From NCBI RefSeq assembly GCF_900104665.1, contig NZ_LT629969.1, positions 186,001 through 250,000 of the forward strand: DNA of 64,000 nucleotides. Reading direction: 5' to 3'. The notes under the pieces are model-generated. The model was not told the DNA's origin. It made no database searches and saw only the letters and a list, made by a program, of their open reading frames with translations. This DNA comes from Traorella massiliensis. Lineage in GTDB: Bacteria > Bacillota_I > Bacilli_A > Erysipelotrichales > Erysipelotrichaceae. Below, in pieces: positions 1 through 64,000 of this stretch (position 1 is the first letter of the stretch; every line of letters begins with the position of its first letter). The translations under genes were made by a program, and so were the position numbers.

Positions 1-484
1 GAATCTGCATTGATTCTTCAGGCCCAATAAAATCATCCTGATCAGTAAAAGGATCATGAAAATGAACCCCATCTTCTGTTACATGAGCCAAACGATCTTT
101 TGGATCAGTATTGATCACTTCCTGTTCACGTTTCATACTGACAACCTTGCCTAATCCACTTCCTAATGACATGACTTGAAAACCGCCGGAATCTGTCAGT
201 GTAGGTCCTTGCCATCCTGACCATTCTGCTAGGCCTCCATTCCTGGCAATTTCACTGGATACATTACGCAAGTGATAACCATTGCTTAACATAGCTTGGG
301 CATGAATGGCATTTAAATCATCACTACTGACAAAACGTACTTCACCTTTTGTACCTACACACATAAAAGCAGGTGTATGGATATCACCATGAGGTGTATG
401 TATAATACCGGCACGTCCTAATTTACCATCAATTTTTTTAGTAATTTCAAAGCTGAACTGATTGTTGTTTTTATATTCTTTCAT
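1..484 (-). CDS. tgt: Queuine tRNA-ribosyltransferase, 3' part missing at window edge
   Basis: N-terminal ~161 residues of a tRNA-guanine transglycosylase, which swaps the guanine at position 34 of GUN-anticodon tRNAs for a queuosine precursor. Visible family motifs are HTPHGDIHTPAF near residue 30 and the TDSGGFQVMSL active-site segment near residue 95, whose Asp is a catalytic residue in this family. The start ATG at 484 lies inside the last codons of the upstream queuosine-precursor transporter (14-nt overlap), so the two are translationally coupled. The gene runs off the left edge. The Cys/Val choices around the substrate pocket (AFMCVGTK rather than AFMPVGTQ) differ from the classical bacterial enzyme, so a queuine-specific variant is possible. 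Confidence 0.9.
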   Translation of the reverse strand, partial: MKEYKNNNQFSFEITKKIDGKLGRAGIIHTPHGDIHTPAFMCVGTKGEVRFVSSDDLNAIHAQAMLSNGYHLRNVSSEIARNGGLAEWSGWQGPTLTDSGGFQVMSLGSGLGKVVSMKREQEVINTDPKDRLAHVTEDGVHFHDPFTDQDDFIGPEESMQI

Positions 485-1112
485 TTAACTTACCTCTTAA
501 CATGTTTGCGATAAGTGCTTCTAATGGCGATAAGATGATTTCAAAGCCCATGCCAAGAAGATAGGCAAAAAGCGCTTGTGTTAAAAAATCTTTGAAAGGC
601 AGTACACCAATAAAAGCAATCGTTTCAAATATTGCAGAGTCGATCAAATGGGCAAAAGCAGAAGATCCCAGTGCTCTGGCAATAAAACTTTTTGAGAAAA
701 TATCATGTCTGTTTTTCAGCGAAATAAAAAGATGATTGTTGAAAAGGTTGGAACAGATATAGGCAATAAGCGAAGCAATAATAATTCGTGGAGTAAATCC
801 TAATACACTGGCATAGGCTTCTTGCATGATCCATCCCTTATAAGCAGGCAAAGCAATCACAGCATAAAAGACCCCAATAGCAATAATATTCACTAAAAAA
901 CCTGCCCATACAACATTTTTTGCTGTTTCCTTACCATAAAACTCAACGATCAAATCACCAATAATATAGGTAAGTGGAAATACAACGATACCTCCATCGA
1001 CAGCAATGCCGAAAAAATCCCACAGCTTAATAGCGGCGAGATTCGACATCAATAAGGTGCTCGCTGAAATTGCAGCAAAGTATATCAAAAGCTTTTGTTT
1101 AAAATTTGACAT
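471..1112 (-). CDS. Queuosine precursor transporter, YhhQ/QPTR family
   Basis: Integral membrane protein of about 213 residues with roughly six hydrophobic segments. It matches the YhhQ family (DUF165/COG1738), whose members import queuosine precursors. Family features are SNLAAIKLWDFFGI near the N-terminus and PLTYIIGDLIVEFYG in the second membrane region. Direct overlap with tgt supports a salvage role. I chose the ATG at 1112 (MSNFKQKL): it lies 6 nt after a TATAAT hexamer, so the message may be leaderless. A longer frame reaches 1169 but adds a non-homologous leader. The structured element at 1194-1555 carries a promoter pointing into this operon. Confidence 0.85.
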   Translation of the reverse strand: MSNFKQKLLIYFAAISASTLLMSNLAAIKLWDFFGIAVDGGIVVFPLTYIIGDLIVEFYGKETAKNVVWAGFLVNIIAIGVFYAVIALPAYKGWIMQEAYASVLGFTPRIIIASLIAYICSNLFNNHLFISLKNRHDIFSKSFIARALGSSAFAHLIDSAIFETIAFIGVLPFKDFLTQALFAYLLGMGFEIILSPLEALIANMLRGKLNERI

Positions 1113-1144
1113 GAAAGTATTATAGCACAAAAATAATAGGATAA
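1113..1144 (-). promoter_or_regulatory. Promoter giving a probably leaderless transporter mRNA
   Basis: On the minus strand a TATAAT hexamer (1115-1120 region) ends 6 nt before the ATG at 1112, which would place transcription initiation at or next to the start codon. The -35 is weak (CTGTTA at 17 bp). No Shine-Dalgarno sequence fits in the gap. Confidence 0.45.
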
Positions 1145-1193
1145 CAGTCAGATTTATCATATGAACCATCCTAGTTACGATTTATAAGGAAAA

Positions 1194-1555
1194 AAATAAA
1201 TTTTTTTATTCTTTTTTAGGAAAAATAACAATTTTATGGATATAGAATAGTAGGTGTCCTACAAAGGAGGGAGTGAGGATCCATGACACCTATATTATTT
1301 GTATGGAGGGGTTGCAGTTGGGTTTTGAACTCATCATTCTTCTCCAGTTATTATAGGAAAATGTAGTAGCTGTGAAAGAGTGTTTGCGTTTGATCATACT
1401 GTACATCAGTCTGATTCAACGATAATCTGCGATCCTCCCTCCTAAATGAAACCCCAGTGCCACGAACACTGGGGTTTCCTATTTGTATGGAGTTCATCCG
1501 TTATTATTCTAACATATCTTATGCGTTTTGTCGATAACATTTCATCTTTATTCTT
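1194..1555 (-). repeat. Structured 360-bp element, copy 1 (candidate non-coding RNA)
   Basis: Near-identical inverted copy of 43620-43985. Conserved parts are a promoter-like TCGACA-N17-TAGAAT at the right end reading leftwards, a 12-bp GAAACCCCAGTG hairpin (1447-1479) whose loop differs between copies while the stem is kept, a purine-rich AGGAGGGAG-GATC segment able to pair with GATCCTCCCTCC about 170 nt away, and a TAGGTGTC/GACACCTA stem. A 13-nt direct repeat TATTTGTATGGAG occurs twice. Transcription from the conserved promoter would run towards the transporter-tgt operon, so it could be a leader or a free RNA. A 27-codon frame (1283-1366, plus strand) is also conserved. I do not recognise it as 6S, tmRNA, SRP, RNase P or a known riboswitch. 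Confidence 0.75.
1506..1534 (-). promoter_or_regulatory. Conserved promoter of the structured element, copy 1
   Basis: On the minus strand TCGACA (1534-1529) is followed after exactly 17 bp by TAGAAT (1511-1506). The same hexamers and spacing occur in copy 2, although several spacer bases differ between the copies. Confidence 0.6.
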
Positions 1556-1644
1556 CGGTGGTCTATAACCGTTTTGAGTTTTGAGTCATACAAAATGTTT
1601 GGGAAAAAAATAGAAATACTGATATAATAATAACGAGGTGGATC

Positions 1645-2451
1645 ATGGAAAGTACAATTGAACAATTAGATAGTTTATTTAAAGGTGGATTTGTAAATGG
1701 AATATTAACCATATTATTTTATATTATTGTATTTTTAATAGCGAATCATTTGATTACTAAATTTATTCGCCAGCGTGAATTTAAACATAAGGAAGCAGTT
1801 TTGAGAATCAAGAGTGTACTTTTATGGACATTATTGATTTTTAGTGTCTTATCGCAAATTACTTTCTTACAGGATATCGCAACTACCTTGCTTGCTGGAG
1901 GAGGAATTGTTGCTGTTATTGTTGGTTTAGCGAGTCAGGAAGCGGCAAGCAGTGCTGTCAGCGGCATGATGATTTTGATGTCCAAACCATTTAAAGTAGG
2001 GGATACGATCATACTTAAGGAATATGATCTTCGTGGTAAAGTAACGGAAATTACCTTATCACACACGGTTATAGAAACTTTAGAGAAAAATTTGATCATG
2101 ATCCCGAATACTTTGGTCAATAAGGCAATTGTAGAGAATATGACCCATGAAACAGAGTATAAGATTGCTTACCTTTCTTTTGATGTTTCTTATGAAAGTG
2201 ACTTAGATAAGGCAAGTGAAATCATGAAAGAAGTCATTACAAATCATCCTCTTTATTATGATGTAGGTGAAGAAGTGAAAATTCACTGTACGGAATTGAA
2301 GGATAGTGGTATTACATTACGTGCTAGAATGACAACTCGTAATATCGATGATAGCTTTGAATTATGCTGTCAATGTCGCTTACAGATAAAAAAGGCCTTT
2401 GATGAAGCAGGTATTGAAATACCTTATCCACATATTACATTAACTAAATAA
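1645..2451 (+). CDS. Small-conductance mechanosensitive channel, MscS family
   Basis: A 268-residue protein with two N-terminal membrane helices and a pore-lining third helix rich in Gly and Ala (GGGIVAVIVGLASQEAASSA, about residues 85-104), followed by the SKPFKVGD beta-domain entry and a mixed C-terminal domain. This is the core MscS architecture, slightly shorter than the 286-residue E. coli protein. It should release solutes on hypo-osmotic shock at the cytoplasmic membrane. GAGGTGG precedes the ATG at 1645. The gene stands alone and ends at a strong bidirectional hairpin shared with the convergent histidine operon. Confidence 0.92.
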   Translation: MESTIEQLDSLFKGGFVNGILTILFYIIVFLIANHLITKFIRQREFKHKEAVLRIKSVLLWTLLIFSVLSQITFLQDIATTLLAGGGIVAVIVGLASQEAASSAVSGMMILMSKPFKVGDTIILKEYDLRGKVTEITLSHTVIETLEKNLIMIPNTLVNKAIVENMTHETEYKIAYLSFDVSYESDLDKASEIMKEVITNHPLYYDVGEEVKIHCTELKDSGITLRARMTTRNIDDSFELCCQCRLQIKKAFDEAGIEIPYPHITLTK

Positions 2452-2474
2452 ACCATTGCGAATCGCAATGGTTT
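2450..2474. terminator. Bidirectional terminator between mscS and fchA
   Basis: Perfect 11-bp inverted repeat AAACCATTGCG / CGCAATGGTTT with a 3-nt loop, placed between two convergent genes. Confidence 0.8.
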
Positions 2475-2478
2475 ATCT

Positions 2479-3111
2479 TTATAGAAGTGTTTTAATTTGT
2501 TTGATCGATCTTGCTTTTATTTGATGACTTTCATCTAGAAGATTTTCCATCTTTGTATTCCATTCAAGCTTTTCTTTTTCATCAAGTGAGGATAAATTGA
2601 TCTCAACATTTAACCCGGCTCCTTGAATGGCAGCATCAAGGAAGAGAATGCCGCAAGCTAAATCACTAACAGCATTTTTATTACCTTGCTCGATCATCTT
2701 CTCACAAAGATGTAACGCCTTAAGAGAAAGCTCCATGATATGATAAGGAGATTCAATTGCGATATAAGTTGCTTTTTGAATTTCTTTCTGACGATGCTGA
2801 TTTTCTTCATCGGTTGTTTTTGGAAGACGATAGGCAGTCATGACATGATCATAAGCTGCACAGTCTTGATCAATTGCTTGAATCAATTCTGCTTTTAGGC
2901 TTTCAAGAGCAGTAAAATGTTCATGGAATTGCTGCTGGACATTTTCTTCCAAAGATAAGAACTTCTTTTTATGAATGCTTAAATGGGCATACATACGTGA
3001 AAGAGAGATTCCTAGAGCAGCAACAAGAGCACTTATGCTGCCTCCTCCAGGAGTTGGTGAAGAACTGTCGATTTCATCTAATATTTCCAGACCTTTTTTT
3101 TCTATTAACAT
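2479..3111 (-). CDS. fchA: Formimidoyl-THF cyclodeaminase
   Basis: A 210-residue helical protein of the FTCD_C/FchA family. It converts 5-formimino-tetrahydrofolate to 5,10-methenyl-THF and ammonia, so it recovers the one-carbon unit from histidine. The N-terminal SPTPGGGSISALVAALG glycine-rich segment (about residues 16-32) is the family signature. It is the last gene of the hut operon and its ATG overlaps the hutI stop codon by 7 nt. In animals this domain is fused to the formiminotransferase; here the two are separate genes. Confidence 0.9.
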   Translation of the reverse strand: MLIEKKGLEILDEIDSSSPTPGGGSISALVAALGISLSRMYAHLSIHKKKFLSLEENVQQQFHEHFTALESLKAELIQAIDQDCAAYDHVMTAYRLPKTTDEENQHRQKEIQKATYIAIESPYHIMELSLKALHLCEKMIEQGNKNAVSDLACGILFLDAAIQGAGLNVEINLSSLDEKEKLEWNTKMENLLDESHQIKARSIKQIKTLL

Positions 3112-4331
3112 ACTTTTATTCCCTTCTTATATACTGAATGTATCGGATTTGCCCCTAAATGTGCAATTACTTCATCAAAACAAGTGGCATTGATAACGAC
3201 AAAATCCGCCTGTTTTCCTTTTTCTAATGAACCGATGAGATGATCACGATCAAGTGCTTTGGCACTATTGATGGTCATCATGCTTAATACTTCATGAGGA
3301 GTCAAATGGCAGCCACGAGATGCAATACGTGCCATCCAGAGCGGATCGCTGCAAGGACATGATCCAGGATTATAATCACAGGAAAGAGCCAGGATGACCC
3401 CTTTTTCTTTCATTGCAGGGACATTGGCATATGCTTTGCCCAGATTAAACGAAGTTGCTGGCAGAATGACAGCTGTAATACCAGCTGCTTTCATCTTATC
3501 CATATTTTCTAGGGATGTGACCATGCAATGTTCAAGACTAGTTGCATGTAAATCGACACCGACATCGACACCACCGATGTCTTCCATTTCATCAACATGG
3601 ATCTTGATTTTTAAACCAGCCTTTTTGCCTGCTTCCAGGATATAACGTGATTCATTCGCATCAAAGACTCCTTTTTCAAGGAAACAATCCATGTATTCCG
3701 CAAGATTTTCTTTAACAACAACAGGCAAGACTTCTGAAATGATCAAATCAAAATATTCTTGAGCACTTTGATAATCTTTATAAAGAGCATGAGCAGGCAT
3801 GAATGTAGATATGAGATCCATAGGTGTATTTATATTCAGTTTCTGAACCACTCTTAACTGCTTTAGTTCATCTTCTTTATTGAGTCCATAGCCGCTTTTT
3901 GCTTCCAATGTGGTGACCCCGCATTTTAAAAACTCATAGACGGTTTTTTCAGCTTTATCATAAAGTTCATCAAAGCTGGCTTTACGAGTTGCACGTACAG
4001 TCGCATGAATCCCGCCACCGGCATGATAGATATCCATATAACTGGCACCTTTGATCTTCATCGTGTATTCATTGACCCGATCACCACCAAAAACAAGGTG
4101 GGAATGTGCATCGACCAATCCGGGAATGACGATCTTGCCTTCAAGATCAACAATCTTTTCATCATGAAGCTGAAGATCTTTCATCTCTCCTGTTTCCACG
4201 ATCTTATCATCTTCACAAATCATATAAGCATCTTCATAGATGGCACACTCTTCTAATGCTTTACCTGCACGAATGCCGCCTTCCATCGAATAAAGCTTTG
4301 AAATATTCGTATAAATAATTCTATTTGACAT
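3105..4331 (-). CDS. hutI: Imidazolonepropionase
   Basis: About 408 residues of the amidohydrolase superfamily. It hydrolyses 4-imidazolone-5-propionate to N-formimino-L-glutamate, the third step of histidine degradation. The metal-binding HxH is in DAHSHLVFGGDR (about residues 75-86) and further metal or substrate residues lie in HVDEMEDIGG and SCDYNPGS. I chose the ATG at 4331 (MSNRIIY); an upstream TTG at 4340 is in frame but poorer. The start overlaps the end of ftcD by about 11 nt and the stop overlaps the fchA start. Confidence 0.93.
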   Translation of the reverse strand: MSNRIIYTNISKLYSMEGGIRAGKALEECAIYEDAYMICEDDKIVETGEMKDLQLHDEKIVDLEGKIVIPGLVDAHSHLVFGGDRVNEYTMKIKGASYMDIYHAGGGIHATVRATRKASFDELYDKAEKTVYEFLKCGVTTLEAKSGYGLNKEDELKQLRVVQKLNINTPMDLISTFMPAHALYKDYQSAQEYFDLIISEVLPVVVKENLAEYMDCFLEKGVFDANESRYILEAGKKAGLKIKIHVDEMEDIGGVDVGVDLHATSLEHCMVTSLENMDKMKAAGITAVILPATSFNLGKAYANVPAMKEKGVILALSCDYNPGSCPCSDPLWMARIASRGCHLTPHEVLSMMTINSAKALDRDHLIGSLEKGKQADFVVINATCFDEVIAHLGANPIHSVYKKGIKVC

Positions 4332-5274
4332 AAGTTTCAATCACTTTCTCTGAATTAAAGCCATGAAGCAGTAATTTCTCACTGACAACATCTACGATTT
4401 CCTCCAGTGTCAGATCAACTTCATCTCGGCTGTTTTTCTTTAAATAATAAGCGGCGATATCTTTAAGACAATCCAGATTGACCAAACCAATAAATTCACT
4501 GCCAATCACTTCAACATCATATCTTTTTGCTTCCATTTTTACAGTTTCAAAAACTCGATATACAGAGGTTTTCTGATAATCTGTCACATTCATGGTTACT
4601 TGTACATGATCTTCTAAAGAAGCAGGACCTGCCTGAACATAGCGGAAACCTCCCGAAGAGAATCGGATCATTTTAGCGATATTGGCAGCAATTTTACGAT
4701 CATTGGTATTTAAATCGATATTATAAGCTATAAGCAAAGGACGACAGCCAACGGCAGTTACTCCGGCAGTCGGGTGGACCTCATCTCCAAAGTCAGGTTT
4801 CCAATAAGGATCTTTTAATTTCTCCGCCATACCTTCAAATTCTCCTTTACGAATATCTGGGAGATTTTCACATTGTTTTCTTTTGGCGGATAGATTATAT
4901 AAAAAGATAGGAATCCGGGTAGCCTCATAAATTTCTTTTGCACATGCTTCACTTAAAGCAATTGTTTCTTCAATGGTCATGTTCTGAATAGGAATAAAAG
5001 GAATGACATCAATGGCACCCATACGTTTATGCTCACCATGATGATGATTCATATCAATGATACGAACAGCCGCCTTACAAGATTCAACCATGGCCTTTTT
5101 TAAGGCTTCAGGTTCACCGATAAGTGTTACAACCGTTCGATTATAACTGGTATCCGGCTCAACATTGACAAGAGATACGTTATCATTTTCTCTAAAAGGT
5201 CTTAAGATTTCATTTAATCCCTCGATATCACTGCTGATCGAATAGTTTGGCACACATTCAACGATTTTAGTCAT
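4321..5274 (-). CDS. ftcD: Glutamate formimidoyltransferase
   Basis: About 317 residues, the formiminotransferase half of FTCD. It moves the formimino group from formiminoglutamate to THF and releases glutamate. The N-terminus MTKIVECVPNYS is the family signature, and MNHHHGEHKRMGAIDVIPF carries the conserved His-rich active-site loop. The ATG at 5274 gives the canonical N-terminus and 8-nt spacing from GGAG; the ATG at 5277 is an alternative. It overlaps the hutU stop, which indicates tight translational coupling. Confidence 0.92.
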   Translation of the reverse strand: MTKIVECVPNYSISSDIEGLNEILRPFRENDNVSLVNVEPDTSYNRTVVTLIGEPEALKKAMVESCKAAVRIIDMNHHHGEHKRMGAIDVIPFIPIQNMTIEETIALSEACAKEIYEATRIPIFLYNLSAKRKQCENLPDIRKGEFEGMAEKLKDPYWKPDFGDEVHPTAGVTAVGCRPLLIAYNIDLNTNDRKIAANIAKMIRFSSGGFRYVQAGPASLEDHVQVTMNVTDYQKTSVYRVFETVKMEAKRYDVEVIGSEFIGLVNLDCLKDIAAYYLKKNSRDEVDLTLEEIVDVVSEKLLLHGFNSEKVIETYVK

Positions 5275-7255
5275 CATTGATGCTCCTCTCTACTAATTGA
5301 TGAATCATTTTTTCATCAGCAAGATATGGCATGGTGATACTGTCTGTTTCTTTCATTAATTCATTGTATTCACTTGCTGTTTCGATAGAATGTGGATTAC
5401 CGGCCCAGCTTCTGCGGGCAACACCACCCATTACATCCCATAACATCGCATGATATAAAATATCATCAACACGTTTTGAACCATCAAGAACTAATCCAAA
5501 ACCTCCATTGATCGCTTTACCAATACCTACACCACCGCCATTATGCAAGGCAATCATGCTCATACCACGAGCAGCATTTCCGGCAAAACACTGGGTGGCC
5601 ATATCAGCCATAAACTGACTGCCATCTTTAATATTGGAAGTTTCTCTGAATGGTGAATCGGTACCCGAAACATCATGATGATCACGACCCATGATCACAG
5701 GACCAATTTCACCATTTCGTACCATTTCATTAAATTTTAAACCTATTTTCATCCTGCCAAAAGCATCCTGATAAAGAATACGTGCCTTGGTACCAACCAC
5801 TAATTTATTTTCTTTCGCATCTTTGATCCATTTCCAGTTATCATAATCCTGATAACGGCGATCTTTGTCAATGCACTCCATTGCTGCATGATCTGTTTTA
5901 TCAAGATCTTCTTGCTTGCTGCTTAGGCATACCCAGCGAAACGGTCCATATCCATAATCAAAAAGATGGGGTCCCAAGATATCTTCCACATAACTAGGGA
6001 AGATAAAGCCTTCTTTGTCATCTTTGCCATTTTTACTAATTTCCTTTACACCACTGTCAAAAACAGCTTTCATAAAAGAATTGCCATAGTCAAAGAAATA
6101 AGTGCCTTTATCATGAAGCTTTTTAATTGCCTTAAAATGAGCTTTTAAACTTGTATTCACTAAATTTTTAAAAGTTGTACGATCTTCCTTTAAAAGACGA
6201 GTACGTTGTTCAAAACTAATGCCCTGTGGTGTATACCCGCCTTCATAGACTTCATGACAGCTTGTCTGATCAGAAAGAATATCAATCGTGATATCCTTTT
6301 CTAAGGCATATTCTAATAAATCAACGATATTACCGTGATAAGCAATGGCTCGAGGAGTCTTATTTTCCTGATAGAAATGAGCTTTTGAAAAAGCTTCTTC
6401 TTTGCTTTCAACGACTTCATCGATCCAGCCTTGTTTCAAACGGGTTTCAATTCGTGAAGCGTCTACTTCAGCTACGATTGCGACACCATTGGCAATTTTC
6501 GCAGCCTTTCCCTGAGCTCCGGACATACCGCCTAAGCCACTGGAAACAAACAACATATACTGCATATCATTTTGGCCTTTTCTAAGCATTCTGGCAGCAT
6601 TTAAAAGAGTAGAATAAGTGCCATGAACGATGCCTTGAGGACCGATATACATCCAGCCGCCTGCCGTCATCTGACCATAATTCGCCACCCCGATGGCGGC
6701 AAAACGTTTAAAGTTTTCCAGATCATCCGCTTCACCTACCATCAGACCATTCGTTATAATCACTCGAGGAGCACTTTTGGGTGAATGAAATAATCCTAAA
6801 GGATGCCCAGACTCTACAACAAGTGTCTGTGTATCCGTGAGCTCTTGTAAATATTTCTTAATTAACCGATACTGCATCCAATTCTGACATACCTGTCCTG
6901 TTTCACCATAAGTGACAAGCTCATAAGGATATAAAGCCGTTTCAAAATCAAGATTATTATCGATCATCACTTGAAGTGCTTTGCCTTCAATACATTTTCC
7001 TTCATATTCATCAATAGGTCTTCCATAAATCCTTCCTTCAGGACGGAAACGATAGCCATAAATACGGCCACGTGTCATTAATTCTTCTAAAAACTCACCT
7101 GCCAGTTCTTCATGATATTCTTTTGGAACATAACGCAATGCATTACGTAAAGCCAATTCAATATCCTTTTTAGAAAGATTCGCTTCACGTTTTGGAGCAC
7201 GACGGATTCCTTCTACAAAAGCCGGCTTTGTTTTTGGCACTTCACTTAAGATCAT
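5267..7255 (-). CDS. hutU: Urocanate hydratase
   Basis: A 662-residue NAD-dependent urocanase that hydrates urocanate to imidazolone propionate. It belongs to the longer form (the Pseudomonas type has about 557 residues). Recognisable elements are the GGMSGAQGKAAKIANG nucleotide-binding region, DHHDVSGTDSPFRETS, and the late MATQCFAGNAARGMSMIA segment with the conserved Cys, followed by a Gly-rich HNGGGVGIGKAINGG stretch. Its AAAGGAGG ribosome-binding site is formed by the last codons of hutH. Confidence 0.95.
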   Translation of the reverse strand: MILSEVPKTKPAFVEGIRRAPKREANLSKKDIELALRNALRYVPKEYHEELAGEFLEELMTRGRIYGYRFRPEGRIYGRPIDEYEGKCIEGKALQVMIDNNLDFETALYPYELVTYGETGQVCQNWMQYRLIKKYLQELTDTQTLVVESGHPLGLFHSPKSAPRVIITNGLMVGEADDLENFKRFAAIGVANYGQMTAGGWMYIGPQGIVHGTYSTLLNAARMLRKGQNDMQYMLFVSSGLGGMSGAQGKAAKIANGVAIVAEVDASRIETRLKQGWIDEVVESKEEAFSKAHFYQENKTPRAIAYHGNIVDLLEYALEKDITIDILSDQTSCHEVYEGGYTPQGISFEQRTRLLKEDRTTFKNLVNTSLKAHFKAIKKLHDKGTYFFDYGNSFMKAVFDSGVKEISKNGKDDKEGFIFPSYVEDILGPHLFDYGYGPFRWVCLSSKQEDLDKTDHAAMECIDKDRRYQDYDNWKWIKDAKENKLVVGTKARILYQDAFGRMKIGLKFNEMVRNGEIGPVIMGRDHHDVSGTDSPFRETSNIKDGSQFMADMATQCFAGNAARGMSMIALHNGGGVGIGKAINGGFGLVLDGSKRVDDILYHAMLWDVMGGVARRSWAGNPHSIETASEYNELMKETDSITMPYLADEKMIHQLVERSINDD

Positions 7256-7256
7256 A

Positions 7257-8789
7257 TTATACCTCCTTTAATTTGATCATTTTTTCAACTTGTAAAGTAA
7301 TCGTTTCATCTTGTATCAATTCATTGATACGATGAATATAAGGATACATGATCGTATCTTCTTTGATATAAGGAACTCTTTGACGCACAAGATCATAGGC
7401 AACACGACTTCCTTGACCGAGTGTTTGAGGTTGTCGAAGATCGATCGCCTGACATGCGCACATCATTTCCATAGCGATGACTTGCCGGACATTTTTTAAG
7501 ATTTCTTTCGCTTTACGAGCGGCAATCGTTCCCATGGAAACATGATCTTCCTGATTTGCACTGGAAGGAATAGAATCAACACTTGCCGGATGAGCAAGTA
7601 CCTTATTTTCAGAAACAAGCGCAGCTGCAGAATACTGGACGATCATAAACCCCGAATTCAAACCGCCATTTTCTGTAAGAAAGGCAGGTAAACCATGAGA
7701 AATAGCCGGATTGACCATTTTTTCAATTCTACGCTCAGAAATACTGCCAAGCTCACTTAAAGCAATACCCAGATAATCAAACGCTAAAGCAACACTTTCT
7801 CCATGGAAGTTTCCACCTGAGATCGCATCATCATCGTCACAGAATAAAATAGGATTATCCGTCACAGAATTGATTTCAATTTCCATTTTATCTTTGATAT
7901 GGGCAAAAGCATCTTTACAAGCCCCATGTACTTGTGGTGCACAACGCAAAGAATAAGCATCCTGCACACGCATTTCTCCCTGTCTGGTGATATGTTTGCT
8001 TCCTTCTAGCAGACGCAGCACATTATCAGCTGTGCTTATCTGTCCTTGATGAGGGCGTACTTGATGCAAGCGAAGATCGTAGGCATCTTTGATACCCTGC
8101 AAAGCTTCCATGCTTAAAGATAAGGCAATATCTGCACATTTGCTGAGCGCTAAAGCATCATATAATGTTAAAGTACCTACAGCACACATCACTTGTGTGC
8201 CATTGATCAACGCCAATCCTTCCTTTGCTGATAGTCTTACAGGAGTTAGATGAGCCTTTTCCATGGCTTCTTTACCACTCACACGCTGACCTTCCACAAA
8301 AGCTTCACCTTCACCGATCAGCACCAGGGCTAGATGAGCTAAGGGGCATAAATCACCCGAAGCACCTAAAGATCCTTTTTCATAAACAACAGGATATACA
8401 TCCCGATTCAACATCTCCATCAATGTATTGAATGTTGAAAGACGGATACCAGAATATCCTAAAGCTAAAGAATTGAGTCGTAAAAGCATGATGGCTCGTA
8501 CAACTTCTTCTTCAAAAATGTCACCAGCCCCACAGGCATGAGACATAATGAGATTACGCTGTAAAAGACTCGTATCCTCTTTCGATATCAACGTATCAGA
8601 AAACTTTCCAAAACCCGTCGTAATACCATAGCTGATACGCTGTTCAGAGACGTAATGCTCCACCATTTTTTCAGCTTTGATAATTCTTTCTTTTGCCTTT
8701 TCATGAAGAGTAACCCGTACATGATCACGAGCTACTGCCTTGACGTCATCTAAAGTCAAATGATGACCATCAATTTCTATTGAATTCAT
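7257..8789 (-). CDS. hutH: Histidine ammonia-lyase
   Basis: First gene of the histidine-degradation operon, about 510 residues. It deaminates L-histidine to trans-urocanate. The Ala-Ser-Gly triad that cyclises to the MIO cofactor is visible in GSLGASGDLCPLAHLAL. Other lyase-superfamily motifs are ISYGITTGFGKFSD near the N-terminus and DNPILFCDDD. I chose the ATG at 8789 (MNSIEIDG), preceded by CGGGAG; an in-frame extension to 8834 would cross the promoter. The operon is preceded by a consensus-like cre site, so catabolite repression is likely. Confidence 0.95.
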   Translation of the reverse strand: MNSIEIDGHHLTLDDVKAVARDHVRVTLHEKAKERIIKAEKMVEHYVSEQRISYGITTGFGKFSDTLISKEDTSLLQRNLIMSHACGAGDIFEEEVVRAIMLLRLNSLALGYSGIRLSTFNTLMEMLNRDVYPVVYEKGSLGASGDLCPLAHLALVLIGEGEAFVEGQRVSGKEAMEKAHLTPVRLSAKEGLALINGTQVMCAVGTLTLYDALALSKCADIALSLSMEALQGIKDAYDLRLHQVRPHQGQISTADNVLRLLEGSKHITRQGEMRVQDAYSLRCAPQVHGACKDAFAHIKDKMEIEINSVTDNPILFCDDDDAISGGNFHGESVALAFDYLGIALSELGSISERRIEKMVNPAISHGLPAFLTENGGLNSGFMIVQYSAAALVSENKVLAHPASVDSIPSSANQEDHVSMGTIAARKAKEILKNVRQVIAMEMMCACQAIDLRQPQTLGQGSRVAYDLVRQRVPYIKEDTIMYPYIHRINELIQDETITLQVEKMIKLKEV

Positions 8790-8808
8790 TTTATCACTCC
8801 CGAAAACT

Positions 8809-8834
8809 ATTATATCATTTATAAGCGCTTTCAT
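8809..8834 (-). promoter_or_regulatory. hut operon promoter with CcpA cre site
   Basis: On the minus strand, TATAAT (8814-8809) lies 20 nt upstream of the hutH ATG. The 16-bp ATGAAAGCGCTTATAA (8834-8819) fits the CcpA cre consensus (TGNAANCGNTNNCA) around a central CG, with the last CA position imperfect. It fills the space between -35 and -10, a position where CcpA would block initiation. Confidence 0.65.
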
Positions 8835-8871
8835 AAATAATTTTGATAAAAAGAGTTTCTAGGAAAATCAC

Positions 8872-8929
8872 TTGTCAAGTTCAACTATAACAAGTTAAAA
8901 TAGAAATGAAAGGAAACGTAAAAACGTTT
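8872..8929 (+). promoter_or_regulatory. galK promoter and downstream inverted repeat
   Basis: TTGTCA (8872-8877), an 18-bp spacer and TAAAAT (8896-8901). Just downstream is AAACGT-AAAA-ACGTTT (8914-8929), a perfect inverted repeat in the early transcribed region where a LacI/GalR-type repressor could act. No regulator gene is adjacent. Confidence 0.5.
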
Positions 8930-8940
8930 AGGAAAAAAAC

Positions 8941-10209
8941 ATGAAAGCTGAACAGATAAAGAAAGGCTTTATTGACAAAAATTATGATTCATTATTATTG
9001 GATCTTTATGAAGATGAAGATCGTATAGAAAAACAAAATCAGCGCTATATAAAAATGCTTGAAAAATATATCGCTTATTATGGAAATGATGATGTAGAAA
9101 TTTATAATACACCTGGAAGAAGTGAAGTTTGTGGAAATCATACGGATCATCAGCATGGCTGTGTCGTGGCAGCCAGTGTTAATTTAGATGCGATTGCGGC
9201 AGTAAGTGATCAAAAAGATAAAGTTTCTATTATATCTGATCAATTCTTCTTAAAAGATATTTATATAGATGATCTTCATCTAAAAGAAGATGAAAAAGGA
9301 ACCTCCGAAGCTTTAGTGCGAGGAATTCTTTCTCGCTTTCAACAGCTAGGACATCAAATAGGCGGTTTTAAGGCATATATCACCAGTGATGTGATGATCG
9401 GAGCCGGTTTGTCCTCATCTGCCGTATTTGAAGTCATGATTGCAACGATCCTTTCAGGACTTTACAATGAACAAAAGATCGCACCCGAAGAACTTGCGAA
9501 AATTGCCCAGTATGCGGAAAATGTATATTTTGGTAAACCATGTGGACTAATGGATCAATGCGCCTGTGCTTTTGGAGGGCTTATTACGATTGATTTTAAA
9601 GATATCACACAACCGTTGATAGAAAACCTTCAGATTGATTTTTCTGCTTTTCATCACAGTTTATGTATCGTTGATACCAAAGGATCGCATAGTGATTTGA
9701 CCGATGAATATGCGGCGATTCCATCAGAAATGAAAAAAGTGGCTCATTTTTTTAGAAAAGAAGTATTACGTGAAGTTGATGAAGCTGCATTTTATGAACA
9801 TCTTTATACTATAAAAGAGCAGTGTGGAGATCGTCCGGTTTTACGAGCTATTCATTATTTTAATGAGAATAAAAGAGTCGTTCAGCTAGTAGAAGCATTG
9901 AAAGAAAACAGATTTGAAGATTTTAGACGAATCATTCAGCTTTCTGGTAATTCGAGCTTTAAATATTTACAGAATGTATATGCGGATGCTGCCCACCAAA
10001 GTATGAGCCTTGCACTCGCTCTTTCTGAAATGATCTTAAAAGATAAAGGCGTTTGTCGTATTCATGGCGGTGGATTTGCGGGAACGATTCAAACTTTTGT
10101 AGAAGATGCTCAGGCATCTATCTATAAAGAAGAAATAGAAAAAATTTTTGGTGAAGGCAGCTGTCATAGGTTAAAAATAAGAAAACAAGGCAGTATACGA
10201 ATGATTTAA
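8941..10209 (+). CDS. galK: Galactokinase-like GHMP kinase
   Basis: A 422-residue GHMP-superfamily kinase that would phosphorylate galactose at C1 with ATP. Motif 1 is TPGRSEVCGNHTDHQHG (about residues 57-73), the GalK signature with Cys-Gly-Asn in place of Ile-Gly-Glu. Motif 2 is GAGLSSSAVFE (ATP loop), and motif 3 is RIHGGGFAGT near the C-terminus. The N-terminus carries about 55 residues before motif 1, longer than in E. coli GalK. No galT or galE is adjacent, so the substrate could be another hexose. The next gene follows after 10 nt. Confidence 0.8.
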   Translation: MKAEQIKKGFIDKNYDSLLLDLYEDEDRIEKQNQRYIKMLEKYIAYYGNDDVEIYNTPGRSEVCGNHTDHQHGCVVAASVNLDAIAAVSDQKDKVSIISDQFFLKDIYIDDLHLKEDEKGTSEALVRGILSRFQQLGHQIGGFKAYITSDVMIGAGLSSSAVFEVMIATILSGLYNEQKIAPEELAKIAQYAENVYFGKPCGLMDQCACAFGGLITIDFKDITQPLIENLQIDFSAFHHSLCIVDTKGSHSDLTDEYAAIPSEMKKVAHFFRKEVLREVDEAAFYEHLYTIKEQCGDRPVLRAIHYFNENKRVVQLVEALKENRFEDFRRIIQLSGNSSFKYLQNVYADAAHQSMSLALALSEMILKDKGVCRIHGGGFAGTIQTFVEDAQASIYKEEIEKIFGEGSCHRLKIRKQGSIRMI

Positions 10210-10219
10210 AGGAGTTTGT

Positions 10220-10516
10220 ATGGATGAAGCATTCATTTATCAGATACTGGCTATTGTTTCTGAGATTCCCAAAGGCAAAGTAGCGAGTTATAAACAGATT
10301 GCCGAGTTATCAGGCCATGACAAAAATGCTCGATTAGTCGGGCGTATTCTTTCACATGCTTCCTATTATGGGAAATATCCATGTCATCGAGTGGTAAGTC
10401 AATCCGGACGACTTGTACCACATTGGGATGAACAAAAAGAACTATTACTAGAGGAAGGTATTGAATTTAAAAAGAATGATCATGTAGATATGAAAAAATA
10501 TCAGTGGAAAGTTTAA
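10220..10516 (+). CDS. MGMT-family DNA-alkyl transferase-like protein
   Basis: A 98-residue protein made only of the C-terminal DNA-binding domain of O6-alkylguanine alkyltransferases. The HTH arginine-finger region is GRILSHASY and the active-site motif is PCHRVV (about residues 54-59). Because the Cys is present (alkyltransferase-like ATL proteins usually have Trp there), direct dealkylation is possible, but the N-terminal domain of Ogt is absent. AAGGAG precedes the ATG, 10 nt after galK, so the two may be co-transcribed. Confidence 0.8.
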   Translation: MDEAFIYQILAIVSEIPKGKVASYKQIAELSGHDKNARLVGRILSHASYYGKYPCHRVVSQSGRLVPHWDEQKELLLEEGIEFKKNDHVDMKKYQWKV

Positions 10517-10535
10517 GAGTTAAATCCTGGGAAAA

Positions 10536-10572
10536 TGTAATCATTGATATTACAACATGGACATGATATAAT
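10536..10572 (+). promoter_or_regulatory. Promoter with Rrf2-type operator, site 1
   Basis: TTGATA (10544-10549), 17 bp, TATAAT (10567-10572). An inverted repeat TGTAAT-N7-ATTACA (10536-10554) covers the -35 hexamer. The same 6-7-6 repeat recurs twice after the nearby Rrf2 gene. Confidence 0.7.
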
Positions 10573-10594
10573 ACCAAAAAGAGTGGTGAAGAAC

Positions 10595-11167
10595 ATGAAG
10601 AAAAAACTTTTATTGATGCTTGTTTTATTAATGAGTGGATGTGTAAACCAGGAAGAGCCTGAGAGTGATCCGGCATACTGTAGTTTTGATAGTGATGAGT
10701 GTCTGGCAAACAGTGATGAATATGAAACATTTATAAATGAAAGTGATGTTTTTATTGAAATTACTATGCAGGAAGCGATTGATATGTTTGAGAATCAAGA
10801 GAGTTGTATTCTGTATTTTGGTTTTCCTGATTGTCCTTGGTGCATAGAAGCTTTACCAATCATGGAAGAGGCTGCCAAAGAGAATGATAAGAATATTTAC
10901 TATGTTCAGACAAGAGATGAAGAGCGTAATTTGATCTATACTGATGAAGAAAAAACAGCGATTCTTTCATATGTCGGACAATTTGAAGATACAGATGATG
11001 AAGGAAATGTTGCATTATTTGTACCGCTTGTTGTAGTTGTAGAAGATGGTGAAGCACTTAGCGGTCATGTAGGAACAATAGAGGGTCATGATGCTCATGA
11101 AAGACAAATGAATGAGGATGAACAAGACCAATTAAAAGGAATCTATGTAGAGATGTTTTCAAAATAA
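10595..11167 (+). CDS. Thioredoxin-fold lipoprotein
   Basis: A 190-residue exported protein. A lysine-rich signal peptide ends in the lipobox LMSGC, so it should be anchored to the outer face of the membrane. After an acidic Cys-containing linker comes a thioredoxin-like fold with the CPWC active site (FGFPDCPWCIEALP). A role in extracytoplasmic thiol-disulfide exchange is inferred. I chose the ATG at 10595 because it gives a proper signal peptide and follows GGTGAAG. The operator at its promoter and the Rrf2 gene 18 nt downstream suggest redox or nitrosative-stress control. Confidence 0.75.
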   Translation: MKKKLLLMLVLLMSGCVNQEEPESDPAYCSFDSDECLANSDEYETFINESDVFIEITMQEAIDMFENQESCILYFGFPDCPWCIEALPIMEEAAKENDKNIYYVQTRDEERNLIYTDEEKTAILSYVGQFEDTDDEGNVALFVPLVVVVEDGEALSGHVGTIEGHDAHERQMNEDEQDQLKGIYVEMFSK

Positions 11168-11185
11168 AAGAAAGGAGAGGTAGAT

Positions 11186-11626
11186 ATGCAGATCTCCAGC
11201 CGATTTACGATTGCGATACATATATTTTGTTGTATCGATCGATTTAAGGATGAGAAAATAACGAGTGAATTTCTGGCGGATAGCGTAAAAGTCAATCCAG
11301 TTATCATACGTAAAATATTAGGACAACTAAAAAAAGCAGGACTTGTAAAAGTACATAGAGGCAGTGGTGGTACTGATATTACAAGACCCTTAGAGGAAAT
11401 CACCTTTCTTGATGTTTATAAAGCAGTAGAATGTGTAGAAAGCAACGGATTATTTCATTTTCATGAAAATCCAAATCCTTCCTGTCCTGTAGGACGCAAT
11501 ATTCATTCGATATTGGATGATAAGTTATTACGTGTTCAGCAGGCAATGGAAAATGAATTAGCGTCGATTACCTTAGCTGACGTAAAAAAAGATTTAGATA
11601 AAATACTTGTGAATGACCAGTCATAG
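11186..11626 (+). CDS. Rrf2-family transcriptional regulator
   Basis: A 146-residue winged-helix regulator of the Rrf2 family. The HTH occupies about residues 20-60 and the wing has GSGGTDITRPLEEITFLDVY. A single conserved Cys lies in PNPSCPVGRNIHSIL, as in YwnA-like members, rather than the three-Cys cluster of the Fe-S sensors IscR and NsrR. It follows the thioredoxin-fold lipoprotein closely and is bracketed by three copies of one inverted repeat, so it probably represses itself, the lipoprotein and the downstream flavin/ferredoxin gene. Confidence 0.85.
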   Translation: MQISSRFTIAIHIFCCIDRFKDEKITSEFLADSVKVNPVIIRKILGQLKKAGLVKVHRGSGGTDITRPLEEITFLDVYKAVECVESNGLFHFHENPNPSCPVGRNIHSILDDKLLRVQQAMENELASITLADVKKDLDKILVNDQS

Positions 11627-11639
11627 AGCTGGTTTTTTT
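11616..11639 (+). terminator. Terminator after the Rrf2 gene
   Basis: ACCAG / CTGGT stem with an 8-nt loop followed by seven T. The left arm overlaps the last codons of the gene. Confidence 0.7.
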
Positions 11640-11649
11640 AAAATGAAGA

Positions 11650-11711
11650 TGTAACTATTGACATTACAACTAAGAAGTGATACTTTATTAGATGTAATTT
11701 AAAACATTACA
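11650..11711 (+). promoter_or_regulatory. Promoter with two Rrf2-type operators, sites 2 and 3
   Basis: TTGACA (11658-11663), 17 bp, TACTTT (11681-11686). TGTAAC-N7-ATTACA (11650-11668) overlaps the -35, and TGTAAT-N7-ATTACA (11693-11711) lies just downstream of the predicted start. Both match site 1 in arm sequence and spacer length. Confidence 0.7.
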
Positions 11712-11773
11712 ACAAAACGATCGATTCTATTTTTAACTAGGATAAGTGATAAAAACGTTAAAAGGGAGGTTTT

Positions 11774-12393
11774 ATGAAAACAAGTGAAATATTGAATATT
11801 CTACAGAAAGACATCCATACCCGTTATTATCGCAACCGTTGATGAAAATGATCATCCCATTACTTGTGCGATTGATTTAATGTTATATGAAGATGATACG
11901 CTTTATTTTTTAACGGCCCGTGGTAAAGCATTCTATCAAAGACTTATGTCCCATCCTTTTGTTTCCTTAACAGGAATTAAAGGAAATAATACACTTTCAT
12001 CCATAGCGATTTCTTTGCAAGGAAAAGTAAAAAATATTAAACATAAAAAACTTCAGGAAATTTTTGAAAAAAAATGACTATATGAAAAAGATATATCCAA
12101 ATGTTCAGGCAAGAGATATTCTTGAGGTATTTTGTTTTGAACAATTCAGTGGTGAATATTTTGATCTAAGCCAAACACCTATTGTACGCATTCCTTTTTC
12201 TTATCAGCAATCATTGCCCAAGGGTGGATATCAGGTACTAGAGGGATGTATCGGTTGTCATATATGTTATGAAGTATGTTCTCAGAAGTGTATTGATATC
12301 ACTCAAATACCTGTTAAGATTATTCAGAAACATTGTTTGCATTGTGCAAAATGTGCAGAAATCTGCCCTAAGCAAGTCATCGTAAAAATATAA
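11774..12393 (+). pseudogene. Flavin-binding oxidase/ferredoxin fusion with two frame breaks
   Basis: Reads as one protein of about 205 residues when two 1-nt errors are ignored. The N-terminal split-barrel domain resembles the pyridoxamine-phosphate-oxidase/NimA family (TVDENDHPITCAIDLMLYED). The C-terminal domain has two [4Fe-4S] ferredoxin motifs (CIGCHICYEVCSQKC and CLHCAKCAEICPK). Break 1 is at 11825-11829, where CATACCCG has one C too many and leads to a stop after 22 codons. Break 2 is the A8 tract at 12066-12073, where seven A would keep frame. GGGAGG precedes the ATG at 11774. It could be decayed, phase-variable or a sequencing artefact; the strong conservation of both domains suggests a recent event. 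Confidence 0.75.
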
Positions 12394-12402
12394 GGAGTCA
12401 AT

Positions 12403-13155
12403 ATGAATCAGAAAGAAAGAGAAATTTATTTAATTGATCGATTGCTGATGGAGCGTCATCAGCAAGCAGATAAAAATGCGTATAACTTTGATCTGTATCG
12501 AGCATTAGTGAATCTACGAGAACCTTTGCCAATGGATGATGAGTATTTGAAAATAGAAGATGAATATTTACAACAGATTTTAAAGGAAAAAGGAATCATA
12601 AAATTGGATGATGATGAACGGATCGTTATATGGCAAGGAGATATAACACGTTTAAAAGCGGATGCGATCGTCAATGCTGCTAATGAACAGATGCTAGGAT
12701 GCTTTGTTCCTGGACATCACTGCATTGATAATGCGATTCATACGTATGCAGGAATAAGATTGCGTTTAAAATGTAATGAGCTAATGAAAAAACAGGGATA
12801 TTTAGAACCAACAGGACAAGTAAAGGTTACACCTGCTTATAATCTTCCAAGTTGTTATGTATTTCATACAGTAGGACCGATCGTATCTTCTACGCTAACA
12901 AAAAGGCATGAGGAACTGTTGAAAATGTGTTATCAGAATTGTCTGAAAAAGGCAGATGAAATGAAGCTGGATTCCATTGCTTTTTGTTGTATATCAACAG
13001 GTGTTTTTCGTTTTCCACATGAAAAAGCTGCCATGATTGCTATTGATACGATCAAACGATATTTACCTGCTTCTCAGTTGAAACAAGTTATTTTTAATGT
13101 GTTTAAAGATGAAGATAAAGAAATATATGAAAAATTGAGTAAGGACGAAAAGTAG
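12403..13155 (+). CDS. Zinc-type macrodomain protein-ADP-ribose hydrolase
   Basis: A 250-residue protein with a helical N-terminal region and a macrodomain (from about residue 70, QGDITRLKADAIVNAANE). The segment GCFVPGHHCIDNAIHTYAG carries the Cys/His set that binds zinc in Zn-macrodomains, which in Staphylococcus and Streptococcus remove ADP-ribose placed by the partner SirTM on a lipoylated GcvH-like carrier. Here no SirTM, GcvH-L or lipoate ligase is adjacent. It sits 9 nt after the flavin/ferredoxin gene, so it may belong to the same stress operon. AAGGAG precedes the ATG. Confidence 0.85.
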   Translation: MNQKEREIYLIDRLLMERHQQADKNAYNFDLYRALVNLREPLPMDDEYLKIEDEYLQQILKEKGIIKLDDDERIVIWQGDITRLKADAIVNAANEQMLGCFVPGHHCIDNAIHTYAGIRLRLKCNELMKKQGYLEPTGQVKVTPAYNLPSCYVFHTVGPIVSSTLTKRHEELLKMCYQNCLKKADEMKLDSIAFCCISTGVFRFPHEKAAMIAIDTIKRYLPASQLKQVIFNVFKDEDKEIYEKLSKDEK

Positions 13156-13263
13156 TACTTAATCGAAAAGAAAAAGAAGAGATTTTAAATAAAAAAGTTA
13201 AATAAAAAAAATGAGCGCACTAAAAACAAGTGCACAAATGAAATAAAATAAATTTAGCGAAAA

Positions 13264-14126
13264 TCAGGTTTCATTTTTAATCCAAGCATCAAGATGAATA
13301 TTGATGGCGGCAAAGATTGAAAAGAAAGCTGCTTTGGAGTCTTCACGAATTCTCATCTGATGAAGATGATAGTCATTGAGAATTCTATTATTGATTCTCT
13401 CAGTACAAGTTCTATTTTTGTATAGTTCTTTCCATTTATCTGTTTTGTAAGGAACAGGGCCAAAAAGACGCATATCAAGCGAATCGTTAATGTAAACAGT
13501 TCTACCATATGGAGAAGGAGAACATGTATCTGCATGTGGACAAGAATCAATCAATCCCATTTTTAGAGGACAACGGAATTTTCTTCTTTGCCTTTGATAG
13601 TCGTAGCCACAGTGATACATTTCAACACCACAATCACAAATTGGTTTGCCGTTTTCACTAATAGAATCAAAGTGTTTATAAATATTTTTACCCAATTTAC
13701 GTTGATTGAAATCAATGATTGGGATAATATTATGGTGACGCAGAAATTGGTAAACGGCAGAAGAATCGCTTGCGGAATCGAAACACATGAATTTTGGAGA
13801 GAGTTCAGGGTTAATGTCAAGGAAACGAGCGGTAGAGGAAATGGAAGACAGAGCATCATGACGAGAAGCTTTCTCTAAATCGATAAAGACGGGAAGGTCA
13901 GTATGGATTAGAGGGTTATGATAAGAAATGTTATAGAGAGTATAACCGAAGTAATACATTCCAAGATCACTGTCCCAACCAAAATCTGCGTTTTTAGCGC
14001 TATAACGATGAGTGTTTAAAATATTGTCATCTTTAATGATTTGATGACCAAAAGGAGAAGCATGAATATGAAAAGCAGAACCATCACCAGAAAAGACAAG
14101 ATTGTAGGAATATGGTAATATTTTAA
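13264..14126 (-). pseudogene. 5'-truncated DDE transposase (IS1182-like)
   Basis: C-terminal part of a DDE transposase. The open frame has its first ATG at 13959 but continues upstream without a start through FSGDGSAFHIHASPFG to about 14126, where proC begins. Diagnostic pieces are a Cys/His-rich insertion (CDCGVEMYHCGYDYQRQRRKFRCP) and the C-terminal TERINNRILNDY motif with the catalytic Glu. The N-terminal DNA-binding half and the outer inverted repeat are missing, so this is a remnant. The junction lies immediately before the proC ribosome-binding site. Confidence 0.75.
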
Positions 14127-14154
14127 GTAAGATAAGTTTTAAAGGAGGAGTATG

Positions 14155-14952
14155 ATGAGTAAGATTTCAATGGGATTTATTGGCTATGGTAATATGGCAC
14201 AGGCCATAGCTAAAGGACTTGTGAAAGAAAAAGTAATAAGTCCGGAAAATATCTATGCCTGTGCGAAACATTATGATAAGTTAGTAGAAAATACCCAAAA
14301 GCTAGGAATCAATCCTTGTGAGGATGCAGAAGATGTCGTTAGAAAGGCTGATATGATCGTAATTGCTGTTAAGCCTTATCAGATTGAAGAGGTGGTAGGG
14401 CCGCTTGGTAATGCACTTATTGGAAAGATCGTTGTATCGGTAGCTGCTGGCTATACTTTTGATAAATATGAAAAGATTCTTCCTGAAGGAGTTCATCATA
14501 TCAGCACGAATCCAAATACACCGATTGAGGTAGGAGCTGGAATGATCGCATGTGAAGATCACCATAATTTAAGTGAGGATGAACTACGGTTTTTCTATCA
14601 GGTGTTTGAACCGATTGCCTTGATTGAAATGGTAGAAACTTCTAAATTGTCGATTGCCGGAACGATTTGTGGCTGTACACCGGCTTATACAGCGATGTAT
14701 ATGGAAGCTTTGGCAGATGCCGCTGTTAAGCATGGATTGCCACGTCAAAGTGCTTATCGTATGGTTGCGCAGATGATTTATGGCACGGGGAAATTATATT
14801 TAGAAACGGAAACTCATCCGGGAATCATGAAGGATAAAGTGTGTTCACCCAATGGAACAACAATCAAAGGGGTAGCTTCATTAGAAAGGGATGGCTTTAG
14901 AGGAGCCGTCATATCAGCGATCGATGCTGCTGAGAATAAAAATGAGTATTGA
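14155..14952 (+). CDS. proC: Pyrroline-5-carboxylate reductase
   Basis: About 265 residues. It reduces 1-pyrroline-5-carboxylate to L-proline with NAD(P)H. The N-terminal Rossmann motif is GFIGYGNMAQAIAKG. The dimerisation and active-site helix region contains AGTICGCTPAYTAMYMEALADAAVKHGL, and PGIMKDKVCSPNGTTIKG is the family-typical C-terminal signature. Two ATG codons lie in tandem; I prefer 14155, which is 6 nt from AAGGAGG, over 14152. Glutamate from the hut pathway could feed proline synthesis, but proA and proB are not in the window. Confidence 0.93.
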   Translation: MSKISMGFIGYGNMAQAIAKGLVKEKVISPENIYACAKHYDKLVENTQKLGINPCEDAEDVVRKADMIVIAVKPYQIEEVVGPLGNALIGKIVVSVAAGYTFDKYEKILPEGVHHISTNPNTPIEVGAGMIACEDHHNLSEDELRFFYQVFEPIALIEMVETSKLSIAGTICGCTPAYTAMYMEALADAAVKHGLPRQSAYRMVAQMIYGTGKLYLETETHPGIMKDKVCSPNGTTIKGVASLERDGFRGAVISAIDAAENKNEY

Positions 14953-15001
14953 AATATAGTCATAATATCATTTATAATTGATTAAAAGAGGGGGATATCA
15001 T

Positions 15002-16456
15002 ATGATGGAAAAGTTAAGATTATATTTAACACGTAAAAATGTTTATTTAGGAAATGTAGTGATTGGAATCGTTGCTATTGTTTTGGGAATCCTGTATCTT
15101 TCTGCTGGTGGAAATGTCTCAAGCCTTGATGATTTGGGAAATGCTTTGTCGCTTCTTAAATTTATGTGTGTACTCTTTTACATTGATTTGTTTTTTTCGT
15201 TGCTTTTGAGCATTTCTCTCGCTTTTCGTTTGTTTTATATCAAGGATAATGAAATCACAGTTAAGATTTTAGGTGGTTTAAGTGTATTTAGTACACTGAT
15301 GGGACTTTTAAGCTTTTCAGGTGTACATGCACTTTATCAGTTGTTGAATGGTAATTTTATGGCACTTTTTGGCTTGAGTGGTATAGGCAGCTTAGGTACG
15401 ATGCTATTTCTATTTATAGCTTGTGAAATTGCTCAAGGCGGTTTTGCTGGTTATCTTTTGTTTGTCAAGAAAACAGAGGAATTGGATGTGTCTGCAGTAA
15501 AAGAGGATGCTGAACAGCTTGGAGAATTTGCAAAGGAAAAAGCTTCTCTAGCTATGGATGCTGCTAGTAAAGGTGCGAATAAACTTTCTGAGAAGTGGAA
15601 AGCTTACTATGCGACTGAGAAAGGAAAAAAGACAGTACGCTATGGTGGTATTGGTATTGCTGGTGTGATCATAGTGATTGCTGCAGTAAGTATTTATTTC
15701 AGTTTGAAGAAAACTCCTATTGATCTTACTTCAACGTGTGAATTGACATATAGCGGGGTATCGGGAGAAGGTTATGCTGATGTCAATTGTAATGTAGATT
15801 ATGATAGAAATAATACAAATTTTATGACTTTTGTAAATAATGTATACTATGAAATTGAAAATAATGGTTCATTGTCAAATGGAGATACGATAGTATTAAA
15901 GGCAATATATAGTGAAGAAACAGCAAAAGGAAGTAAAATTGAAGTGTTAAATCCACAAAAAGAATTTACAGTTGAAGGATTAGAAGTAGTGTATCGTACA
16001 TTTGAAGAAATCCCTGAAGATGTGTCTTCACAATTTGCACAAGCTACAGAAACAGCATTAAAAGAAGATATTGAAGAAACTCAAAGCTTTTTTGGACCTG
16101 ATACAGTCGTAATGAACAGTTGTGATTTGATTGGGGTTTATTATACTTATAACAGTTATTATCATGAAGGTACGGCTTATTATGTATATCGAACGAATGT
16201 TACTGAAGAGTACACGTCACAAACAGAAACAAATACAGAGTATTATAGTGTCCGTATTAATCCTATCAGCAGCAGTGAAGATGTGGATTTAGAATCAGAC
16301 TCGTTAATAATATCACAGATAAATTTATATAGTGATGAAAAAACAGATGAAGAAGCAATTGATTATTTTAAGTCATATCAAAGTGATTTAGAGGTCGTTC
16401 GTGAATCTCTATCTGATGAAACTTATGTTGATGAGACAGTACAAAAAGAAAATTAA
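15002..16456 (+). CDS. Multispanning membrane protein with extracellular domain, unknown
   Basis: About 485 residues. Four hydrophobic segments lie in the first 160 residues, then a soluble Ala/Glu/Lys-rich helical linker (about 165-205), a further membrane helix (GGIGIAGVIIVIAAVSIYFS) and about 240 residues rich in Glu, Thr, Tyr and Ser, probably outside the cell. I recognise no domain. GAGGGGG precedes the ATG at 15002. It follows proC by 49 nt and ends at a good terminator. Confidence 0.6.
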   Translation: MMEKLRLYLTRKNVYLGNVVIGIVAIVLGILYLSAGGNVSSLDDLGNALSLLKFMCVLFYIDLFFSLLLSISLAFRLFYIKDNEITVKILGGLSVFSTLMGLLSFSGVHALYQLLNGNFMALFGLSGIGSLGTMLFLFIACEIAQGGFAGYLLFVKKTEELDVSAVKEDAEQLGEFAKEKASLAMDAASKGANKLSEKWKAYYATEKGKKTVRYGGIGIAGVIIVIAAVSIYFSLKKTPIDLTSTCELTYSGVSGEGYADVNCNVDYDRNNTNFMTFVNNVYYEIENNGSLSNGDTIVLKAIYSEETAKGSKIEVLNPQKEFTVEGLEVVYRTFEEIPEDVSSQFAQATETALKEDIEETQSFFGPDTVVMNSCDLIGVYYTYNSYYHEGTAYYVYRTNVTEEYTSQTETNTEYYSVRINPISSSEDVDLESDSLIISQINLYSDEKTDEEAIDYFKSYQSDLEVVRESLSDETYVDETVQKEN

Positions 16457-16512
16457 AGGATGGGATACATCTAATGCAATAAATAAGGATTTACAGAAAT
16501 GTCGAATTTATG

Positions 16513-16545
16513 AATCTCTCATACAAAAAGATGAGGGATTTTTTT
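16513..16545 (+). terminator. Terminator after the membrane protein
   Basis: AATCTCTCAT / ATGAGGGATT 10-bp stem with one G-U pair, 8-nt loop and seven T. Confidence 0.8.
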
Positions 16546-16547
16546 GA

Positions 16548-17453
16548 TGTGTAGGGCTGATGTATTCACGCAGCACAAAAAAATTCAATTGAACCTTGTT
16601 TTTTTATTTGGTTTTACAAGTTAGATTAATATATCTTACAATATGATATCTTTGATTTATTGGTCCTTTTTCTCTTGAATGATCGTTTTTTTATTTTTGT
16701 TATATTCGTTGGTATATTCTCATCATTCTATCTGTATAGTCTTTTCTTGGCTCATCATCTTCACTCAGTATGGTTTGGATTAATCAGATGGTCTGTATCA
16801 GTCTGTAATATTTTTAATGAAATGATTTTGAATATCCATGTATCCTTATAGATATCTCCTGTAGTATCATAACAGGATGATATTCGTTAAACTTTTTCAT
16901 TTTCATTCAATTTTTCAAATGATTGTAGAGGGTGTATTGATATCCCAGCATAGTTTTGCCTGCAAATTATCTCTGACTATCGAATATGGATCTAGTTAAT
17001 ACATCAAGTTTTGATGAATTCAAACAGTCGAGCGAATTAGAAAGCAGGTCCTGAACCTGCTGATTTCCTTTTGTTGTTTTTGAAAAAAATTCTGACATTC
17101 TTCAGTAGAATAATTTTAGAAAAAGACAGTCCTTGTAAGTTTTGAACTGCTCTTTATTCTGATCGTCATAAAAATTCATTAGTTGATGCAATTGAGAATT
17201 GCCTCTTCTCGATAATAGATTATCACTTTTGATAAGATCAATGCGATATTTTTATGGACTTGGTAAGATAATCAAATAAGCTATAAGCTGTATCAAACGA
17301 TTACATATTTCTTTGTGGTTTCAATTTCTTGATTTTTTTAAAGTAAATGTTTCAGCTTGACAGATTTTGCCTATAAATCAAGTAGTTATTTGATGAATAT
17401 TGGTTTTTTTATATTGTTTATAATCTTTTTCCTTGAATAAAAAATTTATAAAA
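16548..17453. other. Gene-free, AT-rich stretch
   Basis: About 0.9 kb with no convincing gene on either strand. Short hydrophobic frames exist (for example 16660-16851 from a TTG) but lack a ribosome-binding site or homology I can name. There are hairpins such as AGCAGGT-CCTGA-ACCTGCT (17042-17060). It may be a decayed locus between an intact gene and the damaged flavodoxin gene. Confidence 0.4.
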
Positions 17454-18039
17454 TTATTGCTCTGGATAGATATTTCTTCCAGATTCATATGCTTCGTTTA
17501 AATGCTTCGTTTTGTCAATCTGAGGCTTTCCGTCAGTGTGACCACATCCGCCAGCCAAAAGCATACCTTTGTCTTTAAACCCAATATAATTTATAAATAC
17601 ATATTGATAATAGGATACAGCCTGTTCAAATGTCCAGAAATTATTACCTGCAGCTGTCATAAGAAGTGCACAATCTTTTATTGGGTATTTCTCATGTCTT
17701 CCAAATGGAGGGTTTTCATCTTTTATGGCTATACAATAAAATCGCTCAATAAATGCTTTTATTCTAGCAGACATTGACCAAAAATAAAGTGGAGACGCAA
17801 AAACAAGACAATCAGCCTCTTTGATTTTGGGTACTAGACTATTAAAAGCGTCTTTTTGAATGCACGGCTTTTCATAGCGGCATGCATTACACCCTAAGCA
17901 AGGTTTTACCTCATTTTTTACAAGTGAGATTACTTCAACTTTATGACCTTTTTCAGTAGCTCCTTTGGCAAAGCTTTCTACAAGCTGTGCAGTATTACCT
18001 TTTGCTTTTCCACTACTCTGAATTATAAGTATTTTTTCA
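17454..18039 (-). pseudogene. Flavodoxin/NADPH-dependent FMN reductase family, frame broken at start
   Basis: Reads as a full flavodoxin-fold protein of about 195 residues: KILIIQSSGKAKGNTAQLVE (phosphate-binding loop), the Cys motif CLGCNACRYEKPCIQKDAF, FASPLYFWSMSARIKAF and a C-terminal half ending in IYPEQ. The only well-placed ATG (AGAGG upstream) is followed by six A and then goes out of frame; seven A would restore the frame. No ATG, GTG or TTG opens the long frame before the internal Met near 17774. It could be silenced by tract slippage, decayed or mis-sequenced. Such proteins reduce quinones or FMN. Confidence 0.7.
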
Positions 18040-18431
18040 TATATCTAACCTCTCTGAAAATATATAGGATTTCTGGCATCTATTATGACCAATTCTTAAA
18101 TTCCACTCGGGAACTAATATATTATAAAATGAAATACATTGATAATCAATACCAATAATATATGCCATTTGTTCGCTTTATAGAAGATTTTTTCTATGAT
18201 CTTCATTTGTACATACTCATATGTTAATTATTTTCTGTATACATTCTAAGGTACTTTATCAGTAAAATAAACGTTCAGTCTGCTGCTTGTCAGCCAGATT
18301 ATATAGGTGGTTTTATTGAGAGAACATAATTTACTGATATTTAAATTCTTATTTTGGTTGCATTTGGGATTTATCCTTTTATTTTTAACCTACATATTTT
18401 ATAATTGTCACGATTTAATTTAATTATAAAG

Positions 18432-18450
18432 TTTCCTAAGTATTAGGAAA
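18432..18450. promoter_or_regulatory. Perfect palindromic operator candidate before the PTS operon
   Basis: TTTCCTAA-GTA-TTAGGAAA, 8-bp arms, about 85 nt upstream of the first PTS gene. A DNA site for the operon's PRD regulator or another regulator is plausible. In 18056-18536 I see no other gene. Confidence 0.5.
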
Positions 18451-18536
18451 TTTTATAATTCCTATCATTTAAGAATAAGGTATCTCTAAAATGTAAAAAA
18501 GTATTTTATTATATAGACAAGGAAAGGAGGGATAAA

Positions 18537-18848
18537 ATGGAAGATATAGTTATGATATGCTGTCAAATAATTTCTAAAGTTGGAGAAGCAAAAAGTTTAT
18601 TTGTTGAAGCTATGAGAAAAGCGAGAAAAAAAGAATATAATAATGTTAATGAGCTAATGAAAAAAGGTGAACAGCGAATGTTAGAAGGACAAAGAATTCA
18701 TGCTCAAATGCTACAGAAAAGTGCTTCTAAAGATGATAATTTAGAAATTAATTTATTACTCATTCATTCTGAAGACCAGATGTCAAGTGTAGAAACGATT
18801 TCCGTAATAGCGGAAGAATACATAGCTTTATGTAAAGAAATATTATGA
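18537..18848 (+). CDS. PTS lactose/cellobiose-family EIIA
   Basis: A 103-residue, all-helical EIIA that accepts phosphate from HPr. The phospho-accepting His lies in LLLIHSEDQMSSVET (about residue 79), the position of the conserved His in EIIA-Lac/Cel. The N-terminal VGEAKSLFVEAMRKARKKEY is typical of the trimeric helix bundle. AAAGGAGGG precedes the ATG. First gene of a sugar operon; its stop overlaps the following frame. Confidence 0.9.
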   Translation: MEDIVMICCQIISKVGEAKSLFVEAMRKARKKEYNNVNELMKKGEQRMLEGQRIHAQMLQKSASKDDNLEINLLLIHSEDQMSSVETISVIAEEYIALCKEIL

Positions 18849-18856
18849 GGTGGATT

Positions 18857-19177
18857 ATGAGAAAATTTTATTTGTTTTGCAATATGGGAATGTCAACAAG
18901 TTTATTATCGCAGTCAATGCAAGAAGCAGCTACGAAATATAAATTACCAGTGATGGTTAAAGCATTCTCTTTTACAGAGATTGATGAAAAAATTAAAAAT
19001 GATACTCCTGATGTTATATTGTTAGGTCCGCAGATTGGATTTAGAAGTGAAACAATTACTGAAAAATATAAGCAAATTCCGATTGGAGTAATATCTGCAG
19101 AAAATTATGGAATGGTTAATGGTGAAGCAGTATTAAAACAAGCTATTTATTTACTTAAAACATTTAATAAAAAATAA
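18857..19177 (+). CDS. PTS lactose/cellobiose-family EIIB
   Basis: About 106 residues. The phosphocysteine is in YLFCNMGMSTSLLSQSM (residue 7), the EIIB-Cel P-loop. PDVILLGPQIGFR is the second family motif. I chose the ATG at 18857 (MRKFYLF) because GAGGT lies 5 nt before it; the ATG at 18845 overlaps the EIIA stop and lacks a site. It passes phosphate from EIIA to the incoming sugar. Confidence 0.9.
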   Translation: MRKFYLFCNMGMSTSLLSQSMQEAATKYKLPVMVKAFSFTEIDEKIKNDTPDVILLGPQIGFRSETITEKYKQIPIGVISAENYGMVNGEAVLKQAIYLLKTFNKK

Positions 19178-19192
19178 AAGGAGGAGAAACCA

Positions 19193-20482
19193 ATGAAAAA
19201 AAGCTTAGATAAATTAATTAATGTATGTAATAAAATTTCACAAAATCAATACATGACAATAATATTTCAGGCATTTACACCAACTATGCCATTGCTGATT
19301 ATATGTTCTATGTTTATGATCATAATTAGTTTTCCAGTAGAGTCTGTAGCCAATTTTATAAATTCTATTCAAATTGGTGAAGCATCATTATTCAATATTT
19401 TATTGCAGGGCACAAACGCATGCTTTAGCTTTCTTGGCCTATATATGGTTGTTGGTACTGCCTATGCTTATGCTAAAGTTAAAAATCTTGAAAGAATCAA
19501 TCTATGTATTTTAGCTATGGGATGCTATTTTTTGATTATGGGTGATCTTTCAACGGATCGAACAGGTTCCAATGGTATAATGATTGGAATTGTTACAGCA
19601 TTATTTGTAGGATATATTTATGAAAAAATACATAATAAAGGCTGGCGGATAGCATTGCCTAAAGGTACTCCTGAGGCCGTTGCTGATTCATTTATATCTT
19701 TGATTCCTTCAGCTATAGTAATTTGTATATTTTTATTGGTTTTCCTTGTAACTTCTGCATTTGGATATAATACATTTGATTTAATTAATATATTATTAAA
19801 TAATTCATTGGGAATGGTAGCGACTTCTGTATGGGGATATATGTTTTTATATCTAATTAAAATGGTACTTTGGGTATTTGGGATTAATAGTGCTTTTGTA
19901 CAAACTATTTGTATGCCTTATTTTTATCGAAATGATGCCATAAATTTAGCTTACTTTACTAAAGGAATAGGCAATCCGGAAATTTTGACAAGTTTTTTTG
20001 AATATCATTATGCTGGTTATGGTGGTGCTGGCAGTGTGCTGGCACTAGTTATTGCAATGTTTATTTTTGGAAAATCAAGACGATCAAAAAAAGTCCGCGG
20101 AATTTCCTTGATACCAGCACTATTTAATATTTCAGAACCACTAGTTTATGGATTACCAATGATGTTAAATCCCTATATTGCAGTTCCTTTTATTTTAGTA
20201 CCAATTGTTAATATTGGGTTATCATATTTTGCAACAAGTATTGGATTGGTTGCATTTACTAATGGTGCTTCTATTGCATGGACTTGTCCAGTTATTATTT
20301 CAGGATTTTTAGCTGGTGGAATATCTGTCGCATTAATGCAATTAGTTTTGGTAATTATAGATGTTTTAATATATGCACCTTTCTTTATAGCTCTTGATAG
20401 AACATATCTTAACCAAGAAGAAACAGAAACAATCACTTTAACAGATGCTGATAGCATTGATCTGGAAAATGTAGATTTGTAG
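19193..20482 (+). CDS. PTS cellobiose-family EIIC permease
   Basis: A 429-residue membrane permease with about ten hydrophobic segments. Family features are IFQAFTPTMPLLIICSMFMI at the first helix and the C-terminal loop FNISEPLVYGLPMMLNPY, which contains the substrate-binding Glu. EIIC-Cel permeases take up beta-linked disaccharides such as cellobiose, chitobiose and lactose. Next to a MupG-type glycosidase, a GlcNAc/MurNAc-type substrate is an attractive guess, but it is inference. AAAGGAGGAG precedes the ATG. Confidence 0.9.
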   Translation: MKKSLDKLINVCNKISQNQYMTIIFQAFTPTMPLLIICSMFMIIISFPVESVANFINSIQIGEASLFNILLQGTNACFSFLGLYMVVGTAYAYAKVKNLERINLCILAMGCYFLIMGDLSTDRTGSNGIMIGIVTALFVGYIYEKIHNKGWRIALPKGTPEAVADSFISLIPSAIVICIFLLVFLVTSAFGYNTFDLINILLNNSLGMVATSVWGYMFLYLIKMVLWVFGINSAFVQTICMPYFYRNDAINLAYFTKGIGNPEILTSFFEYHYAGYGGAGSVLALVIAMFIFGKSRRSKKVRGISLIPALFNISEPLVYGLPMMLNPYIAVPFILVPIVNIGLSYFATSIGLVAFTNGASIAWTCPVIISGFLAGGISVALMQLVLVIIDVLIYAPFFIALDRTYLNQEETETITLTDADSIDLENVDL

Positions 20483-20511
20483 TAGAAATGGTAAAAAAAT
20501 TGGAGGTTAAA

Positions 20512-21675
20512 ATGAAATTAGGAGTATCAGTATATCCAGAACAGGAAACAATAGAAGAAATTGAAAATTATTTAAAGCTTGCTAATAATTATGGATTTAC
20601 TCGTGTATTTACAAGTTTATTTTCTGTACAGGATGATAAAAGTAAAATCATTTCTTATTTTAAAAAATTGTCTGAAATAGCTCATAATAATCATATGGAA
20701 GTGATTGGCGACTGCAATTCAAAATTTATGCAAAAAATGGAAGCTACGCCTTCAGATTTATCTGTATTTGAAGAAATGGGATTTGACGTATTGAGAATGG
20801 ATGGGGTTTTTGGTGATTACCGAGATTTAGAAATGATTGAAAATAAATATGGAATAAAAATTGAATTAAATGCAAGTGAAATGCAGGCTGTAGAGGGAAT
20901 ACTAGAAGCAGGAGGTAATCCTAAAAAAATAATGGCTTCATATAATTTTTATCCATTAAGAAATACTGGGGCGAGCCCGGAAGATGTAATAAAGGTAAAT
21001 AATTTTTTTGAAAAAAAAGGTATTGAAGTTGAAATTTTTATATCGTCGGCAGTAGAAAATGCCCATGGGCCATGGCCTCTTAGGGATGGACTTCCAACTA
21101 TAGAAATGCATCGTGATATACCACCATCTTTGCAGCTTAAACATTTGCTTGCAATGGGAGGAATCAGTTCAGTTATATTTGGAAATGGTCATGCCTCAAA
21201 AGAAGAGTTCGAAGATATTCAGAAAGTGATAAAAGAATCATATGTTACGGTAACAGATAAAGAAGGCATTTTTAAGGGCAATACTCATTTTGTTCCTGAA
21301 GGAGATATTTTGAGAATACCATTAACAATTATAGTGAACGAAAATATCAGTAAAGATGAAATGGATATTCTATTTAGTTATGATAAACATAATGTGGCAG
21401 AATATAATCATACGATATTTAGATCGAGATGGTCACGTTGTGTATTTACAAATAGTGATATAGCTTCTATTAAAGCAAATAAAGAATATTATAGTCCTGG
21501 AGATATTATTATTATCAACAATATCATTCCTAGATATATGGGTGAACTACATATTGTGAGAAAAGCTATTAAAGCAGAACCATATCATAATTATGTGGGT
21601 CATATTATTGACGAAGAGATGTTTCTTCTAGAGTATCTAGATCCAGGAAAATGTTTTTCTTTTGTAAGAAAATAA
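20512..21675 (+). CDS. MupG/DUF871 family TIM-barrel glycosidase
   Basis: About 387 residues of the DUF871 family, whose studied member MupG of S. aureus is a 6-phospho-N-acetylmuramidase that splits PTS-imported MurNAc6P-GlcNAc. An N-terminal TIM barrel (LGVSVYPEQET, VIGDCNSKFM, DVLRMDGVFG, ELNASEM, MASYNFYPLRNTG) is followed by a cyclophilin-like C-terminal domain from about residue 260. TGGAGG sets the start at 20512. The position inside a PTS operon fits a phospho-disaccharide hydrolase. No murQ etherase is present, so MurNAc6P breakdown is not explained here. Confidence 0.85.
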   Translation: MKLGVSVYPEQETIEEIENYLKLANNYGFTRVFTSLFSVQDDKSKIISYFKKLSEIAHNNHMEVIGDCNSKFMQKMEATPSDLSVFEEMGFDVLRMDGVFGDYRDLEMIENKYGIKIELNASEMQAVEGILEAGGNPKKIMASYNFYPLRNTGASPEDVIKVNNFFEKKGIEVEIFISSAVENAHGPWPLRDGLPTIEMHRDIPPSLQLKHLLAMGGISSVIFGNGHASKEEFEDIQKVIKESYVTVTDKEGIFKGNTHFVPEGDILRIPLTIIVNENISKDEMDILFSYDKHNVAEYNHTIFRSRWSRCVFTNSDIASIKANKEYYSPGDIIIINNIIPRYMGELHIVRKAIKAEPYHNYVGHIIDEEMFLLEYLDPGKCFSFVRK

Positions 21676-21694
21676 AATATTATTAAGAAAGGAA

Positions 21695-21764
21695 TATTCA
21701 ACTTAACCATGGAGATTTATTAAACAAAAATAAAGATTGACACAAGTTGAATAAATGGTATTTT
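21695..21764 (+). promoter_or_regulatory. Promoter of the PRD regulator with flanking inverted repeat
   Basis: TTGACA (21737-21742), 16 bp, TATTTT (21759-21764), then 6 nt to the ATG at 21771, which predicts a leaderless message. Ten-bp arms TATTCAACTT (21695-21704) and AAGTTGAATA (21744-21753) form an inverted repeat, and the right arm sits between the two promoter boxes. Autoregulation is a reasonable inference. Confidence 0.5.
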
Positions 21765-21770
21765 ATAATT

Positions 21771-23663
21771 ATGCTAAATAAGAGACAGTTTTTCATATTA
21801 GAAATTTTAAAACAAAGAAAAGATTATATCACTGGTAAAGAATTATCAGAGCTTTTTAAAGTGACTGATAGAACAATTCGTAATGATATACTAAATATAA
21901 ATATTGTTTATGATGATATTATTATAGCAAATAAAAGATTTGGTTATAAGTTGTGTGAAAATTCCTTTCTTGATGATGAAATATCAGCTGCTCCAACAAC
22001 TAAAGATGAAACAGCTCATGCTATACTCAGAAAACTTTTATTGGCAAAAGACAATTCAGTTCGAATTCAGAAGCTTGCTGAGGAATTATATATCAGTGAT
22101 TATTTAATCAAAAAAGACATTAAGCTTTTAAATAATATGATTTCCAAGTTTGGTTCACTTATAATAGAAAGGAAACATAATTGTCTGGTTTTAAGTGGTA
22201 AAGATGAAGAAAAGAAACAATTATTAAGTGAATTAATAAAAAAAGAAGCTAAAGGAAATTTTGCCAATATTACCTCAGTTGCAAAATTATTTGAAGGATT
22301 TGATTTGGTTTATCTGAAAGATAAATTGTTAAAAATTTTATCTAATAAAAATTATCAAATAAAAATCGAATATATACCTTTAATCATGATACATATAGGT
22401 GTAATAGTTAGTCTTGCCAAATATGATAAAGGAATGGAATTTTCTGAAAAAGATGAAGTTCCCATAAATCTAGAGGAATCAATTCTGGTTGAATACTTCA
22501 ATTCCATAAAAAAAGAGATGGGCATCAATATTTCGTATTATGAGATTAAAGAAGTTGCGTACTTATTACATTCTGTAAGGTTAGCAGAACGGCCAGCGAA
22601 TAATCAAAATAGTAATATGACAGTGTTAGAAATAATTAATGCTATTAAAGATACTATTTATGAAAATTATGGCATTGATTTCAAAGATGATTTTCTTTTT
22701 ACAAACAGTCTTTCGTTACATTTAGAATCTTTATTTAAACGAATAAAAGAAAATAACGAATCAATTAATAATGTGTACCTATCTGATATAAAAAGTAAAT
22801 TTCCGCTTTTATTTGAAATGGCCGTAACATCAAAGAAAATTATAGACAAATATTTGAATACTTCTATAAATGAAGATGAGATTGGACTTCTTTGTTTGCA
22901 TTTTGGTACTGCTTATGATAGATATATTCAAAATGATAAATATAAAGTTTTGTTGATTTCACCTTTAGGGGCAGCAACGACTGAAAATTGTATGACAAAA
23001 ATAAATAAATCTTTCAATTCAAAACTAAACATTGTAGATGTATCTGCATATTTAGATGAAGTAAATATCAATAAGCAAAATATTGACTTTGTATTGACTA
23101 CCATTCCTTTAAGAACTACACAGATAATTAATATTCCTATTATTGAAATCAATGTTTTTTTAACAAGCGAAGATGAATTTATGATACATAAGGTGTTGTT
23201 AGAGTTAGATGAAAAAAAGAATGCGAAATTGGTTCAAGAGTTTAAAAATAAATATGTAAAAAAAGAATTATTTTATACTTATTTTTCGAGTAAAAAACCA
23301 AAAGAAATAATTAAAGTTATTACAGATGATATGGTGAAATTTGGGTATGTAGATGAGACATATTTTGAGCGTATTATGGAAAGAGAGCAGGCGGCATCAA
23401 CAAGCTTTAAAAATGGTTTTGCATTACCCCATGCTACGGACTTTTCTGCAAAAAAAACAGCTGTTTCTATTTCAGTTTTAAGTAAACCAATCATATGGGG
23501 ATCATATCCAATCTCTGTTATTGTTTTACTTGCTATTTCTGAAGATGATAAAAATGTTTTTCGTTTCTTTGTGGAACATATTGGAAAATTATTCAATGAC
23601 CCAAAGACAGCTGCTCAATTAATCAATGCAAACTCTTATTTCGAATTTATAAAATATTTATGA
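21771..23663 (+). CDS. BglG/MtlR-type PRD regulator with EIIA domain
   Basis: About 630 residues. An N-terminal HTH (RKDYITGKELSELFKVTDRTIRNDI, DeoR/HTH_11 type) is followed by a second HTH, two PRD domains (about residues 180-400, with phosphorylatable His such as HIGVIVS and HSVRLAERP), an EIIB-like segment, and a C-terminal EIIA of the fructose/mannitol type with active-site His in NGFALPHATDF. PTS-dependent phosphorylation should control its activity on the operon. I chose the ATG at 21771 (MLNKRQFFILE); the upstream TTG at 21747 would place the promoter inside the gene. Confidence 0.88.
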   Translation: MLNKRQFFILEILKQRKDYITGKELSELFKVTDRTIRNDILNINIVYDDIIIANKRFGYKLCENSFLDDEISAAPTTKDETAHAILRKLLLAKDNSVRIQKLAEELYISDYLIKKDIKLLNNMISKFGSLIIERKHNCLVLSGKDEEKKQLLSELIKKEAKGNFANITSVAKLFEGFDLVYLKDKLLKILSNKNYQIKIEYIPLIMIHIGVIVSLAKYDKGMEFSEKDEVPINLEESILVEYFNSIKKEMGINISYYEIKEVAYLLHSVRLAERPANNQNSNMTVLEIINAIKDTIYENYGIDFKDDFLFTNSLSLHLESLFKRIKENNESINNVYLSDIKSKFPLLFEMAVTSKKIIDKYLNTSINEDEIGLLCLHFGTAYDRYIQNDKYKVLLISPLGAATTENCMTKINKSFNSKLNIVDVSAYLDEVNINKQNIDFVLTTIPLRTTQIINIPIIEINVFLTSEDEFMIHKVLLELDEKKNAKLVQEFKNKYVKKELFYTYFSSKKPKEIIKVITDDMVKFGYVDETYFERIMEREQAASTSFKNGFALPHATDFSAKKTAVSISVLSKPIIWGSYPISVIVLLAISEDDKNVFRFFVEHIGKLFNDPKTAAQLINANSYFEFIKYL

Positions 23664-23681
23664 AAAGAGAGGGATAATACA

Positions 23682-24053
23682 ATGTTTACTAAAATATCTA
23701 CAAAAAAAGCGCCAGCAGCAATTGGACCATATTCTCAAGCAATACTTTTAAATGATTTTTTATTTGTATCAGGACAATTACCTATTGATCCAGATACAAG
23801 TAATATTGCTTCCACAATAGAGGAACAGACTCGGCAAGTCATGAAAAATCTTAAAGCAATACTAAAAGAAGCAAAAATGACAACAGATAATGTTATTAAA
23901 ACAACCTGTTTTTTAGCTAATATGGAAGATTTTTCTGTATTCAATCAAATTTATAGTGAAACATTTACAAATTGCCCGGCTCGATCTTGTGTAGCTGTTA
24001 AAGAGTTACCAAAAGGAGTATTATGTGAAATAGAGGTAATCGCACATATTTAA
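23682..24053 (+). CDS. RidA/YjgF-family enamine/imine deaminase
   Basis: A 123-residue RidA protein. Family landmarks are the N-terminal APAAIGPYSQAI, FVSGQLPIDP, and a C-terminal PARSCVAVKELPKG with the Arg that binds the carboxylate, then CEIEVIA with Glu. RidA hydrolyses reactive 2-aminoacrylate and related imines released by PLP enzymes. It sits 18 nt before a PLP aminotransferase, which suggests it handles an enamine or imine formed by that enzyme. Confidence 0.92.
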   Translation: MFTKISTKKAPAAIGPYSQAILLNDFLFVSGQLPIDPDTSNIASTIEEQTRQVMKNLKAILKEAKMTTDNVIKTTCFLANMEDFSVFNQIYSETFTNCPARSCVAVKELPKGVLCEIEVIAHI

Positions 24054-24070
24054 TATAAAAAGGTGGACAA

Positions 24071-25306
24071 ATGAAAAACAAAATGATAGACGCATTTAAA
24101 TATGCACAAGGAGGATTGTTTAGTAAGGTTGAAAAAGCAGATGTAGGCGGATCATATCAAGAAATGGAAAGAAAGGGAATCCGTCTGATGGGATGGGCTG
24201 ACCCATTTATGCCAGATTATTCTTTACCTGCTCATGTGAAAAAAGCGCTTATGACGGAAATAGATCAGGCAGCTGCTCCACACTATACCGCTCCTATTGG
24301 AAATCAAGAATTGAAAAATGAAATTGCAAAAAAATTAAAAGAGAAGAATCATTTAAAAGTTGATCCTTGTAGAAATATTCTTATCACACCTGGATCTGAT
24401 AGTGGTCTTTATTTTGCAATTTTACCTTTTATTGATCAAGGTGATGAAGTATTGATTCCATCTCCTAGTTATCCAAATAACTTCTTGAACATTTCGATTA
24501 TGAAAGGAAAACCTATCAGTGTTCCTTTAAGTAAAGAAGAACATTATCAACTGAATGAAGAAATATTGGAGAAGTATTGTACTCCTAGGACTAAAATGAT
24601 TCTATTAACACATCCGAATAACCCTACAACAACAGTGTTTAATAAAAAGTCATTGGAGATATTGAGAAACTTTGTTATTAAACATGATCTTATACTTGTT
24701 TGTGATCAAGCGTTTGAGGATTTTTGCTATGAAAATGAATTTATTACTCCGGCATCATTAGAAGGAATGTTTGAGAGGACAATCACTGTTTTTTCTTTTT
24801 CAAAAGGAATGGGACTTAGCGGATTAAGAGTAGGATATCTTGTATGTAGTGATATTATAATGGATTCTATGTTTGCAAATGCCGTTTCTGTATTAGGTGC
24901 TACGAATACAATGTGTCAACGTGCAATCATTCCGGCTTTGAAAGATTCTTCTTTTATGAATGAATTTAAAGAAGCTTTTGATTATCGCCGGCATCAGGTT
25001 TTTAAAATAATAAATTCAATTCCAAACGTTTCTATGGATTTGCCTGAATCAGGTTTTTTAGGATGGATTGATGTCTCTAAGATTGGAAATTCTTCCGAAA
25101 TCGTTTCTTATTTAATACGAGAAGCTAAAGTTTCTGTAAATGATGGTATAAATTATGGTATAGGTGGAGAGGGCCATTTAAGAATTGTATTAGGTGTATA
25201 TAAAGATAATGATAAAGTAATTAATGCATTATATAGCATAAAGGATGCATTAATAAAATGGCAAAATTTATCTAAGAAAGACCAGGTGATAGATATTAAG
25301 ATATAG
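24071..25306 (+). CDS. Class I/II PLP aminotransferase
   Basis: A 411-residue fold-type I aminotransferase. Cofactor residues are visible: HPNNPTT (Asn), VCDQAFEDF (Asp and nearby aromatic), FSFSKGMGLSGLRVGYL with the Schiff-base Lys, and the C-terminal LRIVLG with the substrate-carboxylate Arg. It resembles aspartate/alanine-type or beta-lyase-like members. Its place at the end of a PTS-glycosidase-RidA operon implies processing of an amino-acid-linked or amino-sugar substrate; the true substrate is unknown. Confidence 0.85.
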   Translation: MKNKMIDAFKYAQGGLFSKVEKADVGGSYQEMERKGIRLMGWADPFMPDYSLPAHVKKALMTEIDQAAAPHYTAPIGNQELKNEIAKKLKEKNHLKVDPCRNILITPGSDSGLYFAILPFIDQGDEVLIPSPSYPNNFLNISIMKGKPISVPLSKEEHYQLNEEILEKYCTPRTKMILLTHPNNPTTTVFNKKSLEILRNFVIKHDLILVCDQAFEDFCYENEFITPASLEGMFERTITVFSFSKGMGLSGLRVGYLVCSDIIMDSMFANAVSVLGATNTMCQRAIIPALKDSSFMNEFKEAFDYRRHQVFKIINSIPNVSMDLPESGFLGWIDVSKIGNSSEIVSYLIREAKVSVNDGINYGIGGEGHLRIVLGVYKDNDKVINALYSIKDALIKWQNLSKKDQVIDIKI

Positions 25307-25350
25307 CACCGATAGTATTGCCACACGATTTGATGATACCAAATAACGTT

Positions 25351-25382
25351 AAAAAAGCTATCGAAATGTGATAGCTTTTTTA
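25351..25382 (+). terminator. Terminator of the PTS/RidA/aminotransferase operon
   Basis: Perfect stem AAAAAAGCTATC / GATAGCTTTTTT with a 7-nt loop and a T-run. Confidence 0.9.
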
Positions 25383-25399
25383 TGTATGTGTGGACCGTC

Positions 25400-25763
25400 A
25401 CGATAAATATTATTTTAATGTAAATCCTTTTTTTATTGATGGTATATATCGTTTTTGATTTCTGTTTATATTGTATAAAAGGACTACGATTCGCGAATGA
25501 TGATATGTACTCAAATCATTGATTTGCTTGTCTTTATGAATGGTGACTCTTTCCATGAGTACCTACAATCAAGATATTTGTAGTGAGAAATTTTGAAGAT
25601 AATATTGAAGTGATCGAGAAGAGGTTTAGGGATTTTAAAAGGTCTTTTATAGCTATTATTTATAAATAAGGAATTGTCCATTCTCAATAGCAGTAGAGAT
25701 AGAATTCAATTGAGATTTTGAAATATTCAAAACAAAAGAAATAATTTGATCGATTTCATCCAT
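25400..25763 (-). pseudogene. Degenerate 5' remnant of an insertion sequence (ISL3-like)
   Basis: On the minus strand a 35-codon frame beginning MDEIDQIISFVLNI (start near 25763) is followed, in a shifted frame, by THGKSHHS and then a piece with HSRIVVLLYNINRNQKRYI. The pattern resembles the N-terminal region of ISL3 transposases with its zinc-ribbon cysteines lost. Frames are broken and the rest is absent. The call rests on pattern memory only. Confidence 0.35.
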
Positions 25764-25816
25764 AAAAAATACCTTCTATAAATAACGGTTTACAGAACCA
25801 TTATCTCATAGAAGGT
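25764..25816 (-). terminator. Terminator after yggS
   Basis: Long minus-strand hairpin with outer arms ACCTTCTAT / ATAGAAGGT and inner pairs ATAA/TTAT and GGTT/AACC, followed by six T. Confidence 0.8.
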
Positions 25817-25825
25817 GATAGACGA

Positions 25826-26455
25826 TTATTTTGAATAATCACGTTTTCCGAAAATATCGCTTCCGATATGTACCATCGTTGTTCCATGACGCAGTGCAAT
25901 CTTGTAATCATGGCTCATACCCATGGATAATTCTTGAAAGTGATATTTATTTTTTAACTGTTCTGCCTTACAAAAGACTTCTTCAATTCTCTTTTCATCA
26001 TCCGTATTCGGACCGATGACCATCAGCCCTTTGATCATGACATGCTTATAAGCATGTGTCAAGACATCCTCTAATTCATCTTCATCAAAACCAAACTTCG
26101 TTTCTTCATGAGCAAGGTTTACCTGCAACAAGACATTGACGATAATATCTTTTTTTTGAGCTTCCTTTTCAATGGTTTCCAATAAATGAAGCGAATCAAC
26201 AGAATGAATAAGAACGACCTTATCTACGATATATTTCACTTTATTTGTCTGTAAGTGACCGATCATATGCCAGCGTATATCTTCATCAGGCCGATATTTT
26301 TCAAGCAGCTCCTGTACCTTGTTTTCACCAAAGTCAAGCTGTCCGGTCTGGATGGCTTCATCGATACAATTGCGGGGATAAGTTTTGCTGACGGCAATTA
26401 AACGAACATTTTCTGGTAAAGTATTTTTAATTCTGTAAATATTTTCTTGAATCAT
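25826..26455 (-). CDS. yggS: YggS/PLPBP-family PLP homeostasis protein
   Basis: About 209 residues, alanine-racemase-like barrel that carries PLP. The Lys that binds PLP is in LIAVSKTYP; other signatures are FGENKVQELLEKY, WHMIGHLQTNK and LSMGMSHDYKIALRHGTTMVHIGSDIFG. It buffers PLP and affects amino-acid and keto-acid balance. I prefer the ATG at 26455 (MIQENIYR); 26461 is also possible. No clear ribosome-binding site is seen just after the rpmB terminator. Confidence 0.92.
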   Translation of the reverse strand: MIQENIYRIKNTLPENVRLIAVSKTYPRNCIDEAIQTGQLDFGENKVQELLEKYRPDEDIRWHMIGHLQTNKVKYIVDKVVLIHSVDSLHLLETIEKEAQKKDIIVNVLLQVNLAHEETKFGFDEDELEDVLTHAYKHVMIKGLMVIGPNTDDEKRIEEVFCKAEQLKNKYHFQELSMGMSHDYKIALRHGTTMVHIGSDIFGKRDYSK

Positions 26456-26464
26456 GACCATAAA

Positions 26465-26492
26465 CAAAAAAACAGGATTACATACCCTGTTT
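26465..26492 (-). terminator. Terminator overlapping the end of rpmB
   Basis: AAACAGG / CCTGTTT stem followed on the minus strand by seven T. The right arm includes part of the coding end of rpmB. Confidence 0.75.
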
Positions 26493-26666
26493 CTTTAATG
26501 TTCTCAGTGCGCGAGCAGAAATACGCATCTTTTGAGGCTTACCATCTACTACCACTTTTACTTTTTGTAAATTCACATTCCATTTACGACGAGTAGCACG
26601 CAATGAGTGAGAACGTTTATTCCCTGTTAAAGGGCCTTTACCAGAAATTGCACAAACTCTTGACAT
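26478..26666 (-). CDS. rpmB: 50S ribosomal protein L28
   Basis: A 62-residue basic protein. The N-terminus MSRVCAISGKGPLTGNKRSH and the RKWNVNLQKVKV segment are L28 signatures. A strong AAAGGAGGG site precedes the ATG. It has its own promoter and terminator, as is usual for this gene in Bacillota. Confidence 0.97.
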   Translation of the reverse strand: MSRVCAISGKGPLTGNKRSHSLRATRRKWNVNLQKVKVVVDGKPQKMRISARALRTLKKQGM

Positions 26667-26712
26667 AACGTAAACCCTCCTTTCGACTTACTTGTCCATA
26701 ATTTGCTTTATT

Positions 26713-26741
26713 ACTATACCATTATCTAACCTAATTTGCAA
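26713..26741 (-). promoter_or_regulatory. rpmB promoter
   Basis: Minus strand TTGCAA (26741-26736), 17-bp spacer, TATAGT (26718-26713), about 45 nt before the rpmB ATG. Confidence 0.7.
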
Positions 26742-26750
26742 GTATAAATT

Positions 26751-27524
26751 TTAGCGATTTTCAGCGATTTTTAAGGCTAATTCGAATGCAAGAAAGACAA
26801 TTTTGACTTTTTCATCTAATTTCGCATGTCCGCTTAAAGAACGTGGATCCCAGTCGCTGTGATCTAAGTTATCTCCGGCATAAAAGTATTGGAAAAAATC
26901 AATGCCTCTAAAATCACACATGGCCTGCATTGCAGCACACTCCATTTCAACACATAAAGCACCTTGTGCTTTTCTTCGATTTACCTTATCTCTAGTTTCA
27001 CGATAAAAGGCATCTGTTGTCCAGCATCTGCCCTCAATGTAAGGATAACCGCTCTCTTTACAAATTTGTTTAAATTCAGGTACATACTTTTTATTTACTT
27101 GAATCGTATCGCTGGCAGGAGCATAGTGATAACTGGTTCCTTCCTCACGTAAAGCACTTGTTGGAATGATAATACCGCAATCTTCGATTGATTGATCTAA
27201 GACACCGCAGTTTCCTAAAAGAATTAAAGCTTCACTGCCCATCTGATGCACTTCCTCATAATCTCCCACACACATCGGAGCACCAACATAAGATTTATAG
27301 AAGGAAAATTTATGATCTTTATAGGTAATTTCATAAATAGGATTTATACCATTGCATGATGTATTATAAGCTATTTCTTTATGTTCAAGAAGACTCAATA
27401 CTTCTTCAAAAAGTGTTTTTGAAAAAACAGAAATCGTAATAGGGGGGAAATCTTTGATTTTATCAACCGTTTTTTCAGGATCAATGACGGCTTTTTTTGT
27501 TGGGTCAAATTCTTCTAGCAGCAT
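26751..27524 (-). CDS. Nucleoside phosphorylase (PNP/UDP family)
   Basis: A 257-residue phosphorylase-1 superfamily protein. It would split purine or uridine nucleosides with phosphate. Visible features are GSEALILLGNCGVLD near residue 93 (the GTxGGL-like turn), CWTTDAFYRET and VEMECAAMQAMCDFRGID, the family region that contacts ribose. GAGGTGATAAC precedes the ATG. The base specificity cannot be told from sequence alone. Confidence 0.85.
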   Translation of the reverse strand: MLLEEFDPTKKAVIDPEKTVDKIKDFPPITISVFSKTLFEEVLSLLEHKEIAYNTSCNGINPIYEITYKDHKFSFYKSYVGAPMCVGDYEEVHQMGSEALILLGNCGVLDQSIEDCGIIIPTSALREEGTSYHYAPASDTIQVNKKYVPEFKQICKESGYPYIEGRCWTTDAFYRETRDKVNRRKAQGALCVEMECAAMQAMCDFRGIDFFQYFYAGDNLDHSDWDPRSLSGHAKLDEKVKIVFLAFELALKIAENR

Positions 27525-27715
27525 GTTATCACCTCATTATTATCCTATTCTAGCATATCTTATTTTAAAGTCAATAAAGCCTTTTTGTAATCTTTCCACT
27601 TTCAGGAAAACACTTCCAATTATTTGAAAGTTTCCTTGAAAAAAACGTTAAAATCTATTTTTATGTACCTCAAATTATGTTATTATAATAAGGAAAGCAG
27701 TTAGGAGGTATTTTT

Positions 27716-28960
27716 GTGGCGAATAAACAGATTCATGCAAGTGTTGAAATTGCAGATCATGAAGTCAGACTTGTCGTTGGCGAGTTTCATGAAAATCACT
27801 TAAATATCCTTAGAGTAGAAAGAGTACGGCACAATGGCGTTGAGAATCAAAAAATCGTTCATGAAGGTACGATTGTAAATGCTTTGATGAAAGCATGTGA
27901 TAATGCTTCTAAAATACTAGGCTATAAAATAGAAAGAGTATTGTTGGCAGTTCCATGTGTCAACATGAAAAAATTGAACGGAAAAGTTAATGTTTCTGTA
28001 AAGGGTGACAGGATTCAGCTTTCAGATATTCAAAGAGGGATCAATGAAGTAATTATGAGCAGTCATGATGAAAATCTTGAACTTGTGAATATCGGAGGCA
28101 TCAAATATGTTGTAAATGGTATTACTTCAAGAAAGATGCCGCTGAATGAAGAGTGTGATCTTTTTTCAATAGATTTAGATTTATTTTATTGTGACAAGAA
28201 TACATTATATGCTTATGCCAATGTGATTGAAAAGGCAAATCTGGAAATTCTGGATATTTGTTTGGATTCATATGCGATTGGTGAAGAAGCTGCCTTGTTT
28301 GAACAGGCGATTGGAAATTATATTGTTTTGATTGATTTGGAAAGACAGACAACGACATTATCTTTATTTTCACATGGTAAACTGTTGAATAGTGAAGTAT
28401 TGTATGAAGGATATGGAGAATGGCTGACACCGTTGACGAATATGACAGGGCTTAAAAGTGAGGTCTGTGTGCGTCTTTTAAGTGAAAATGCGGTTTTAAA
28501 AGAAAAAGATTATCCAGATGTCCCGGTGTTTTTATGGGCAAGTGGAAATCAGGAAAGGACCCTTTCATTGAAGCAATTACATGAGGCAGTAAAAGATGCT
28601 TCTAAGAAATGGCTGGAACTGATGAAAAATGCTTGTCAGCCGATGATGGAAAATGGAAAATGTCAAGTAATTTTAAGTGGAGAAGGCTGTGAGATCAGTG
28701 GCATGGATGAGGTTATCAGTCAAATTGATGAGAAAGCTATGATTTATGTTCCACAGACAATTGGTGGACGTGATTGTGCTTTGACATGTACGCTGGGTAT
28801 GTTTTATGCGTGGAAAGAAATAAATGTGATTCGAAACAATTGGCTATTGGTAGCGGATGAACGTTTGATTGATGAGTCGCTGAAAGTCGTAAAAGGAAAA
28901 AATTCAGAAGAAAGCGGATTTACAAAAAAACTCATGAGCATCATCATGAATGAAAAATAA
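27716..28960 (+). CDS. ftsA: Cell division protein FtsA
   Basis: A 414-residue actin-fold protein that anchors FtsZ to the membrane. It starts with GTG after TTAGGAGG. The N-terminal [18 protein letters not shown] is the phosphate-1 region (Asp replaced by Glu) and [15 protein letters not shown] is phosphate-2. The C-terminus ([12 protein letters not shown]) can form the amphipathic membrane-targeting helix. The sequence is divergent from model FtsA proteins, so the call leans on its position directly before ftsZ. Confidence 0.85.
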
Positions 28961-28973
28961 AAGGAGAACAGTT

Positions 28974-30050
28974 ATGGGTGAGTTAGATTTCAGACAGGTA
29001 GCTAAAATCAAAGTATTTGGAGTTGGTGGCGGTGGCGGTAATGCCGTAAACCGAATGGCTAAAGAAGGTGTGCGTGGTGTAGATTTTTATGTATGTAATA
29101 CGGATGCACAAGTATTAGCCATATCACCAGTTGCTAATAAAATTGTATTAGGTAGAGAATTGACAGGCGGATTAGGTGCAGGTGGTAATCCTGATATCGG
29201 TAAGGCGGCTGCCGAAGAAAGTGTAGAAGAAATTCGTGAAGCAATCAAAGGCAGCGATATGGTATTTATTACTGCTGGACTTGGTGGTGGAACAGGTACC
29301 GGAGCAGCTCCTGTATTTGCGAAGATTGCTAGAGAAGAAGGTGCATTGACGGTAGGTATCGTTACGAAGCCTTTCACATTTGAAGGAAAAAAGAAAACTC
29401 AGCAAGCCAATAAAGGTCTTGCGGAATTAAAAGAATATGTAGATTCTCTGATTGTTGTATCTAATAACAATTTGTTAGAGATCATGGGCAGAAAGCCAAT
29501 CAGTGAAGCTTTTGAAGCAGCTGATAATGTACTTCGTCAGGGTGTACAGACGATTACGGACCTGATTGCAGTACCAGCCTTGGTCAACCTTGACTTTGCG
29601 GATGTTAAGGCCATCATGTCCAATCAGGGAACCTGTGTCATCGGTGTAGGTATGGCCGAAGGTGAAGACAAGGCGAAGGAAGCTGCGGAAAAAGCTATTC
29701 AGTCACCATTATTGGAAACAAAGGTATCAGGGGCAACGAATGCTATTATCAACCTGACAGGTGGTGCCAGCACGACACTTTATGATGCGGAAGATGCTCG
29801 TAGCGTGATTGCGGAAGCTTGTGGCGGTGAAATCGATACGATCTATGGTATTGCTATCAATGAGAACTTAGGAGATGCAGTCATCGTTACGGTCATTGCG
29901 ACAGGATTTGATGCGGCAGAGAATACACCTGAATCAGCTTATACACGTGAATCCTATGAAGTACCAAAAACGGTAAAAACAAATCCATCAGGAAGTCATG
30001 TTGAAAAGAGTGAACCTGAGATTTTTCCTAAATTCTTTATGAATAAATAG
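28974..30050 (+). CDS. ftsZ: Cell division protein FtsZ
   Basis: About 358 residues, the tubulin-like GTPase that forms the division ring. Signatures are [20 protein letters not shown], the tubulin loop [15 protein letters not shown] and the T7-loop region [11 protein letters not shown]. The variable linker is short (about 40 residues) and the C-terminal peptide [12 protein letters not shown] would contact FtsA. AAAAGGAG sets the start at 28974. It follows ftsA by 13 nt; the usual upstream division genes are not in the window. Confidence 0.97.
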
Positions 30051-30051
30051 T

Positions 30052-30085
30052 AAAAAACGCTGTTGTGTTAAACGACAGCGTTTTT
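30052..30085 (+). terminator. Terminator after ftsZ
   Basis: AAAAACGCTGT / ACAGCGTTTTT stem, 11-nt loop, T-run. Confidence 0.9.
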
Positions 30086-30101
30086 AAATAGATGTTCATT
30101 T

Positions 30102-30463
30102 CTAATTATTTATCTTAAATAAATCTATATAAATGTCATAGGCATTTGTGCATTCTTCTAGTGAAAGATGTGTTTCTTTCACTAAATAATCAATGGCATC
30201 ATCTTTAGTTTTAAATGAATTTAATAATATGGTCGTTTCAGAAATTCGATTGAGTGCATCATCAAATTCTTTAAAGGAAATAGTTTTATCACTTAAATCA
30301 TATAAGTGATGTTTCAGCAAGGCCAATAGATTTTCATCAGCACACTTTCTATAATCATCATCAGCTATCTTTTGTCCTGCAAATAAATCATTGATCGAAA
30401 TATCTAAAAGGTGACATAAAGGCTCATACAATGAAGCATCAGGCAAACAATAACCCGTTTCCC
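30102..30463 (-). pseudogene. XRE regulator, C-terminal part, cut off by the mobile element
   Basis: About 118 codons beginning in frame at GETGYCLPDASLYEPLCHLLD, the second half of a cro/C1-type HTH followed by a helical tail. The frame hits a stop as soon as it passes the attL core at 30458-30463. The missing first half lies 7 kb away at 37419-37519; joining the two at the shared TTTCCC gives the continuous KWETGYCLPDASLYEPL typical of this family. Insertion therefore inactivated the gene. Confidence 0.85.
30458..30463. other. attL core
   Basis: TTTCCC. The host XRE sequence lies to its left and element sequence to its right. Confidence 0.75.
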
Positions 30464-30498
30464 TTAGTTAAAGATATTGTTGGGTATTTCAAGATGTG

Positions 30499-32121
30499 TC
30501 ATTCGATTTTGCCGATAAAGCGGTAGAAGATTTCTACCTCCTGTTCCCGGCTTCCGTCCTCACTTTTGACCGCTTCATGGACAAGGATTTTTTCAATCAG
30601 CGTATTCAGAAGTTCAGCCGTCAATTCTGTGGGATTGACATACTGTTTCATCAGACCTATCCACTTTTCAGCGTCAACCGCTGTCTGGGCGGCGGCCTCC
30701 ATCGCTTCGTGAAGCCGTTCAATTTTTGCGTCCAATTCTCGCTGTTCGCCCTGATACTTTTCGGACAGCATATTGAAATTGTATTCTGTAATGCGTCCGG
30801 CAGACCAGTCCTCATACATTTTTGCAAACAGGGTGTCTACTTCTGCTTTGCGCTTTTCCGCCTTTTTCAGTTCGGCTGTCTGCCGCTTCCTTGCAGTATT
30901 GCGTTCCTTGTCGCTGGCGTTAAGTAGCCGTTTCAGAAGTTTGTCCCCATCCTGCTGTGCCAGCACAGACCAGTATTGCAGACGGGAAAGGACATAGGCG
31001 TAAAGCACATCATAGCGGATATAGTGCATGGAACACTGGTGCAATCCTTGCCCGTACTTGCTACAATGGTAGTGGGCATAGGGATTTTTGTTCTGACTGT
31101 TCACACCATAGGCCAGCGACCAACCGCAGTCCGCACATTTTACCAGCCCGGAAAATATCTGCGTTGTGCCATTCTTCTGCCGTCTGCGCCTGTTGCAAAT
31201 CTGCTCCTGTACTTGACGGAACACTTCTTCGGAAATAATCGCTTCGTGGGTGTTCTCCACACGATACCATTCCTCTTTTGGCTTGCGTACTTTCTTCTTG
31301 TTTTTGAATGAAATGTTGGTCTGCTTATTGTGGACGCTGTGTCCGATATAGGTTTCCTCTTTCAGAATACTTTTTACCTGCGCTATCGTCCACGCATAGG
31401 CTTTTTCCTCCGGCGCTCCGGCATAGATATTTGCGAAAGTGCCGTATCTCTGGAAATTTAGCCAGCCGGGAGTAGGCACTTTTTCTTCGACCAAAATCCG
31501 TGTAATGCTGGCGGCTCCCCGGCCATGAACGGCAAGGTCAAAAATCTTTTCGATAATCCACCTTGTTTCCGGGTCAATCAGAAGATGGCCTTTCTTATCT
31601 GGGTCTTTGACATAGCCAAGCGGAGCATAGGCTCCATAGTGTGCGCCATTTGCGAACCGTGTCCGCATGGCCGCCTTTACCTTTTTGCTGGTCTGGCGGG
31701 CGTGCATTTCATTCAGAATGTTGAGGAATGGGGCAAGCTCATTCTCTCCGTTGATGGTGTCCACATTGTCATTGACAGCGATATAGCGGACGCCTTTGCT
31801 GGGAAAGTAGATTTCCGTGTACTGGCCGGTCAGAATGTAGTTTCTGCCTAAGCGGGATAAATCCTTCGTAACAACGCAGTTGATTTTCCCGTCCTCAATG
31901 TCATCAATCATTCTCTGAAAATCCGGCCTGTCAAAGTTCGTTCCAGACCATCCATCGTCGATATATTCATCTATGACATTCAGGCCATGCTCGGCGGCAT
32001 ATTGCCGGAGCATCATGCGTTGTGTCTGAATACTCCCGCTTTCTCCTTGCAGTTCATCGTCCCGGCTCAATCTCATATAAAGCGCCGTGTTGTAAATCGT
32101 AGTATTGTAAGGTTGTTTCAC
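30499..32121 (-). CDS. Large serine recombinase of the element (TnpX-like)
   Basis: A 540-residue site-specific recombinase. The N-terminal resolvase domain has catalytic Ser in ALYMRLSRDDE and SRLGRNYILTGQYTE. A recombinase domain follows (GYAPLGYVKDPDKKG), then a zinc ribbon (CADCGW and a later CSKYGQGLHQCS), a coiled coil (about residues 395-460) and a DUF4368-like C-terminus. It would excise and integrate the element at its att sites; its stop lies 36 nt from attL. Confidence 0.93.
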   Translation of the reverse strand: MKQPYNTTIYNTALYMRLSRDDELQGESGSIQTQRMMLRQYAAEHGLNVIDEYIDDGWSGTNFDRPDFQRMIDDIEDGKINCVVTKDLSRLGRNYILTGQYTEIYFPSKGVRYIAVNDNVDTINGENELAPFLNILNEMHARQTSKKVKAAMRTRFANGAHYGAYAPLGYVKDPDKKGHLLIDPETRWIIEKIFDLAVHGRGAASITRILVEEKVPTPGWLNFQRYGTFANIYAGAPEEKAYAWTIAQVKSILKEETYIGHSVHNKQTNISFKNKKKVRKPKEEWYRVENTHEAIISEEVFRQVQEQICNRRRRQKNGTTQIFSGLVKCADCGWSLAYGVNSQNKNPYAHYHCSKYGQGLHQCSMHYIRYDVLYAYVLSRLQYWSVLAQQDGDKLLKRLLNASDKERNTARKRQTAELKKAEKRKAEVDTLFAKMYEDWSAGRITEYNFNMLSEKYQGEQRELDAKIERLHEAMEAAAQTAVDAEKWIGLMKQYVNPTELTAELLNTLIEKILVHEAVKSEDGSREQEVEIFYRFIGKIE

Positions 32122-32221
32122 CGTTAAAAATCCTCCTTCTAAAGAAACAACCCACGCTTACAATACTTTTGCTCTATGGCAATTATATCATAAGCGTGGG
32201 CGTGCTATCAATGATGGGCTA

Positions 32222-32416
32222 TCAGGTTGAAGCGGCTTTTTCTGCGGTGTGCCGCACCACATCTACAATCAGATCACCGAGGGGCTTCCCGCCTGCGGCG
32301 AAGTGTTCGGAGAATTTTATACGGTTGTTCCCACATACAAAATACTGCGTGCCGTTCTCTGCTTGTATGACCTGCCCTGTCCGGGGTGTAAAAGTATCGC
32401 TTTCGCTTTTTGCCAT
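32222..32416 (-). CDS. TnpW-like small element protein
   Basis: 64 residues (MAKSESDTFTPRTG start) with GNNRIKFSEHFAAGG and a short helical end. It resembles TnpW-family proteins found next to TnpX recombinases; their role is not established. GGAGG lies 7 nt before the ATG at 32416. Confidence 0.6.
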   Translation of the reverse strand: MAKSESDTFTPRTGQVIQAENGTQYFVCGNNRIKFSEHFAAGGKPLGDLIVDVVRHTAEKAAST

Positions 32417-32488
32417 CCAGTGTCCTCCATATTCAGTTTTCAAGGTACAATGCCGCACAAGGGCGGCGAAATTTTCTGCTTATATCTA

Positions 32489-33432
32489 TCACCTTTCCTT
32501 TACCGTGTGCCGCTGCTGCCGTTTCAGTTCCGCCAGTATATCCGGCGGGATACGGTTAACCAGCCGCTGTAAATTGTCCAGTTCGCTTTTCAGCTTTGCC
32601 CGTTCCATCGTATCTTTCATCTTTCCTTTTTCGCTGGCCTTTGCCCTTGCTTCCAACTTCTCATTCTCCGCCAACAGGTCATTGATCGTGACCTTGTACT
32701 TTTTCAACTGCCCGGAGAAGTTCTCCATCTGCGGGAACCACCTTTTCAGCATGGAGAGGGCTTCCTCTTTTTTCTTTCCGGCGTTCAGCGGGTTAATGCC
32801 GTCAAGGGCGACTTCAATGGCTCTGGCCTGTTTGGAGAGGGAAACAGCCTGTTTGAAAAGCCGGGTGGGGATATGCTTCCGGCCTGTCTTGCTGGCACTC
32901 TCCCCACGCTCCAAGTCAGGATATTTCTCCACCATATAGGCGTGAAAATCGTCCTGCCACTTCGTCAGGTTTGCCCGGTTGCCGATAATCTCCTTTGCAC
33001 ACAGGCGGTTGTCCTTTGTCAGCGGAACAAAGGTCAAATGCAGGTGGGGCGTTTTCTCGTCCATGTGTACCACCGCCGACACGATATTTTCCCGTCCTAC
33101 CCGGCCAATGAGGAAGTCCGACGCCCTTTGGAAGAACGCCTGTATCTCCTTTGGGGATTTCCCCTTAAAAAACTCCGGGCTGGCGGTTATCAGCGTATCG
33201 ACAAACCGTGTGCTGTCCTTGCGGGTTCGGCACCCGGCCTGCTCAATCCGGCTCTGAATGAAGCGGTAATAGCGTCCCTCCGGCTTGACGATATGGAAGT
33301 TGTATTTGCTCCGGCTTGTGTCAATGTCGGGATTGCTGGCATACTGTTCTTTCTGTCTTTCGTGATGGGCTACAGCGGCCTTGCCGGGTTGCCCTTGTGC
33401 TTCTCAAACCGTAAAATTGCGTGTTGTGCCAT
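32489..33432 (-). pseudogene. MobV-family relaxase, frameshifted
   Basis: Reads as a 310-residue MobV/Pre relaxase that nicks oriT. The N-terminus MAQHAILRFEKHKGNPA starts at 33432; the frame then breaks near 33380, where GGCAAGGCC lacks one A, and continues as AVAHHERQKEQYASNPDID. The metal-binding motif HMDEKTPHLHLTFVPL and a coiled-coil C-terminal region are intact. From the second frame alone only a fragment starting at MSAVVHMDEK (33082) could be made, without motif I. Transfer would then need a relaxase in trans. Confidence 0.82.
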
Positions 33433-33614
33433 TCTGCTCCTTTCCCCATTCCTTTCCTATCCGGGGGTTTCCACAGGGAAAATCCCGCAGAAAATAGCTC
33501 GGATAGGATTGGAATGGATAGAATATAAATCAATCTTTTTATCTTTGTATTTCTATATACCGTCCGGTTTTCGTACGTCTCAGGAGTGATTTCCGTACTT
33601 CATGGGTACGGTTT

Positions 33615-34010
33615 TCAGTCCTCCGGCGTACCAGAACCGGATTTCTTGAAGTCGGTGTTTGGAACCGCTTCATAGGATTTTGGGAAAATGCGGTTGGGTT
33701 TTCCACAGCCCTGCTTCTGGATCTCCACCAGTCCGGCGTATTGCAGTTCCCGCAGGGTATTCACCGCTTTCTGCCGCCCACAATGGAGCAGTGTGACCAC
33801 TTCACAGATAGGGTAATACAGGAAAATCCGTCCGCAGTCATCCGCCCACCCATTCTTGCGGGATAACTCTGTCCGGCGCTGGATAAAGGCGTACAGAACC
33901 TTTGCCTCGTTAGACAGGGCCTTGAATGTGGGGGCTTCAAAGAGGAAATTCGGGAGCCGGGTGAAGCTGAACGCCTTTTCCGGCTGATGGATATAGATGG
34001 TATTTGTCAT
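33615..34010 (-). pseudogene. RepA-type replication initiator, N-terminal fragment
   Basis: 131 residues matching the RepA_N winged-helix domain of plasmid and ICE initiators: YIHQPEKAFSFTRLPNFLF, LSNEAKVLYAFIQRR, GRIFLYYPICEV, REL.YAGLVEIQKQGCGKPN. Full proteins have about 280 residues. After GSGTPED a stop follows, and weak continuing similarity appears in a shifted frame down to about 33500, so the 3' half is decayed. The fragment may still bind DNA. Confidence 0.65.
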
Positions 34011-34121
34011 AGTGCGTTTTGTGGACGGTTAGAAGCCCGTTTTCCGGGGCGGGCGATACTTTATACCACCTGCCCCGGTTTGGGGCTTGCAAAGCCTGAT
34101 AAATCAAGGCTTTTTTCGCTC

Positions 34122-34535
34122 CTAACTGTCCACAGCAGACCTCCTTTTCCGTTCACTTTCTGTTTTCTGCCGCCTGTGAACTCTGGCGGCACAGCCGGGG
34201 CAGTATTTTGCCCGGTTGGATTTGGGGACGAACACGCCGCCGCAGACCGCACAGCGTTTCAAGTCCTTATCCCGGAAAATCCCCGCTTCCAGCGTTCCGT
34301 CCAGCGGCAAGACCGCCCAGCGGAACCACTTACAGCAGACCGAGAAAGAAACTGTCTGCGGGCAGGTGCAGGTGTCCCCATCGTCAAGGACAATGCAGTT
34401 GCCGTCCTCACAACAACAGCACTCCCGGCGTATCAGGCTGGCCGCCTGTTTCCTCTGCGCCGGTGTCATGCGGTAAAGGGAACCGTCCGGCCTGCGTTCC
34501 AGCGGCGGCAAGTTTTTATAGGGGTTATCTTTCAT
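34122..34535 (-). CDS. Cysteine-rich VLP-domain protein
   Basis: 137 residues with Cys pairs CCCCEDGNC, CTCPQTVSFSVCCKWF and a C-terminal zinc-ribbon-like CAVCGG-N12-CPGC, followed by a basic tail. The central VLPLDG is the hallmark of the Cys_rich_VLP family, common on clostridial conjugative and mobilizable elements and of unknown function. GGAGG precedes the ATG at 34535. Confidence 0.8.
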   Translation of the reverse strand: MKDNPYKNLPPLERRPDGSLYRMTPAQRKQAASLIRRECCCCEDGNCIVLDDGDTCTCPQTVSFSVCCKWFRWAVLPLDGTLEAGIFRDKDLKRCAVCGGVFVPKSNRAKYCPGCAARVHRRQKTESERKRRSAVDS

Positions 34536-34746
34536 GCGTTCCCTCCATTTTGCTTTCCGTTGCCGTTTTCCCCGAAAAGGTTTCCTGCCTCGTCGTCGCA
34601 AGCTGCGTATCGTTCGTTTCACCGCAAGCGGCAAAACTCACTCGCTCCGCTGCTCCTCCTCTCCCCACAAAGCCATGCGGCTTTGCGGGGGCCCCGACAA
34701 TAGCGGCGTGTTCCGGCGTTGGCACGCTCCCCATACTTCGGGACAT
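34525..34746 (-). CDS. Possible small element protein upstream of VLP protein
   Basis: A 73-codon frame whose stop overlaps the start of the VLP gene by 11 nt, as in coupled genes. No domain recognised. In such GC-rich DNA long open frames arise by chance, so this is doubtful. Confidence 0.25.
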   Translation of the reverse strand: MSRSMGSVPTPEHAAIVGAPAKPHGFVGRGGAAERVSFAACGETNDTQLATTRQETFSGKTATESKMEGTHER

Positions 34747-34759
34747 TTTGTCCCGAAGT
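34735..34759. repeat. Perfect 11-bp inverted repeat
   Basis: ACTTCGGGACA-TTT-TGTCCCGAAGT. An imperfect relative lies at 37019-37043 (ACTTCGGGACA-CTT-TGTCCACAAGT). A replication, transfer or protein-binding site is possible. Confidence 0.6.
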
Positions 34760-34918
34760 CCGGCTCCTTGCGGTGCTTCCCCAGCCGGGGTATTCCTTTT
34801 CGGACGGTCATTCTGTTTTCAAGGTGCTGTCCATCGATGAACTACCCTAAGTCTACACCTAAATGACCGCCCGTCCCGTATATCCAAGAGGTAGGAAATC
34901 GGCTTAAAAAACAGGCTA

Positions 34919-34947
34919 TTTCCACGCTCTCGGAATTGTGGTATAAT
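34919..34947 (+). promoter_or_regulatory. Promoter of the element's cargo genes
   Basis: TTTCCA (34919-34924), 17 bp, TATAAT (34942-34947), 43 nt before the NDT-like gene. Confidence 0.6.
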
Positions 34948-34989
34948 GGAAACAACGGAACGACAAATCTTAATTGAACGAGGTACAGG

Positions 34990-35295
34990 ATGAAAACAGT
35001 TACAATATGTGGAAGTATGAAATTTGAAACAGAAATGCAAAGGATAGCATTTCTGTTAGAAACAAAACATAATATGAATGTTTTACAATGTGTATATAAT
35101 GTAGATAATTTGGACATTACACCTATGGAACAGGTTGCTCTTGAAAATGCGCATTATAGTAAAATCGAACTCTCCGATGCAATTTATGTTGTGGATATTC
35201 AAGGATACATTGGAAATCAAGTTTCCAAAGAAATTGCGTTTGCAAAAAGTAAAGGGAAGAAAGTCATTTTTTATTCGACATACAGAGGAAACTAA
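34990..35295 (+). CDS. Small nucleoside 2-deoxyribosyltransferase-like protein
   Basis: A 101-residue Rossmann-like protein with the N-terminal TICGSMKF motif and the helix DAIYVVDIQGYIGNQVSKEIAFAKSKGK, which matches the NDT/MilB-like fold (Asp and Glu at the nucleoside site). Proteins of this fold cleave N-glycosidic bonds of nucleosides or nucleotides. It is AT-rich cargo, unlike the backbone. A role in nucleotide metabolism or anti-phage defence is only a guess. Confidence 0.65.
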   Translation: MKTVTICGSMKFETEMQRIAFLLETKHNMNVLQCVYNVDNLDITPMEQVALENAHYSKIELSDAIYVVDIQGYIGNQVSKEIAFAKSKGKKVIFYSTYRGN

Positions 35296-35329
35296 TTTCC
35301 CGTTTATTGAACAAACAAGGAGGGAGAGC

Positions 35330-36130
35330 ATGGAGTTATCCATACAAGAACGATTGAAAGACCTGCGTGTGGAGCGTGGCTTGACGCTGGAACAGCTTGC
35401 GGAGAAAACCCATCTCTCCAAGTCCGCTTTAGGCAGTTATGAGGGGGACAACTTCAAGGACATCAGCCACTATGCCCTTATTGAACTGGCAAAGTTTTAT
35501 GAAGTGACTGTTGATTATCTGCTGGGCCGTTCTCAAACAAGAAATCACCCAAACGCCGATCTTGCAGACCTGCATTTGAGTGATGATATGATTGAACTAT
35601 TGAAAAGCGGGCTGGTGGACAATTCTCTTTTGTGTGAGCTGGCGACACACCCGGATTTTCCCCGGCTCATGGCCGACCTTGAAATCTATGTGAACGGCGT
35701 AGCGGGAAAGCAGGTGCAGAGCGCAAACGCCATTGTGGACGCTGTGAGTGCCACGATTATGAAACAACACAATCCCGGCTTGACTGACCCGCAGTTAAGG
35801 CAGCTTATCGCCGCCCATATTGACGACGACAGCTTTTGCCGCTATGTGATACAGCAGGATATAAACAAGATAGCCCTCGACCTGCGGGAAGCCCATAAGG
35901 ACGATTTTTTCAGCGTCCCGGAGGACAACCCGCTGGAAGATTTCTTGCAGACCGCAGAGGAAACCACCAGCCCGGACAGCGACCCGGAGCAGGCGGCTAT
36001 GATGTTTATCTGCAAGCGGCTCAAACTGAATTATAAGAAGCTGTCCGAGGAAGAAAAGAAGTGGCTGAAAAAGATTGCACAGAAGTCGGACTTGCTGAAA
36101 AATCCAAAGCCGCAGCGAGGACGGAAGTAA
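35330..36130 (+). CDS. XRE-family regulator carried by the element
   Basis: About 266 residues. The N-terminal HTH_3 domain (IQERLKDLRVERGLTLEQLAEKTHLSKSALGSYE) ends in YLLGRS. The C-terminal two thirds is helical and acidic, with PDSDPEQAAMMFICKRLKLNYKKLSEEEKKWL near the end. AAGGAGGGAG fixes the ATG at 35330. It probably controls element genes. Confidence 0.85.
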   Translation: MELSIQERLKDLRVERGLTLEQLAEKTHLSKSALGSYEGDNFKDISHYALIELAKFYEVTVDYLLGRSQTRNHPNADLADLHLSDDMIELLKSGLVDNSLLCELATHPDFPRLMADLEIYVNGVAGKQVQSANAIVDAVSATIMKQHNPGLTDPQLRQLIAAHIDDDSFCRYVIQQDINKIALDLREAHKDDFFSVPEDNPLEDFLQTAEETTSPDSDPEQAAMMFICKRLKLNYKKLSEEEKKWLKKIAQKSDLLKNPKPQRGRK

Positions 36131-36166
36131 GAGAATAATAAATCAGATTATATGGAGGTATTGGTT

Positions 36167-36682
36167 ATGAAAAAATGGTTACTGATAATTTCAGCGACTG
36201 TTATTTGCGTTGCTGCCGCTTTTTTATATTTCTTTAGTTTAACTCCCAAAGGAGATACCATTACCAGCAGAGAAAGCATACTGAACACCGCAATTTCAAA
36301 GGGGAATGAATGGACTATTGCAAAAGAACTGGAACTTGGCGGTTATATCGTGAGTGGAGCATATAGTGCAGATAATAAATCTACACTTGCCATCTTTGAA
36401 CCAACAGGAAATGGAGATTACAAATTTAGTACATCAACAAACCGAAATAGTGATGAGATTATTGTTGGTGGCGTTGCAATAAACGGAGAATGGTATGATT
36501 TAATTTGGTTTAATGGTGCTAAAACAGAGTATGCCGAAATCACTTATACAATAAATGGACAAGTGCAAGATACATTGAGATACAGCACAGATGATATGGA
36601 TATTATCTCAATTAAAAACCCAGAAAAAGAGTATTCCATTCATGTGGTTTACTATGACAATGATGGAAATAAGTACGAATAA
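36167..36682 (+). CDS. Membrane-anchored exported protein, unknown
   Basis: About 171 residues. One N-terminal hydrophobic segment (LLIISATVICVAAAFLYFF) is followed by an extracellular beta-rich domain (YTINGQVQDTLRYSTDDMD, HVVYYDNDGNKYE). No family recognised. GGAGG lies 8 nt before the ATG at 36167. It is AT-rich cargo next to the XRE gene and probably in the same transcript. Confidence 0.6.
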   Translation: MKKWLLIISATVICVAAAFLYFFSLTPKGDTITSRESILNTAISKGNEWTIAKELELGGYIVSGAYSADNKSTLAIFEPTGNGDYKFSTSTNRNSDEIIVGGVAINGEWYDLIWFNGAKTEYAEITYTINGQVQDTLRYSTDDMDIISIKNPEKEYSIHVVYYDNDGNKYE

Positions 36683-36722
36683 ATTGTTTTTCATCGAGAA
36701 AATAGAAAAGCCAGCCGAGCCA

Positions 36723-36767
36723 GTCAACGGTCAAGATGAACGGCGCATTTCATGCGCCGCCGTTGAC
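36723..36767 (+). terminator. Nested GC-rich hairpin after the cargo genes
   Basis: Outer arms GTCAACGG / CCGTTGAC enclose inner arms CGGCGCAT / ATGCGCCG. No clear T-run, so it may be a structural or recombination site rather than a terminator. Confidence 0.45.
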
Positions 36768-37212
36768 AGTCCCGCCCGTCTTTGCTGATGGGCAATCAAG
36801 GCGGGAAAGCCCTAAAATGGCTTCCCACCCATTTTAATTTTTACATCTTTAAACACTCCAAAATCAGAAAGAGAGCGGCCAAGCACTTTGAGGGATTGGT
36901 CGCCTTGTTCACCCATTCAGCGGGACGGCGGGTGGCGGTCAAGGCCGGGTGTAAGCCCGTTCATTTCAGCCTTGACAGTTGCCCGCTGTCCTGCTACTTT
37001 TCCGGGAGTGTGGTCACAACTTCGGGACACTTTGTCCACAAGTTGGAGCGTAGGACGAGGGACGGAGCTTTCATATACGCCCTGTCTGCCGATGAAACCA
37101 GACCTGCGCTTGCGGCTCCACGCCACGCAAGCACAGCCCTGTTTTCCTGCCGCTTCAAATGCCCTTGCCCTCCCCGGCGGCAACGGCATTTTCACGGCAA
37201 CGCCGACAGAGC
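36768..37212. other. Element non-coding region
   Basis: GC-rich, with long overlapping open frames but no ribosome-binding sites or recognisable products. It contains the 37019-37043 hairpin and leads into oriT. Confidence 0.5.
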
Positions 37213-37250
37213 GTATAACACACTACACTTTGCTTTGCAAAGTCGTGTGC
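37213..37250 (-). other. oriT of MobV type
   Basis: Minus strand: the hairpin ACTTTGC-AAA-GCAAAGT is followed by GTAGTGTG/TTATAC. The TAGTGTG/TTATAC part is the nick region of pMV158-type (MobM) origins. The predicted nick falls between 37219 and 37218 on the minus strand. It lies near attR, about 3.8 kb from the relaxase start. Confidence 0.75.
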
Positions 37251-37285
37251 CAAATGGGGGCGTTGCCCCCTTTGGAAACCCCCAC

Positions 37286-37337
37286 AAGAAAAGGCGGTAC
37301 GCTACCCCCTCCACGGGGCGCATACCGCCTTTTCTTG
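37286..37337. terminator. Hairpin near attR
   Basis: AAGAAAAGGCGGTA / TACCGCCTTTTCTT stem with a T-rich right side. It probably insulates the element from flanking transcription. Confidence 0.65.
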
Positions 37338-37418
37338 TTGTCCAGCCCTCCGGCTGTATCGGTTGAGCAAAAGTCAGCGTGGGATAGATGTGGTATCTTT
37401 ATCTAAGTGAACCCCCAT

Positions 37419-37424
37419 TTTCCC
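37419..37424. other. attR core
   Basis: TTTCCC. Element sequence lies to the left and the first half of the host XRE gene to the right. Confidence 0.75.
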
Positions 37425-37519
37425 ATTTTGAAACTGATTTATCTGTGGTCCCTAATTGTCGGGCAAGTTCTACTTGTGTTAGATTTTTATTTTTACGACA
37501 TTCCGCAATAAATTTATCT
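37419..37519 (-). pseudogene. XRE regulator, N-terminal part
   Basis: Minus-strand frame reading FRIDKFIAECRKNKNLTQ, then VELARQLGTTDKSVSKWENG, the first helices of a cro/C1 HTH. After the att core it runs into a stop. Its own start codon is absent: the frame begins directly after the stop of the lipoprotein at 37531, so the 5' end is also altered. Confidence 0.8.
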
Positions 37520-37530
37520 ATTCTAAATAG

Positions 37531-37989
37531 TTATTCTTCTAATACAGCCTCATATCCATTTGTCTTATCTCCGGTAATCGTAATATAGTAAGATTCACCA
37601 AATTTCGCATGTAAAGAAATTGTATTCATCTTTTTTGTATATTCCTCTGGATAGATATTTTCATAATTAGGATCTACATATTCTGTGATGATCGTAAATT
37701 GGATAGTCATATTTTCTACATCACTTGGATTTTTAAATTCTTGTTTGCTTAATGTGTAAATAATGAATTCATCATGTTTCAACAACGATTTATCTGCATT
37801 TGATGTACCGCCACTGCCACTAGATTCATTTGCTTCATAATCTACAATAAGCAAACCTATATCTTCTTTAATATCTAATTGTATTTGCAGTGCTATTTCA
37901 TCATCGCTGGCTTCATAGGTACCATCATTCGGTTTACTACATCCAAATAAAGACAAAATCATCAGTACGATCATTAATTTCTTTTTCAT
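37531..37989 (-). CDS. Lipoprotein, unknown
   Basis: 152 residues. A signal peptide with lipobox LFGCSK is followed by an acidic beta-rich domain containing a Gly/Ser stretch (SSGSGGTSN). No family recognised. GAGGAAATTTT precedes the ATG. Confidence 0.65.
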   Translation of the reverse strand: MKKKLMIVLMILSLFGCSKPNDGTYEASDDEIALQIQLDIKEDIGLLIVDYEANESSGSGGTSNADKSLLKHDEFIIYTLSKQEFKNPSDVENMTIQFTIITEYVDPNYENIYPEEYTKKMNTISLHAKFGESYYITITGDKTNGYEAVLEE

Positions 37990-38008
37990 AAAATTTCCTC
38001 ACTAACTA

Positions 38009-38206
38009 TTATCTATGACATATTTCTAATATCTTTTTCATGGTATTTGCACTTCTTATCGTTATTGAATGGCGGATATCTGTACTTGCAGTTTTGCTCC
38101 ACCAGTTTGTTTTTTGATAATCTTTTAAACGATACGACCAGAAGATGTTATTTTGATATTCTTGTATTTTTTCATATTCATTCGGATTCCCTAGAACTTC
38201 TTTCAT
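38009..38206 (-). CDS. Hypothetical 65-residue protein
   Basis: Basic, with an aromatic segment (NNIFWSYRLKDYQKTNWW). No family recognised, and no strong ribosome-binding site. It precedes the lipoprotein on the same strand and could be a fragment of an older gene. Confidence 0.3.
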   Translation of the reverse strand: MKEVLGNPNEYEKIQEYQNNIFWSYRLKDYQKTNWWSKTASTDIRHSITIRSANTMKKILEICHR

Positions 38207-38259
38207 CTATAGTTCTAAGGCTTGCTTTTTTCTCATAAATTGCTAGGGGAGAGTGAGTC

Positions 38260-40815
38260 ATGGACAAGTACAGCATAAAAGAAGTTGAACTGCTTTTTAA
38301 TACGAGCGTACAGCATGGGCTATCACATCAGGAGGCTTATAAGCGACTGCAAAGTGATGGTTATAATGAAATTGTCAGTGTAAAGAAGCAAACGATATGG
38401 ATGATCTTTTTGGAACAGTTTAAAGATCCAATGGTACTGATATTGTTGATAGGGGCTATTTTATCTCTATTCTTAGGAGAAATCATCGATGCATTGATTA
38501 TCTGCCTGGTGGTGATGTTAAATGCGGGGATAGGTACCTTTCAGCTAGTGAAGAGTGAAAAGGCTTTAGAGGTGTTGCAGGCAATGATGCAGCCAACTTG
38601 TAAGGTTATGCGTGATAGTAGTGTCTTGATCGTTGAAACAAGAGAGATAGTGGCAGGAGATGTCATTGAATTTGAAGCAGGGGATCGTATTCCGTGTGAT
38701 ATACGTCTTGTGAGCACGACACGATTGATGATGGATGAAAGTCTATTGAGTGGAGAAAGTCATAATGTCTCAAAAAATGAGTTTTATCGTACGAAAGATA
38801 AAGCGGCTATAAGTGATCAGCATAATATGGTTTTTATGTCTACATATGTTACCAGTGGCAGAGGAAAAGGAATTGCCGTAAGTTGTGGAATGAATAGTGA
38901 AATGGGGAAGATTGCGGACCTTTTAAATGAAGATCTTAGTGAGATGACACCACTTCAGAAAAGAATGAATCAGCTTGGCAAAATGTTAGGGATGCTGGCG
39001 GTAGGCATTTGTATCATTATGCTGATGGTCAGTCTTTCAAAGGGTAAAAATTTTCTAGAGATGCTGCTTTTGGCAATTTCTTTAGCGGTTGCTGCAATTC
39101 CGGAAGGATTACCGGCGGTTGTGACGATCGTGCAGTCGATGGGTGTCAGCATGATGTCTAAAAATAAGGCCATCGTACGTAAGCTCAGCGCAGTGGAAAC
39201 ATTGGGATCTGTCAATGTGATTTGTTCAGATAAGACGGGAACTTTGACACAAAACAAGATGAGCGTTGTCAGTACTTATTTTAATCATGAATTTGATCAG
39301 GAAGTACCTGCTATGGGACTTGTCTGTATGGCTTGTGCTCAAAATGTTGCCATTGGTGATATTCTTGTGGGTGATTCCAGTGAAAAAGCACTGGTGGAAT
39401 ATGTCATGCCTCGTTTATCTATTTCAGATATCAACTGTGAATACTTACGTATTGATGAAATTCCTTTTGATTCTGTACGTAAGAAGATGAGTACCGTTCA
39501 TCAAAAGGATCAGGATCAATATATATTTTCTAAAGGTTCCTTGGAACATATTCTCAAACAATGTTCTTTTATCATGATTCAACAGCGAAAAGTTCCTTTA
39601 GGAGAATATGAACGTAAACGTTGTTTAGAGGCTTGTGCCATCATGGAAAATCAGGCTTTAAGAGTTTTTGGCTTATGTATGAAGAAAAGTTCATTGACCA
39701 ATCGTGAATATGAGAGTGATGCGACATTTTTAGGTCTTGTTGGTTTGAAAGATCCTGTAAAGGAAGAAGTGAAGGATGCGATTGAAAGATGTCATGAAGC
39801 TGGAATTGAAGTTGTCATGATTACCGGGGATTCTTTAAAAACAGCTTTTGCGATTGGTAAAGAATGTGGGCTTGTAAGTCATGAAAAAGAAGTGATGAGT
39901 GGTAGTGATATTGATGAATGCAGTGATGTTCAGTTGAAAAATAAGATCAAAACAATCAAAATATTTGCTCGTGTTTCTCCTAGCCATAAGGTAAGACTGG
40001 TAGAAGCCTATCAAAAAGAGGAAAGAATTGTCGCAATGAGTGGGGATGGGGTGAATGATGCGCCTGCCCTTAAAAAAGCAGACATCGGTATTGCAATGGG
40101 GAAAGGTGGTAGTGATGTTTGTAAGAGCGTAAGTGATATTGTCTTGATGGATGATCATTTTACAACGATTGTAAAGGCGATTGAAGCTGGCAGAAATATT
40201 TATTTAAAGATTCAAAAAAGCGTGTTTTATTTACTTTCCTGTAATTTAGGAGAAATCATGACCTTATTCTTTTCCAGTCTTTTTCTAACACAGCATGTAC
40301 CTCCTTTATGTGCGATTCAGCTTTTATGGACCAATCTAGTAACAGATGCTTTTCCGGCCTTGGCATTAGGTGTAGAGGCAGATGAAAAACAAGTGATGAA
40401 ACAAAAGCCTAAACCAACTGATGAAAGCTTATTTGCCCATGGTGGTCTGATTTTTGTGATATGTAATGGATTGTTTATTGGGACGATTTCATTAGTTGCA
40501 TTTAAAGCGGGTTTAAAAACAAGTGATTTATGTGGGCAAAGCATGGCATTCATGGTGCTTTCTCTTTCTCAGATGTTTCATTCATTGAATTGCCGGCAGA
40601 TTCATGTTTCGATGTTTAAGATTGGCTTTTTTAAGAATAAGTGGTTATTGCTGACAGTAGTAATGGGAATTATTCTACAGATATTTGTCTGTCAGCTTCC
40701 TTTTATGAATATGCTTCTTAAGACGATTCCTTTGACACTTACCCAGTGGCTGATCGTATTTGGTTTATCGATGAGTACGATTTTGATGAATGAATTGAGT
40801 AAATTATTTAACTGA
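38260..40815 (+). CDS. Calcium-type P-type ATPase
   Basis: 851 residues, P2-type (SERCA/PMCA-like) cation pump. Actuator domain DESLLSGESH, helix 4 with AAIPEGLPAVV (Ca2+-site Glu), phosphorylation site CSDKTGTLTQNK, hinge MSGDGVNDAPALKKADIGIAMG, and C-terminal helices with LLWTNLVTDAFPALALG. It exports Ca2+ (or Mn2+) with ATP at the membrane. GGGGAGAG precedes the ATG. It stands alone. Confidence 0.93.
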   Translation: MDKYSIKEVELLFNTSVQHGLSHQEAYKRLQSDGYNEIVSVKKQTIWMIFLEQFKDPMVLILLIGAILSLFLGEIIDALIICLVVMLNAGIGTFQLVKSEKALEVLQAMMQPTCKVMRDSSVLIVETREIVAGDVIEFEAGDRIPCDIRLVSTTRLMMDESLLSGESHNVSKNEFYRTKDKAAISDQHNMVFMSTYVTSGRGKGIAVSCGMNSEMGKIADLLNEDLSEMTPLQKRMNQLGKMLGMLAVGICIIMLMVSLSKGKNFLEMLLLAISLAVAAIPEGLPAVVTIVQSMGVSMMSKNKAIVRKLSAVETLGSVNVICSDKTGTLTQNKMSVVSTYFNHEFDQEVPAMGLVCMACAQNVAIGDILVGDSSEKALVEYVMPRLSISDINCEYLRIDEIPFDSVRKKMSTVHQKDQDQYIFSKGSLEHILKQCSFIMIQQRKVPLGEYERKRCLEACAIMENQALRVFGLCMKKSSLTNREYESDATFLGLVGLKDPVKEEVKDAIERCHEAGIEVVMITGDSLKTAFAIGKECGLVSHEKEVMSGSDIDECSDVQLKNKIKTIKIFARVSPSHKVRLVEAYQKEERIVAMSGDGVNDAPALKKADIGIAMGKGGSDVCKSVSDIVLMDDHFTTIVKAIEAGRNIYLKIQKSVFYLLSCNLGEIMTLFFSSLFLTQHVPPLCAIQLLWTNLVTDAFPALALGVEADEKQVMKQKPKPTDESLFAHGGLIFVICNGLFIGTISLVAFKAGLKTSDLCGQSMAFMVLSLSQMFHSLNCRQIHVSMFKIGFFKNKWLLLTVVMGIILQIFVCQLPFMNMLLKTIPLTLTQWLIVFGLSMSTILMNELSKLFN

Positions 40816-40894
40816 TTGAATCATAAAATCATGATTAACAATGACAAAAGAGCAAACTTATGATATTATTTTCTCGTAAAGGAAGGTAGTAGAA

Positions 40895-41794
40895 ATGAGT
40901 ACAACTTTAGTTGTTTTGGCCGCAGGAATGGGTAGCCGTTACGGTGGTTTAAAACAAATCGATCCAATCGGACCTAATGGAGAAGTCATCTTAGAATTAT
41001 CAGTTTATGATGCTATTCAAGCAGGGTTTGATAAGGTCGTATTTATTATTAAAAAAGCAATTGAAAAAGAATTTAAGGAAGCGATTGGTGATAAGCTTTC
41101 TAAACAAGTACAGGTAGAATATGTATTTCAGGATTTTGCCTGTGTTCCGGAAGGTTTTAAAGTTCCAGAGGGAAGAGAAAAGCCACTAGGTACAGCACAT
41201 GCCCTGTACTGTTGCAAAGATGTTCTGGATGGACCATTTGCAGTCATCAATTCGGATGATTATTATGGACAAAGCTGCTTCAAGACACTGTATGATTTTT
41301 TAAACAATGAAGCGAGTGAACATCATTATGCCATGGTAGGTTATGTGCTTCACAATACATTAACGGATCATGGCAGTGTAGCTCGTGGACAATGTATCGT
41401 AGAAAATGGAAAGCTTGTGAATGTGATCGAACGCACCAAGATTGAAAAGCGTGATGGCAAGGTAGTGCTTTTCTTAGATAATGAATGGCAAGATATTGAT
41501 CCAAATACACTTGTATCGATGAATATGTGGGCATTTACACCTGATATTATCGATGAAATCACCAAAAAGTTTGAAGAGTTCCAGCAGGTATTGGAAAGTG
41601 ATCCTATGAAAGGTGAGTTCTATATCCCGAATGTTGTTGGTGAATTATTAAGGGAGCATAAATGTGATGTAAAGATGCTGGAAAGTCATGATAAATGGTA
41701 TGGTGTGACTTATCAGGAAGATAAAGAAAGTGTTAAAGAAGGTATTGCTTCTTTATATAAAAAAGGATGTTATCCTGAACCATTATGGAAATAG
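40895..41794 (+). CDS. NTP transferase, sugar-nucleotide type
   Basis: 299 residues. The N-terminal signature LAAGMGSRYGGLKQIDPIG is the nucleotide-binding loop of sugar-phosphate nucleotidyltransferases, and INSDDYYG supplies the metal-binding Asp pair. It resembles proteins annotated as UTP-glucose-1-phosphate uridylyltransferase-like, but the substrate is not certain. GGAAGGTAG precedes the ATG. Confidence 0.85.
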   Translation: MSTTLVVLAAGMGSRYGGLKQIDPIGPNGEVILELSVYDAIQAGFDKVVFIIKKAIEKEFKEAIGDKLSKQVQVEYVFQDFACVPEGFKVPEGREKPLGTAHALYCCKDVLDGPFAVINSDDYYGQSCFKTLYDFLNNEASEHHYAMVGYVLHNTLTDHGSVARGQCIVENGKLVNVIERTKIEKRDGKVVLFLDNEWQDIDPNTLVSMNMWAFTPDIIDEITKKFEEFQQVLESDPMKGEFYIPNVVGELLREHKCDVKMLESHDKWYGVTYQEDKESVKEGIASLYKKGCYPEPLWK

Positions 41795-41813
41795 CTCGCT
41801 ATTTCCATTTTTG
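41787..41813 (+). terminator. Terminator after the nucleotidyltransferase
   Basis: GGAAATAG / CTATTTCC stem with a CTCG loop and ATTTTTG tail; it includes the last codons. Confidence 0.8.
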
Positions 41814-41832
41814 TCATTTAGGAGGTGATTAA

Positions 41833-43149
41833 ATGGAACAAACAAGTTTATTTGAAAAGGGACAAAGTGCTCCTTTAGCCTCAAGAATGCGTCCAAGAAA
41901 TTTAAAGGAATTTGTAGGACAAACACATTTATTAGGCGAAGGGAAAATGTTAAGAAGGCTCATTGAAAGTGATCAGATTTCTTCGATGATCTTTTGGGGA
42001 CCTCCCGGTGTTGGAAAGACGACCTTGGCTCGTATCATTGCCAATCAGACAAAAAGTGCTTTTATTGACTTTTCAGCGGTAACAAGCGGTATCAAAGAGA
42101 TTCGTGCAGTCATGCAAAGAGCAGAGGAAAATCGTCGTTTTGGAGAGCGGACGATCTTATTTGTTGATGAAATTCATCGCTTCAATAAGGCCCAGCAGGA
42201 TGCTTTTCTACCTTTCGTGGAAAAAGGCAGCATTATCCTTATAGGTGCTACTACAGAAAATCCCTCTTTTGAAATCAACGCTGCTTTATTGTCAAGATGT
42301 AAGGTTTTTGTCTTACAGGCTTTAAGCATTGATGAAGTTGTATCACTTCTAAAAAGAGCTATTCATGATGAAAGAGGCTTTGGATATCAAAAAATAGATA
42401 TATCTGAAGATATGTTACGAATGATTGCGACATTTGCGAATGGAGATGCTCGTAGTGCTTTATCAACTTTGGAAATGGTGATATTAAATGGTCATATGGA
42501 TGAGAATGGTATTCATATTTCCATGGAAATATTGGAACAGTGTATTTCTAGAAAATCGCTGCTTTATGACAAGACTGGTGAAGAACATTATAATCTTATT
42601 TCAGCTTTACATAAGTCTATGCGTAACTCTGATCCGGATGCAGCCATCTATTGGCTGGCAAGGATGTTAGAAGCTGGAGAGGATCCTTTGTATGTTGCTC
42701 GTAGAGTCATTCGTTTTGCCAGTGAAGATATAGGACTGGCAGATCCTAGAGCCTTAGAGGTAGCGGTGGCAGCTTATCAGGCGGCTCATTTGATCGGGAT
42801 GCCTGAATGTACGGTAAATCTTAGTGAAGCAGTCATTTATATGGCTTTAGCTCCTAAATCAAATGCTTTGTATACTGCCTATGAAAACGCTAAAAAAGAT
42901 GCCTTGAATCATTTGGCTGAACCGGTACCTTTAGTCATTCGCAATGCTCCTACCAGACTTATGAAAGAACTTAATTATGGTAAGGACTATCAGTACGCTC
43001 ATAATACCAAAGAAAAACTCACTAATATGCAATGCCTTCCTGATTCATTAAAGGAAAGAGAATATTACCATCCATCGAATCAGGGATTGGAACAGAAATA
43101 TCAGGTAAGACTTGATGCAATTAAAAAATGGAAAAAGGAACATCAGTGA
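41833..43149 (+). CDS. rarA: Replication-associated recombination protein A (AAA+ ATPase)
   Basis: 438 residues of the RarA/MgsA/WRNIP1 family. Walker A is GPPGVGKTTLA, Walker B is LFVDEIHRFNKAQQD, sensor 1 is GATTENPSFE, and the C-terminal tetramerisation part has LARMLEAGEDPLYVARRVIRFASEDIGLADP. It acts at stalled replication forks. The N-terminus MEQTSLFEKGQSAPLASRMRP is typical. GGAGGTGATT precedes the ATG. Confidence 0.95.
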   Translation: MEQTSLFEKGQSAPLASRMRPRNLKEFVGQTHLLGEGKMLRRLIESDQISSMIFWGPPGVGKTTLARIIANQTKSAFIDFSAVTSGIKEIRAVMQRAEENRRFGERTILFVDEIHRFNKAQQDAFLPFVEKGSIILIGATTENPSFEINAALLSRCKVFVLQALSIDEVVSLLKRAIHDERGFGYQKIDISEDMLRMIATFANGDARSALSTLEMVILNGHMDENGIHISMEILEQCISRKSLLYDKTGEEHYNLISALHKSMRNSDPDAAIYWLARMLEAGEDPLYVARRVIRFASEDIGLADPRALEVAVAAYQAAHLIGMPECTVNLSEAVIYMALAPKSNALYTAYENAKKDALNHLAEPVPLVIRNAPTRLMKELNYGKDYQYAHNTKEKLTNMQCLPDSLKEREYYHPSNQGLEQKYQVRLDAIKKWKKEHQ

Positions 43150-43232
43150 TATGTTACGACTGTTAAAAGAAAATGAATTTGATGAAAGAATATTTAAGTA
43201 ATTTTGATGAATAAACAGTTAGAAATGAAATG

Positions 43233-43452
43233 ATGAAATGTCCGTATTGTGGTAAAGAAATGCAGCATGGCTATATTCCTACAGATACAACGCCTGCACA
43301 GTGGATTCCTGATGGAAAAAACAAAGTTTATTAAAAACAAGCTACTCAAAAGATTGCAGAAGAATTGTTTCTGAGAATACTTTGCTTGGCATTCATGCAA
43401 ATGCAGATTATTGTGAAGTATGTGGTATTATAATATTGAAGGAAGAGAGATA
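43233..43452 (+). pseudogene. Decayed DUF6487-like zinc-ribbon protein
   Basis: MKCPYCGKEMQHGYIPTDT starts a small zinc-ribbon protein that stops at 43332-43334. The expected C-terminus LLGIHANADYCEVCGIII is found in another frame to about 43452. Two CxxC pairs flank the broken middle. Confidence 0.6.
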
Positions 43453-43454
43453 AA

Positions 43455-43608
43455 TTTCTATTTGAAAAAGAACTAAGCAAAGAAAGATCTATTATTGAAA
43501 ATGCACATTTAATTTATGATGGGGAGTTAGAAATTATACGAGGATATTTTCATGATGATATAAATGATGGCGTAAAAAGCAAAAATGGATTAAATACTTC
43601 TACAATGT
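43455..43608 (+). pseudogene. Start-less coding fragment, unknown
   Basis: An open frame without start codon reading FEKELSKERSIIENAHLIY and then DGELEIIRGYFHDDINDGV before a stop. The residue usage looks protein-like, but I recognise no family. It ends just before the repeat element. Confidence 0.3.
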
Positions 43609-43619
43609 AAATTTCGAAA

Positions 43620-43985
43620 TTCAGAAAAATGAAATGATATCGACAAATTGGATAAGATATGTTAGAATAATAACGGATGAACTCCATACAAATAGGAAAC
43701 CCCAGTGTTGCGCCACTGGGGTTTCATTTAGGAGGGAGGATCGCAGATTATCGTTGAATCAGACTGATGTACAGTATGATCAAACGCAAACATTCTTTCA
43801 CAGCTACTACATTTTCATATAATAACTGGAGAAGAATGATGAGTTCAAAACCCAACTGCACCCCCTCCATACAAATAATATAGGTGTCATGGATCCTCAC
43901 TCCCTCCTTTGTAGGACACCTACTATTCTATATCCATGAAAATGTCATTTTTCCTAAAAAAGAATGAAAAAAGTTTATTTTCTTA
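43620..43985 (+). repeat. Structured 360-bp element, copy 2 (candidate non-coding RNA)
   Basis: Inverted copy of 1194-1555 with only scattered differences. The hairpin stem GAAACCCCAGTG is unchanged while its loop differs (TTGCGC here). The 27-codon frame on its minus strand is kept, with one amino-acid change (Arg to Met). The promoter TCGACA-N17-TAGAAT reads rightwards into it and on towards the lipoprotein at 44224. Similarity stops sharply near 43620 and 43985, so this is a discrete unit rather than a gene duplication. Confidence 0.75.
43640..43668 (+). promoter_or_regulatory. Conserved promoter of the structured element, copy 2
   Basis: TCGACA (43640-43645), 17 bp, TAGAAT (43663-43668). 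Confidence 0.6.
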
Positions 43986-44223
43986 TTATTTACTTCTCAC
44001 TAAACAGTAACCAAAAAGAATAAAAGAATAAAAATGATTATCCTTCTGTTGAATAGTACAGGAGGATGTTTTTTTTGGTATAATAAAAATGGGTTTAACG
44101 AATATAGGGTTATATTTATGTTTATCTGACTGTAAGAAAATTTATCATTTTGACACTTACGATATTGGCTTTGGTAGGAGTAGTTGCAGAACAACGAATA
44201 CATTTGATAATTAGGAGGAAATT

Positions 44224-44567
44224 TATGAAAAAAAATCATGTCAGTGTTTATCGTTATGAGTTGTTTATTGGGATTAGGCGGATGTAAAAAGGATATGAAT
44301 GATATTATTGACGATGAACCATGTGTAAGGGGAGTTGTTTCTGAAACAAGTGATGCATATATAGTTATCGAGGTAAATAAAGATGATGATCTATATAAAG
44401 ATTATTCACGTATTCTTGTTTCCCTTGAAGTAGAAAATGAGGATAGCATAACAGATTTTACTATTGGGGATGAAGTAGCTGTTTATTATAATGGAACTAT
44501 TGAACAAAGCTTACCGCCTCAGATAAACCATGTTTATGCAATTCTTGAACTATATGAAGATGAATAA
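44224..44567 (+). pseudogene. Small lipoprotein with A-tract frame break at the start
   Basis: AGGAGG lies before ATG at 44224, but the A8 tract after it leads to a stop after 20 codons. With seven A the product would be a good lipoprotein: MKKIMSVFIVMSCLLGLGGC signal peptide and lipobox, then about 95 residues with an OB-like beta domain (VRGVVSETSDAYIVIEV). An in-frame ATG at 44238 could still start MSVFIVMSC, with a shortened signal peptide and no ribosome-binding site of its own. Phase variation, decay or sequencing error are all possible. Confidence 0.65.
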
Positions 44568-44713
44568 TTATTATTTATGAAAGTATGAATGAGATGATAT
44601 AAGGATGGGATAGATTTATCTAGAAATTTTTTAAATTCAAGTAAAAGGTTTAAGCCAAAATATTTTATAGATTGATTTGATAATTGTGAGTTTTGAAAGG
44701 AATCAGGGAAATT

Positions 44714-45577
44714 ATGGATATTACAGTAGAAATGGTAAAAAAATTAGTGAGAGAACAGTTTCCTCAATGGCAGCAGCTTGATATTTTTCCCGTTGCGAAA
44801 AGCGGGTTTGATAATCGTACATTTCATTTAGGAGATACAATGACAGTTCGTTTACCTAGTGGATTTGATTATGTGGCACAAGTTGAGAAAGAAAACAGGT
44901 GGATGCCTTATTTACAGGAGCATCTTGATTATGCTATTTCAAAACCAATCGCTACTGGGAAACCAACGAGCTATTATCCTTTTTCCTGGTCAATCAATTT
45001 ATGGATTGAAGGAAATACGTTACTTGAATGTTTTGATGTTGATCAGAAGCAATTTGCGAAAGATTTAGCGGAGGCATTACATAAATTACAGATGGTGGAT
45101 TGTCAGAATGGACCGGAAGCAGGAAAGCATAATTTCTATCGAGGCGGTGATTTGAAAATATATCATCAAGAGACACTCAATGCTTTAAAAAATCTGGAAA
45201 ATCGTTTGCCAGTAAAACAGTTATCTCATATATTGGAAACGAGTATTTCAAAGATATATAAAGGTAAAAAAGTTTGGGTACATGGTGATATAGCGCCAGG
45301 AAATATCTTGCTTCGAAATAATAAGTTTTATGGGCTTATTGATTTTGGAATACTTGGCATTGGAGATCCTGCTTGTGATTATGCAATGGCCTGGACTTAT
45401 TTTAATGAAGAAGCCAGGAGATTTTTTTTAGAAGGTTTACCTGAGGACATGGTAAATCGTGCAAGAGGCTGGGCATTATGGAAAGCTTTGATTACTTATG
45501 ACGATAGTGATGAAAATTTTAAACAAAGTGCACGATATACTGTTGATGCTATTTTAAGAGAAGGATTAAACGATTGA
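44714..45577 (+). CDS. Aminoglycoside phosphotransferase-family kinase
   Basis: About 287 residues of the APH/choline-kinase fold. The catalytic loop is VWVHGDIAPGNILL (Asp, Asn) and the metal Asp is in YGLIDFGILGIGDPACDYAMAW. It is related to Mph/APH proteins that phosphorylate small molecules. Whether it confers resistance cannot be judged from sequence. The ATG at 44714 is preceded by AGGGA; an upstream TTG at 44693 is less likely. Confidence 0.8.
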   Translation: MDITVEMVKKLVREQFPQWQQLDIFPVAKSGFDNRTFHLGDTMTVRLPSGFDYVAQVEKENRWMPYLQEHLDYAISKPIATGKPTSYYPFSWSINLWIEGNTLLECFDVDQKQFAKDLAEALHKLQMVDCQNGPEAGKHNFYRGGDLKIYHQETLNALKNLENRLPVKQLSHILETSISKIYKGKKVWVHGDIAPGNILLRNNKFYGLIDFGILGIGDPACDYAMAWTYFNEEARRFFLEGLPEDMVNRARGWALWKALITYDDSDENFKQSARYTVDAILREGLND

Positions 45578-45639
45578 AAACCAATTTTGATATGAGTAAT
45601 TCATTGTGAGAATTAGATAAACAGAAAGAGGTGGATCAA

Positions 45640-46077
45640 GTGTTTCGTTTAGCTCCGATAAGATCATGGAGATATATCTCCATGACATTGGTTTTTGTAG
45701 CAGCCCTTTTTACTTTGATGGGTACTTTTGGAATTGAAGGTGATTTGGTCATACATTGGAATGAAAATGGAGTGATTAATGATTTTGCAGGAAAATGGAT
45801 CTTATGGGCAATGTTGCTGTTGGCATTTATATCAATGTTTACATATAGCTCTCTTCGAAAAAATCGCAATGGGAATGATCTGTTAAGTGTAGAAATGGCT
45901 TGTGCTTTTTCATCTGGGCTAGTATCTACATGGACGATCGCAGATGTGATACTTGTTATTTATAATTTATATCCATTAGCAGTTATCCCTGAAATTGGTA
46001 TGATTGCGATTGTGTGCTGTTATATTTTGTTTTTTATGGCTGCTTATATTCAAAAAAAGAGAAATAACAGATCTTGA
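45640..46077 (+). CDS. DUF1648-like small membrane protein
   Basis: About 145 residues with four hydrophobic helices. The extracytoplasmic motif LVIHWNENGVINDFAGKW matches the DUF1648 domain of SdpI-like proteins. GAGGTGG lies before the GTG at 45640, which I prefer over the GTG at 45631. Function unknown; SdpI-type proteins give immunity to a toxin. Confidence 0.65.
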   Translation: MFRLAPIRSWRYISMTLVFVAALFTLMGTFGIEGDLVIHWNENGVINDFAGKWILWAMLLLAFISMFTYSSLRKNRNGNDLLSVEMACAFSSGLVSTWTIADVILVIYNLYPLAVIPEIGMIAIVCCYILFFMAAYIQKKRNNRS

Positions 46078-46093
46078 CTGATGAAAAAAGTGT

Positions 46094-46122
46094 AAAAAAA
46101 AGTCCAGTAGCGATACTGGACA
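46094..46122 (-). terminator. Terminator after the SDR gene, also serving the opposite strand
   Basis: Perfect GTCCAGTA / TACTGGAC stem with a 4-nt loop and eight T on the minus strand. Confidence 0.85.
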
Positions 46123-46129
46123 ATATTAT

Positions 46130-46924
46130 TTATTGTGGCTGCTTACCGATATAAGCTAAGATACCTCCATCAACGTAAAGAATGTGTCCGTTGACAAAGT
46201 TGCTGGCATCAGAAGCAAGGAATACAGCTGGTCCCATAAGATCCTCTGTAGTACCCCATCGAGCTGCAGGTGTCTTAGAAATAATAAAGCTATTGAATGG
46301 ATGACCTTCTGTTCTTAATGGTGCAGTCTGAGGTGTTTCGATATATCCTGGACCGATACCATTGCACTGAATGTTGTATTCACCATATTCAGAAGCAATA
46401 TTTCGAGTTAGCATTTTTAATCCGCCTTTTGCAGCCGCATATGCAGATACCGTTTCACGTCCAAGTTCACTCATCATGGAACAGATGTTAATGATCTTGC
46501 CATGTCCTTTTTTGATCATTGAAGGAATGACTGCTTTTGATACGATGAATGGTCCATTTAGGTCAATATCGACTACTTTACGGAAATCATCGGCACTCAT
46601 TTCAATCATTGGGATACGCTTGATGATTCCGGCATTATTTACAAGAATGTCAATGACACCTACTTCTTCTTCAATTTTTTTGACAAGCTCTTGAACGGCA
46701 TTTTCATCGGTAACATCACATACATAGCCGTGTGCCTGAATACCAGCTTCTTCATAAGCTTTTAAACCTTTATCGACTAATTCCTGGTTGATATCGTTAA
46801 ATACGATCGTAGCGCCTGATTTCGCAAATCCGCTGGCAATCGCAAAACCGATTCCATAAGAAGCACCCGTAACTAAAGCAATCTTACCGTCTAAACGGAA
46901 GCTTTCTGGTGTGAATTCTTTCAT
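46130..46924 (-). CDS. SDR oxidoreductase, gluconate 5-dehydrogenase type
   Basis: 264 residues, classical short-chain dehydrogenase. Cofactor motif VTGASYGIGFAIA, NNAGI, catalytic Ser in ICSMMS and Tyr/Lys in SAYAAAKGG. The C-terminal GILAYIGKQPQ is typical of gluconate 5-dehydrogenases, which interconvert 5-keto-D-gluconate and gluconate with NAD(P)H. The gene is monocistronic, with no gluconate kinase nearby. Confidence 0.85.
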   Translation of the reverse strand: MKEFTPESFRLDGKIALVTGASYGIGFAIASGFAKSGATIVFNDINQELVDKGLKAYEEAGIQAHGYVCDVTDENAVQELVKKIEEEVGVIDILVNNAGIIKRIPMIEMSADDFRKVVDIDLNGPFIVSKAVIPSMIKKGHGKIINICSMMSELGRETVSAYAAAKGGLKMLTRNIASEYGEYNIQCNGIGPGYIETPQTAPLRTEGHPFNSFIISKTPAARWGTTEDLMGPAVFLASDASNFVNGHILYVDGGILAYIGKQPQ

Positions 46925-47087
46925 TTTTTGTACCTTCTTTCTTTATTCCCTTTAAGTATACTGATGTTTGATTTGACTTTCAACTCTTTTGTTGGGCAGA
47001 ATAATGAGGAAGTTTTTTATTTACAAAAGTCACACCATTTGCATCTTTTTCACATATCATATAATATAGACAAAAGGATGTGAGTTT

Positions 47088-47654
47088 ATGAATTGGTTTT
47101 CGTTATTAAATTACAATTTGAATCGGGTCATGGAAGTGGACCCGGCTGCGAAAAGCAAGTTAGAAGTATTCCTTTTATATCCACATATCAATGCACTGAT
47201 TCATTATCGGATCGGTCATTTCTTCTATACGCATAAGTGGTATTTTGTCGCTCGTTTATTTGGACAGATGGGACGCTTTTGGACGAACATTGAGATTCAT
47301 CCGGGGGCTACGATCGGGAAAGGTTTGATCATTGACCACGGAACAGGCTGTGTGATCGGTGAGACAGCGGTGATTGGTGATGACTGTCTGTTGTATCATG
47401 GTGTTACCTTAGGCGGTAATGGCAAGGAGAGAGCAAAACGTCATCCAACGTTGAAAAACCATGTGATGGTCGGCTGCAATGCCAGTGTATTAGGGAATAT
47501 TACAATTGGCAATAATGTTCAGATTGGCGCAAACAGTGTTGTTGTAAAGGATATTGGAGATGATCAGGTGGCTTATGGAATGGCTGCGAGCATCAAAGAA
47601 GTCAAAAAGCAGGAACATGAAAAATGTCCGATCATAGAAAATGTAAATGAGTGA
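47088..47654 (+). CDS. cysE: Serine O-acetyltransferase
   Basis: 188 residues, short CysE/EpsC form. Left-handed beta-helix hexapeptide repeats run from IHPGATIGKGLIIDHGTGCVIGE to VQIGANSVVVKD. Active-site residues are in DHGTG and GVTLGGNGKERAKRHP. It makes O-acetylserine for cysteine synthesis. AAGGATGTGA precedes the ATG, and TATAAT (47060-47065) lies upstream. No cysK is adjacent. Confidence 0.94.
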   Translation: MNWFSLLNYNLNRVMEVDPAAKSKLEVFLLYPHINALIHYRIGHFFYTHKWYFVARLFGQMGRFWTNIEIHPGATIGKGLIIDHGTGCVIGETAVIGDDCLLYHGVTLGGNGKERAKRHPTLKNHVMVGCNASVLGNITIGNNVQIGANSVVVKDIGDDQVAYGMAASIKEVKKQEHEKCPIIENVNE

Positions 47655-47675
47655 TTTATTCGCTCATTTTCTTTT
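47646..47675 (+). terminator. Terminator after cysE
   Basis: AATGAGTGA / TCGCTCATT stem with a 5-nt loop and T-rich tail, overlapping the last codons. Confidence 0.75.
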
Positions 47676-47707
47676 GAATTATGATACAATGTTGAGGAGG
47701 TGATTTA

Positions 47708-49000
47708 ATGAAACATATAGAAGAATGCTTAACATTTATTCATGACTCATCGAGCATGTTTCATGCAGTGGAGAATGTGAAGAAAAAATGTGTTAATTTT
47801 ATTGAATTAAGTGAAGGGGAAAAATGGCAGCTTGAAAAGGGGAAAAGCTACATCGTAACACGGAATCATTCATCTGTAATTGCATTTACGATTGGTAAAT
47901 ATATGGATGATCTGGCTTTTAATATCTGTGCTTCACATACAGATTCACCAACTTTCAAATTGAAGGCGAATGGAGAAGTAGAGGCGAATCATGCTTTAAA
48001 GGGCAATGTAGAAGCTTATGGGGGCATGATCATGAATACGTGGTTAGATCGGCCATTGCGTTTAGCGGGCAGGGTATGCATTCGTCGTAATGGAAAGATC
48101 GAAGAAGTTTTATATGATTCAAAAACAGCTGTTTGTAGTATTCCAAATGTTGCGATTCATATGAATCGTAAGTTGAATGATGGTTATGTTTATAATCCGC
48201 AAAATGATATGATGCCTCTTTTTAGCTCAACTTTGAAAAAAGGAGCTCTAAAGAAAAGGATCTGTGAGGATTTAAATATACGTGAAGAAGACTATATCAG
48301 TAGTGATCTTTATTTAGTTGTTGATGAAAAAGGAAAGGTATTTGGTTTACAGGACGAGTTTTTCTCAAGCCCAAAAATTGATAATTTAGAGAGTGTCTAT
48401 ACGACATTAATGGCTTTTTTAAATTCAACCAATGAACGTCGTGTTAATATCTTTGCTGCTTTTGATAATGAAGAAGTAGGAAGTAATACGAAGCAGGGGG
48501 CAGATTCTTCCTTTTTAGAAGATGTGATGAGAAGAATTCAAAAGGGATTGAATTATACATATGAAGAATATTTGATGTCGCTTTCTCATTCGATGATGCT
48601 GAGTGTCGATAATGCTCATGCCCTGCATTATAATCATCCTGAATTTTATGATGGAAATAATGCGGTTTATATGAATGAAGGTGTAGTTATCAAATCAAAT
48701 GCTAATCAACAATATACCAGTGATGCAGTATCAGTGGCTTTGTTTACAGAAATCTGTAGGAAAAATGATGTGCCTTATCAGTTTTTTGTTAATCGAAGTG
48801 ATGTGCGTGGAGGTTCTACTTTAGGAAATATCTCAACGTCGCATGTATCGATTAAAAGCATTGATATTGGCTGTGCACAGTTAGCGATGCATTCAAGTGT
48901 AGAGTGTGCAGGGGTTGAGGATATTGAACATATGATCCATGCCTGTACAGCTTTCTATGATTCAAATATTCATGAAAAAGATCATCAGTGGGAGGTTTAA
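47708..49000 (+). CDS. M18-family aminopeptidase
   Basis: 430 residues, cytosolic dinuclear zinc peptidase. Metal ligands are in CASHTDSPTFKLK, FDNEEVGSNTKQGADS, SVDNAHA and near the end CAQLAMHSSVECAG. It removes N-terminal (acidic or neutral) residues from peptides. GGAGGTGATT precedes the ATG. The next gene overlaps by reading context (2 nt after the stop). Confidence 0.92.
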   Translation: MKHIEECLTFIHDSSSMFHAVENVKKKCVNFIELSEGEKWQLEKGKSYIVTRNHSSVIAFTIGKYMDDLAFNICASHTDSPTFKLKANGEVEANHALKGNVEAYGGMIMNTWLDRPLRLAGRVCIRRNGKIEEVLYDSKTAVCSIPNVAIHMNRKLNDGYVYNPQNDMMPLFSSTLKKGALKKRICEDLNIREEDYISSDLYLVVDEKGKVFGLQDEFFSSPKIDNLESVYTTLMAFLNSTNERRVNIFAAFDNEEVGSNTKQGADSSFLEDVMRRIQKGLNYTYEEYLMSLSHSMMLSVDNAHALHYNHPEFYDGNNAVYMNEGVVIKSNANQQYTSDAVSVALFTEICRKNDVPYQFFVNRSDVRGGSTLGNISTSHVSIKSIDIGCAQLAMHSSVECAGVEDIEHMIHACTAFYDSNIHEKDHQWEV

Positions 49001-49002
49001 TT

Positions 49003-50010
49003 ATGAGTAAATTGATTTTGCCGGCAAATTATGAAAATCCGCTATCTTATTTAGATAGTGAAATCGCAATTAAAATCGTTAAAGATCAGTTTGAGAAAAG
49101 ATTGGCGGATTGTTTGAATCTGGTGCGTGTTTCAGCACCGCTTTATGTTTCTAAGAAAAGTGGTTTGAATGATGATCTTAATGGTATTGAAAGACCGGTT
49201 AGTTTTGAAATTAAAGATTTAGATGAACAGGTTGAAATTGTCCATTCATTGGCTAAATGGAAAAGAGCTGCTTTAAACCGTTATGATTTAAGAGGGTTTG
49301 AAGGTCTTTATACGGATATGAATGCAATCCGCCGTGATGAAGAATTAGACAATCTCCATTCTGTTTATGTCGATCAATGGGACTGGGAGAAAGTTATAAC
49401 TAGAGAGAATCGTAATCTTGAAACGCTCAAGGCAACGGTTTTAAAAATTGTAAAGGCGATCGTTCAGACACAGACGATTTTACGTTATGCTTATCCGCAG
49501 TTAAAACCGATGGTGAGCAATAATGTCTTCTTTATTACAACCCAGCAGTTAGAAGATCTTTATCCGGATCTGACACCTAAAGAAAGAGAAGATGCGATCT
49601 GTCGAAAACATCAAACAGTTTTTTTGATGCAGATCGGAGATCAATTGAAAAGTGGTCAAAGGCATGATGGACGGGCACCTGACTATGATGATTGGCAATT
49701 GAATGGGGATCTGTTAGTTTATTATCCTCTGCTTGATCGCTCTTTTGAATTAAGCAGCATGGGAATTCGTGTTGATGAAAAGAGTTTGGTTAGTCAATGT
49801 GAAAAGGCGAATGCGAGTGAAAGATTGAATTATCCGTTTCACAAACAAATACTTGAAGGAAAGCTTCCTTTAACGATTGGCGGGGGAATCGGACAATCAC
49901 GTTTATGTATGCTTTTGTTGAATAAGGCTCATATCGGTGAAGTTCAAGTGTCGATGTGGAGCGAAGAAATGCGTCGGGAATGTAAAGAAAATGAGATCAA
50001 TTTATTATAA
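49003..50010 (+). CDS. asnA: Aspartate-ammonia ligase
   Basis: 335 residues, the AsnA type that makes asparagine from aspartate, ammonia and ATP and is related to class II tRNA synthetases. Signatures are VRVSAPLYVSKKSGLNDDLNG, YVDQWDWEKV, and motif 3 GGGIGQSRLCMLLLNKAHIGEVQ. GGGAGG sets the start at 49003. It is co-transcribed with the upstream peptidase and probably with malic enzyme 9 nt downstream. Confidence 0.96.
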   Translation: MSKLILPANYENPLSYLDSEIAIKIVKDQFEKRLADCLNLVRVSAPLYVSKKSGLNDDLNGIERPVSFEIKDLDEQVEIVHSLAKWKRAALNRYDLRGFEGLYTDMNAIRRDEELDNLHSVYVDQWDWEKVITRENRNLETLKATVLKIVKAIVQTQTILRYAYPQLKPMVSNNVFFITTQQLEDLYPDLTPKEREDAICRKHQTVFLMQIGDQLKSGQRHDGRAPDYDDWQLNGDLLVYYPLLDRSFELSSMGIRVDEKSLVSQCEKANASERLNYPFHKQILEGKLPLTIGGGIGQSRLCMLLLNKAHIGEVQVSMWSEEMRRECKENEINLL

Positions 50011-50019
50011 GGAGAAATT

Positions 50020-51177
50020 ATGAGCAGCGTATATGAAGAATCATTGAAATTACATGAAGAACATAAAGGAAAATTGGAAGTTACTAGTAAAATCAAAGTT
50101 AAAAATATGCATGATCTAAGTCTTGCTTATACACCAGGGGTTGCAGAAGCTTGCCGTAAGATTCATGAAAATCGTGAAGATGTCTATAAATATACAACTA
50201 AAGGTAATACAGTAGCTGTGGTGAGTGATGGTTCTGCAGTGTTAGGATTGGGAAACATTGGTCCGTTAGCTGCCATGCCGGTCATGGAAGGAAAATCTAT
50301 TTTATTTAAGGAGTTTGCAGGTATTGATGCTTTTCCGATTTGCTTGGATACGCAGGATACTGAAGAAATCATTCGTATCGTAAAAGCTTTATCGCCAACG
50401 TTTGGGGGTATCAATTTAGAGGATATTTCAGCACCTCGCTGTTTTGAAATTGAAAGACGATTGAAGGAAGAGTGTGATATTCCGGTTTTTCATGATGATC
50501 AGCATGGTACAGCAATCGTTGTCAGTGCAGGTATCATCAATGCGTTAAAACTTGTGAAAAAAGATATTGAAACAGCTCGTTTTGTCATAAATGGTGCCGG
50601 CAGCGCTGGAATCAGCATTGCTCGTCTTTTGCTTCAGTTAGGTATGAAAAACTGTGTACTGGTAGATAAAAAGGGTGCTTTGTGTGAGGGTGAGCCTTGG
50701 ATGAATGAAGCTCAAAAGGAAATGGCTCAGCTTACTAATCAGGAAAAAATACGTGGTGATCTAAAGAAGGTGATTGCAGGTCGTGATGTTTTCATCGGTG
50801 TTAGTGCACCCCATGTATTAACAGCAGAAATGGTAAGTACGATGAATCAAGATGCGATTATTTTCGCAATGGCGAATCCAACTCCAGAAATCATGCCTGA
50901 TGAAGCTAAAAAGGGCGGTGCTCGAGTGATTGCGACAGGCAGAAGTGATTTCCCGAATCAGATCAATAATGTGCTCGTATTCCCAGGTATTTTCCGTGGT
51001 GCTTTAGATGCTCGCTCAAAGGATATTACTGAGGCTATGAAACTGGCGGCTGCAAAAGCGATTGCCAGCATTGTCAGCGATGATGAATTAAATGAAGAAT
51101 ATATCATTCCTGATGCCTTTAATCCTAGGGTTGCGGAAGTTGTAGCTGAGGCAGTAAAAAAAGAGGCTTTAAAATGA
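50020..51177 (+). CDS. Malic enzyme (oxaloacetate-decarboxylating)
   Basis: 385 residues, short bacterial form. It converts malate to pyruvate and CO2 with NAD(P)+. SLAYTPGVAEACRKIH, SDGSAVLGLGNIGPLA, and FHDDQHGTAIV supply the substrate and metal sites; VINGAGSAGISIARLL is the cofactor fold. Its stop overlaps the fumarase ATG (ATGA), so fumarate to malate to pyruvate is encoded in one operon. Confidence 0.95.
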   Translation: MSSVYEESLKLHEEHKGKLEVTSKIKVKNMHDLSLAYTPGVAEACRKIHENREDVYKYTTKGNTVAVVSDGSAVLGLGNIGPLAAMPVMEGKSILFKEFAGIDAFPICLDTQDTEEIIRIVKALSPTFGGINLEDISAPRCFEIERRLKEECDIPVFHDDQHGTAIVVSAGIINALKLVKKDIETARFVINGAGSAGISIARLLLQLGMKNCVLVDKKGALCEGEPWMNEAQKEMAQLTNQEKIRGDLKKVIAGRDVFIGVSAPHVLTAEMVSTMNQDAIIFAMANPTPEIMPDEAKKGGARVIATGRSDFPNQINNVLVFPGIFRGALDARSKDITEAMKLAAAKAIASIVSDDELNEEYIIPDAFNPRVAEVVAEAVKKEALK

Positions 51178-52022
51178 AACAGATCAGTGTTCTTGAAATC
51201 CATGACAAGATCAAAAACATGGTTCAGCAAGTAAATTTTCATTATCCACAAGATATTGAAAAACTATTAAAAAAAGCTTCACAAAATGAAACGAATCCTT
51301 TAGGAAAAGAAATTTTAGGGCTATTAGAAAAGAATCGTCAGATTGCTGCGGAAAAAAGAATTCCGATCTGTCAGGATACAGGCATGGTCATCGTATTTAT
51401 TGAAATCGGACAAGATGTTCAGCTAGTCGATGGATCTTTAAATGAAGCTATCCAAAAAGGTGTTGCTTTAGGATATGAAGAGGGTTATTTACGTAAAAGT
51501 ATCGTTGCTGATCCACTGTTTCATCGCATCAATACACAGGATAATACCCCATGTATCATCTATCCTTCCATCGTAGATGGTGATACGGTAAAGCTCACTG
51601 TTGGCTGTAAAGGTTTTGGCAGTGAAAATATGTCTGTTATCAGAATGCTGAAACCGGCCCAGGGGGTTGAAGGCGTTAAAGAAACTGTTCTTCAAGCGAT
51701 TCAAAATGCAGGACCGAATGCCTGTCCGCCAATGGTGGTCGGTGTTGGTATTGGTGGTAGCTTTGATTATGCAGCTGTACTTGCTAAAAAAGCTACCTTG
51801 CGTGACTGTATGTTAGAAAATCCAGATCCTGACTATGCTCAGCTTGAAAGAGAATTGCTGGAAGAAGCCAATCAGCTGAATATCGGTCCACAGGGATTGG
51901 GCGGTAAGACAAGTGTCTTAAAAATCAATATTGAACAGGCACCGACACATATCGCAGGTTTACCGGTAGCTGTTAATATTTCATGTCATGTTACACGACA
52001 TATCAGTGAGGTGATCGAATGA
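51174..52022 (+). CDS. Fumarate hydratase class I, alpha subunit
   Basis: 282 residues of the Fe-S hydrolyase N-terminal family (also tartrate dehydratase alpha). Cluster Cys residues lie in ICQDTGMVIVF and NACPPMVVGVGIGG, and near LTVGCKGFGSENMS. It hydrates fumarate to malate in an oxygen-sensitive way, which fits an anaerobe. It overlaps both neighbours by 4 nt. Confidence 0.93.
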   Translation: MKQISVLEIHDKIKNMVQQVNFHYPQDIEKLLKKASQNETNPLGKEILGLLEKNRQIAAEKRIPICQDTGMVIVFIEIGQDVQLVDGSLNEAIQKGVALGYEEGYLRKSIVADPLFHRINTQDNTPCIIYPSIVDGDTVKLTVGCKGFGSENMSVIRMLKPAQGVEGVKETVLQAIQNAGPNACPPMVVGVGIGGSFDYAAVLAKKATLRDCMLENPDPDYAQLERELLEEANQLNIGPQGLGGKTSVLKINIEQAPTHIAGLPVAVNISCHVTRHISEVIE

Positions 52023-52534
52023 AAGTAACATTACCTTTGACAAAAGAAATTTGTGAGAATCTTCATGCGGGTGATTCTTTACAGCTAAGCGGCATCATCT
52101 ATACGGCTCGTGATGCAGCTCATAAACGTCTTGTGAACATGATTCATAAAAATGAAACGCTTCCTTTTGATTTAAAAGATGCTTGTATTTATTATGTAGG
52201 ACCGACACCCGCTCCACCTCATGCGATCGTAGGCAGTGCTGGTCCAACGACCAGTATGCGCATGGATGCTTATGCTCCTTTGCTTTATGATCTGGGAGTC
52301 AAGGCAACGATTGGAAAGGGGTATCGTACACAAGAGGTCAAGGATGCCATTATCCGTAACCATGCATGTTATCTGATTTGTATCGGTGGTGCAGGAGCCT
52401 TACTGAGTCAAAGTATTAAAAAGGCGGAGTGTATTGCTTTTGAAGATTTAAAAGCAGAAGCAATTTATCGCTATGAAGTTGAAGACTTTCCTTGCATTGT
52501 CGCAATTGATAGTCATGGAAATAGTGTCTATTAA
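52019..52534 (+). CDS. Fumarate hydratase class I, beta subunit
   Basis: 171 residues, C-terminal swivelling domain of class I fumarases. YYVGPTPAPPHAIVGSAGPT and TTSMRMDAY are the conserved substrate-binding elements, and GKGYRTQEVKDAI follows. It pairs with the alpha subunit encoded just upstream (ATGA overlap). Confidence 0.93.
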   Translation: MKVTLPLTKEICENLHAGDSLQLSGIIYTARDAAHKRLVNMIHKNETLPFDLKDACIYYVGPTPAPPHAIVGSAGPTTSMRMDAYAPLLYDLGVKATIGKGYRTQEVKDAIIRNHACYLICIGGAGALLSQSIKKAECIAFEDLKAEAIYRYEVEDFPCIVAIDSHGNSVY

Positions 52535-52612
52535 CCTTACATTTTACTTACACTTATGCAAGAAAGCCCCTTTTTAAACTGAATTTGTGTATAATGAAAA
52601 CGGGTGATCAAA

Positions 52613-53299
52613 ATGAAGAAATTCATCAAGTGGATGTTTTCAATTATTTTACTTGTTTTTATCATTCTAACGTCCTTAGGTTTTGTAGAATATAAAAAGG
52701 CAATTAGTGAAATATCTTTGAAAGATAAAGTGGCAGAGATTCAGGCAAGAGATGATTATGTTGAAATTGAAGATATTAGCGACTATGTATTAAAGGCTAC
52801 TGTCTCAACAGAAGATCAGCGCTTTTATTCACATTCGGGTGTTGACTTCATCGCCTATGGAAGAATTGCCTATGTTCTTTTGACAACGGGTGAACTTAGC
52901 GGTGGGGGAAGTACGATTACCCAGCAGTTAGCGAAAAATCTTTATTTTGGTTATGAGCCTTCGATCATACGAAAGTTTGCGGAATTTTTCATGGTTCATG
53001 ATATTGAAAGTCAATATGATAAAGATACGATCCTGGAAATCTATTTAAATATCATTAATTATGGAGATAATCATATGGGTATTTATCAGGCAAGTGAAGG
53101 TTATTTTGGAAAAGAACCTAAAGATCTGACATTCAATGAAGCTACCCTGGTCGTAGGTATTCCACAATCACCAAGTAATTATCAGTTAAGTGATCATGCG
53201 GAAAATGCTTATAAACGGCAGCAGGCAGTCATTCAGACGCTGATTGATACACAAACATTTAGCGAAGATGAAATAAAAGAATTAATGGACTCAGAGTGA
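52613..53299 (+). CDS. Monofunctional peptidoglycan glycosyltransferase (GT51)
   Basis: About 228 residues. One N-terminal membrane anchor (MFSIILLVFIILTSLGFV) is followed by a GT51 domain with the catalytic Glu in STEDQRFYSHSGVDF and GGGSTITQQLAKNLYF. There is no transpeptidase domain, so it only polymerises lipid II glycan chains. The ATG at 52613 is preceded by GGGTGA. Confidence 0.92.
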   Translation: MKKFIKWMFSIILLVFIILTSLGFVEYKKAISEISLKDKVAEIQARDDYVEIEDISDYVLKATVSTEDQRFYSHSGVDFIAYGRIAYVLLTTGELSGGGSTITQQLAKNLYFGYEPSIIRKFAEFFMVHDIESQYDKDTILEIYLNIINYGDNHMGIYQASEGYFGKEPKDLTFNEATLVVGIPQSPSNYQLSDHAENAYKRQQAVIQTLIDTQTFSEDEIKELMDSE

Positions 53300-53310
53300 G
53301 TCCATTTTAC
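53284..53310 (+). terminator. Terminator after the glycosyltransferase
   Basis: ATGGACTC / GAGTCCAT stem with AGAGT loop and T-rich tail; it includes the last codons. Confidence 0.7.
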
Positions 53311-53377
53311 TTACAGAATTGAAATGAAAAAGTAATGCTGTTTATGTTAAGATAAACAAAGACGAGGAGGAATCGTT

Positions 53378-54268
53378 TTGAAATTATATTCTCGCAGACA
53401 ATTATGGGTCTTGTCATTGATCATCATAAGTCTGATACTTATAGGTTCTTTTTATGATTATCATATATCTGTGAATCTTTATGATGCCAATAACCCATTT
53501 GGTATTTTCTTAGCGGGTTATGGACAGCTGCCGGCGATGATTTGTCTGATTTGTGGTGCTGCTTTATTGGTCAAAGATGCATATAGTTATAAAGATAGAA
53601 AAAAAGGTCTTTTTGTATTAACCTTAGGCTTTGTATTTCTTATTGATCTTTTTGTTTTTGTGATGCTTGCATTTGATACCCTTAAATATATTCCTGCTCT
53701 TCCTGTTTCTTTATCAGTTATAATAGCTCTTATCATCATTTTAATTTTTAATATATTAACATGGAAAATATTCAAAGAATCTGATAATCAAATGATTCGT
53801 AAAACAGCCTGGTTTCTTTTGCTGACGCCTGTTTTGACATTGCTTGTCATCAATCTTATTAAAACACCTTGGCAACGTCCTCGCATGAGGCTTATTTCCG
53901 TGCATTCTGAGGTTGATTTTCAGCCATGGTGGACTATCGGCAATTCTATTAAAGAACAGTTAAACATGCAGGGAATACGGGCAGATGAGTTCAAATCTTT
54001 TCCTTCAGCTCATACGGCGAGTGCTGCCTGTATGATGACTTTATGTGTATTGCCATTGATTCATGATTCTTTTAAAAAGAAAAGGAATGTACTTTTTTAT
54101 GGAAGCTTGCTTTTTACTTTGACAGTAGGTTTATCAAGAATTGTTGCCGGAGCTCATTTTCTTAGTGATATTACGTTTGGCATGATGATTGCATTTATGA
54201 TACAAGGACTGCTTGTGAAACTGATCTTTAAGGAAAATGGTCAAGATGTAAAAGAAGAAAACATATAA
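53378..54268 (+). CDS. PAP2-family membrane phosphatase
   Basis: 296 residues, about six membrane helices. The acid-phosphatase motifs are KTPWQRPRMR, PSAHTASA and SRIVAGAHFLSDI. Such enzymes dephosphorylate undecaprenyl diphosphate or phosphatidate; the neighbours (GT51 and amidase) favour a cell-wall lipid role. The start is TTG at 53378 after GAGGAGG. Confidence 0.88.
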   Translation: MKLYSRRQLWVLSLIIISLILIGSFYDYHISVNLYDANNPFGIFLAGYGQLPAMICLICGAALLVKDAYSYKDRKKGLFVLTLGFVFLIDLFVFVMLAFDTLKYIPALPVSLSVIIALIIILIFNILTWKIFKESDNQMIRKTAWFLLLTPVLTLLVINLIKTPWQRPRMRLISVHSEVDFQPWWTIGNSIKEQLNMQGIRADEFKSFPSAHTASAACMMTLCVLPLIHDSFKKKRNVLFYGSLLFTLTVGLSRIVAGAHFLSDITFGMMIAFMIQGLLVKLIFKENGQDVKEENI

Positions 54269-54274
54269 TGAAAT

Positions 54275-54940
54275 ATGAAAAAAATAAGATGGATTTTAAT
54301 TCCGCTTTTAGCCCTTCTTTTATTTATTCCTTCCTATGTGAAGACAATTCAGCAGGGAAGGCTTTTAAGTGGAGTCACAATTGTTTTGGATAGTGGTCAT
54401 GGTGGAAAAGATTTGGGTGCCAGTGAACAGGGAGTTGATGAAGCTCCTTTAAATTTAGCCATTGTGAAAAAACTTGAGACAAAGCTGAAAACGTTAGGCT
54501 GTACTGTGATTCTGACACGAAAGGATGAGAATGATTTAGCTTCTGCTACGGCAGCAAACCGTAAAAAGGAAGATATGAATAAAAGAATTGCGATTATCAA
54601 TGATGAAAAGAATGATTTATTTATTAGCATTCACATGAATAAATATCAAAGTGAAAGTGTGAAAGGATTCCATGTTTTTTATAAGGATGGAACATCTAAA
54701 TTATTAGCTAGTTATATTCAGGAAAATGCCAATGTTGCCTTAGAACAAGATAAAAGGATTACAAAGGGTAACTTTTTTATTCTGAATGAAAGCAGGATAC
54801 AAGGAGTATTGATTGAATGTGGCTTTTTAAGCAACCCTTCGGATCGTAAAAATCTTATAAATGAAAGCTATCAGAATAAAATTGTTGAATGTATTGCTGA
54901 TAGCATTATTGATTATTTTGATAGTAAAGGAATGAATTAA
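54275..54940 (+). CDS. N-acetylmuramoyl-L-alanine amidase (Amidase_3)
   Basis: 221 residues, with an N-terminal signal or anchor helix. Zinc ligands are in LDSGHGGKDLGASE, the Glu/Asp region DEAPLNLA, SIHMNKYQ (His) and the catalytic Glu in IECGFLSNPSD, as in CwlD-like enzymes. It cuts stem peptides from glycan strands outside the membrane. It follows the PAP2 gene by 6 nt. Confidence 0.9.
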   Translation: MKKIRWILIPLLALLLFIPSYVKTIQQGRLLSGVTIVLDSGHGGKDLGASEQGVDEAPLNLAIVKKLETKLKTLGCTVILTRKDENDLASATAANRKKEDMNKRIAIINDEKNDLFISIHMNKYQSESVKGFHVFYKDGTSKLLASYIQENANVALEQDKRITKGNFFILNESRIQGVLIECGFLSNPSDRKNLINESYQNKIVECIADSIIDYFDSKGMN

Positions 54941-54962
54941 AAAAGGCATACGGTGATGCCTT
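54938..54962 (-). terminator. Terminator for the minus-strand lipoprotein
   Basis: AAGGCAT / ATGCCTT stem with six T on the minus strand. It may also end the amidase transcript. Confidence 0.7.
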
Positions 54963-55454
54963 AGTATTTAAATTCTTCTTGAAGTGCATTTTTTATTTGA
55001 TCTAAGGTTAATCCTTTGCTGCTTAAATAATTTTCCATATCTTCTTTCATGGATTCATTAGTAGCATCAGAAAAAGTCATTAAAACTGTATCATTATCTA
55101 CGATATAGGTTTCTGAATCATCACCACTGGCACAATAGATAAGAGTACCGACACCAGCACCAAAGGCTTCTACAACCGATGCCTCCTGATCGCCAAGAGT
55201 GATATATACTTTGAATTTCACTCCGTCATCATTTTTAGCCAATCCTAAGGTAGAATCATATGAATTTGTTTCCGTTTCTAATGTAAAGACTTCCTTAACA
55301 GCTTCTAGATCGCTTTTTTCATTTATTTCTTCCTGTTGTTCATTTTCATTGCTTGGATTATCGGCATTGCTGTTATTATTGCCACAAGCCGTAAGACCTG
55401 AACAGAGACCTAATGCAAGTAATATACTTAATAGTTTTTTTTTATTTTCCTTCT
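54961..55454 (-). pseudogene. Lipoprotein without a start codon
   Basis: A long frame reads KKLLSILLALGLCSGLTACGN, a perfect signal peptide and lipobox, then an Asn/Glu-rich linker and a C-terminal domain similar in style to small secreted proteins (YITLGDQEASVVEAFGAG, DQIKNALQEEF). An AAGAAGG site is present, but the sequence after it is AAAAT followed by nine A, where an ATG would be expected; no ATG, GTG or TTG opens the frame there. The first usable codon is a TTG at 55242, inside the mature protein. Confidence 0.65.
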
Positions 55455-55838
55455 TGTAATTAAGTACATTTTAATGATTTCTATTTTAATAGAATTTACT
55501 TAAGTATTATATCATAAAAAATGAATTAGCTTATTTTTTTGTTAGGATATCTGTCTAAGGTATTGACGACACTTACTATGAAAAACTATCAAGAACTTGC
55601 ATAAACCTAAATATGGGAATTTTCCTTATTTTTGATTTTTTGAAAATATAGATAATATTTTTTAAACGTTTCCAATAAATAGTACATTCAACAAATAAAC
55701 AAAGCTTTGAAAAAGGTTTTGTTTATTACATGGCAGAGCTTAAGGAAATACAAAGTTTTGAAATAAAAAATGAAGATGAATTAGTTAAATGTTTAGATTT
55801 ATCTTTCCAAAATCTTTCCAACGATAAATCTGAATAAC
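55455..55838. other. Intergenic stretch with a partial tRNA 3' end copy
   Basis: TTTATTACATGG-N2-GAGCTTAAGG at 55722-55745 repeats the 3' end and downstream flank of the tRNA-Ala gene (55862-55885) with about 22 of 24 matches. A 35-codon frame (MAELKEIQSFEIKNEDEL) starts within it. No complete gene is seen. Confidence 0.55.
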
Positions 55839-55863
55839 AAAAAAAAGCCTATTTTTAGGCTTT
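55839..55863 (-). terminator. Terminator of the tRNA operon
   Basis: AAGCCTA / TAGGCTT stem followed by eight T on the minus strand. Confidence 0.85.
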
Positions 55864-55873
55864 ATTTATTACA

Positions 55874-55949
55874 TGGTGGAGCTTAAGGGATTCGAACCCT
55901 TGACCCCCTGCGTGCAAGGCAGGTGCTCTCCCAGCTGAGCTAAAACCCC
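55874..55949 (-). tRNA. tRNA-Ala (TGC)
   Basis: 76 nt including encoded CCA. Acceptor GGGGTTT pairs with AAGCTCC, anticodon loop CTTGCACG places TGC, and the T-loop GGTTCGAATCC is standard. Confidence 0.95.
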
Positions 55950-55967
55950 ATGTATATTTTAAATCGA

Positions 55968-56044
<77 letters not shown>

Positions 56045-56064
56045 ATATCATCGATTGCTCGTAT

Positions 56065-56093
56065 ATAATACCATCAACAGAAACAGTTGTCAA
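56065..56093 (-). promoter_or_regulatory. tRNA operon promoter
   Basis: Minus strand TTGACA (56093-56088), 17 bp, TATTAT (56070-56065), close to consensus. Confidence 0.8.
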
Positions 56094-56126
56094 CAAAAAA
56101 ATTAAAAAAATTTTTATTTTATCAAA

Positions 56127-56657
56127 CTACTTTTTATAAGTATTGATGGCATACTGAATCGCAATAATAGTTTTACTATCACGAATCGTTCCATCGAGTA
56201 CTTGCTTATATGCCTCATCAAGATCTAAGAAATAACTGTTAATGCATTCATCTTCATCCATGGCTTTTGGGTGTTCAGCCTTAACAAGATTTTTTGCTTC
56301 ATAGATATGAAGGATTTCACCACAAAAGCCTGGTGTTGGATAGAAAGTAAAACGTTTGATCATTTCTTCGGCCTTATAGCCAGTTTCTTCTTCTAATTCT
56401 CGTCTAGCACATATTGCCAGATCTTCATTTGGTTCAATTTTTCCGGCAGGGATTTCGATTGTTTCTTCAGAAACAACATAACGATATTGCTTAACAAGTA
56501 AAAGAGCATGATCTTTTACTGCTAAAATAGCAACACCGCCTGGAGCTTTTACACATTCACGATAGCTTGTAGCTCCATTTTCACATAATACTTCATCTTT
56601 TGTTACTTTAATGACGTGTCCGTCATAAATCAGCTGACTGCTAAGCTGCTTTTCCAT
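56127..56657 (-). CDS. NUDIX hydrolase, ADP-ribose pyrophosphatase type
   Basis: 176 residues. The NUDIX box is GKIEPNEDLAICARRELEEE followed by TGY, and the upstream VKQYRYVVSEETIEIPAG is typical of ADP-ribose pyrophosphatases, which split ADP-ribose to AMP and ribose 5-phosphate. It could recycle ADP-ribose released by the macrodomain protein at 12403, but that link is speculative. AAGGGTG sets the start at 56657. Confidence 0.9.
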   Translation of the reverse strand: MEKQLSSQLIYDGHVIKVTKDEVLCENGATSYRECVKAPGGVAILAVKDHALLLVKQYRYVVSEETIEIPAGKIEPNEDLAICARRELEEETGYKAEEMIKRFTFYPTPGFCGEILHIYEAKNLVKAEHPKAMDEDECINSYFLDLDEAYKQVLDGTIRDSKTIIAIQYAINTYKK

Positions 56658-56934
56658 ATCAATCACCCTTTTCTATTATAAACGATTCTTGTTTTCCTGA
56701 CTATCTAAAAAAGAAGAAGCTGTTCTTGAACTGTTGGGACTTGCATATGAATAAGGTATATCAGCAACTTTCTCAAACTGATTCCTTCCGCAAGGCTAAA
56801 AAAAGAAATAGATCGTAAAGCTATCTAAATCCGAGTTTAAAAAAGCACTTTCTTAAAGTCATCCTTGAAAGAATGGATTTCTGATGATATATTTTAACTA
56901 GGAAACACATGAGTTACATCAAATAGGAGAATAT

Positions 56935-58377
56935 ATGAAAAAAGCAGGTATCTTAATGGCTGTTTCATCATTGCCATCTTTTTACGGAATTGGTGATTTT
57001 GGTGAAAACTGTCTACATTTTATTGATGATTTAAAGAAATGCGGCTGCCATATCTGGCAGATTCTTCCTTTGAATCCTTTAGGCTATGGCAATAGTCCCT
57101 ATCAGGCATATTCATCAAAGGCAATGGATGAGCTATATATTTCTTTAGATGAACTAAAGAAAATGGGACTGATTGAAAACACAAAAAAGTTTAATGCTTC
57201 TAAAAAAAGAGTGAATTATGATGAAGTACGTCGCTTCAAAAGCGCTTATTATCATGAAGCATATCATAATTTTAAAAAGGATGAATCATATCAGACCTTT
57301 GCTTCACAAAAATGGGTCATTGAATATGCCGTATTTCTTGTTTTTAAAAAAATGAATGATATGAAGATCTGGCATGAATGGCCGCAAGAACAACAGAACT
57401 GGATCAAAGATCATAGCTATGATTTAACTTCACTTAAAGAAAAGATCGATTATGAGATCTTTCTTCAGTATCTATTGTATCAGCAATGGATGAAGGTAAA
57501 AACATATGCGAATGAGAATGGTATTGAAATCATGGGGGATCTGCCTATTTATGTAGGTATTGATAGTGTTGATGTATGGGCCAATCAAAATTATTTTTTA
57601 TTGGATGATAAATCACATCCAACTTTTATTGCCGGTGTACCCCCTGATTATTTCAGCGTAACAGGTCAGCGATGGGGTAATCCGTTATATGACTGGGATT
57701 ATATGAAAAAACAAGATTTTGATTTTTGGTGTGATCGATTAGCCTATAATGCTCAGCTATTTGATATGATCCGTATCGATCATTTCAGGGGATTTGATAC
57801 GTATTGGAAGATTCCAGTCAGTTGTCCGACTGCTGTGGAAGGAGAATGGATGGAAGCGCCTGGATATGAACTTTTTGATGTCTTATTTCAAAAAATAGAC
57901 AACTTAAAGATCGTTGCAGAAGATTTGGGTAATCTTAGACCTGAAGTACTTAAGTTAAGAGACCATTATCATCTTCCGGGCATGAAAGTCTTACAGTTTA
58001 CTTTTAATCCGCAGACACCCTATGCCAATGATGTTGAAAACGTAGTGGCTTATACGGGAACACATGATAATCAGCCATTAGTAAGCTGGTTTAGTTCACA
58101 ATCGTCTTCTTTTAGAAGAAGAACAAAAGTATTTTTAGATACTTCCGGTTATCATTATGAAAATGTTATTGATAATCTAATTGCTTTTTTAATGAATAGT
58201 AAAGCAAATATGGTAATTATTCCAATGCAGGATATTCTGCATTTAAATGCGAAAAGTCGTATGAATACACCAGGGACTTTGATAGATACGAACTGGACAT
58301 GGAAACTGGCTGATTTTAAAGATTTTGAGAAAAAACTGGATAGATTTTCTGAAATGATTCAAATATCACAACGGTAG
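56935..58377 (+). CDS. malQ: 4-alpha-glucanotransferase
   Basis: 480 residues, GH77 amylomaltase. Signatures are WQILPLNPLGYGNSPYQAYS, IMGDLPIYVGIDSVDVWANQ, catalytic Asp in MIRIDHFRGFDTYW, catalytic Glu in VAEDLGNLRPEV, and YTGTHDNQPLV. It moves maltosyl units between glucans in maltodextrin or glycogen use. AGGAGA precedes the ATG. No phosphorylase is adjacent. Confidence 0.95.
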   Translation: MKKAGILMAVSSLPSFYGIGDFGENCLHFIDDLKKCGCHIWQILPLNPLGYGNSPYQAYSSKAMDELYISLDELKKMGLIENTKKFNASKKRVNYDEVRRFKSAYYHEAYHNFKKDESYQTFASQKWVIEYAVFLVFKKMNDMKIWHEWPQEQQNWIKDHSYDLTSLKEKIDYEIFLQYLLYQQWMKVKTYANENGIEIMGDLPIYVGIDSVDVWANQNYFLLDDKSHPTFIAGVPPDYFSVTGQRWGNPLYDWDYMKKQDFDFWCDRLAYNAQLFDMIRIDHFRGFDTYWKIPVSCPTAVEGEWMEAPGYELFDVLFQKIDNLKIVAEDLGNLRPEVLKLRDHYHLPGMKVLQFTFNPQTPYANDVENVVAYTGTHDNQPLVSWFSSQSSSFRRRTKVFLDTSGYHYENVIDNLIAFLMNSKANMVIIPMQDILHLNAKSRMNTPGTLIDTNWTWKLADFKDFEKKLDRFSEMIQISQR

Positions 58378-58434
58378 ACATTTTTTCATTGTGATAAACA
58401 TTAAGATATGTCATAATGGAAGAGGGAAGCTGTT

Positions 58435-59079
58435 ATGAAAGAAATGCTGCTGATACTTTATATCTTATGTTTTGGACTGTTGATGATAGCAGTTTATATA
58501 AAAAGATATGCAAAGTATTATCTTATATTTAAAACGATGACGAGTGCAGTTTTCGTCATGCTTGCTTATTGGACAATGAGAGAAAAGCTGTTTGGATTAT
58601 GGCTGGCGGCTTTTCTTTTTTGTTTTCTGGGAGATGTGCTTTTAGGAATGGATGAAAGAAAGGAAAAAAATGCTTTCTTTGTGTGGGGGCTTGTAAGTTT
58701 TGTAGGCGGACACCTTATTTTTATCTTAAAGATGAGTGAACTTACTTTTTTAGAAATATGGGATCTGATATTGCCTTTAGGCATTGGAGCTGTCACTTTC
58801 TTTTTGATCCGGCTTCCAAAGTTTCATGTAGGGAAGCATAAAAGTGCGGTGATTCTTTATTCGATGGTCGTAACATTGCTTTGTGTTAAAGGGTATGATA
58901 TGCTGATGCTGAATATTGATTATTGGAATGTTTTTGCAGGATGTCTATTATTTTTTATTTCTGATTTTCTTTTGCTTTTTATTTATTTTTATGAGGATAA
59001 GGTAAAAATCATGCGTTTTTTCAATCTGTTTACTTATTATAGTGCTGTTGGTCTGTTGGCGTGTACGATATTTATATGA
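58435..59079 (+). CDS. YhhN/TMEM86-family membrane protein
   Basis: 214 residues with about eight short hydrophobic helices. LFCFLGDVLLGM and LLFFISDFLLLF contain the paired acidic residues of the YhhN family, some members of which are lysoplasmalogenases. The following cardiolipin synthase and patatin genes suggest a lipid-related locus, though a terminator separates them. Confidence 0.75.
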   Translation: MKEMLLILYILCFGLLMIAVYIKRYAKYYLIFKTMTSAVFVMLAYWTMREKLFGLWLAAFLFCFLGDVLLGMDERKEKNAFFVWGLVSFVGGHLIFILKMSELTFLEIWDLILPLGIGAVTFFLIRLPKFHVGKHKSAVILYSMVVTLLCVKGYDMLMLNIDYWNVFAGCLLFFISDFLLLFIYFYEDKVKIMRFFNLFTYYSAVGLLACTIFI

Positions 59080-59093
59080 TCGTGATAAGTGTT

Positions 59094-59132
59094 GAGACAA
59101 TGATTCATATGTGAAAAGTGTCTCTTTTTTTT
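59094..59132 (+). terminator. Terminator after the YhhN gene
   Basis: GAGACA / TGTCTC stem with a 19-nt loop and eight T. Confidence 0.7.
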
Positions 59133-59173
59133 AAAGTATAATTAGGTTATAATATTCAATAAAGGGAGAGATT

Positions 59174-60700
59174 ATGAAAAAAAGATTAATCAATATTTTA
59201 TTTAGTAAAATGATGATTACTGCCTATATTATTATCTTTGAACTCTTTCTGATCTTTTTGTTCGTATCTTTTCTTTCATCGATATCAAAGCCGATTTCAT
59301 TGTTTTTAAAGATATTTAGTGTTTTAATGGTCATATATGTCTATAACCGCAATGACAATCCGTCATATAAGCTGGCATGGACTTCAGTGATTTTAGCTTT
59401 ACCAACCGTTGGCGGTGTGCTTTATATGTTATTTGGCGGCAAGAAGGTTTCAAAGGAGCTGCGTAGAATTATCGATCGTTCTAATGATGATACCAAAGGG
59501 ATCATGCTTCAGGAAGAAAAATTGCTTGAGAAACTGCGGAAGGAAAATGTTGAAGCTGCCAAGCAAGCGAATTATCTGATGAAATATGGAGGTTATCCAT
59601 GTTTAAGTCAGACCGAGACGACTTTTATTGCTAGCGGACGGGAATATTATGAACTTTTGATGGAAGAAATCAAAAAAGCAGAAAAATTCATTTTTCTTGA
59701 ATATTTTATCCTTGAAGAAGGAAAAATGTGGAATGATATTCTTGATGTCTTATGTGAAAAAGCTAAAAAGGGTGTAGATGTACGTCTGATTTATGATGAT
59801 GTTGGCTGTATTGTTAAATTGGAAGATGGATATGATGAGAAGATGAGTCAAATGGGGATCCGCTGCAAGGTATTTAATCCGATCAAGGCTCGTTTGGCCA
59901 TCCAGATGAATAATCGTGATCATCGTAAGATCACTGTTATTGATAACAAGACAGGGTTTACTGGCGGTATCAATCTGGCAGATGAATACATGAATATCAA
60001 AGAGGTTTATGGACATTGGAGAGATCAGGGAATCATGCTGAAAGGTGATGCGGTAAGTTCATTGACGTTTATGTTTCTACAGTTTTGGGATTATGGAGAA
60101 AGTATTAAGAGCGACTTCTCATCTTATTTGATGTCTTATCCAAGAAACGATGATGGGTATGTGATTCCTTTCAGTGATGCACCGACAGATGATGAAAGTG
60201 TAGGCCAGAATGTTCATTTAAATATTATTCATGCAGCCAAGGAATATATTTTTATTCAGACACCTTATTTAATCCTGGATAATGTTGTTCGAGATGCTTT
60301 GGCACTGGCGAGTAAGAATGGTGTAGATGTTCGTATCATGGTGCCTTGTATTCCTGATAAGAAATTGGTCAATCAGGTTACTAAATCAAATTATGAATAT
60401 CTTTTAGAAAGCGGTGTCCGTATTTATGAATATACCCCAGGTTTTGTTCATGCGAAAACGGTAGTTAGTGATGATGAATTCGGTGTGATTGGCAGTATTA
60501 ATTTTGATTATCGAAGTTATTTTCTGCATTTTGAATGTGGTGTTTGGATGTATCGATCAAAAGCAATCTTAGAATGCAGAGATGATTTTTTAAAAACACT
60601 TGATAAATGTCATGAAATTACATATCAGGAGTATATGAAAACAAATGTTTTGGTTCGAATCGTACGTTCGATCCTGAATTTGTTTTCACCATTATTATAA
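59174..60700 (+). CDS. cls: Cardiolipin synthase
   Basis: 508 residues of the phospholipase D superfamily. Two N-terminal membrane helices are followed by two HKD motifs: NRDHRKITVIDNKTGFTGGI and FVHAKTVVSDDEFGVIGSIN. It joins two phosphatidylglycerol molecules (or a related donor) to cardiolipin at the membrane. GGGAGAG precedes the ATG; the patatin gene follows after 10 nt. Confidence 0.93.
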   Translation: MKKRLINILFSKMMITAYIIIFELFLIFLFVSFLSSISKPISLFLKIFSVLMVIYVYNRNDNPSYKLAWTSVILALPTVGGVLYMLFGGKKVSKELRRIIDRSNDDTKGIMLQEEKLLEKLRKENVEAAKQANYLMKYGGYPCLSQTETTFIASGREYYELLMEEIKKAEKFIFLEYFILEEGKMWNDILDVLCEKAKKGVDVRLIYDDVGCIVKLEDGYDEKMSQMGIRCKVFNPIKARLAIQMNNRDHRKITVIDNKTGFTGGINLADEYMNIKEVYGHWRDQGIMLKGDAVSSLTFMFLQFWDYGESIKSDFSSYLMSYPRNDDGYVIPFSDAPTDDESVGQNVHLNIIHAAKEYIFIQTPYLILDNVVRDALALASKNGVDVRIMVPCIPDKKLVNQVTKSNYEYLLESGVRIYEYTPGFVHAKTVVSDDEFGVIGSINFDYRSYFLHFECGVWMYRSKAILECRDDFLKTLDKCHEITYQEYMKTNVLVRIVRSILNLFSPLL

Positions 60701-60710
60701 GGGGGTACAT

Positions 60711-61568
60711 ATGAGTAAAATTGGTTTGATATGTGAAGGCGGAGGGACAAAAGCTGCTTATACAGCAGGAGTTCTAGAATGCTTTTTAGATCAGCAGATT
60801 GAATTTCCATATGCGGCAGGAATCAGTGCCGGTGCATTTTGTCTTTTGTCGTATGTTTCAAAGCAAAAAGATCGTCTGCGTGTTACTGGTGTTGATTCTA
60901 CGGCTCGAAAAGAAGCAGTTGGCTTATATCCGATCCTTCATGAAAGAGCTGTTTTTGGAATTAATTCCACTTATGATTTTGTAGAAGAAAAAGTTCCATT
61001 GGATATTAAGACTTTCCGTGAAAATCCGTGTGAATTAGAAATGGGGCTTTATAATATAGAAACAGGAAAGGTTGAATATTTTAATAAGGAACAATATTCG
61101 GATGATGGATTGGTCGTAAAAGCGGCTTGTTCGCTTCTGATGCTGACTCATCCTATCAGGATCAAAGGTGAAAGATATATGGATGGCGGTTTGATAGATA
61201 TGATTCCTGTTGAACAGGCATTGCGTAATGAATGTAAAGGCGTTGTTTTCATTTCTACAAAAGAAGAAAATTATATCCGTAAACCGGCACCAAAATGGCA
61301 AATGTGCTTAGCTCGAATTCTTTTTCGCAAGGAACCTTATATCGCAAAAGACTTAAGCATACGTCATGAGAATTATAAGAAACAGTGGAACAAAGTGAAA
61401 GAACTGGAAAGGGAAAACCGGGCCTTGATTCTTCGTCCAAGTATGGATATGGGGATCACCCGCTATACAACAGATGGTGAAAAGCTAGGTAAATGGTATG
61501 ATTTAGGGTACCAGGATACGTTAAAGCGGATTGATGAAATTAGAGCTTTTATGAATCAGATAAAGTAA
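60711..61568 (+). CDS. Patatin-like phospholipase
   Basis: 285 residues of the bacterial RssA/YjjU-like group. Oxyanion-hole motif CEGGGTKAAYTAGVLE, nucleophile elbow AGISAGAF (Ser), and the DGGLIDMIP catalytic Asp. It should hydrolyse acyl chains of membrane phospholipids. It is the second gene of an operon with cls, consistent with phospholipid remodelling. Confidence 0.9.
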   Translation: MSKIGLICEGGGTKAAYTAGVLECFLDQQIEFPYAAGISAGAFCLLSYVSKQKDRLRVTGVDSTARKEAVGLYPILHERAVFGINSTYDFVEEKVPLDIKTFRENPCELEMGLYNIETGKVEYFNKEQYSDDGLVVKAACSLLMLTHPIRIKGERYMDGGLIDMIPVEQALRNECKGVVFISTKEENYIRKPAPKWQMCLARILFRKEPYIAKDLSIRHENYKKQWNKVKELERENRALILRPSMDMGITRYTTDGEKLGKWYDLGYQDTLKRIDEIRAFMNQIK

Positions 61569-61577
61569 AGAAATGTA

Positions 61578-61609
61578 AAGAGAGTGGACTTTCACTTTCT
61601 TTTCTTTTT
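61578..61609 (+). terminator. Terminator after the patatin gene
   Basis: AAGAGAGTG / CACTTTCTT 9-bp stem and a T-rich tail. Confidence 0.75.
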
Positions 61610-61660
61610 ACGGTTAATTTACATACGAATGCTTATTCTTTTACATACTATGACTATAAT
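61607..61660 (+). promoter_or_regulatory. Pho-box-like repeats and promoter of the pst operon
   Basis: TTTACG (61607), TTTACA (61618) and TTTACA (61640) fall on an 11-bp period (the register at 61629 is degenerate), as in PhoP/PhoB direct-repeat boxes. TATAAT (61655-61660) follows, 36 nt before the pstS ATG. Induction under phosphate limitation is inferred. Confidence 0.65.
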
Positions 61661-61696
61661 AAAGGACGTAGTTGAAAAAGGAGAGATTGTAAAACT

Positions 61697-62551
61697 ATGA
61701 AAAAACTATTAAAAGGAATCGTTGCAGCTTTTATGGTTATGAGCGTAGCTGCATGTTCAAACAACACAGCAGATGATACGATTCATGTATTGACAAGAGA
61801 ACAGGGAAGCGGAACAAGAGGAGCTTTTATTGAACTGTTCGGAATTGAACAAGAAGATGAAAATGGGGAAACTGTTGATATGACTACAGCAACAGCTGAA
61901 GAAACAAATTCAACTTCAGTTATGTTGACAACTGTACAGGGTGATCCAAATGCGATTGGTTATGTATCTTTAGGATCTTTAAATGATGATGTAAAAGCAG
62001 TAAAGATTGATGGTGCCGAAGCAAGCGTAGATACAGTAAAAGATGGTTCTTATAAAGTATCTCGTCCATTTAATATCGTTACAGGTGCAAATTTAAGTGA
62101 AGTAGCTTCTGACTTTATTACATTTATTATGAGTGCTCAGGGTCAGGCAGTTATCGAAGAAGAAGGTTATATTTCTGAAGGTAATCAGGGTGATTATACA
62201 GCTAGCGGTTTAAGTGGTACGATTACAGTAGCTGGTTCAAGTTCAGTAACTCCAGTGATGGAAAAACTGGCAGAAGCTTATGAAGCATTGAATGCTGATG
62301 TTCAGGTAGATGTTCAGCAGTCAGATTCAACGACAGGTGTGAACAATGCCATCGAAGGTCTATGTGATATCGGTATGGCAAGCCGTGATTTAAAAGATAG
62401 CGAACTTGAAAGTGGTGTGACAGGTACTCAGATTTGTATCGATGGTATCGCTGTTATCGTAAATAACGAAAACTCATTAGAAGAATTAACTTCTGAACAG
62501 GTATTGCAGATCTTCACAGGTGAAATCACTTCCTTCTCAGAAGTGCAGTAA
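61697..62551 (+). CDS. pstS: Phosphate-binding lipoprotein PstS, halves in permuted order
   Basis: 284 residues with signal peptide and lipobox SVAAC. The part normally found second (LTREQGSGTRGAFIELFG, GYVSLGSLND, VSRPFNIVTG) comes first. The part normally found first (SGTITVAGSSSVTPVMEKLA, QQSDSTTGVNNAIEG, DIGMASRDLKDSE, GIAVIVNNENS) comes second and ends at ITSFSEVQ. All phosphate-contacting segments are present, so the fold is probably circularly permuted yet functional. GGAGAG precedes the ATG. It heads the pst operon. Confidence 0.88.
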   Translation: MKKLLKGIVAAFMVMSVAACSNNTADDTIHVLTREQGSGTRGAFIELFGIEQEDENGETVDMTTATAEETNSTSVMLTTVQGDPNAIGYVSLGSLNDDVKAVKIDGAEASVDTVKDGSYKVSRPFNIVTGANLSEVASDFITFIMSAQGQAVIEEEGYISEGNQGDYTASGLSGTITVAGSSSVTPVMEKLAEAYEALNADVQVDVQQSDSTTGVNNAIEGLCDIGMASRDLKDSELESGVTGTQICIDGIAVIVNNENSLEELTSEQVLQIFTGEITSFSEVQ

Positions 62552-62552
62552 G

Positions 62553-63401
62553 ATGAATTCTATAAAAGAAAAAGGGATGAAGTGGCTGTTTACAGCCGCT
62601 GCATCCGCTTCTATTTTATGTGTCTTTCTTATTTGTGCTTTTTTATTTGTCAATGGATTCAGCACGATGGGAGAGATTGGCTTTACAGAATTTATATTTG
62701 GAACAGTCTGGAAGCCGTTAAACAATATTTTTGGGATACTTCCGATGATATTGGGAAGTGTGGAAGTAACCTTGCTGGCCTTTGTATTCGGTGTTCCGGT
62801 TGGACTGCTATGTGCCATTTTTTTAGTTTATTTCTGCCCTAAGAAAATTTATCCAAAAATGAAAAGTGTGATTGATCTTCTTGCGGGTATTCCTTCAATC
62901 GTTTATGGTTTCTTTGGATTGGTTTGTATTGTACCGATTTTTAGAAATTTGTTTGGTGGCAGCGGAAAAAGCATCTTTACCGCTGGCTTTTTACTGGGAA
63001 TCATGATTCTGCCAACTATTGTCAGCGTTTCAGAATCTTCTTTAAAGGCGGTAGATAAAAATTATTATGAGGGAGCTTTAGCTTTAGGTGCAACTCATGA
63101 AAGAAGTGTTTTCTTTGCAAGCGTACCGGCAGCTAAATCTGGTATTATTGCAGGTATTATTCTAGGCATGGGAAGAGCTATTGGTGAAACGATGGCTGTA
63201 AATTATGTTATTGGAAATCAGGCACTTATGCCATTTGATATTTTTATAGGTGGTCGAACCTTGACAACTAATATCGTTTTGGAAATGGGATATGCAACTG
63301 ATTTGCATCGTGAAGCTTTGATCGCTACAGCAGTTGTATTGTTTATTTTCATTCTGATTATTAATCTGGCATTTGCCTTCTTAAAAAGGAGGGTTCGATA
63401 A
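62553..63401 (+). CDS. pstC: Phosphate ABC transporter permease PstC
   Basis: About 282 residues, six membrane helices. The permease signature is EGALALGATHERSVFFASVPAA (EAA loop), and IPSIVYGFFGL and MGRAIGETMAV are PstC hallmarks. It pairs with PstA to move phosphate bound by PstS. The ATG at 62553 follows the pstS stop by 1 nt. Confidence 0.94.
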   Translation: MNSIKEKGMKWLFTAAASASILCVFLICAFLFVNGFSTMGEIGFTEFIFGTVWKPLNNIFGILPMILGSVEVTLLAFVFGVPVGLLCAIFLVYFCPKKIYPKMKSVIDLLAGIPSIVYGFFGLVCIVPIFRNLFGGSGKSIFTAGFLLGIMILPTIVSVSESSLKAVDKNYYEGALALGATHERSVFFASVPAAKSGIIAGIILGMGRAIGETMAVNYVIGNQALMPFDIFIGGRTLTTNIVLEMGYATDLHREALIATAVVLFIFILIINLAFAFLKRRVR

Positions 63402-64000
63402 TGGTTAAGAAGATTAGCGAATATCAGCAGGAAGCTAATGATTTGCGTGTCATTCATAAAGATAAATTATCGACTGTCTTAAATTTATTAGTTAAAATCA
63501 GTGCTTTTGTTACGATGGCTGTGCTGGTGATCATGATTGCTTATATTCTGATTACAGGTATTCCAAATATCACCCTTGATCAGTTTGCATTGGAATATAA
63601 TACAGATAATGTATCAATGATGCCTGCAATCATTAATACACTTTTGTATACGGTGTTATCTTTACTGATTGCTCTTCCTTTGGGTATCGGCAGTGCTATT
63701 TATTTAGTGGAATATGCGAAAAAAGGAAGCAAATTTGTGGAAATCGTTCGTTTGACAACAGAGACACTTTCAGGTATTCCTTCAATTATTTTTGGTCTTT
63801 TTGGATATTTATTCTTATGTATATTTTGCGGTTTAGGCTATTCTTTGCTTTCAGGTGTCATTACCTTGTCAATCATTATCCTGCCGCTGATCATGAGAAC
63901 AACTGAAGAAGCACTTAGAGCTGTTCCTGATTCTTATCGTGAAGGCAGCTATGGATTGGGTGCTGGTAAGGTAAGAACGATCTTTAAGATTATTTTACCA
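63401..64000 (+). CDS. pstA: Phosphate ABC transporter permease PstA, cut by window edge
   Basis: The first 200 codons: a cytoplasmic N-terminus, then membrane helices with MMPAIINTLLYTVLSLLIAL, LSGIPSIIFGLFGYLFL and the start of the EAA loop (YREGSYGLGAGKVRTIFKI). The ATG overlaps the pstC stop (TAATG) after AAAGGAGGG. Confidence 0.94.
   Translation, partial: MVKKISEYQQEANDLRVIHKDKLSTVLNLLVKISAFVTMAVLVIMIAYILITGIPNITLDQFALEYNTDNVSMMPAIINTLLYTVLSLLIALPLGIGSAIYLVEYAKKGSKFVEIVRLTTETLSGIPSIIFGLFGYLFLCIFCGLGYSLLSGVITLSIIILPLIMRTTEEALRAVPDSYREGSYGLGAGKVRTIFKIILP

What the first reader, a model, noticed from the sequence alone, without database searches (positions are those of the whole stretch)
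1194..1555. Inverted pair of 360-bp structured elements: candidate new RNA family
The stretches 1194-1555 and 43620-43985 are near-identical in opposite orientation. They share a promoter, a 12-bp hairpin with a variable loop, long-range complementary segments and a short stem. They carry no gene I recognise and match no RNA family I know. Loop change with stem conservation suggests selection on RNA structure. Each copy points into a different downstream gene, so both a free RNA and a mobile leader element are possible.
Basis: partly seen in the sequence, partly recalled or inferred. Interest (0 to 1): 0.82.

Follow-up and report, generated by a model that had tools for sequence, protein, structure and literature searches.

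The report
Competence-linked type I toxin–antitoxin RNA pairs
The two repeated stretches are not a new structured RNA: each looks like a tiny self-poisoning switch, a ~35-residue membrane-type peptide gene silenced by a short antisense RNA, and the peptide gene carries the promoter that the bacterium uses for its DNA-uptake (competence) genes.

Summary
The pair is real (~95% identical, opposite orientation) and belongs to a family: six near-complete copies in this Traorella-like genome, four in a congener, ten in a sister genus. On the opposite strand every element has a promoter, a direct repeat (DRa) containing the Shine-Dalgarno, a 26-35-aa hydrophobic/amphipathic peptide ORF under purifying selection, the '12-bp hairpin' (an intrinsic terminator with covarying stem), a second direct repeat (DRb), and a converging extended -10 promoter that would make a ~60-nt antisense RNA complementary to the Shine-Dalgarno region. 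DRa and DRb change together from element to element, as antisense recognition predicts. This is the layout of par/Fst type I toxin-antitoxin loci, but the peptide lacks the Fst PXXXG motif and matches no known family. Unexpectedly, the toxin promoter motif also precedes dprA, comGA, comEA and comFA here, and a cognate motif precedes dprA, comGA and rpsF-ssb in the sister genus. Best reading: a competence-controlled toxin held in check by a constitutive antisense RNA, like TisB/IstR-1 with competence in place of SOS. Copy A's toxin is broken by a TAG; copy B's is intact. Toxicity and expression are inferred, not shown.

The parts
1219..1253 (+). Copy A: competence-type promoter of the toxin mRNA (GGAAAAATAACAATTTTATGGATATAGAATAGTAG)
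   Evidence: Genome-wide motif: 31 sites in this genome at <=3 mismatches, 0 for the reversed control; same motif upstream of dprA, comGA, comEA, comFA
1253..1290 (+). Copy A: leader hairpin GGTGTC...GACACC enclosing GGAGGGAG
   Evidence: Alignment of copies; GGCA/TGCC in L005/L019
1270..1442 (+). Copy A: long-range 5'-3' helix, arms 1270-1281 and 1431-1442
   Evidence: Inverted repeat; leader/tail segments co-vary across elements, permutation p about 1e-4
1296..1308 (+). Copy A: direct repeat DRa TATTTGTATGGAG, overlapping the Shine-Dalgarno GGAGGGG (1305-1311)
1318..1425 (+). Copy A: toxin reading frame, broken by TAG at 1354-1356
   Evidence: intact orthologue at the same site in G003 (L011)
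1448..1478 (+). Copy A: intrinsic terminator, 12-bp stem, 7-nt loop
   Evidence: stem covariation across elements
1480..1492 (+). Copy A: direct repeat DRb (its complement lies near the 5' end of the antisense RNA)
1506..1534 (-). Copy A: antisense-RNA promoter TCGACA-17-TAGAAT with extended -10 TG
   Evidence: extended -10 in 19 of 20 elements
1441..1499 (-). Copy A: predicted antisense antitoxin RNA, about 60 nt
   Evidence: inferred from promoter and terminator
43920..43954 (-). Copy B: competence-type promoter of the toxin mRNA
43865..43877 (-). Copy B: direct repeat DRa at the Shine-Dalgarno
43748..43855 (-). Copy B: intact toxin ORF, LGFELIILLQLLYENVVAVKECLRLIILYISLIQR (TTG start)
43731..43903 (-). 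Copy B: long-range 5'-3' helix, arms 43892-43903 and 43731-43742
43696..43725 (-). Copy B: intrinsic terminator, 12-bp stem, 6-nt loop
43682..43694 (-). Copy B: direct repeat DRb
43640..43668 (+). Copy B: antisense-RNA promoter TCGACA-17-TAGAAT with extended -10 TG
43675..43733 (+). Copy B: predicted antisense antitoxin RNA, about 60 nt
   Evidence: inferred from promoter and terminator

Best explanation
Each copy is a type I toxin-antitoxin locus with par/Fst-like layout but an unrelated (or unrecognisably diverged) toxin. RNA I (about 230 nt) starts at a promoter of the kind that drives the late competence genes. It encodes a 26-35-aa hydrophobic, amphipathic peptide and ends at a terminator placed between the two converging genes. 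Its leader folds on itself and pairs with the 3' end, which probably delays translation. RNA II (about 60 nt) starts at an ordinary extended -10 sigma-A-type promoter beyond the terminator and runs back to it. RNA II pairs with RNA I at the terminator loop and, through the direct repeat, at the toxin's Shine-Dalgarno, so the toxin is not translated. When competence is switched on the toxin mRNA rises against a constant antitoxin, and the peptide acts on the membrane (growth arrest, depolarisation or lysis). Shown by sequence: ORF and its selection, direct-repeat co-variation, terminator and 5'-3' helix co-variation, the two promoters and the shared com motif. Inferred: transcription, RNA sizes, toxicity, competence induction.
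For: ORF conserved across two genera (KEC core; pN/pS 0.42 in frame against 0.70 and 1.36 in the other sense frames, second codon positions most conserved; full-length frame open in 19 of 20 elements). DRa matches the DRb of its own element far better than those of others (sum 142 against a permuted mean of 77.5, sd 7.7, p<=1e-5; in the sister genus alone the true pairing is the best of 40,320). Tandem neighbours 350 bp apart have different but internally matching repeats (L062/L064, L034/L040). Terminator stem: 3 pairs with compensatory changes, covariation score 0.294 against 0.109 shuffled. 5'-3' helix co-variation p about 1e-4. Extended -10 antisense promoter in 19 of 20. Competence motif upstream of toxin genes and of dprA, comGA, comEA, comFA in G000; dprA and comGA, found independently by Pfam, carry it in G003, and a cognate motif precedes dprA (G123, G639), comGA (G639) and rpsF-ssb in the sister genus. 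The par/Fst layout follows the review PMC7472228.
Against: No transcript, toxicity or competence data. The terminator scan flags a T-run only on the sense side, so termination of the antisense RNA at the hairpin is less certain. In Traorella the inferred start is often TTG, and an upstream ATG with a good Shine-Dalgarno opens a short out-of-frame leader ORF. Hydrophobicity is moderate, with charges within the helix (GRAVY 0.5-1.3), so a simple transmembrane helix is not certain. The dN/dS pairs are not independent and one antisense frame gives 0.52. The comGA upstream region of G123 did not match the motif as searched, and the congener G004 has neither the elements nor a clear motif at dprA or comGA.
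Confidence: 0.82

Rival explanations
1. A new non-coding structured RNA family or mobile cis-regulatory leader read from the reader's strand.
Against: The opposite strand folds better (z -6.3), carries an ORF under purifying selection with a Shine-Dalgarno and its terminator.
Confidence: 0.05
2. A small competence-regulated peptide (signal, fratricide or bacteriocin-like) whose antisense RNA is merely a brake; the peptide is not a self-toxin.
For: Shares the com-type promoter; amphipathic helix; other competence regulons include lytic or signalling peptides (general knowledge).
Against: No signal-peptide-like or double-glycine leader is evident in the peptide and the copies lie beside unrelated genes; the par-like mRNA lock and dedicated antisense are typical of self-toxic type I peptides.
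Confidence: 0.1
3. A MITE-like repeat with a fortuitous ORF.
For: Three copies ~95% identical at unrelated sites; remnants exist (L007, L022).
Against: No terminal inverted repeats found at the ends; copy A and B sites are shared with G003, so insertion is old; codon-level selection and compensatory changes.
Confidence: 0.03

Closest known systems
par/Fst type I toxin-antitoxin (pAD1 par; chromosomal Fst loci)
   Same: Convergent RNAs, terminator between them, DRa/DRb direct repeats at the toxin's translation start, SD sequestered in the mRNA, DR sequences poorly conserved between paralogues (PMC7472228)
   Different: Peptide has no PXXXG motif and no Fst/Ldr match; the toxin promoter is a competence-type motif; only seen in two Erysipelotrichaceae genera
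tisB/istR-1 of E. coli
   Same: Works alike: a short membrane peptide from a regulon-controlled promoter against an antisense RNA (TisB: SOS-induced; PMC8145889 abstract)
   Different: Different phylum, no sequence relation claimed; the regulon here appears to be competence; the antitoxin pairs through direct repeats at the Shine-Dalgarno
txpA/RatA and bsrG/SR4 of Bacillus (from general knowledge)
   Same: Convergent antisense antitoxin on the 3' side of a small hydrophobic toxin gene
   Different: There recognition is by plain overlap of the 3' ends; here an additional direct repeat targets the Shine-Dalgarno

Membership tests
par/Fst type I TA | Convergent toxin and antitoxin promoters | tested here: met
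   By sequence: com-type promoter and extended -10 antisense promoter in 19 of 20 elements; not shown by transcripts
par/Fst type I TA | Bidirectional intrinsic terminator between the genes | tested here: inconclusive
   Covarying 12-bp stem; T-run called on the sense side only
par/Fst type I TA | DRa/DRb direct repeats, one at the toxin start, one in the antitoxin gene | tested here: met
par/Fst type I TA | Fst peptide with PXXXG motif / Fst profile match | tested here: not met
   No such motif in alignment A3; no Pfam or NCBIfam match. Not filed as an Fst member
par/Fst type I TA | Shine-Dalgarno sequestered by mRNA structure | tested here: inconclusive
   Leader hairpin and 5'-3' helix conserved; whether the toxin SD itself is closed is not settled
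Type I TA (general) | Toxic small peptide neutralised by antisense RNA | not testable with these tools
   Needs expression assays
Competence regulon member | Promoter motif shared with late com genes | tested here: met
Competence regulon member | Induction in competent cells | not testable with these tools
   No expression data; the sigma factor or activator was not identified
Rfam RNA family | Match at gathering score | tested here: not met
MITE | Terminal inverted repeats and target duplication | tested here: not met

The most novel reading that the evidence does not exclude
A selfish, competence-triggered addiction module: toxin mRNA is made exactly when the cell takes up DNA that could delete the locus by recombination, so transformants that lose it are killed and the element resists 'chromosomal curing'. 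Several orthogonal copies per genome would guard several sites. A second, unrelated peptide family under the same promoter (L078, L119) would make competence-coupled peptides a wider phenomenon in these gut bacteria.
Probability: 0.15. Interest if true: 0.88.

Novelty: new variant of a known kind. Interest (0 to 1): 0.62.

Why it matters
It adds a toxin family without recognised relatives to par-like type I systems, in a group where my literature search found none described, and it ties a type I toxin to a competence promoter, a Gram-positive counterpart of the SOS-TisB link. The function of chromosomal par-like loci is an open question (PMC7472228); a promoter shared with dprA and comGA gives a specific condition under which to look. 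The natural set of paralogues with different, internally matched repeats is also a ready test of antisense orthogonality. The com-type motif itself appears to mark a competence regulon in Erysipelotrichaceae for which I found no description.

Tried and rejected
Rfam at gathering and relaxed thresholds: nothing. Exact DNA seed in public genomes: none. Phage, plasmid and viral collections: no relative of the peptide, and none of the terminator in the viral collection, so no sign there of a phage or plasmid home. Terminator pattern across 395 genomes of the class: only the two Traorella genomes. Weak peptide hits in G158, G278, G113 and G092 were inspected and rejected (no terminator, no repeats, frame inside other sequence). 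The out-of-frame leader ORF (MTPVFFVWRD...) was considered as the product and set aside, because changes between copies favour the toxin frame. MITE reading rejected. A SigH-type promoter (AGGAAT-N13-GAAT, from memory) was considered for the toxin promoter; the spacing does not fit. Sigma factor not identified.

Full report
What is there. A whole-genome search found six near-complete copies and several remnants in the 2.6-Mb genome, and more in one congener of 60 relatives (G003), whose contigs are named as uncultured Traorella sp. (Erysipelotrichaceae).

The strand. Aligning all copies in that orientation showed a reading frame, LGFELIILLQLLYENVVAVKECLRLIILYISLIQR in copy B. In copy A it is broken by TAG at 1354-1356, while the orthologue of copy A in G003 (L011, syntenic over 2.5 kb) is intact. 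A profile search of 295 genomes of the order recovered the Traorella copies plus four distant copies in another genus of the family (G123), and a second pass added six more in G639. These have MxFExIILLDI...KECxKL peptides, several with a strong AAGGAG-type Shine-Dalgarno before the ATG, which fixes the start of the ORF. Between copies the frame shows pN/pS 0.42 (other sense frames 0.70 and 1.36) and the fewest changes at second positions; copy B against L004 has 7 synonymous and 2 non-synonymous changes. The pairs are not independent. No Pfam, NCBIfam or PHROGs family gives a credible match.

The anatomy. The elements share one order: promoter, leader with a purine-rich segment, direct repeat DRa overlapping the Shine-Dalgarno, ORF, pyrimidine-rich segment complementary to the leader, 12-bp terminator hairpin, direct repeat DRb, converging promoter (L018 lacks the 5' part). 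Four quantitative tests support function. (1) DRa fits its own DRb and not those of other elements: 142 against 77.5 +/- 7.7 on permutation. The signal is strongest in the sister genus (true pairing best of 40,320); in Traorella several copies share one repeat, so the test there is weak (2 of 120 permutations reach the observed value). (2) Terminator stem: three positions with compensatory changes. (3) Leader/tail helix: own pairing better than swapped, p about 1e-4. (4) Among three 95%-identical copies (A, B, L003) 6 of 7 loop columns vary against 16 of 323 others, Fisher p 3e-7. A hypervariable loop in an invariant stem is what is expected where a loop starts sense-antisense pairing and paralogues must not cross-react; this last step is inference.

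The mechanism. Because the toxin mRNA ends at the terminator, it should not contain a full DRb; the antisense RNA starts beyond DRb, so it carries the complement of the direct repeat, which can then pair with DRa at the toxin's Shine-Dalgarno. The terminator loop provides the second pairing site. This is the par(pAD1) arrangement as summarised by Weaver (PMC7472228): convergent promoters, shared terminator, DRa/DRb, sequestered SD, poorly conserved DRs that presumably give paralogue specificity. The peptide, however, lacks the PXXXG motif required in Fst, so I describe the locus as working like par/Fst, not as a member of Fst.

The promoter. Fragments matched by the first search turned out to be promoter-only hits, one of them in front of dprA. 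The motif RGGAAWWWNNNNWTTTNNNGNATATANAANAGTAG (up to 3 mismatches) occurs 31 times in this genome and 24 times in G003, with none for the reversed pattern. Downstream genes include dprA (PF02481, 5e-66), comGA (T2SSE, 5e-69), comEA (SLBB + HHH_3), a comFA-like helicase, many Rpn/PD-(D/E)XK-like nuclease genes and the toxin loci. As an independent check I located dprA and comGA by Pfam: in G003 both carry the motif; in the sister genus dprA (G123, G639), comGA (G639) and rpsF-ssb carry related motifs (TAGGGAAAATT...CGTATATATAAGTAG at dprA and comGA), which the toxin promoters there resemble. So toxin genes and late competence genes share a promoter type in two genera. The sigma factor or activator is unknown, and competence itself has not been shown here.

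What is new. The layout is known; the toxin family and its regulon are not, as far as the searched literature goes (open-access full text only). The nearest functional analogue is TisB/IstR-1, where a membrane peptide is under SOS control with an antisense antitoxin. The selfish anti-curing reading draws on the idea that transformation removes mobile elements (PMC4774983, PMC12637031, abstracts only) and is untested.

Limits. Everything is sequence inference. Transcription start sites, RNA lengths, antisense termination, toxicity and induction all need experiments. How the 360-bp units spread is unexplained: no terminal repeats were found, yet three copies are ~95% identical at unrelated sites.

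Noticed in passing
L078 (G000:C7:140233 onward) and L119 (G000:C9:149258 downward): The same competence-type promoter precedes a second, unrelated family of ~30-aa amphipathic peptides (MVDLIKEIRLLIHSIRRLLEIIIKLSCNKKER; MKELRLLIHAVRRLLEVMIKLSVYKKTR) with a conserved leader hairpin; two copies in this genome.
   Followed up: partly
L092, L109, L114, L116, L010, L111, L112, L113, L117, L118: About ten Rpn/PD-(D/E)XK-like nuclease genes in this genome carry the competence-type promoter; of those scanned only L092 reached a Pfam match (PDDEXK_2).
   Followed up: partly
L018 start and L020 end (G003 contigs C71 and C81): In G003 the orthologue of copy B appears split by an insertion sequence: both contig ends carry the same inverted end sequence, and their flanks match window 41820-43152 and 44211-47061.
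   Followed up: partly
window 16450-16649 and 18343-18403: Similar to sequence at the L018/L020 contig ends, so a related insertion sequence or repeat may lie at about 16.4-18.4 kb.
   Followed up: no
window 13133-14111: A 979-bp stretch repeated at 99.7% identity next to the TA copy L004 elsewhere in the genome.
   Followed up: no
L007 (G000:C9:444442-444632) and L022 (G003:C64): Remnants: L007 keeps the promoter, terminator and last part of the ORF with the middle deleted; L022 keeps the end of the frame and the terminator.
   Followed up: partly
window 1283 (+) and the corresponding site in other Traorella copies: An ATG with a good Shine-Dalgarno opens a short leader ORF out of frame with, and overlapping, the toxin ORF, reminiscent of mok/hok; in L006 an extra base puts it in frame.
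   Followed up: partly
L121 (G123:C13:181): Sister-genus site with the competence-type motif upstream of unrecognised small ORFs.
   Followed up: no

Follow-up and report, generated by a model that had tools for sequence, protein, structure and literature searches.

A SifR/YwnA-type Rrf2 regulator predicted to control the remnant of a SirTM/zinc-macrodomain operon in Traorella massiliensis

Rrf2 regulators of the SifR/YwnA group are defined by a single cysteine in an HxxPNPxC motif. SifR recognises the operator TGTAA-N9-TTACA, is released from DNA by quinones through that single cysteine, and has YwnB among its targets, while HypR shares the operator core and carries a conserved cysteine pair, C33/C99 (PMC9218516). 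Macrodomains go unmentioned in the available part of that paper. SirTM/zinc-macrodomain (Zn-macro) systems, which combine an ADP-ribosylation writer and eraser, are induced by oxidative stress and have OYE and LLM proteins as named partners (PMC4518038, PMC11490716). Beyond GcvH-L their targets were called elusive in 2024, as was the physiological role of the signalling (PMC11490716). In the available text of these sources the word 'ferredoxin' is absent from both PMC4518038 and PMC11490716, and 'transcriptional regulator' is absent from PMC4518038. One paper that covers sirtuin, macrodomain and Rrf2 treats HypR and the sirTM operon separately in the part available. Among open-licence PMC papers we found no link of Rrf2 regulators to SirTM or zinc-macrodomains, which is weak evidence. 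The sensor type is known, and its link to reversible ADP-ribosylation appears to be new.

The locus described here lies in a 64,000-nucleotide window of the genome of Traorella massiliensis, a gut bacterium. An earlier note on this DNA had placed the motif TGTAAY-N7-ATTACA at 10536, 11650 and 11693, on both sides of an Rrf2 gene (11186-11626, + strand). All three prove to be exact matches (10536-10554, 11650-11668 and 11693-11711; operators O1, O2 and O3, with no strand assigned), and the Rrf2 assignment is borne out by Pfam PF02082 (5.1e-33, 114.5 bits, cut-off 30). In the whole genome of 2,606,093 bases, TGTAAY-N7-RTTACA occurs three times, always around this gene, and the reversed pattern occurs once. 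The exact 19-bp motif is thus confined to the Rrf2 locus. The looser TGTAA-N9-TTACA is found six times, with five matches for a backward control, and its three extra sites each fall within a stop-free frame (294, 460 and 548 codons).

O1 holds the -35 element TTGATA (10544-10549) of a sigma-70-type promoter, TTGATA-N17-TATAAT (10544-10572, + strand), which precedes the lipoprotein and Rrf2 genes. This promoter matches the consensus at 11 of 12 positions and is the best of the region in a consensus scan, and the same promoter form lies 5' of the Rrf2 genes of relatives. O2, at the target promoter, holds the -35 element TTGACA (11658-11663), followed 17 bp later by a -10 element TACTTT (11681-11686, + strand); the -10 is weak, and this second promoter is unlisted by the consensus scan. 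In both promoters the -35 occupies operator positions 9-14 (from 10544 and 11658) and the spacer is 17 bp, so the shared geometry claimed in the earlier note stands. Of the operators, which it placed at or next to promoters, the first two contain the -35; O3 has no -35 and lies at the transcription start expected from the second promoter, 43 bp downstream of O2. The view that the lipoprotein and the regulator itself are targets gains support from the autoregulation geometry, in which O1 covers TTGATA. An intrinsic-terminator-like hairpin (11615-11634, + strand) marks the boundary between the regulator transcript and the target operon, and such hairpins are about equally common in shuffles (two found in the region, 1.3 expected).

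Comparison with relatives carries more weight. Rrf2 relatives occur in 32 of 60 related genomes (E <= 0.001), with 17 loci in named genomes. Exact TGTAA-N9-TTACA sites lie in the flanks of 28 of 43 Rrf2 loci (>140 bits); this is no clean frequency, as the 43 include the window, two near-identical pairs (L042/L043; L052/L053) and three operator-assisted loci (L129, L131, L156), but the contrast with controls is clean. Over the same set, the mean for 29 permuted half-sites was 0.07 loci, and any spacer from 3 to 15 except 9 was matched at 0-2 loci. Two of the sequences, L036 and L043, are MAG contigs labelled Muribaculaceae and Paracaedibacteraceae, whose Rrf2 and operators resemble those of Erysipelotrichales-type relatives and Bacillus velezensis (L042); both contigs are probably misbinned.

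The same operator emerges when loci are found by SirTM alone. A SirTM profile matched 88 of 392 phylum genomes at E <= 0.001, many of them weakly (E above 1e-12) and resembling ordinary Sir2, and 32 loci were kept after exclusion of the weak matches, 26 in-frame-TGA places in family f16 and a broken pair (G040:C112). An operator lies within 3.5 kb upstream of SirTM in 14 of these 32 loci. The other 18 have none within that distance, which suggests that the operator is one control mode among several. Within 5 kb, a macrodomain is found at 25 of the 32 loci, a SifR-type Rrf2 at 11 and a flavo-ferredoxin at 11. In a larger set of 42 loci, formed from the 32 and ten others that were mostly fetched through Rrf2 (a duplicate, L051, and two code-4 loci being dropped), 23 have the operator upstream; for four of these the available upstream sequence is shorter than 3.5 kb, counted over all 42. 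Permuted half-sites gave a mean of 0.31 loci and spacers other than 9 gave 0-1. Two fetched in-frame-TGA loci of family f16 (L150, L151) contain no operator. Judged from these sequence comparisons, operator conservation in relatives is much stronger evidence for a regulatory site than counts within the window genome.

The arrangement of O2 and O3 recurs as a two-operator promoter. The paired pattern is present in 14 of 395 class genomes, two of which (G296, G328) have no -35 within the operator and seem to be chance occurrences, and the reversed control is present in one. Fetched regions held 24 pairs with TTGAC/T in the first operator, or 22 after removal of two reverse readings. In all 22, which were limited to pairs with TTGA[C/T] in the first site, the -35 starts at operator position 9, the best spacer of 16-18 is 17 and the geometry is that of the window's TACTTT promoter. 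The centre-to-centre distance is 42 in 16 pairs, with 36, 40, 43 (the window), 46, 48 and 49 once each. About 42 bp is four helical turns, so two dimers would share one face of the DNA. SirTM is among the first five downstream genes in 13 of the 22.

Several such promoters face other genes. The congener carries a second, more distant Rrf2 with a two-operator promoter of its own (L079, 6575-6633; variant motif TGTAAA...TTTACA, 40 bp apart). This promoter faces a divergent gene for a 4Fe-4S protein and makes up a paralogous regulon of altered specificity. Two-operator promoters at L128, L154 and L155 stand before a small PNPOx protein, an ECF-transporter substrate component and a flavo-ferredoxin, with SirTM and macro downstream at L128. 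A further two-operator promoter of the congener (L157, 5567-5670) drives a SnoaL-like gene, which makes the congener's regulon larger than that of the window.

Outside the class, a SirTM-like match was found in 32 plasmid records, five of which were examined. On a Niallia taxi plasmid, Rrf2 is accompanied by operators, and YwnB-SirTM-macro has an operator immediately in front of it. In Treponema saccharophilum the order is YwnB-PNPOx-Rrf2-SirTM-macro, with half-operators around a TTGACA promoter, and in Enterococcus casseliflavus a divergent Rrf2 accompanies SDR-macro-Sir2-PNPOx and a one-mismatch operator. Roseburia has 4Fe-4S-macro-Sir2 with neither Rrf2 nor operator. Subdoligranulum has flavo-ferredoxin-Sir2-macro and no exact operator; some 3 kb off lies a distantly related Rrf2 (64.8 bits). 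Within about 4 kb of SirTM, an exact operator is lacking from four of the five records (E. casseliflavus, Roseburia, Subdoligranulum and Treponema).

The genes behind O2 and O3 are, on gene content, the remnant of a SirTM/Zn-macro writer/eraser operon. The first (11774-12393, + strand) encodes a fusion of a PNPOx-like flavin domain with a 2[4Fe-4S] ferredoxin; its frame is broken in two places, leaving three different frames in the window where the congener has one intact frame. Its differences from the congener by codon position (0.17, 0.07 and 0.43) are dominated by third positions, as in intact neighbours, and since they still look coding the breaks would be recent or artefacts: they could reflect true decay or assembly error. 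Programmed frameshifting seems unlikely, as the congener and the other full-length aligned relatives have the gene in one frame. The second gene (12403-13155, + strand) is intact and encodes a Zn-macro protein-ADP-ribose hydrolase, the putative eraser, matched by NCBIfam (324.6 bits, cut-off 272) and by the Streptococcus pyogenes structure 8rsi (3.4e-70). The alignment to 8rsi retains the C-x4-H-x-C zinc-loop residues, which we take to be zinc ligands.

The congener (L034 and L051, which are one contig) has a sirtuin gene as the third of its operon. The protein scores just under the Pfam SIR2 cut-off (23.1 bits against 24), but S. pyogenes SirTM (5a3a) is matched at 1.7e-87 by a profile built from 14 proteins of this kind. 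SirTM shares an operon with Zn-macro in many other relatives too. Because this third gene is a SirTM relative, the ancestral unit is flavo-ferredoxin - Zn-macro - SirTM, with variable order and extra genes; in relatives' operons the extra genes include SnoaL-like, YwnB-like, cupin, MFS and ECF transporter genes. YwnB adjoins a SifR-type Rrf2 or sits in the SirTM operon in several relatives, and a YwnB-like quinone reductase lies under the operator in L057, L153 and Niallia (L166), though not in the window. Neither the congener SirTM, a query that does match relatives, nor the SirTM profile finds a SirTM in the window genome, and no SirTM remnant was detected in the window (E-values above 1). 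Window and congener align to about 13136 and resume at about 14109, with about 0.97 kb between these points in the window and about 3.9 kb in the congener. In place of SirTM and about 3 kb of further congener sequence, the window has an IS1182-family transposase remnant, C-terminal part only (13264-13959, - strand; NCBIfam NF033551, 4.9e-13, profile 280-479 of 488). A defence-system reading was discarded, as PADLOC on four proteins returned one weak unrelated match (Cas6, 15.4 bits). The flavin/ferredoxin-macrodomain target unit of the earlier note is present in both its genes, with the first frame broken twice; that it derives from a SirTM/Zn-macro operon had gone unnoticed there. The regulon is likewise compact, as had been said, because in this genome the operon has eroded; relatives have SnoaL-like, YwnB-like and other targets as well.

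Upstream, the lipoprotein (10595-11167, + strand) carries a thioredoxin-like CPWC motif, matches NCBIfam PedC/BrcD below cut-off (2.2e-10) and has weak PDB matches to thioredoxin-like chains. The window and its congener are alone in having this gene directly 5' of Rrf2. Another congener genome (G004) has a 62% lipoprotein homologue and no Rrf2 match, and no operator, even with one mismatch, lies within 1.5 kb of that homologue. Just 5' of the lipoprotein promoter is a gene for a short alkyltransferase-like protein (10220-10516, + strand; PF01035), kept in the congener. Before it lies a GHMP kinase gene (8941-10209, + strand) resembling galactokinase, at 147 bits far below the galactokinase cut-offs of 385.

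What the regulator senses is suggested by its cysteines. The nearest PDB structures are 1ylf (1.4e-39) and YwnA, 1xd7 (1.6e-31). Cys100, in H93-ENPNPS-C100, is invariant in 22 of 22 aligned relatives (chosen from about 40 at hand), and C15, C16 and C83 are unconserved among them. With an Rrf2 winged-helix fold, a single HxxPNPxC cysteine and the TGTAA-N9-TTACA operator, the protein is predicted to be a SifR/YwnA-type monothiol repressor, a name that rests on cysteine signature and operator and not on a curated model. An iron-sulfur sensor like NsrR or IscR, responding to NO, oxygen or cluster status, would agree with the Rrf2 family in general and with the Pfam family name, iron-dependent regulator. 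However, the 22 relatives offer no second or third conserved cysteine for a cluster, where NsrR and IscR use three, the NsrR and IscR NCBIfam scores (21.4 and 20.4 bits) are far under cut-off, and the operator is of the SifR/HypR type (PMC9218516). The cysteine pattern led us to set the NO/Fe-S reading aside as very improbable. As the regulator does not belong to the NsrR-type iron-sulfur proteins, we favour thiol/electrophile sensing over nitric oxide; of the thiol or nitrosative stress proposed earlier, the thiol part agrees with the single invariant cysteine, and a nitrosative response through an NsrR-like cluster does not. We also think a HypR-like dithiol switch, in which oxidants such as HOCl would form an intersubunit disulfide, unlikely, if less so. 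Of the NCBIfam models HypR scores best (61.7 bits), and HypR has the operator core in common (PMC9218516), but the score is a third of the cut-off of 180, and cysteines 15, 16 and 83 are unconserved here, against the conserved C33/C99 pair of HypR (PMC9218516).

Two further alternatives concern the DNA and the operon. The operators might be chance or unrelated palindromes, and counting with mismatches in the window alone is indeed uninformative: with up to two mismatches there are 31 matches against 21.6 expected by shuffling, and 31 was reached in 7 of 100 shuffles. As the motif is not special at that level, we place weight on exact matches, which are clustered, spacer-specific, promoter-locked and conserved; conservation already contradicts the chance reading, and we give it almost no credence. 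More plausible, though still doubtful in our judgement, is that the operators are genuine but Rrf2 chiefly controls the lipoprotein operon to which it belongs, the macrodomain operon being a decaying passenger with no present function. The missing SirTM and the broken flavin/ferredoxin frame speak for this. Against it, O2 and O3 are undamaged, perfect sites and the macrodomain frame is whole. Both this gene and the broken one differ from their congener counterparts chiefly at third codon positions, and the frame breaks could be recent or assembly errors.

We consider it likely that the regulator is an electrophile sensor of the SifR type that uses one site to repress its own unit and two sites to repress an ADP-ribosylation operon. 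Operators, promoter geometry, conservation, gene content, cysteine pattern and losses lead us to a model in which repression, its tightening by two sites, release by electrophiles and the function of the module are inferred. With Cys100 reduced, an Rrf2 homodimer would bind TGTAA-N9-TTACA. One dimer at O1, over the -35, would give autoregulation of lipoprotein and regulator. A pair of dimers, one on O2 covering the -35 and one on O3 covering the start site, would sit on the same face some four turns apart, clamp the promoter and shut the flavin/ferredoxin - zinc-macrodomain - (SirTM) operon more tightly. Modification of Cys100 by a quinone or other thiol-reactive compound would then make the dimers leave, and the operon would be made. 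In relatives, a soft-electrophile signal would thereby produce flavo-ferredoxin, SirTM writer and Zn-macro eraser as a reversible ADP-ribosylation module; in the window genome, with SirTM lost and flavin/ferredoxin broken, regulator, lipoprotein and eraser would remain. More tentatively, and with real doubt, we speculate that lone SirTM/Zn-macro pairs are an electrophile-stress module that monothiol Rrf2 sensors switch through a clamp promoter with two operators, with the PNPOx-ferredoxin replacing lipoylated GcvH-L as the protein that SirTM modifies and the macrodomain frees.

With S. pneumoniae SifR and B. subtilis YwnA the locus has in common the HxxPNPxC cysteine, the TGTAA-N9-TTACA operator and, in relatives, a YwnB-like NAD(P)H-binding oxidoreductase neighbour. 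Its targets differ, being flavo-ferredoxin, Zn-macro and (in relatives) SirTM, as does its two-operator promoter, and the stretches examined contain neither the catechol dioxygenase nor the Piu iron uptake of SifR-type targets. S. aureus HypR is alike in Rrf2 family and operator core, but has two conserved cysteines where this regulator has one. As in the SirTM/Zn-macro systems of S. aureus and S. pyogenes (the extended operon) and in lone pairs, a 5a3a-related SirTM adjoins an 8rsi-related Zn-macro in association with redox enzymes. Here, by contrast, the partner is a PNPOx-ferredoxin fusion, control would lie with an Rrf2 sensor, and the window is without SirTM; the extended-operon genes GcvH-L and LplA/LplA2 were absent from the subset of neighbours scanned. 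The conserved sensor-operator pair offers a candidate inducing signal for this ADP-ribosylation, thiol-reactive electrophiles such as quinones, and the PNPOx-ferredoxin is a first candidate substrate or partner protein of SirTM/Zn-macro. The known SifR regulon would widen accordingly, from iron and catechol handling to reversible protein ADP-ribosylation.
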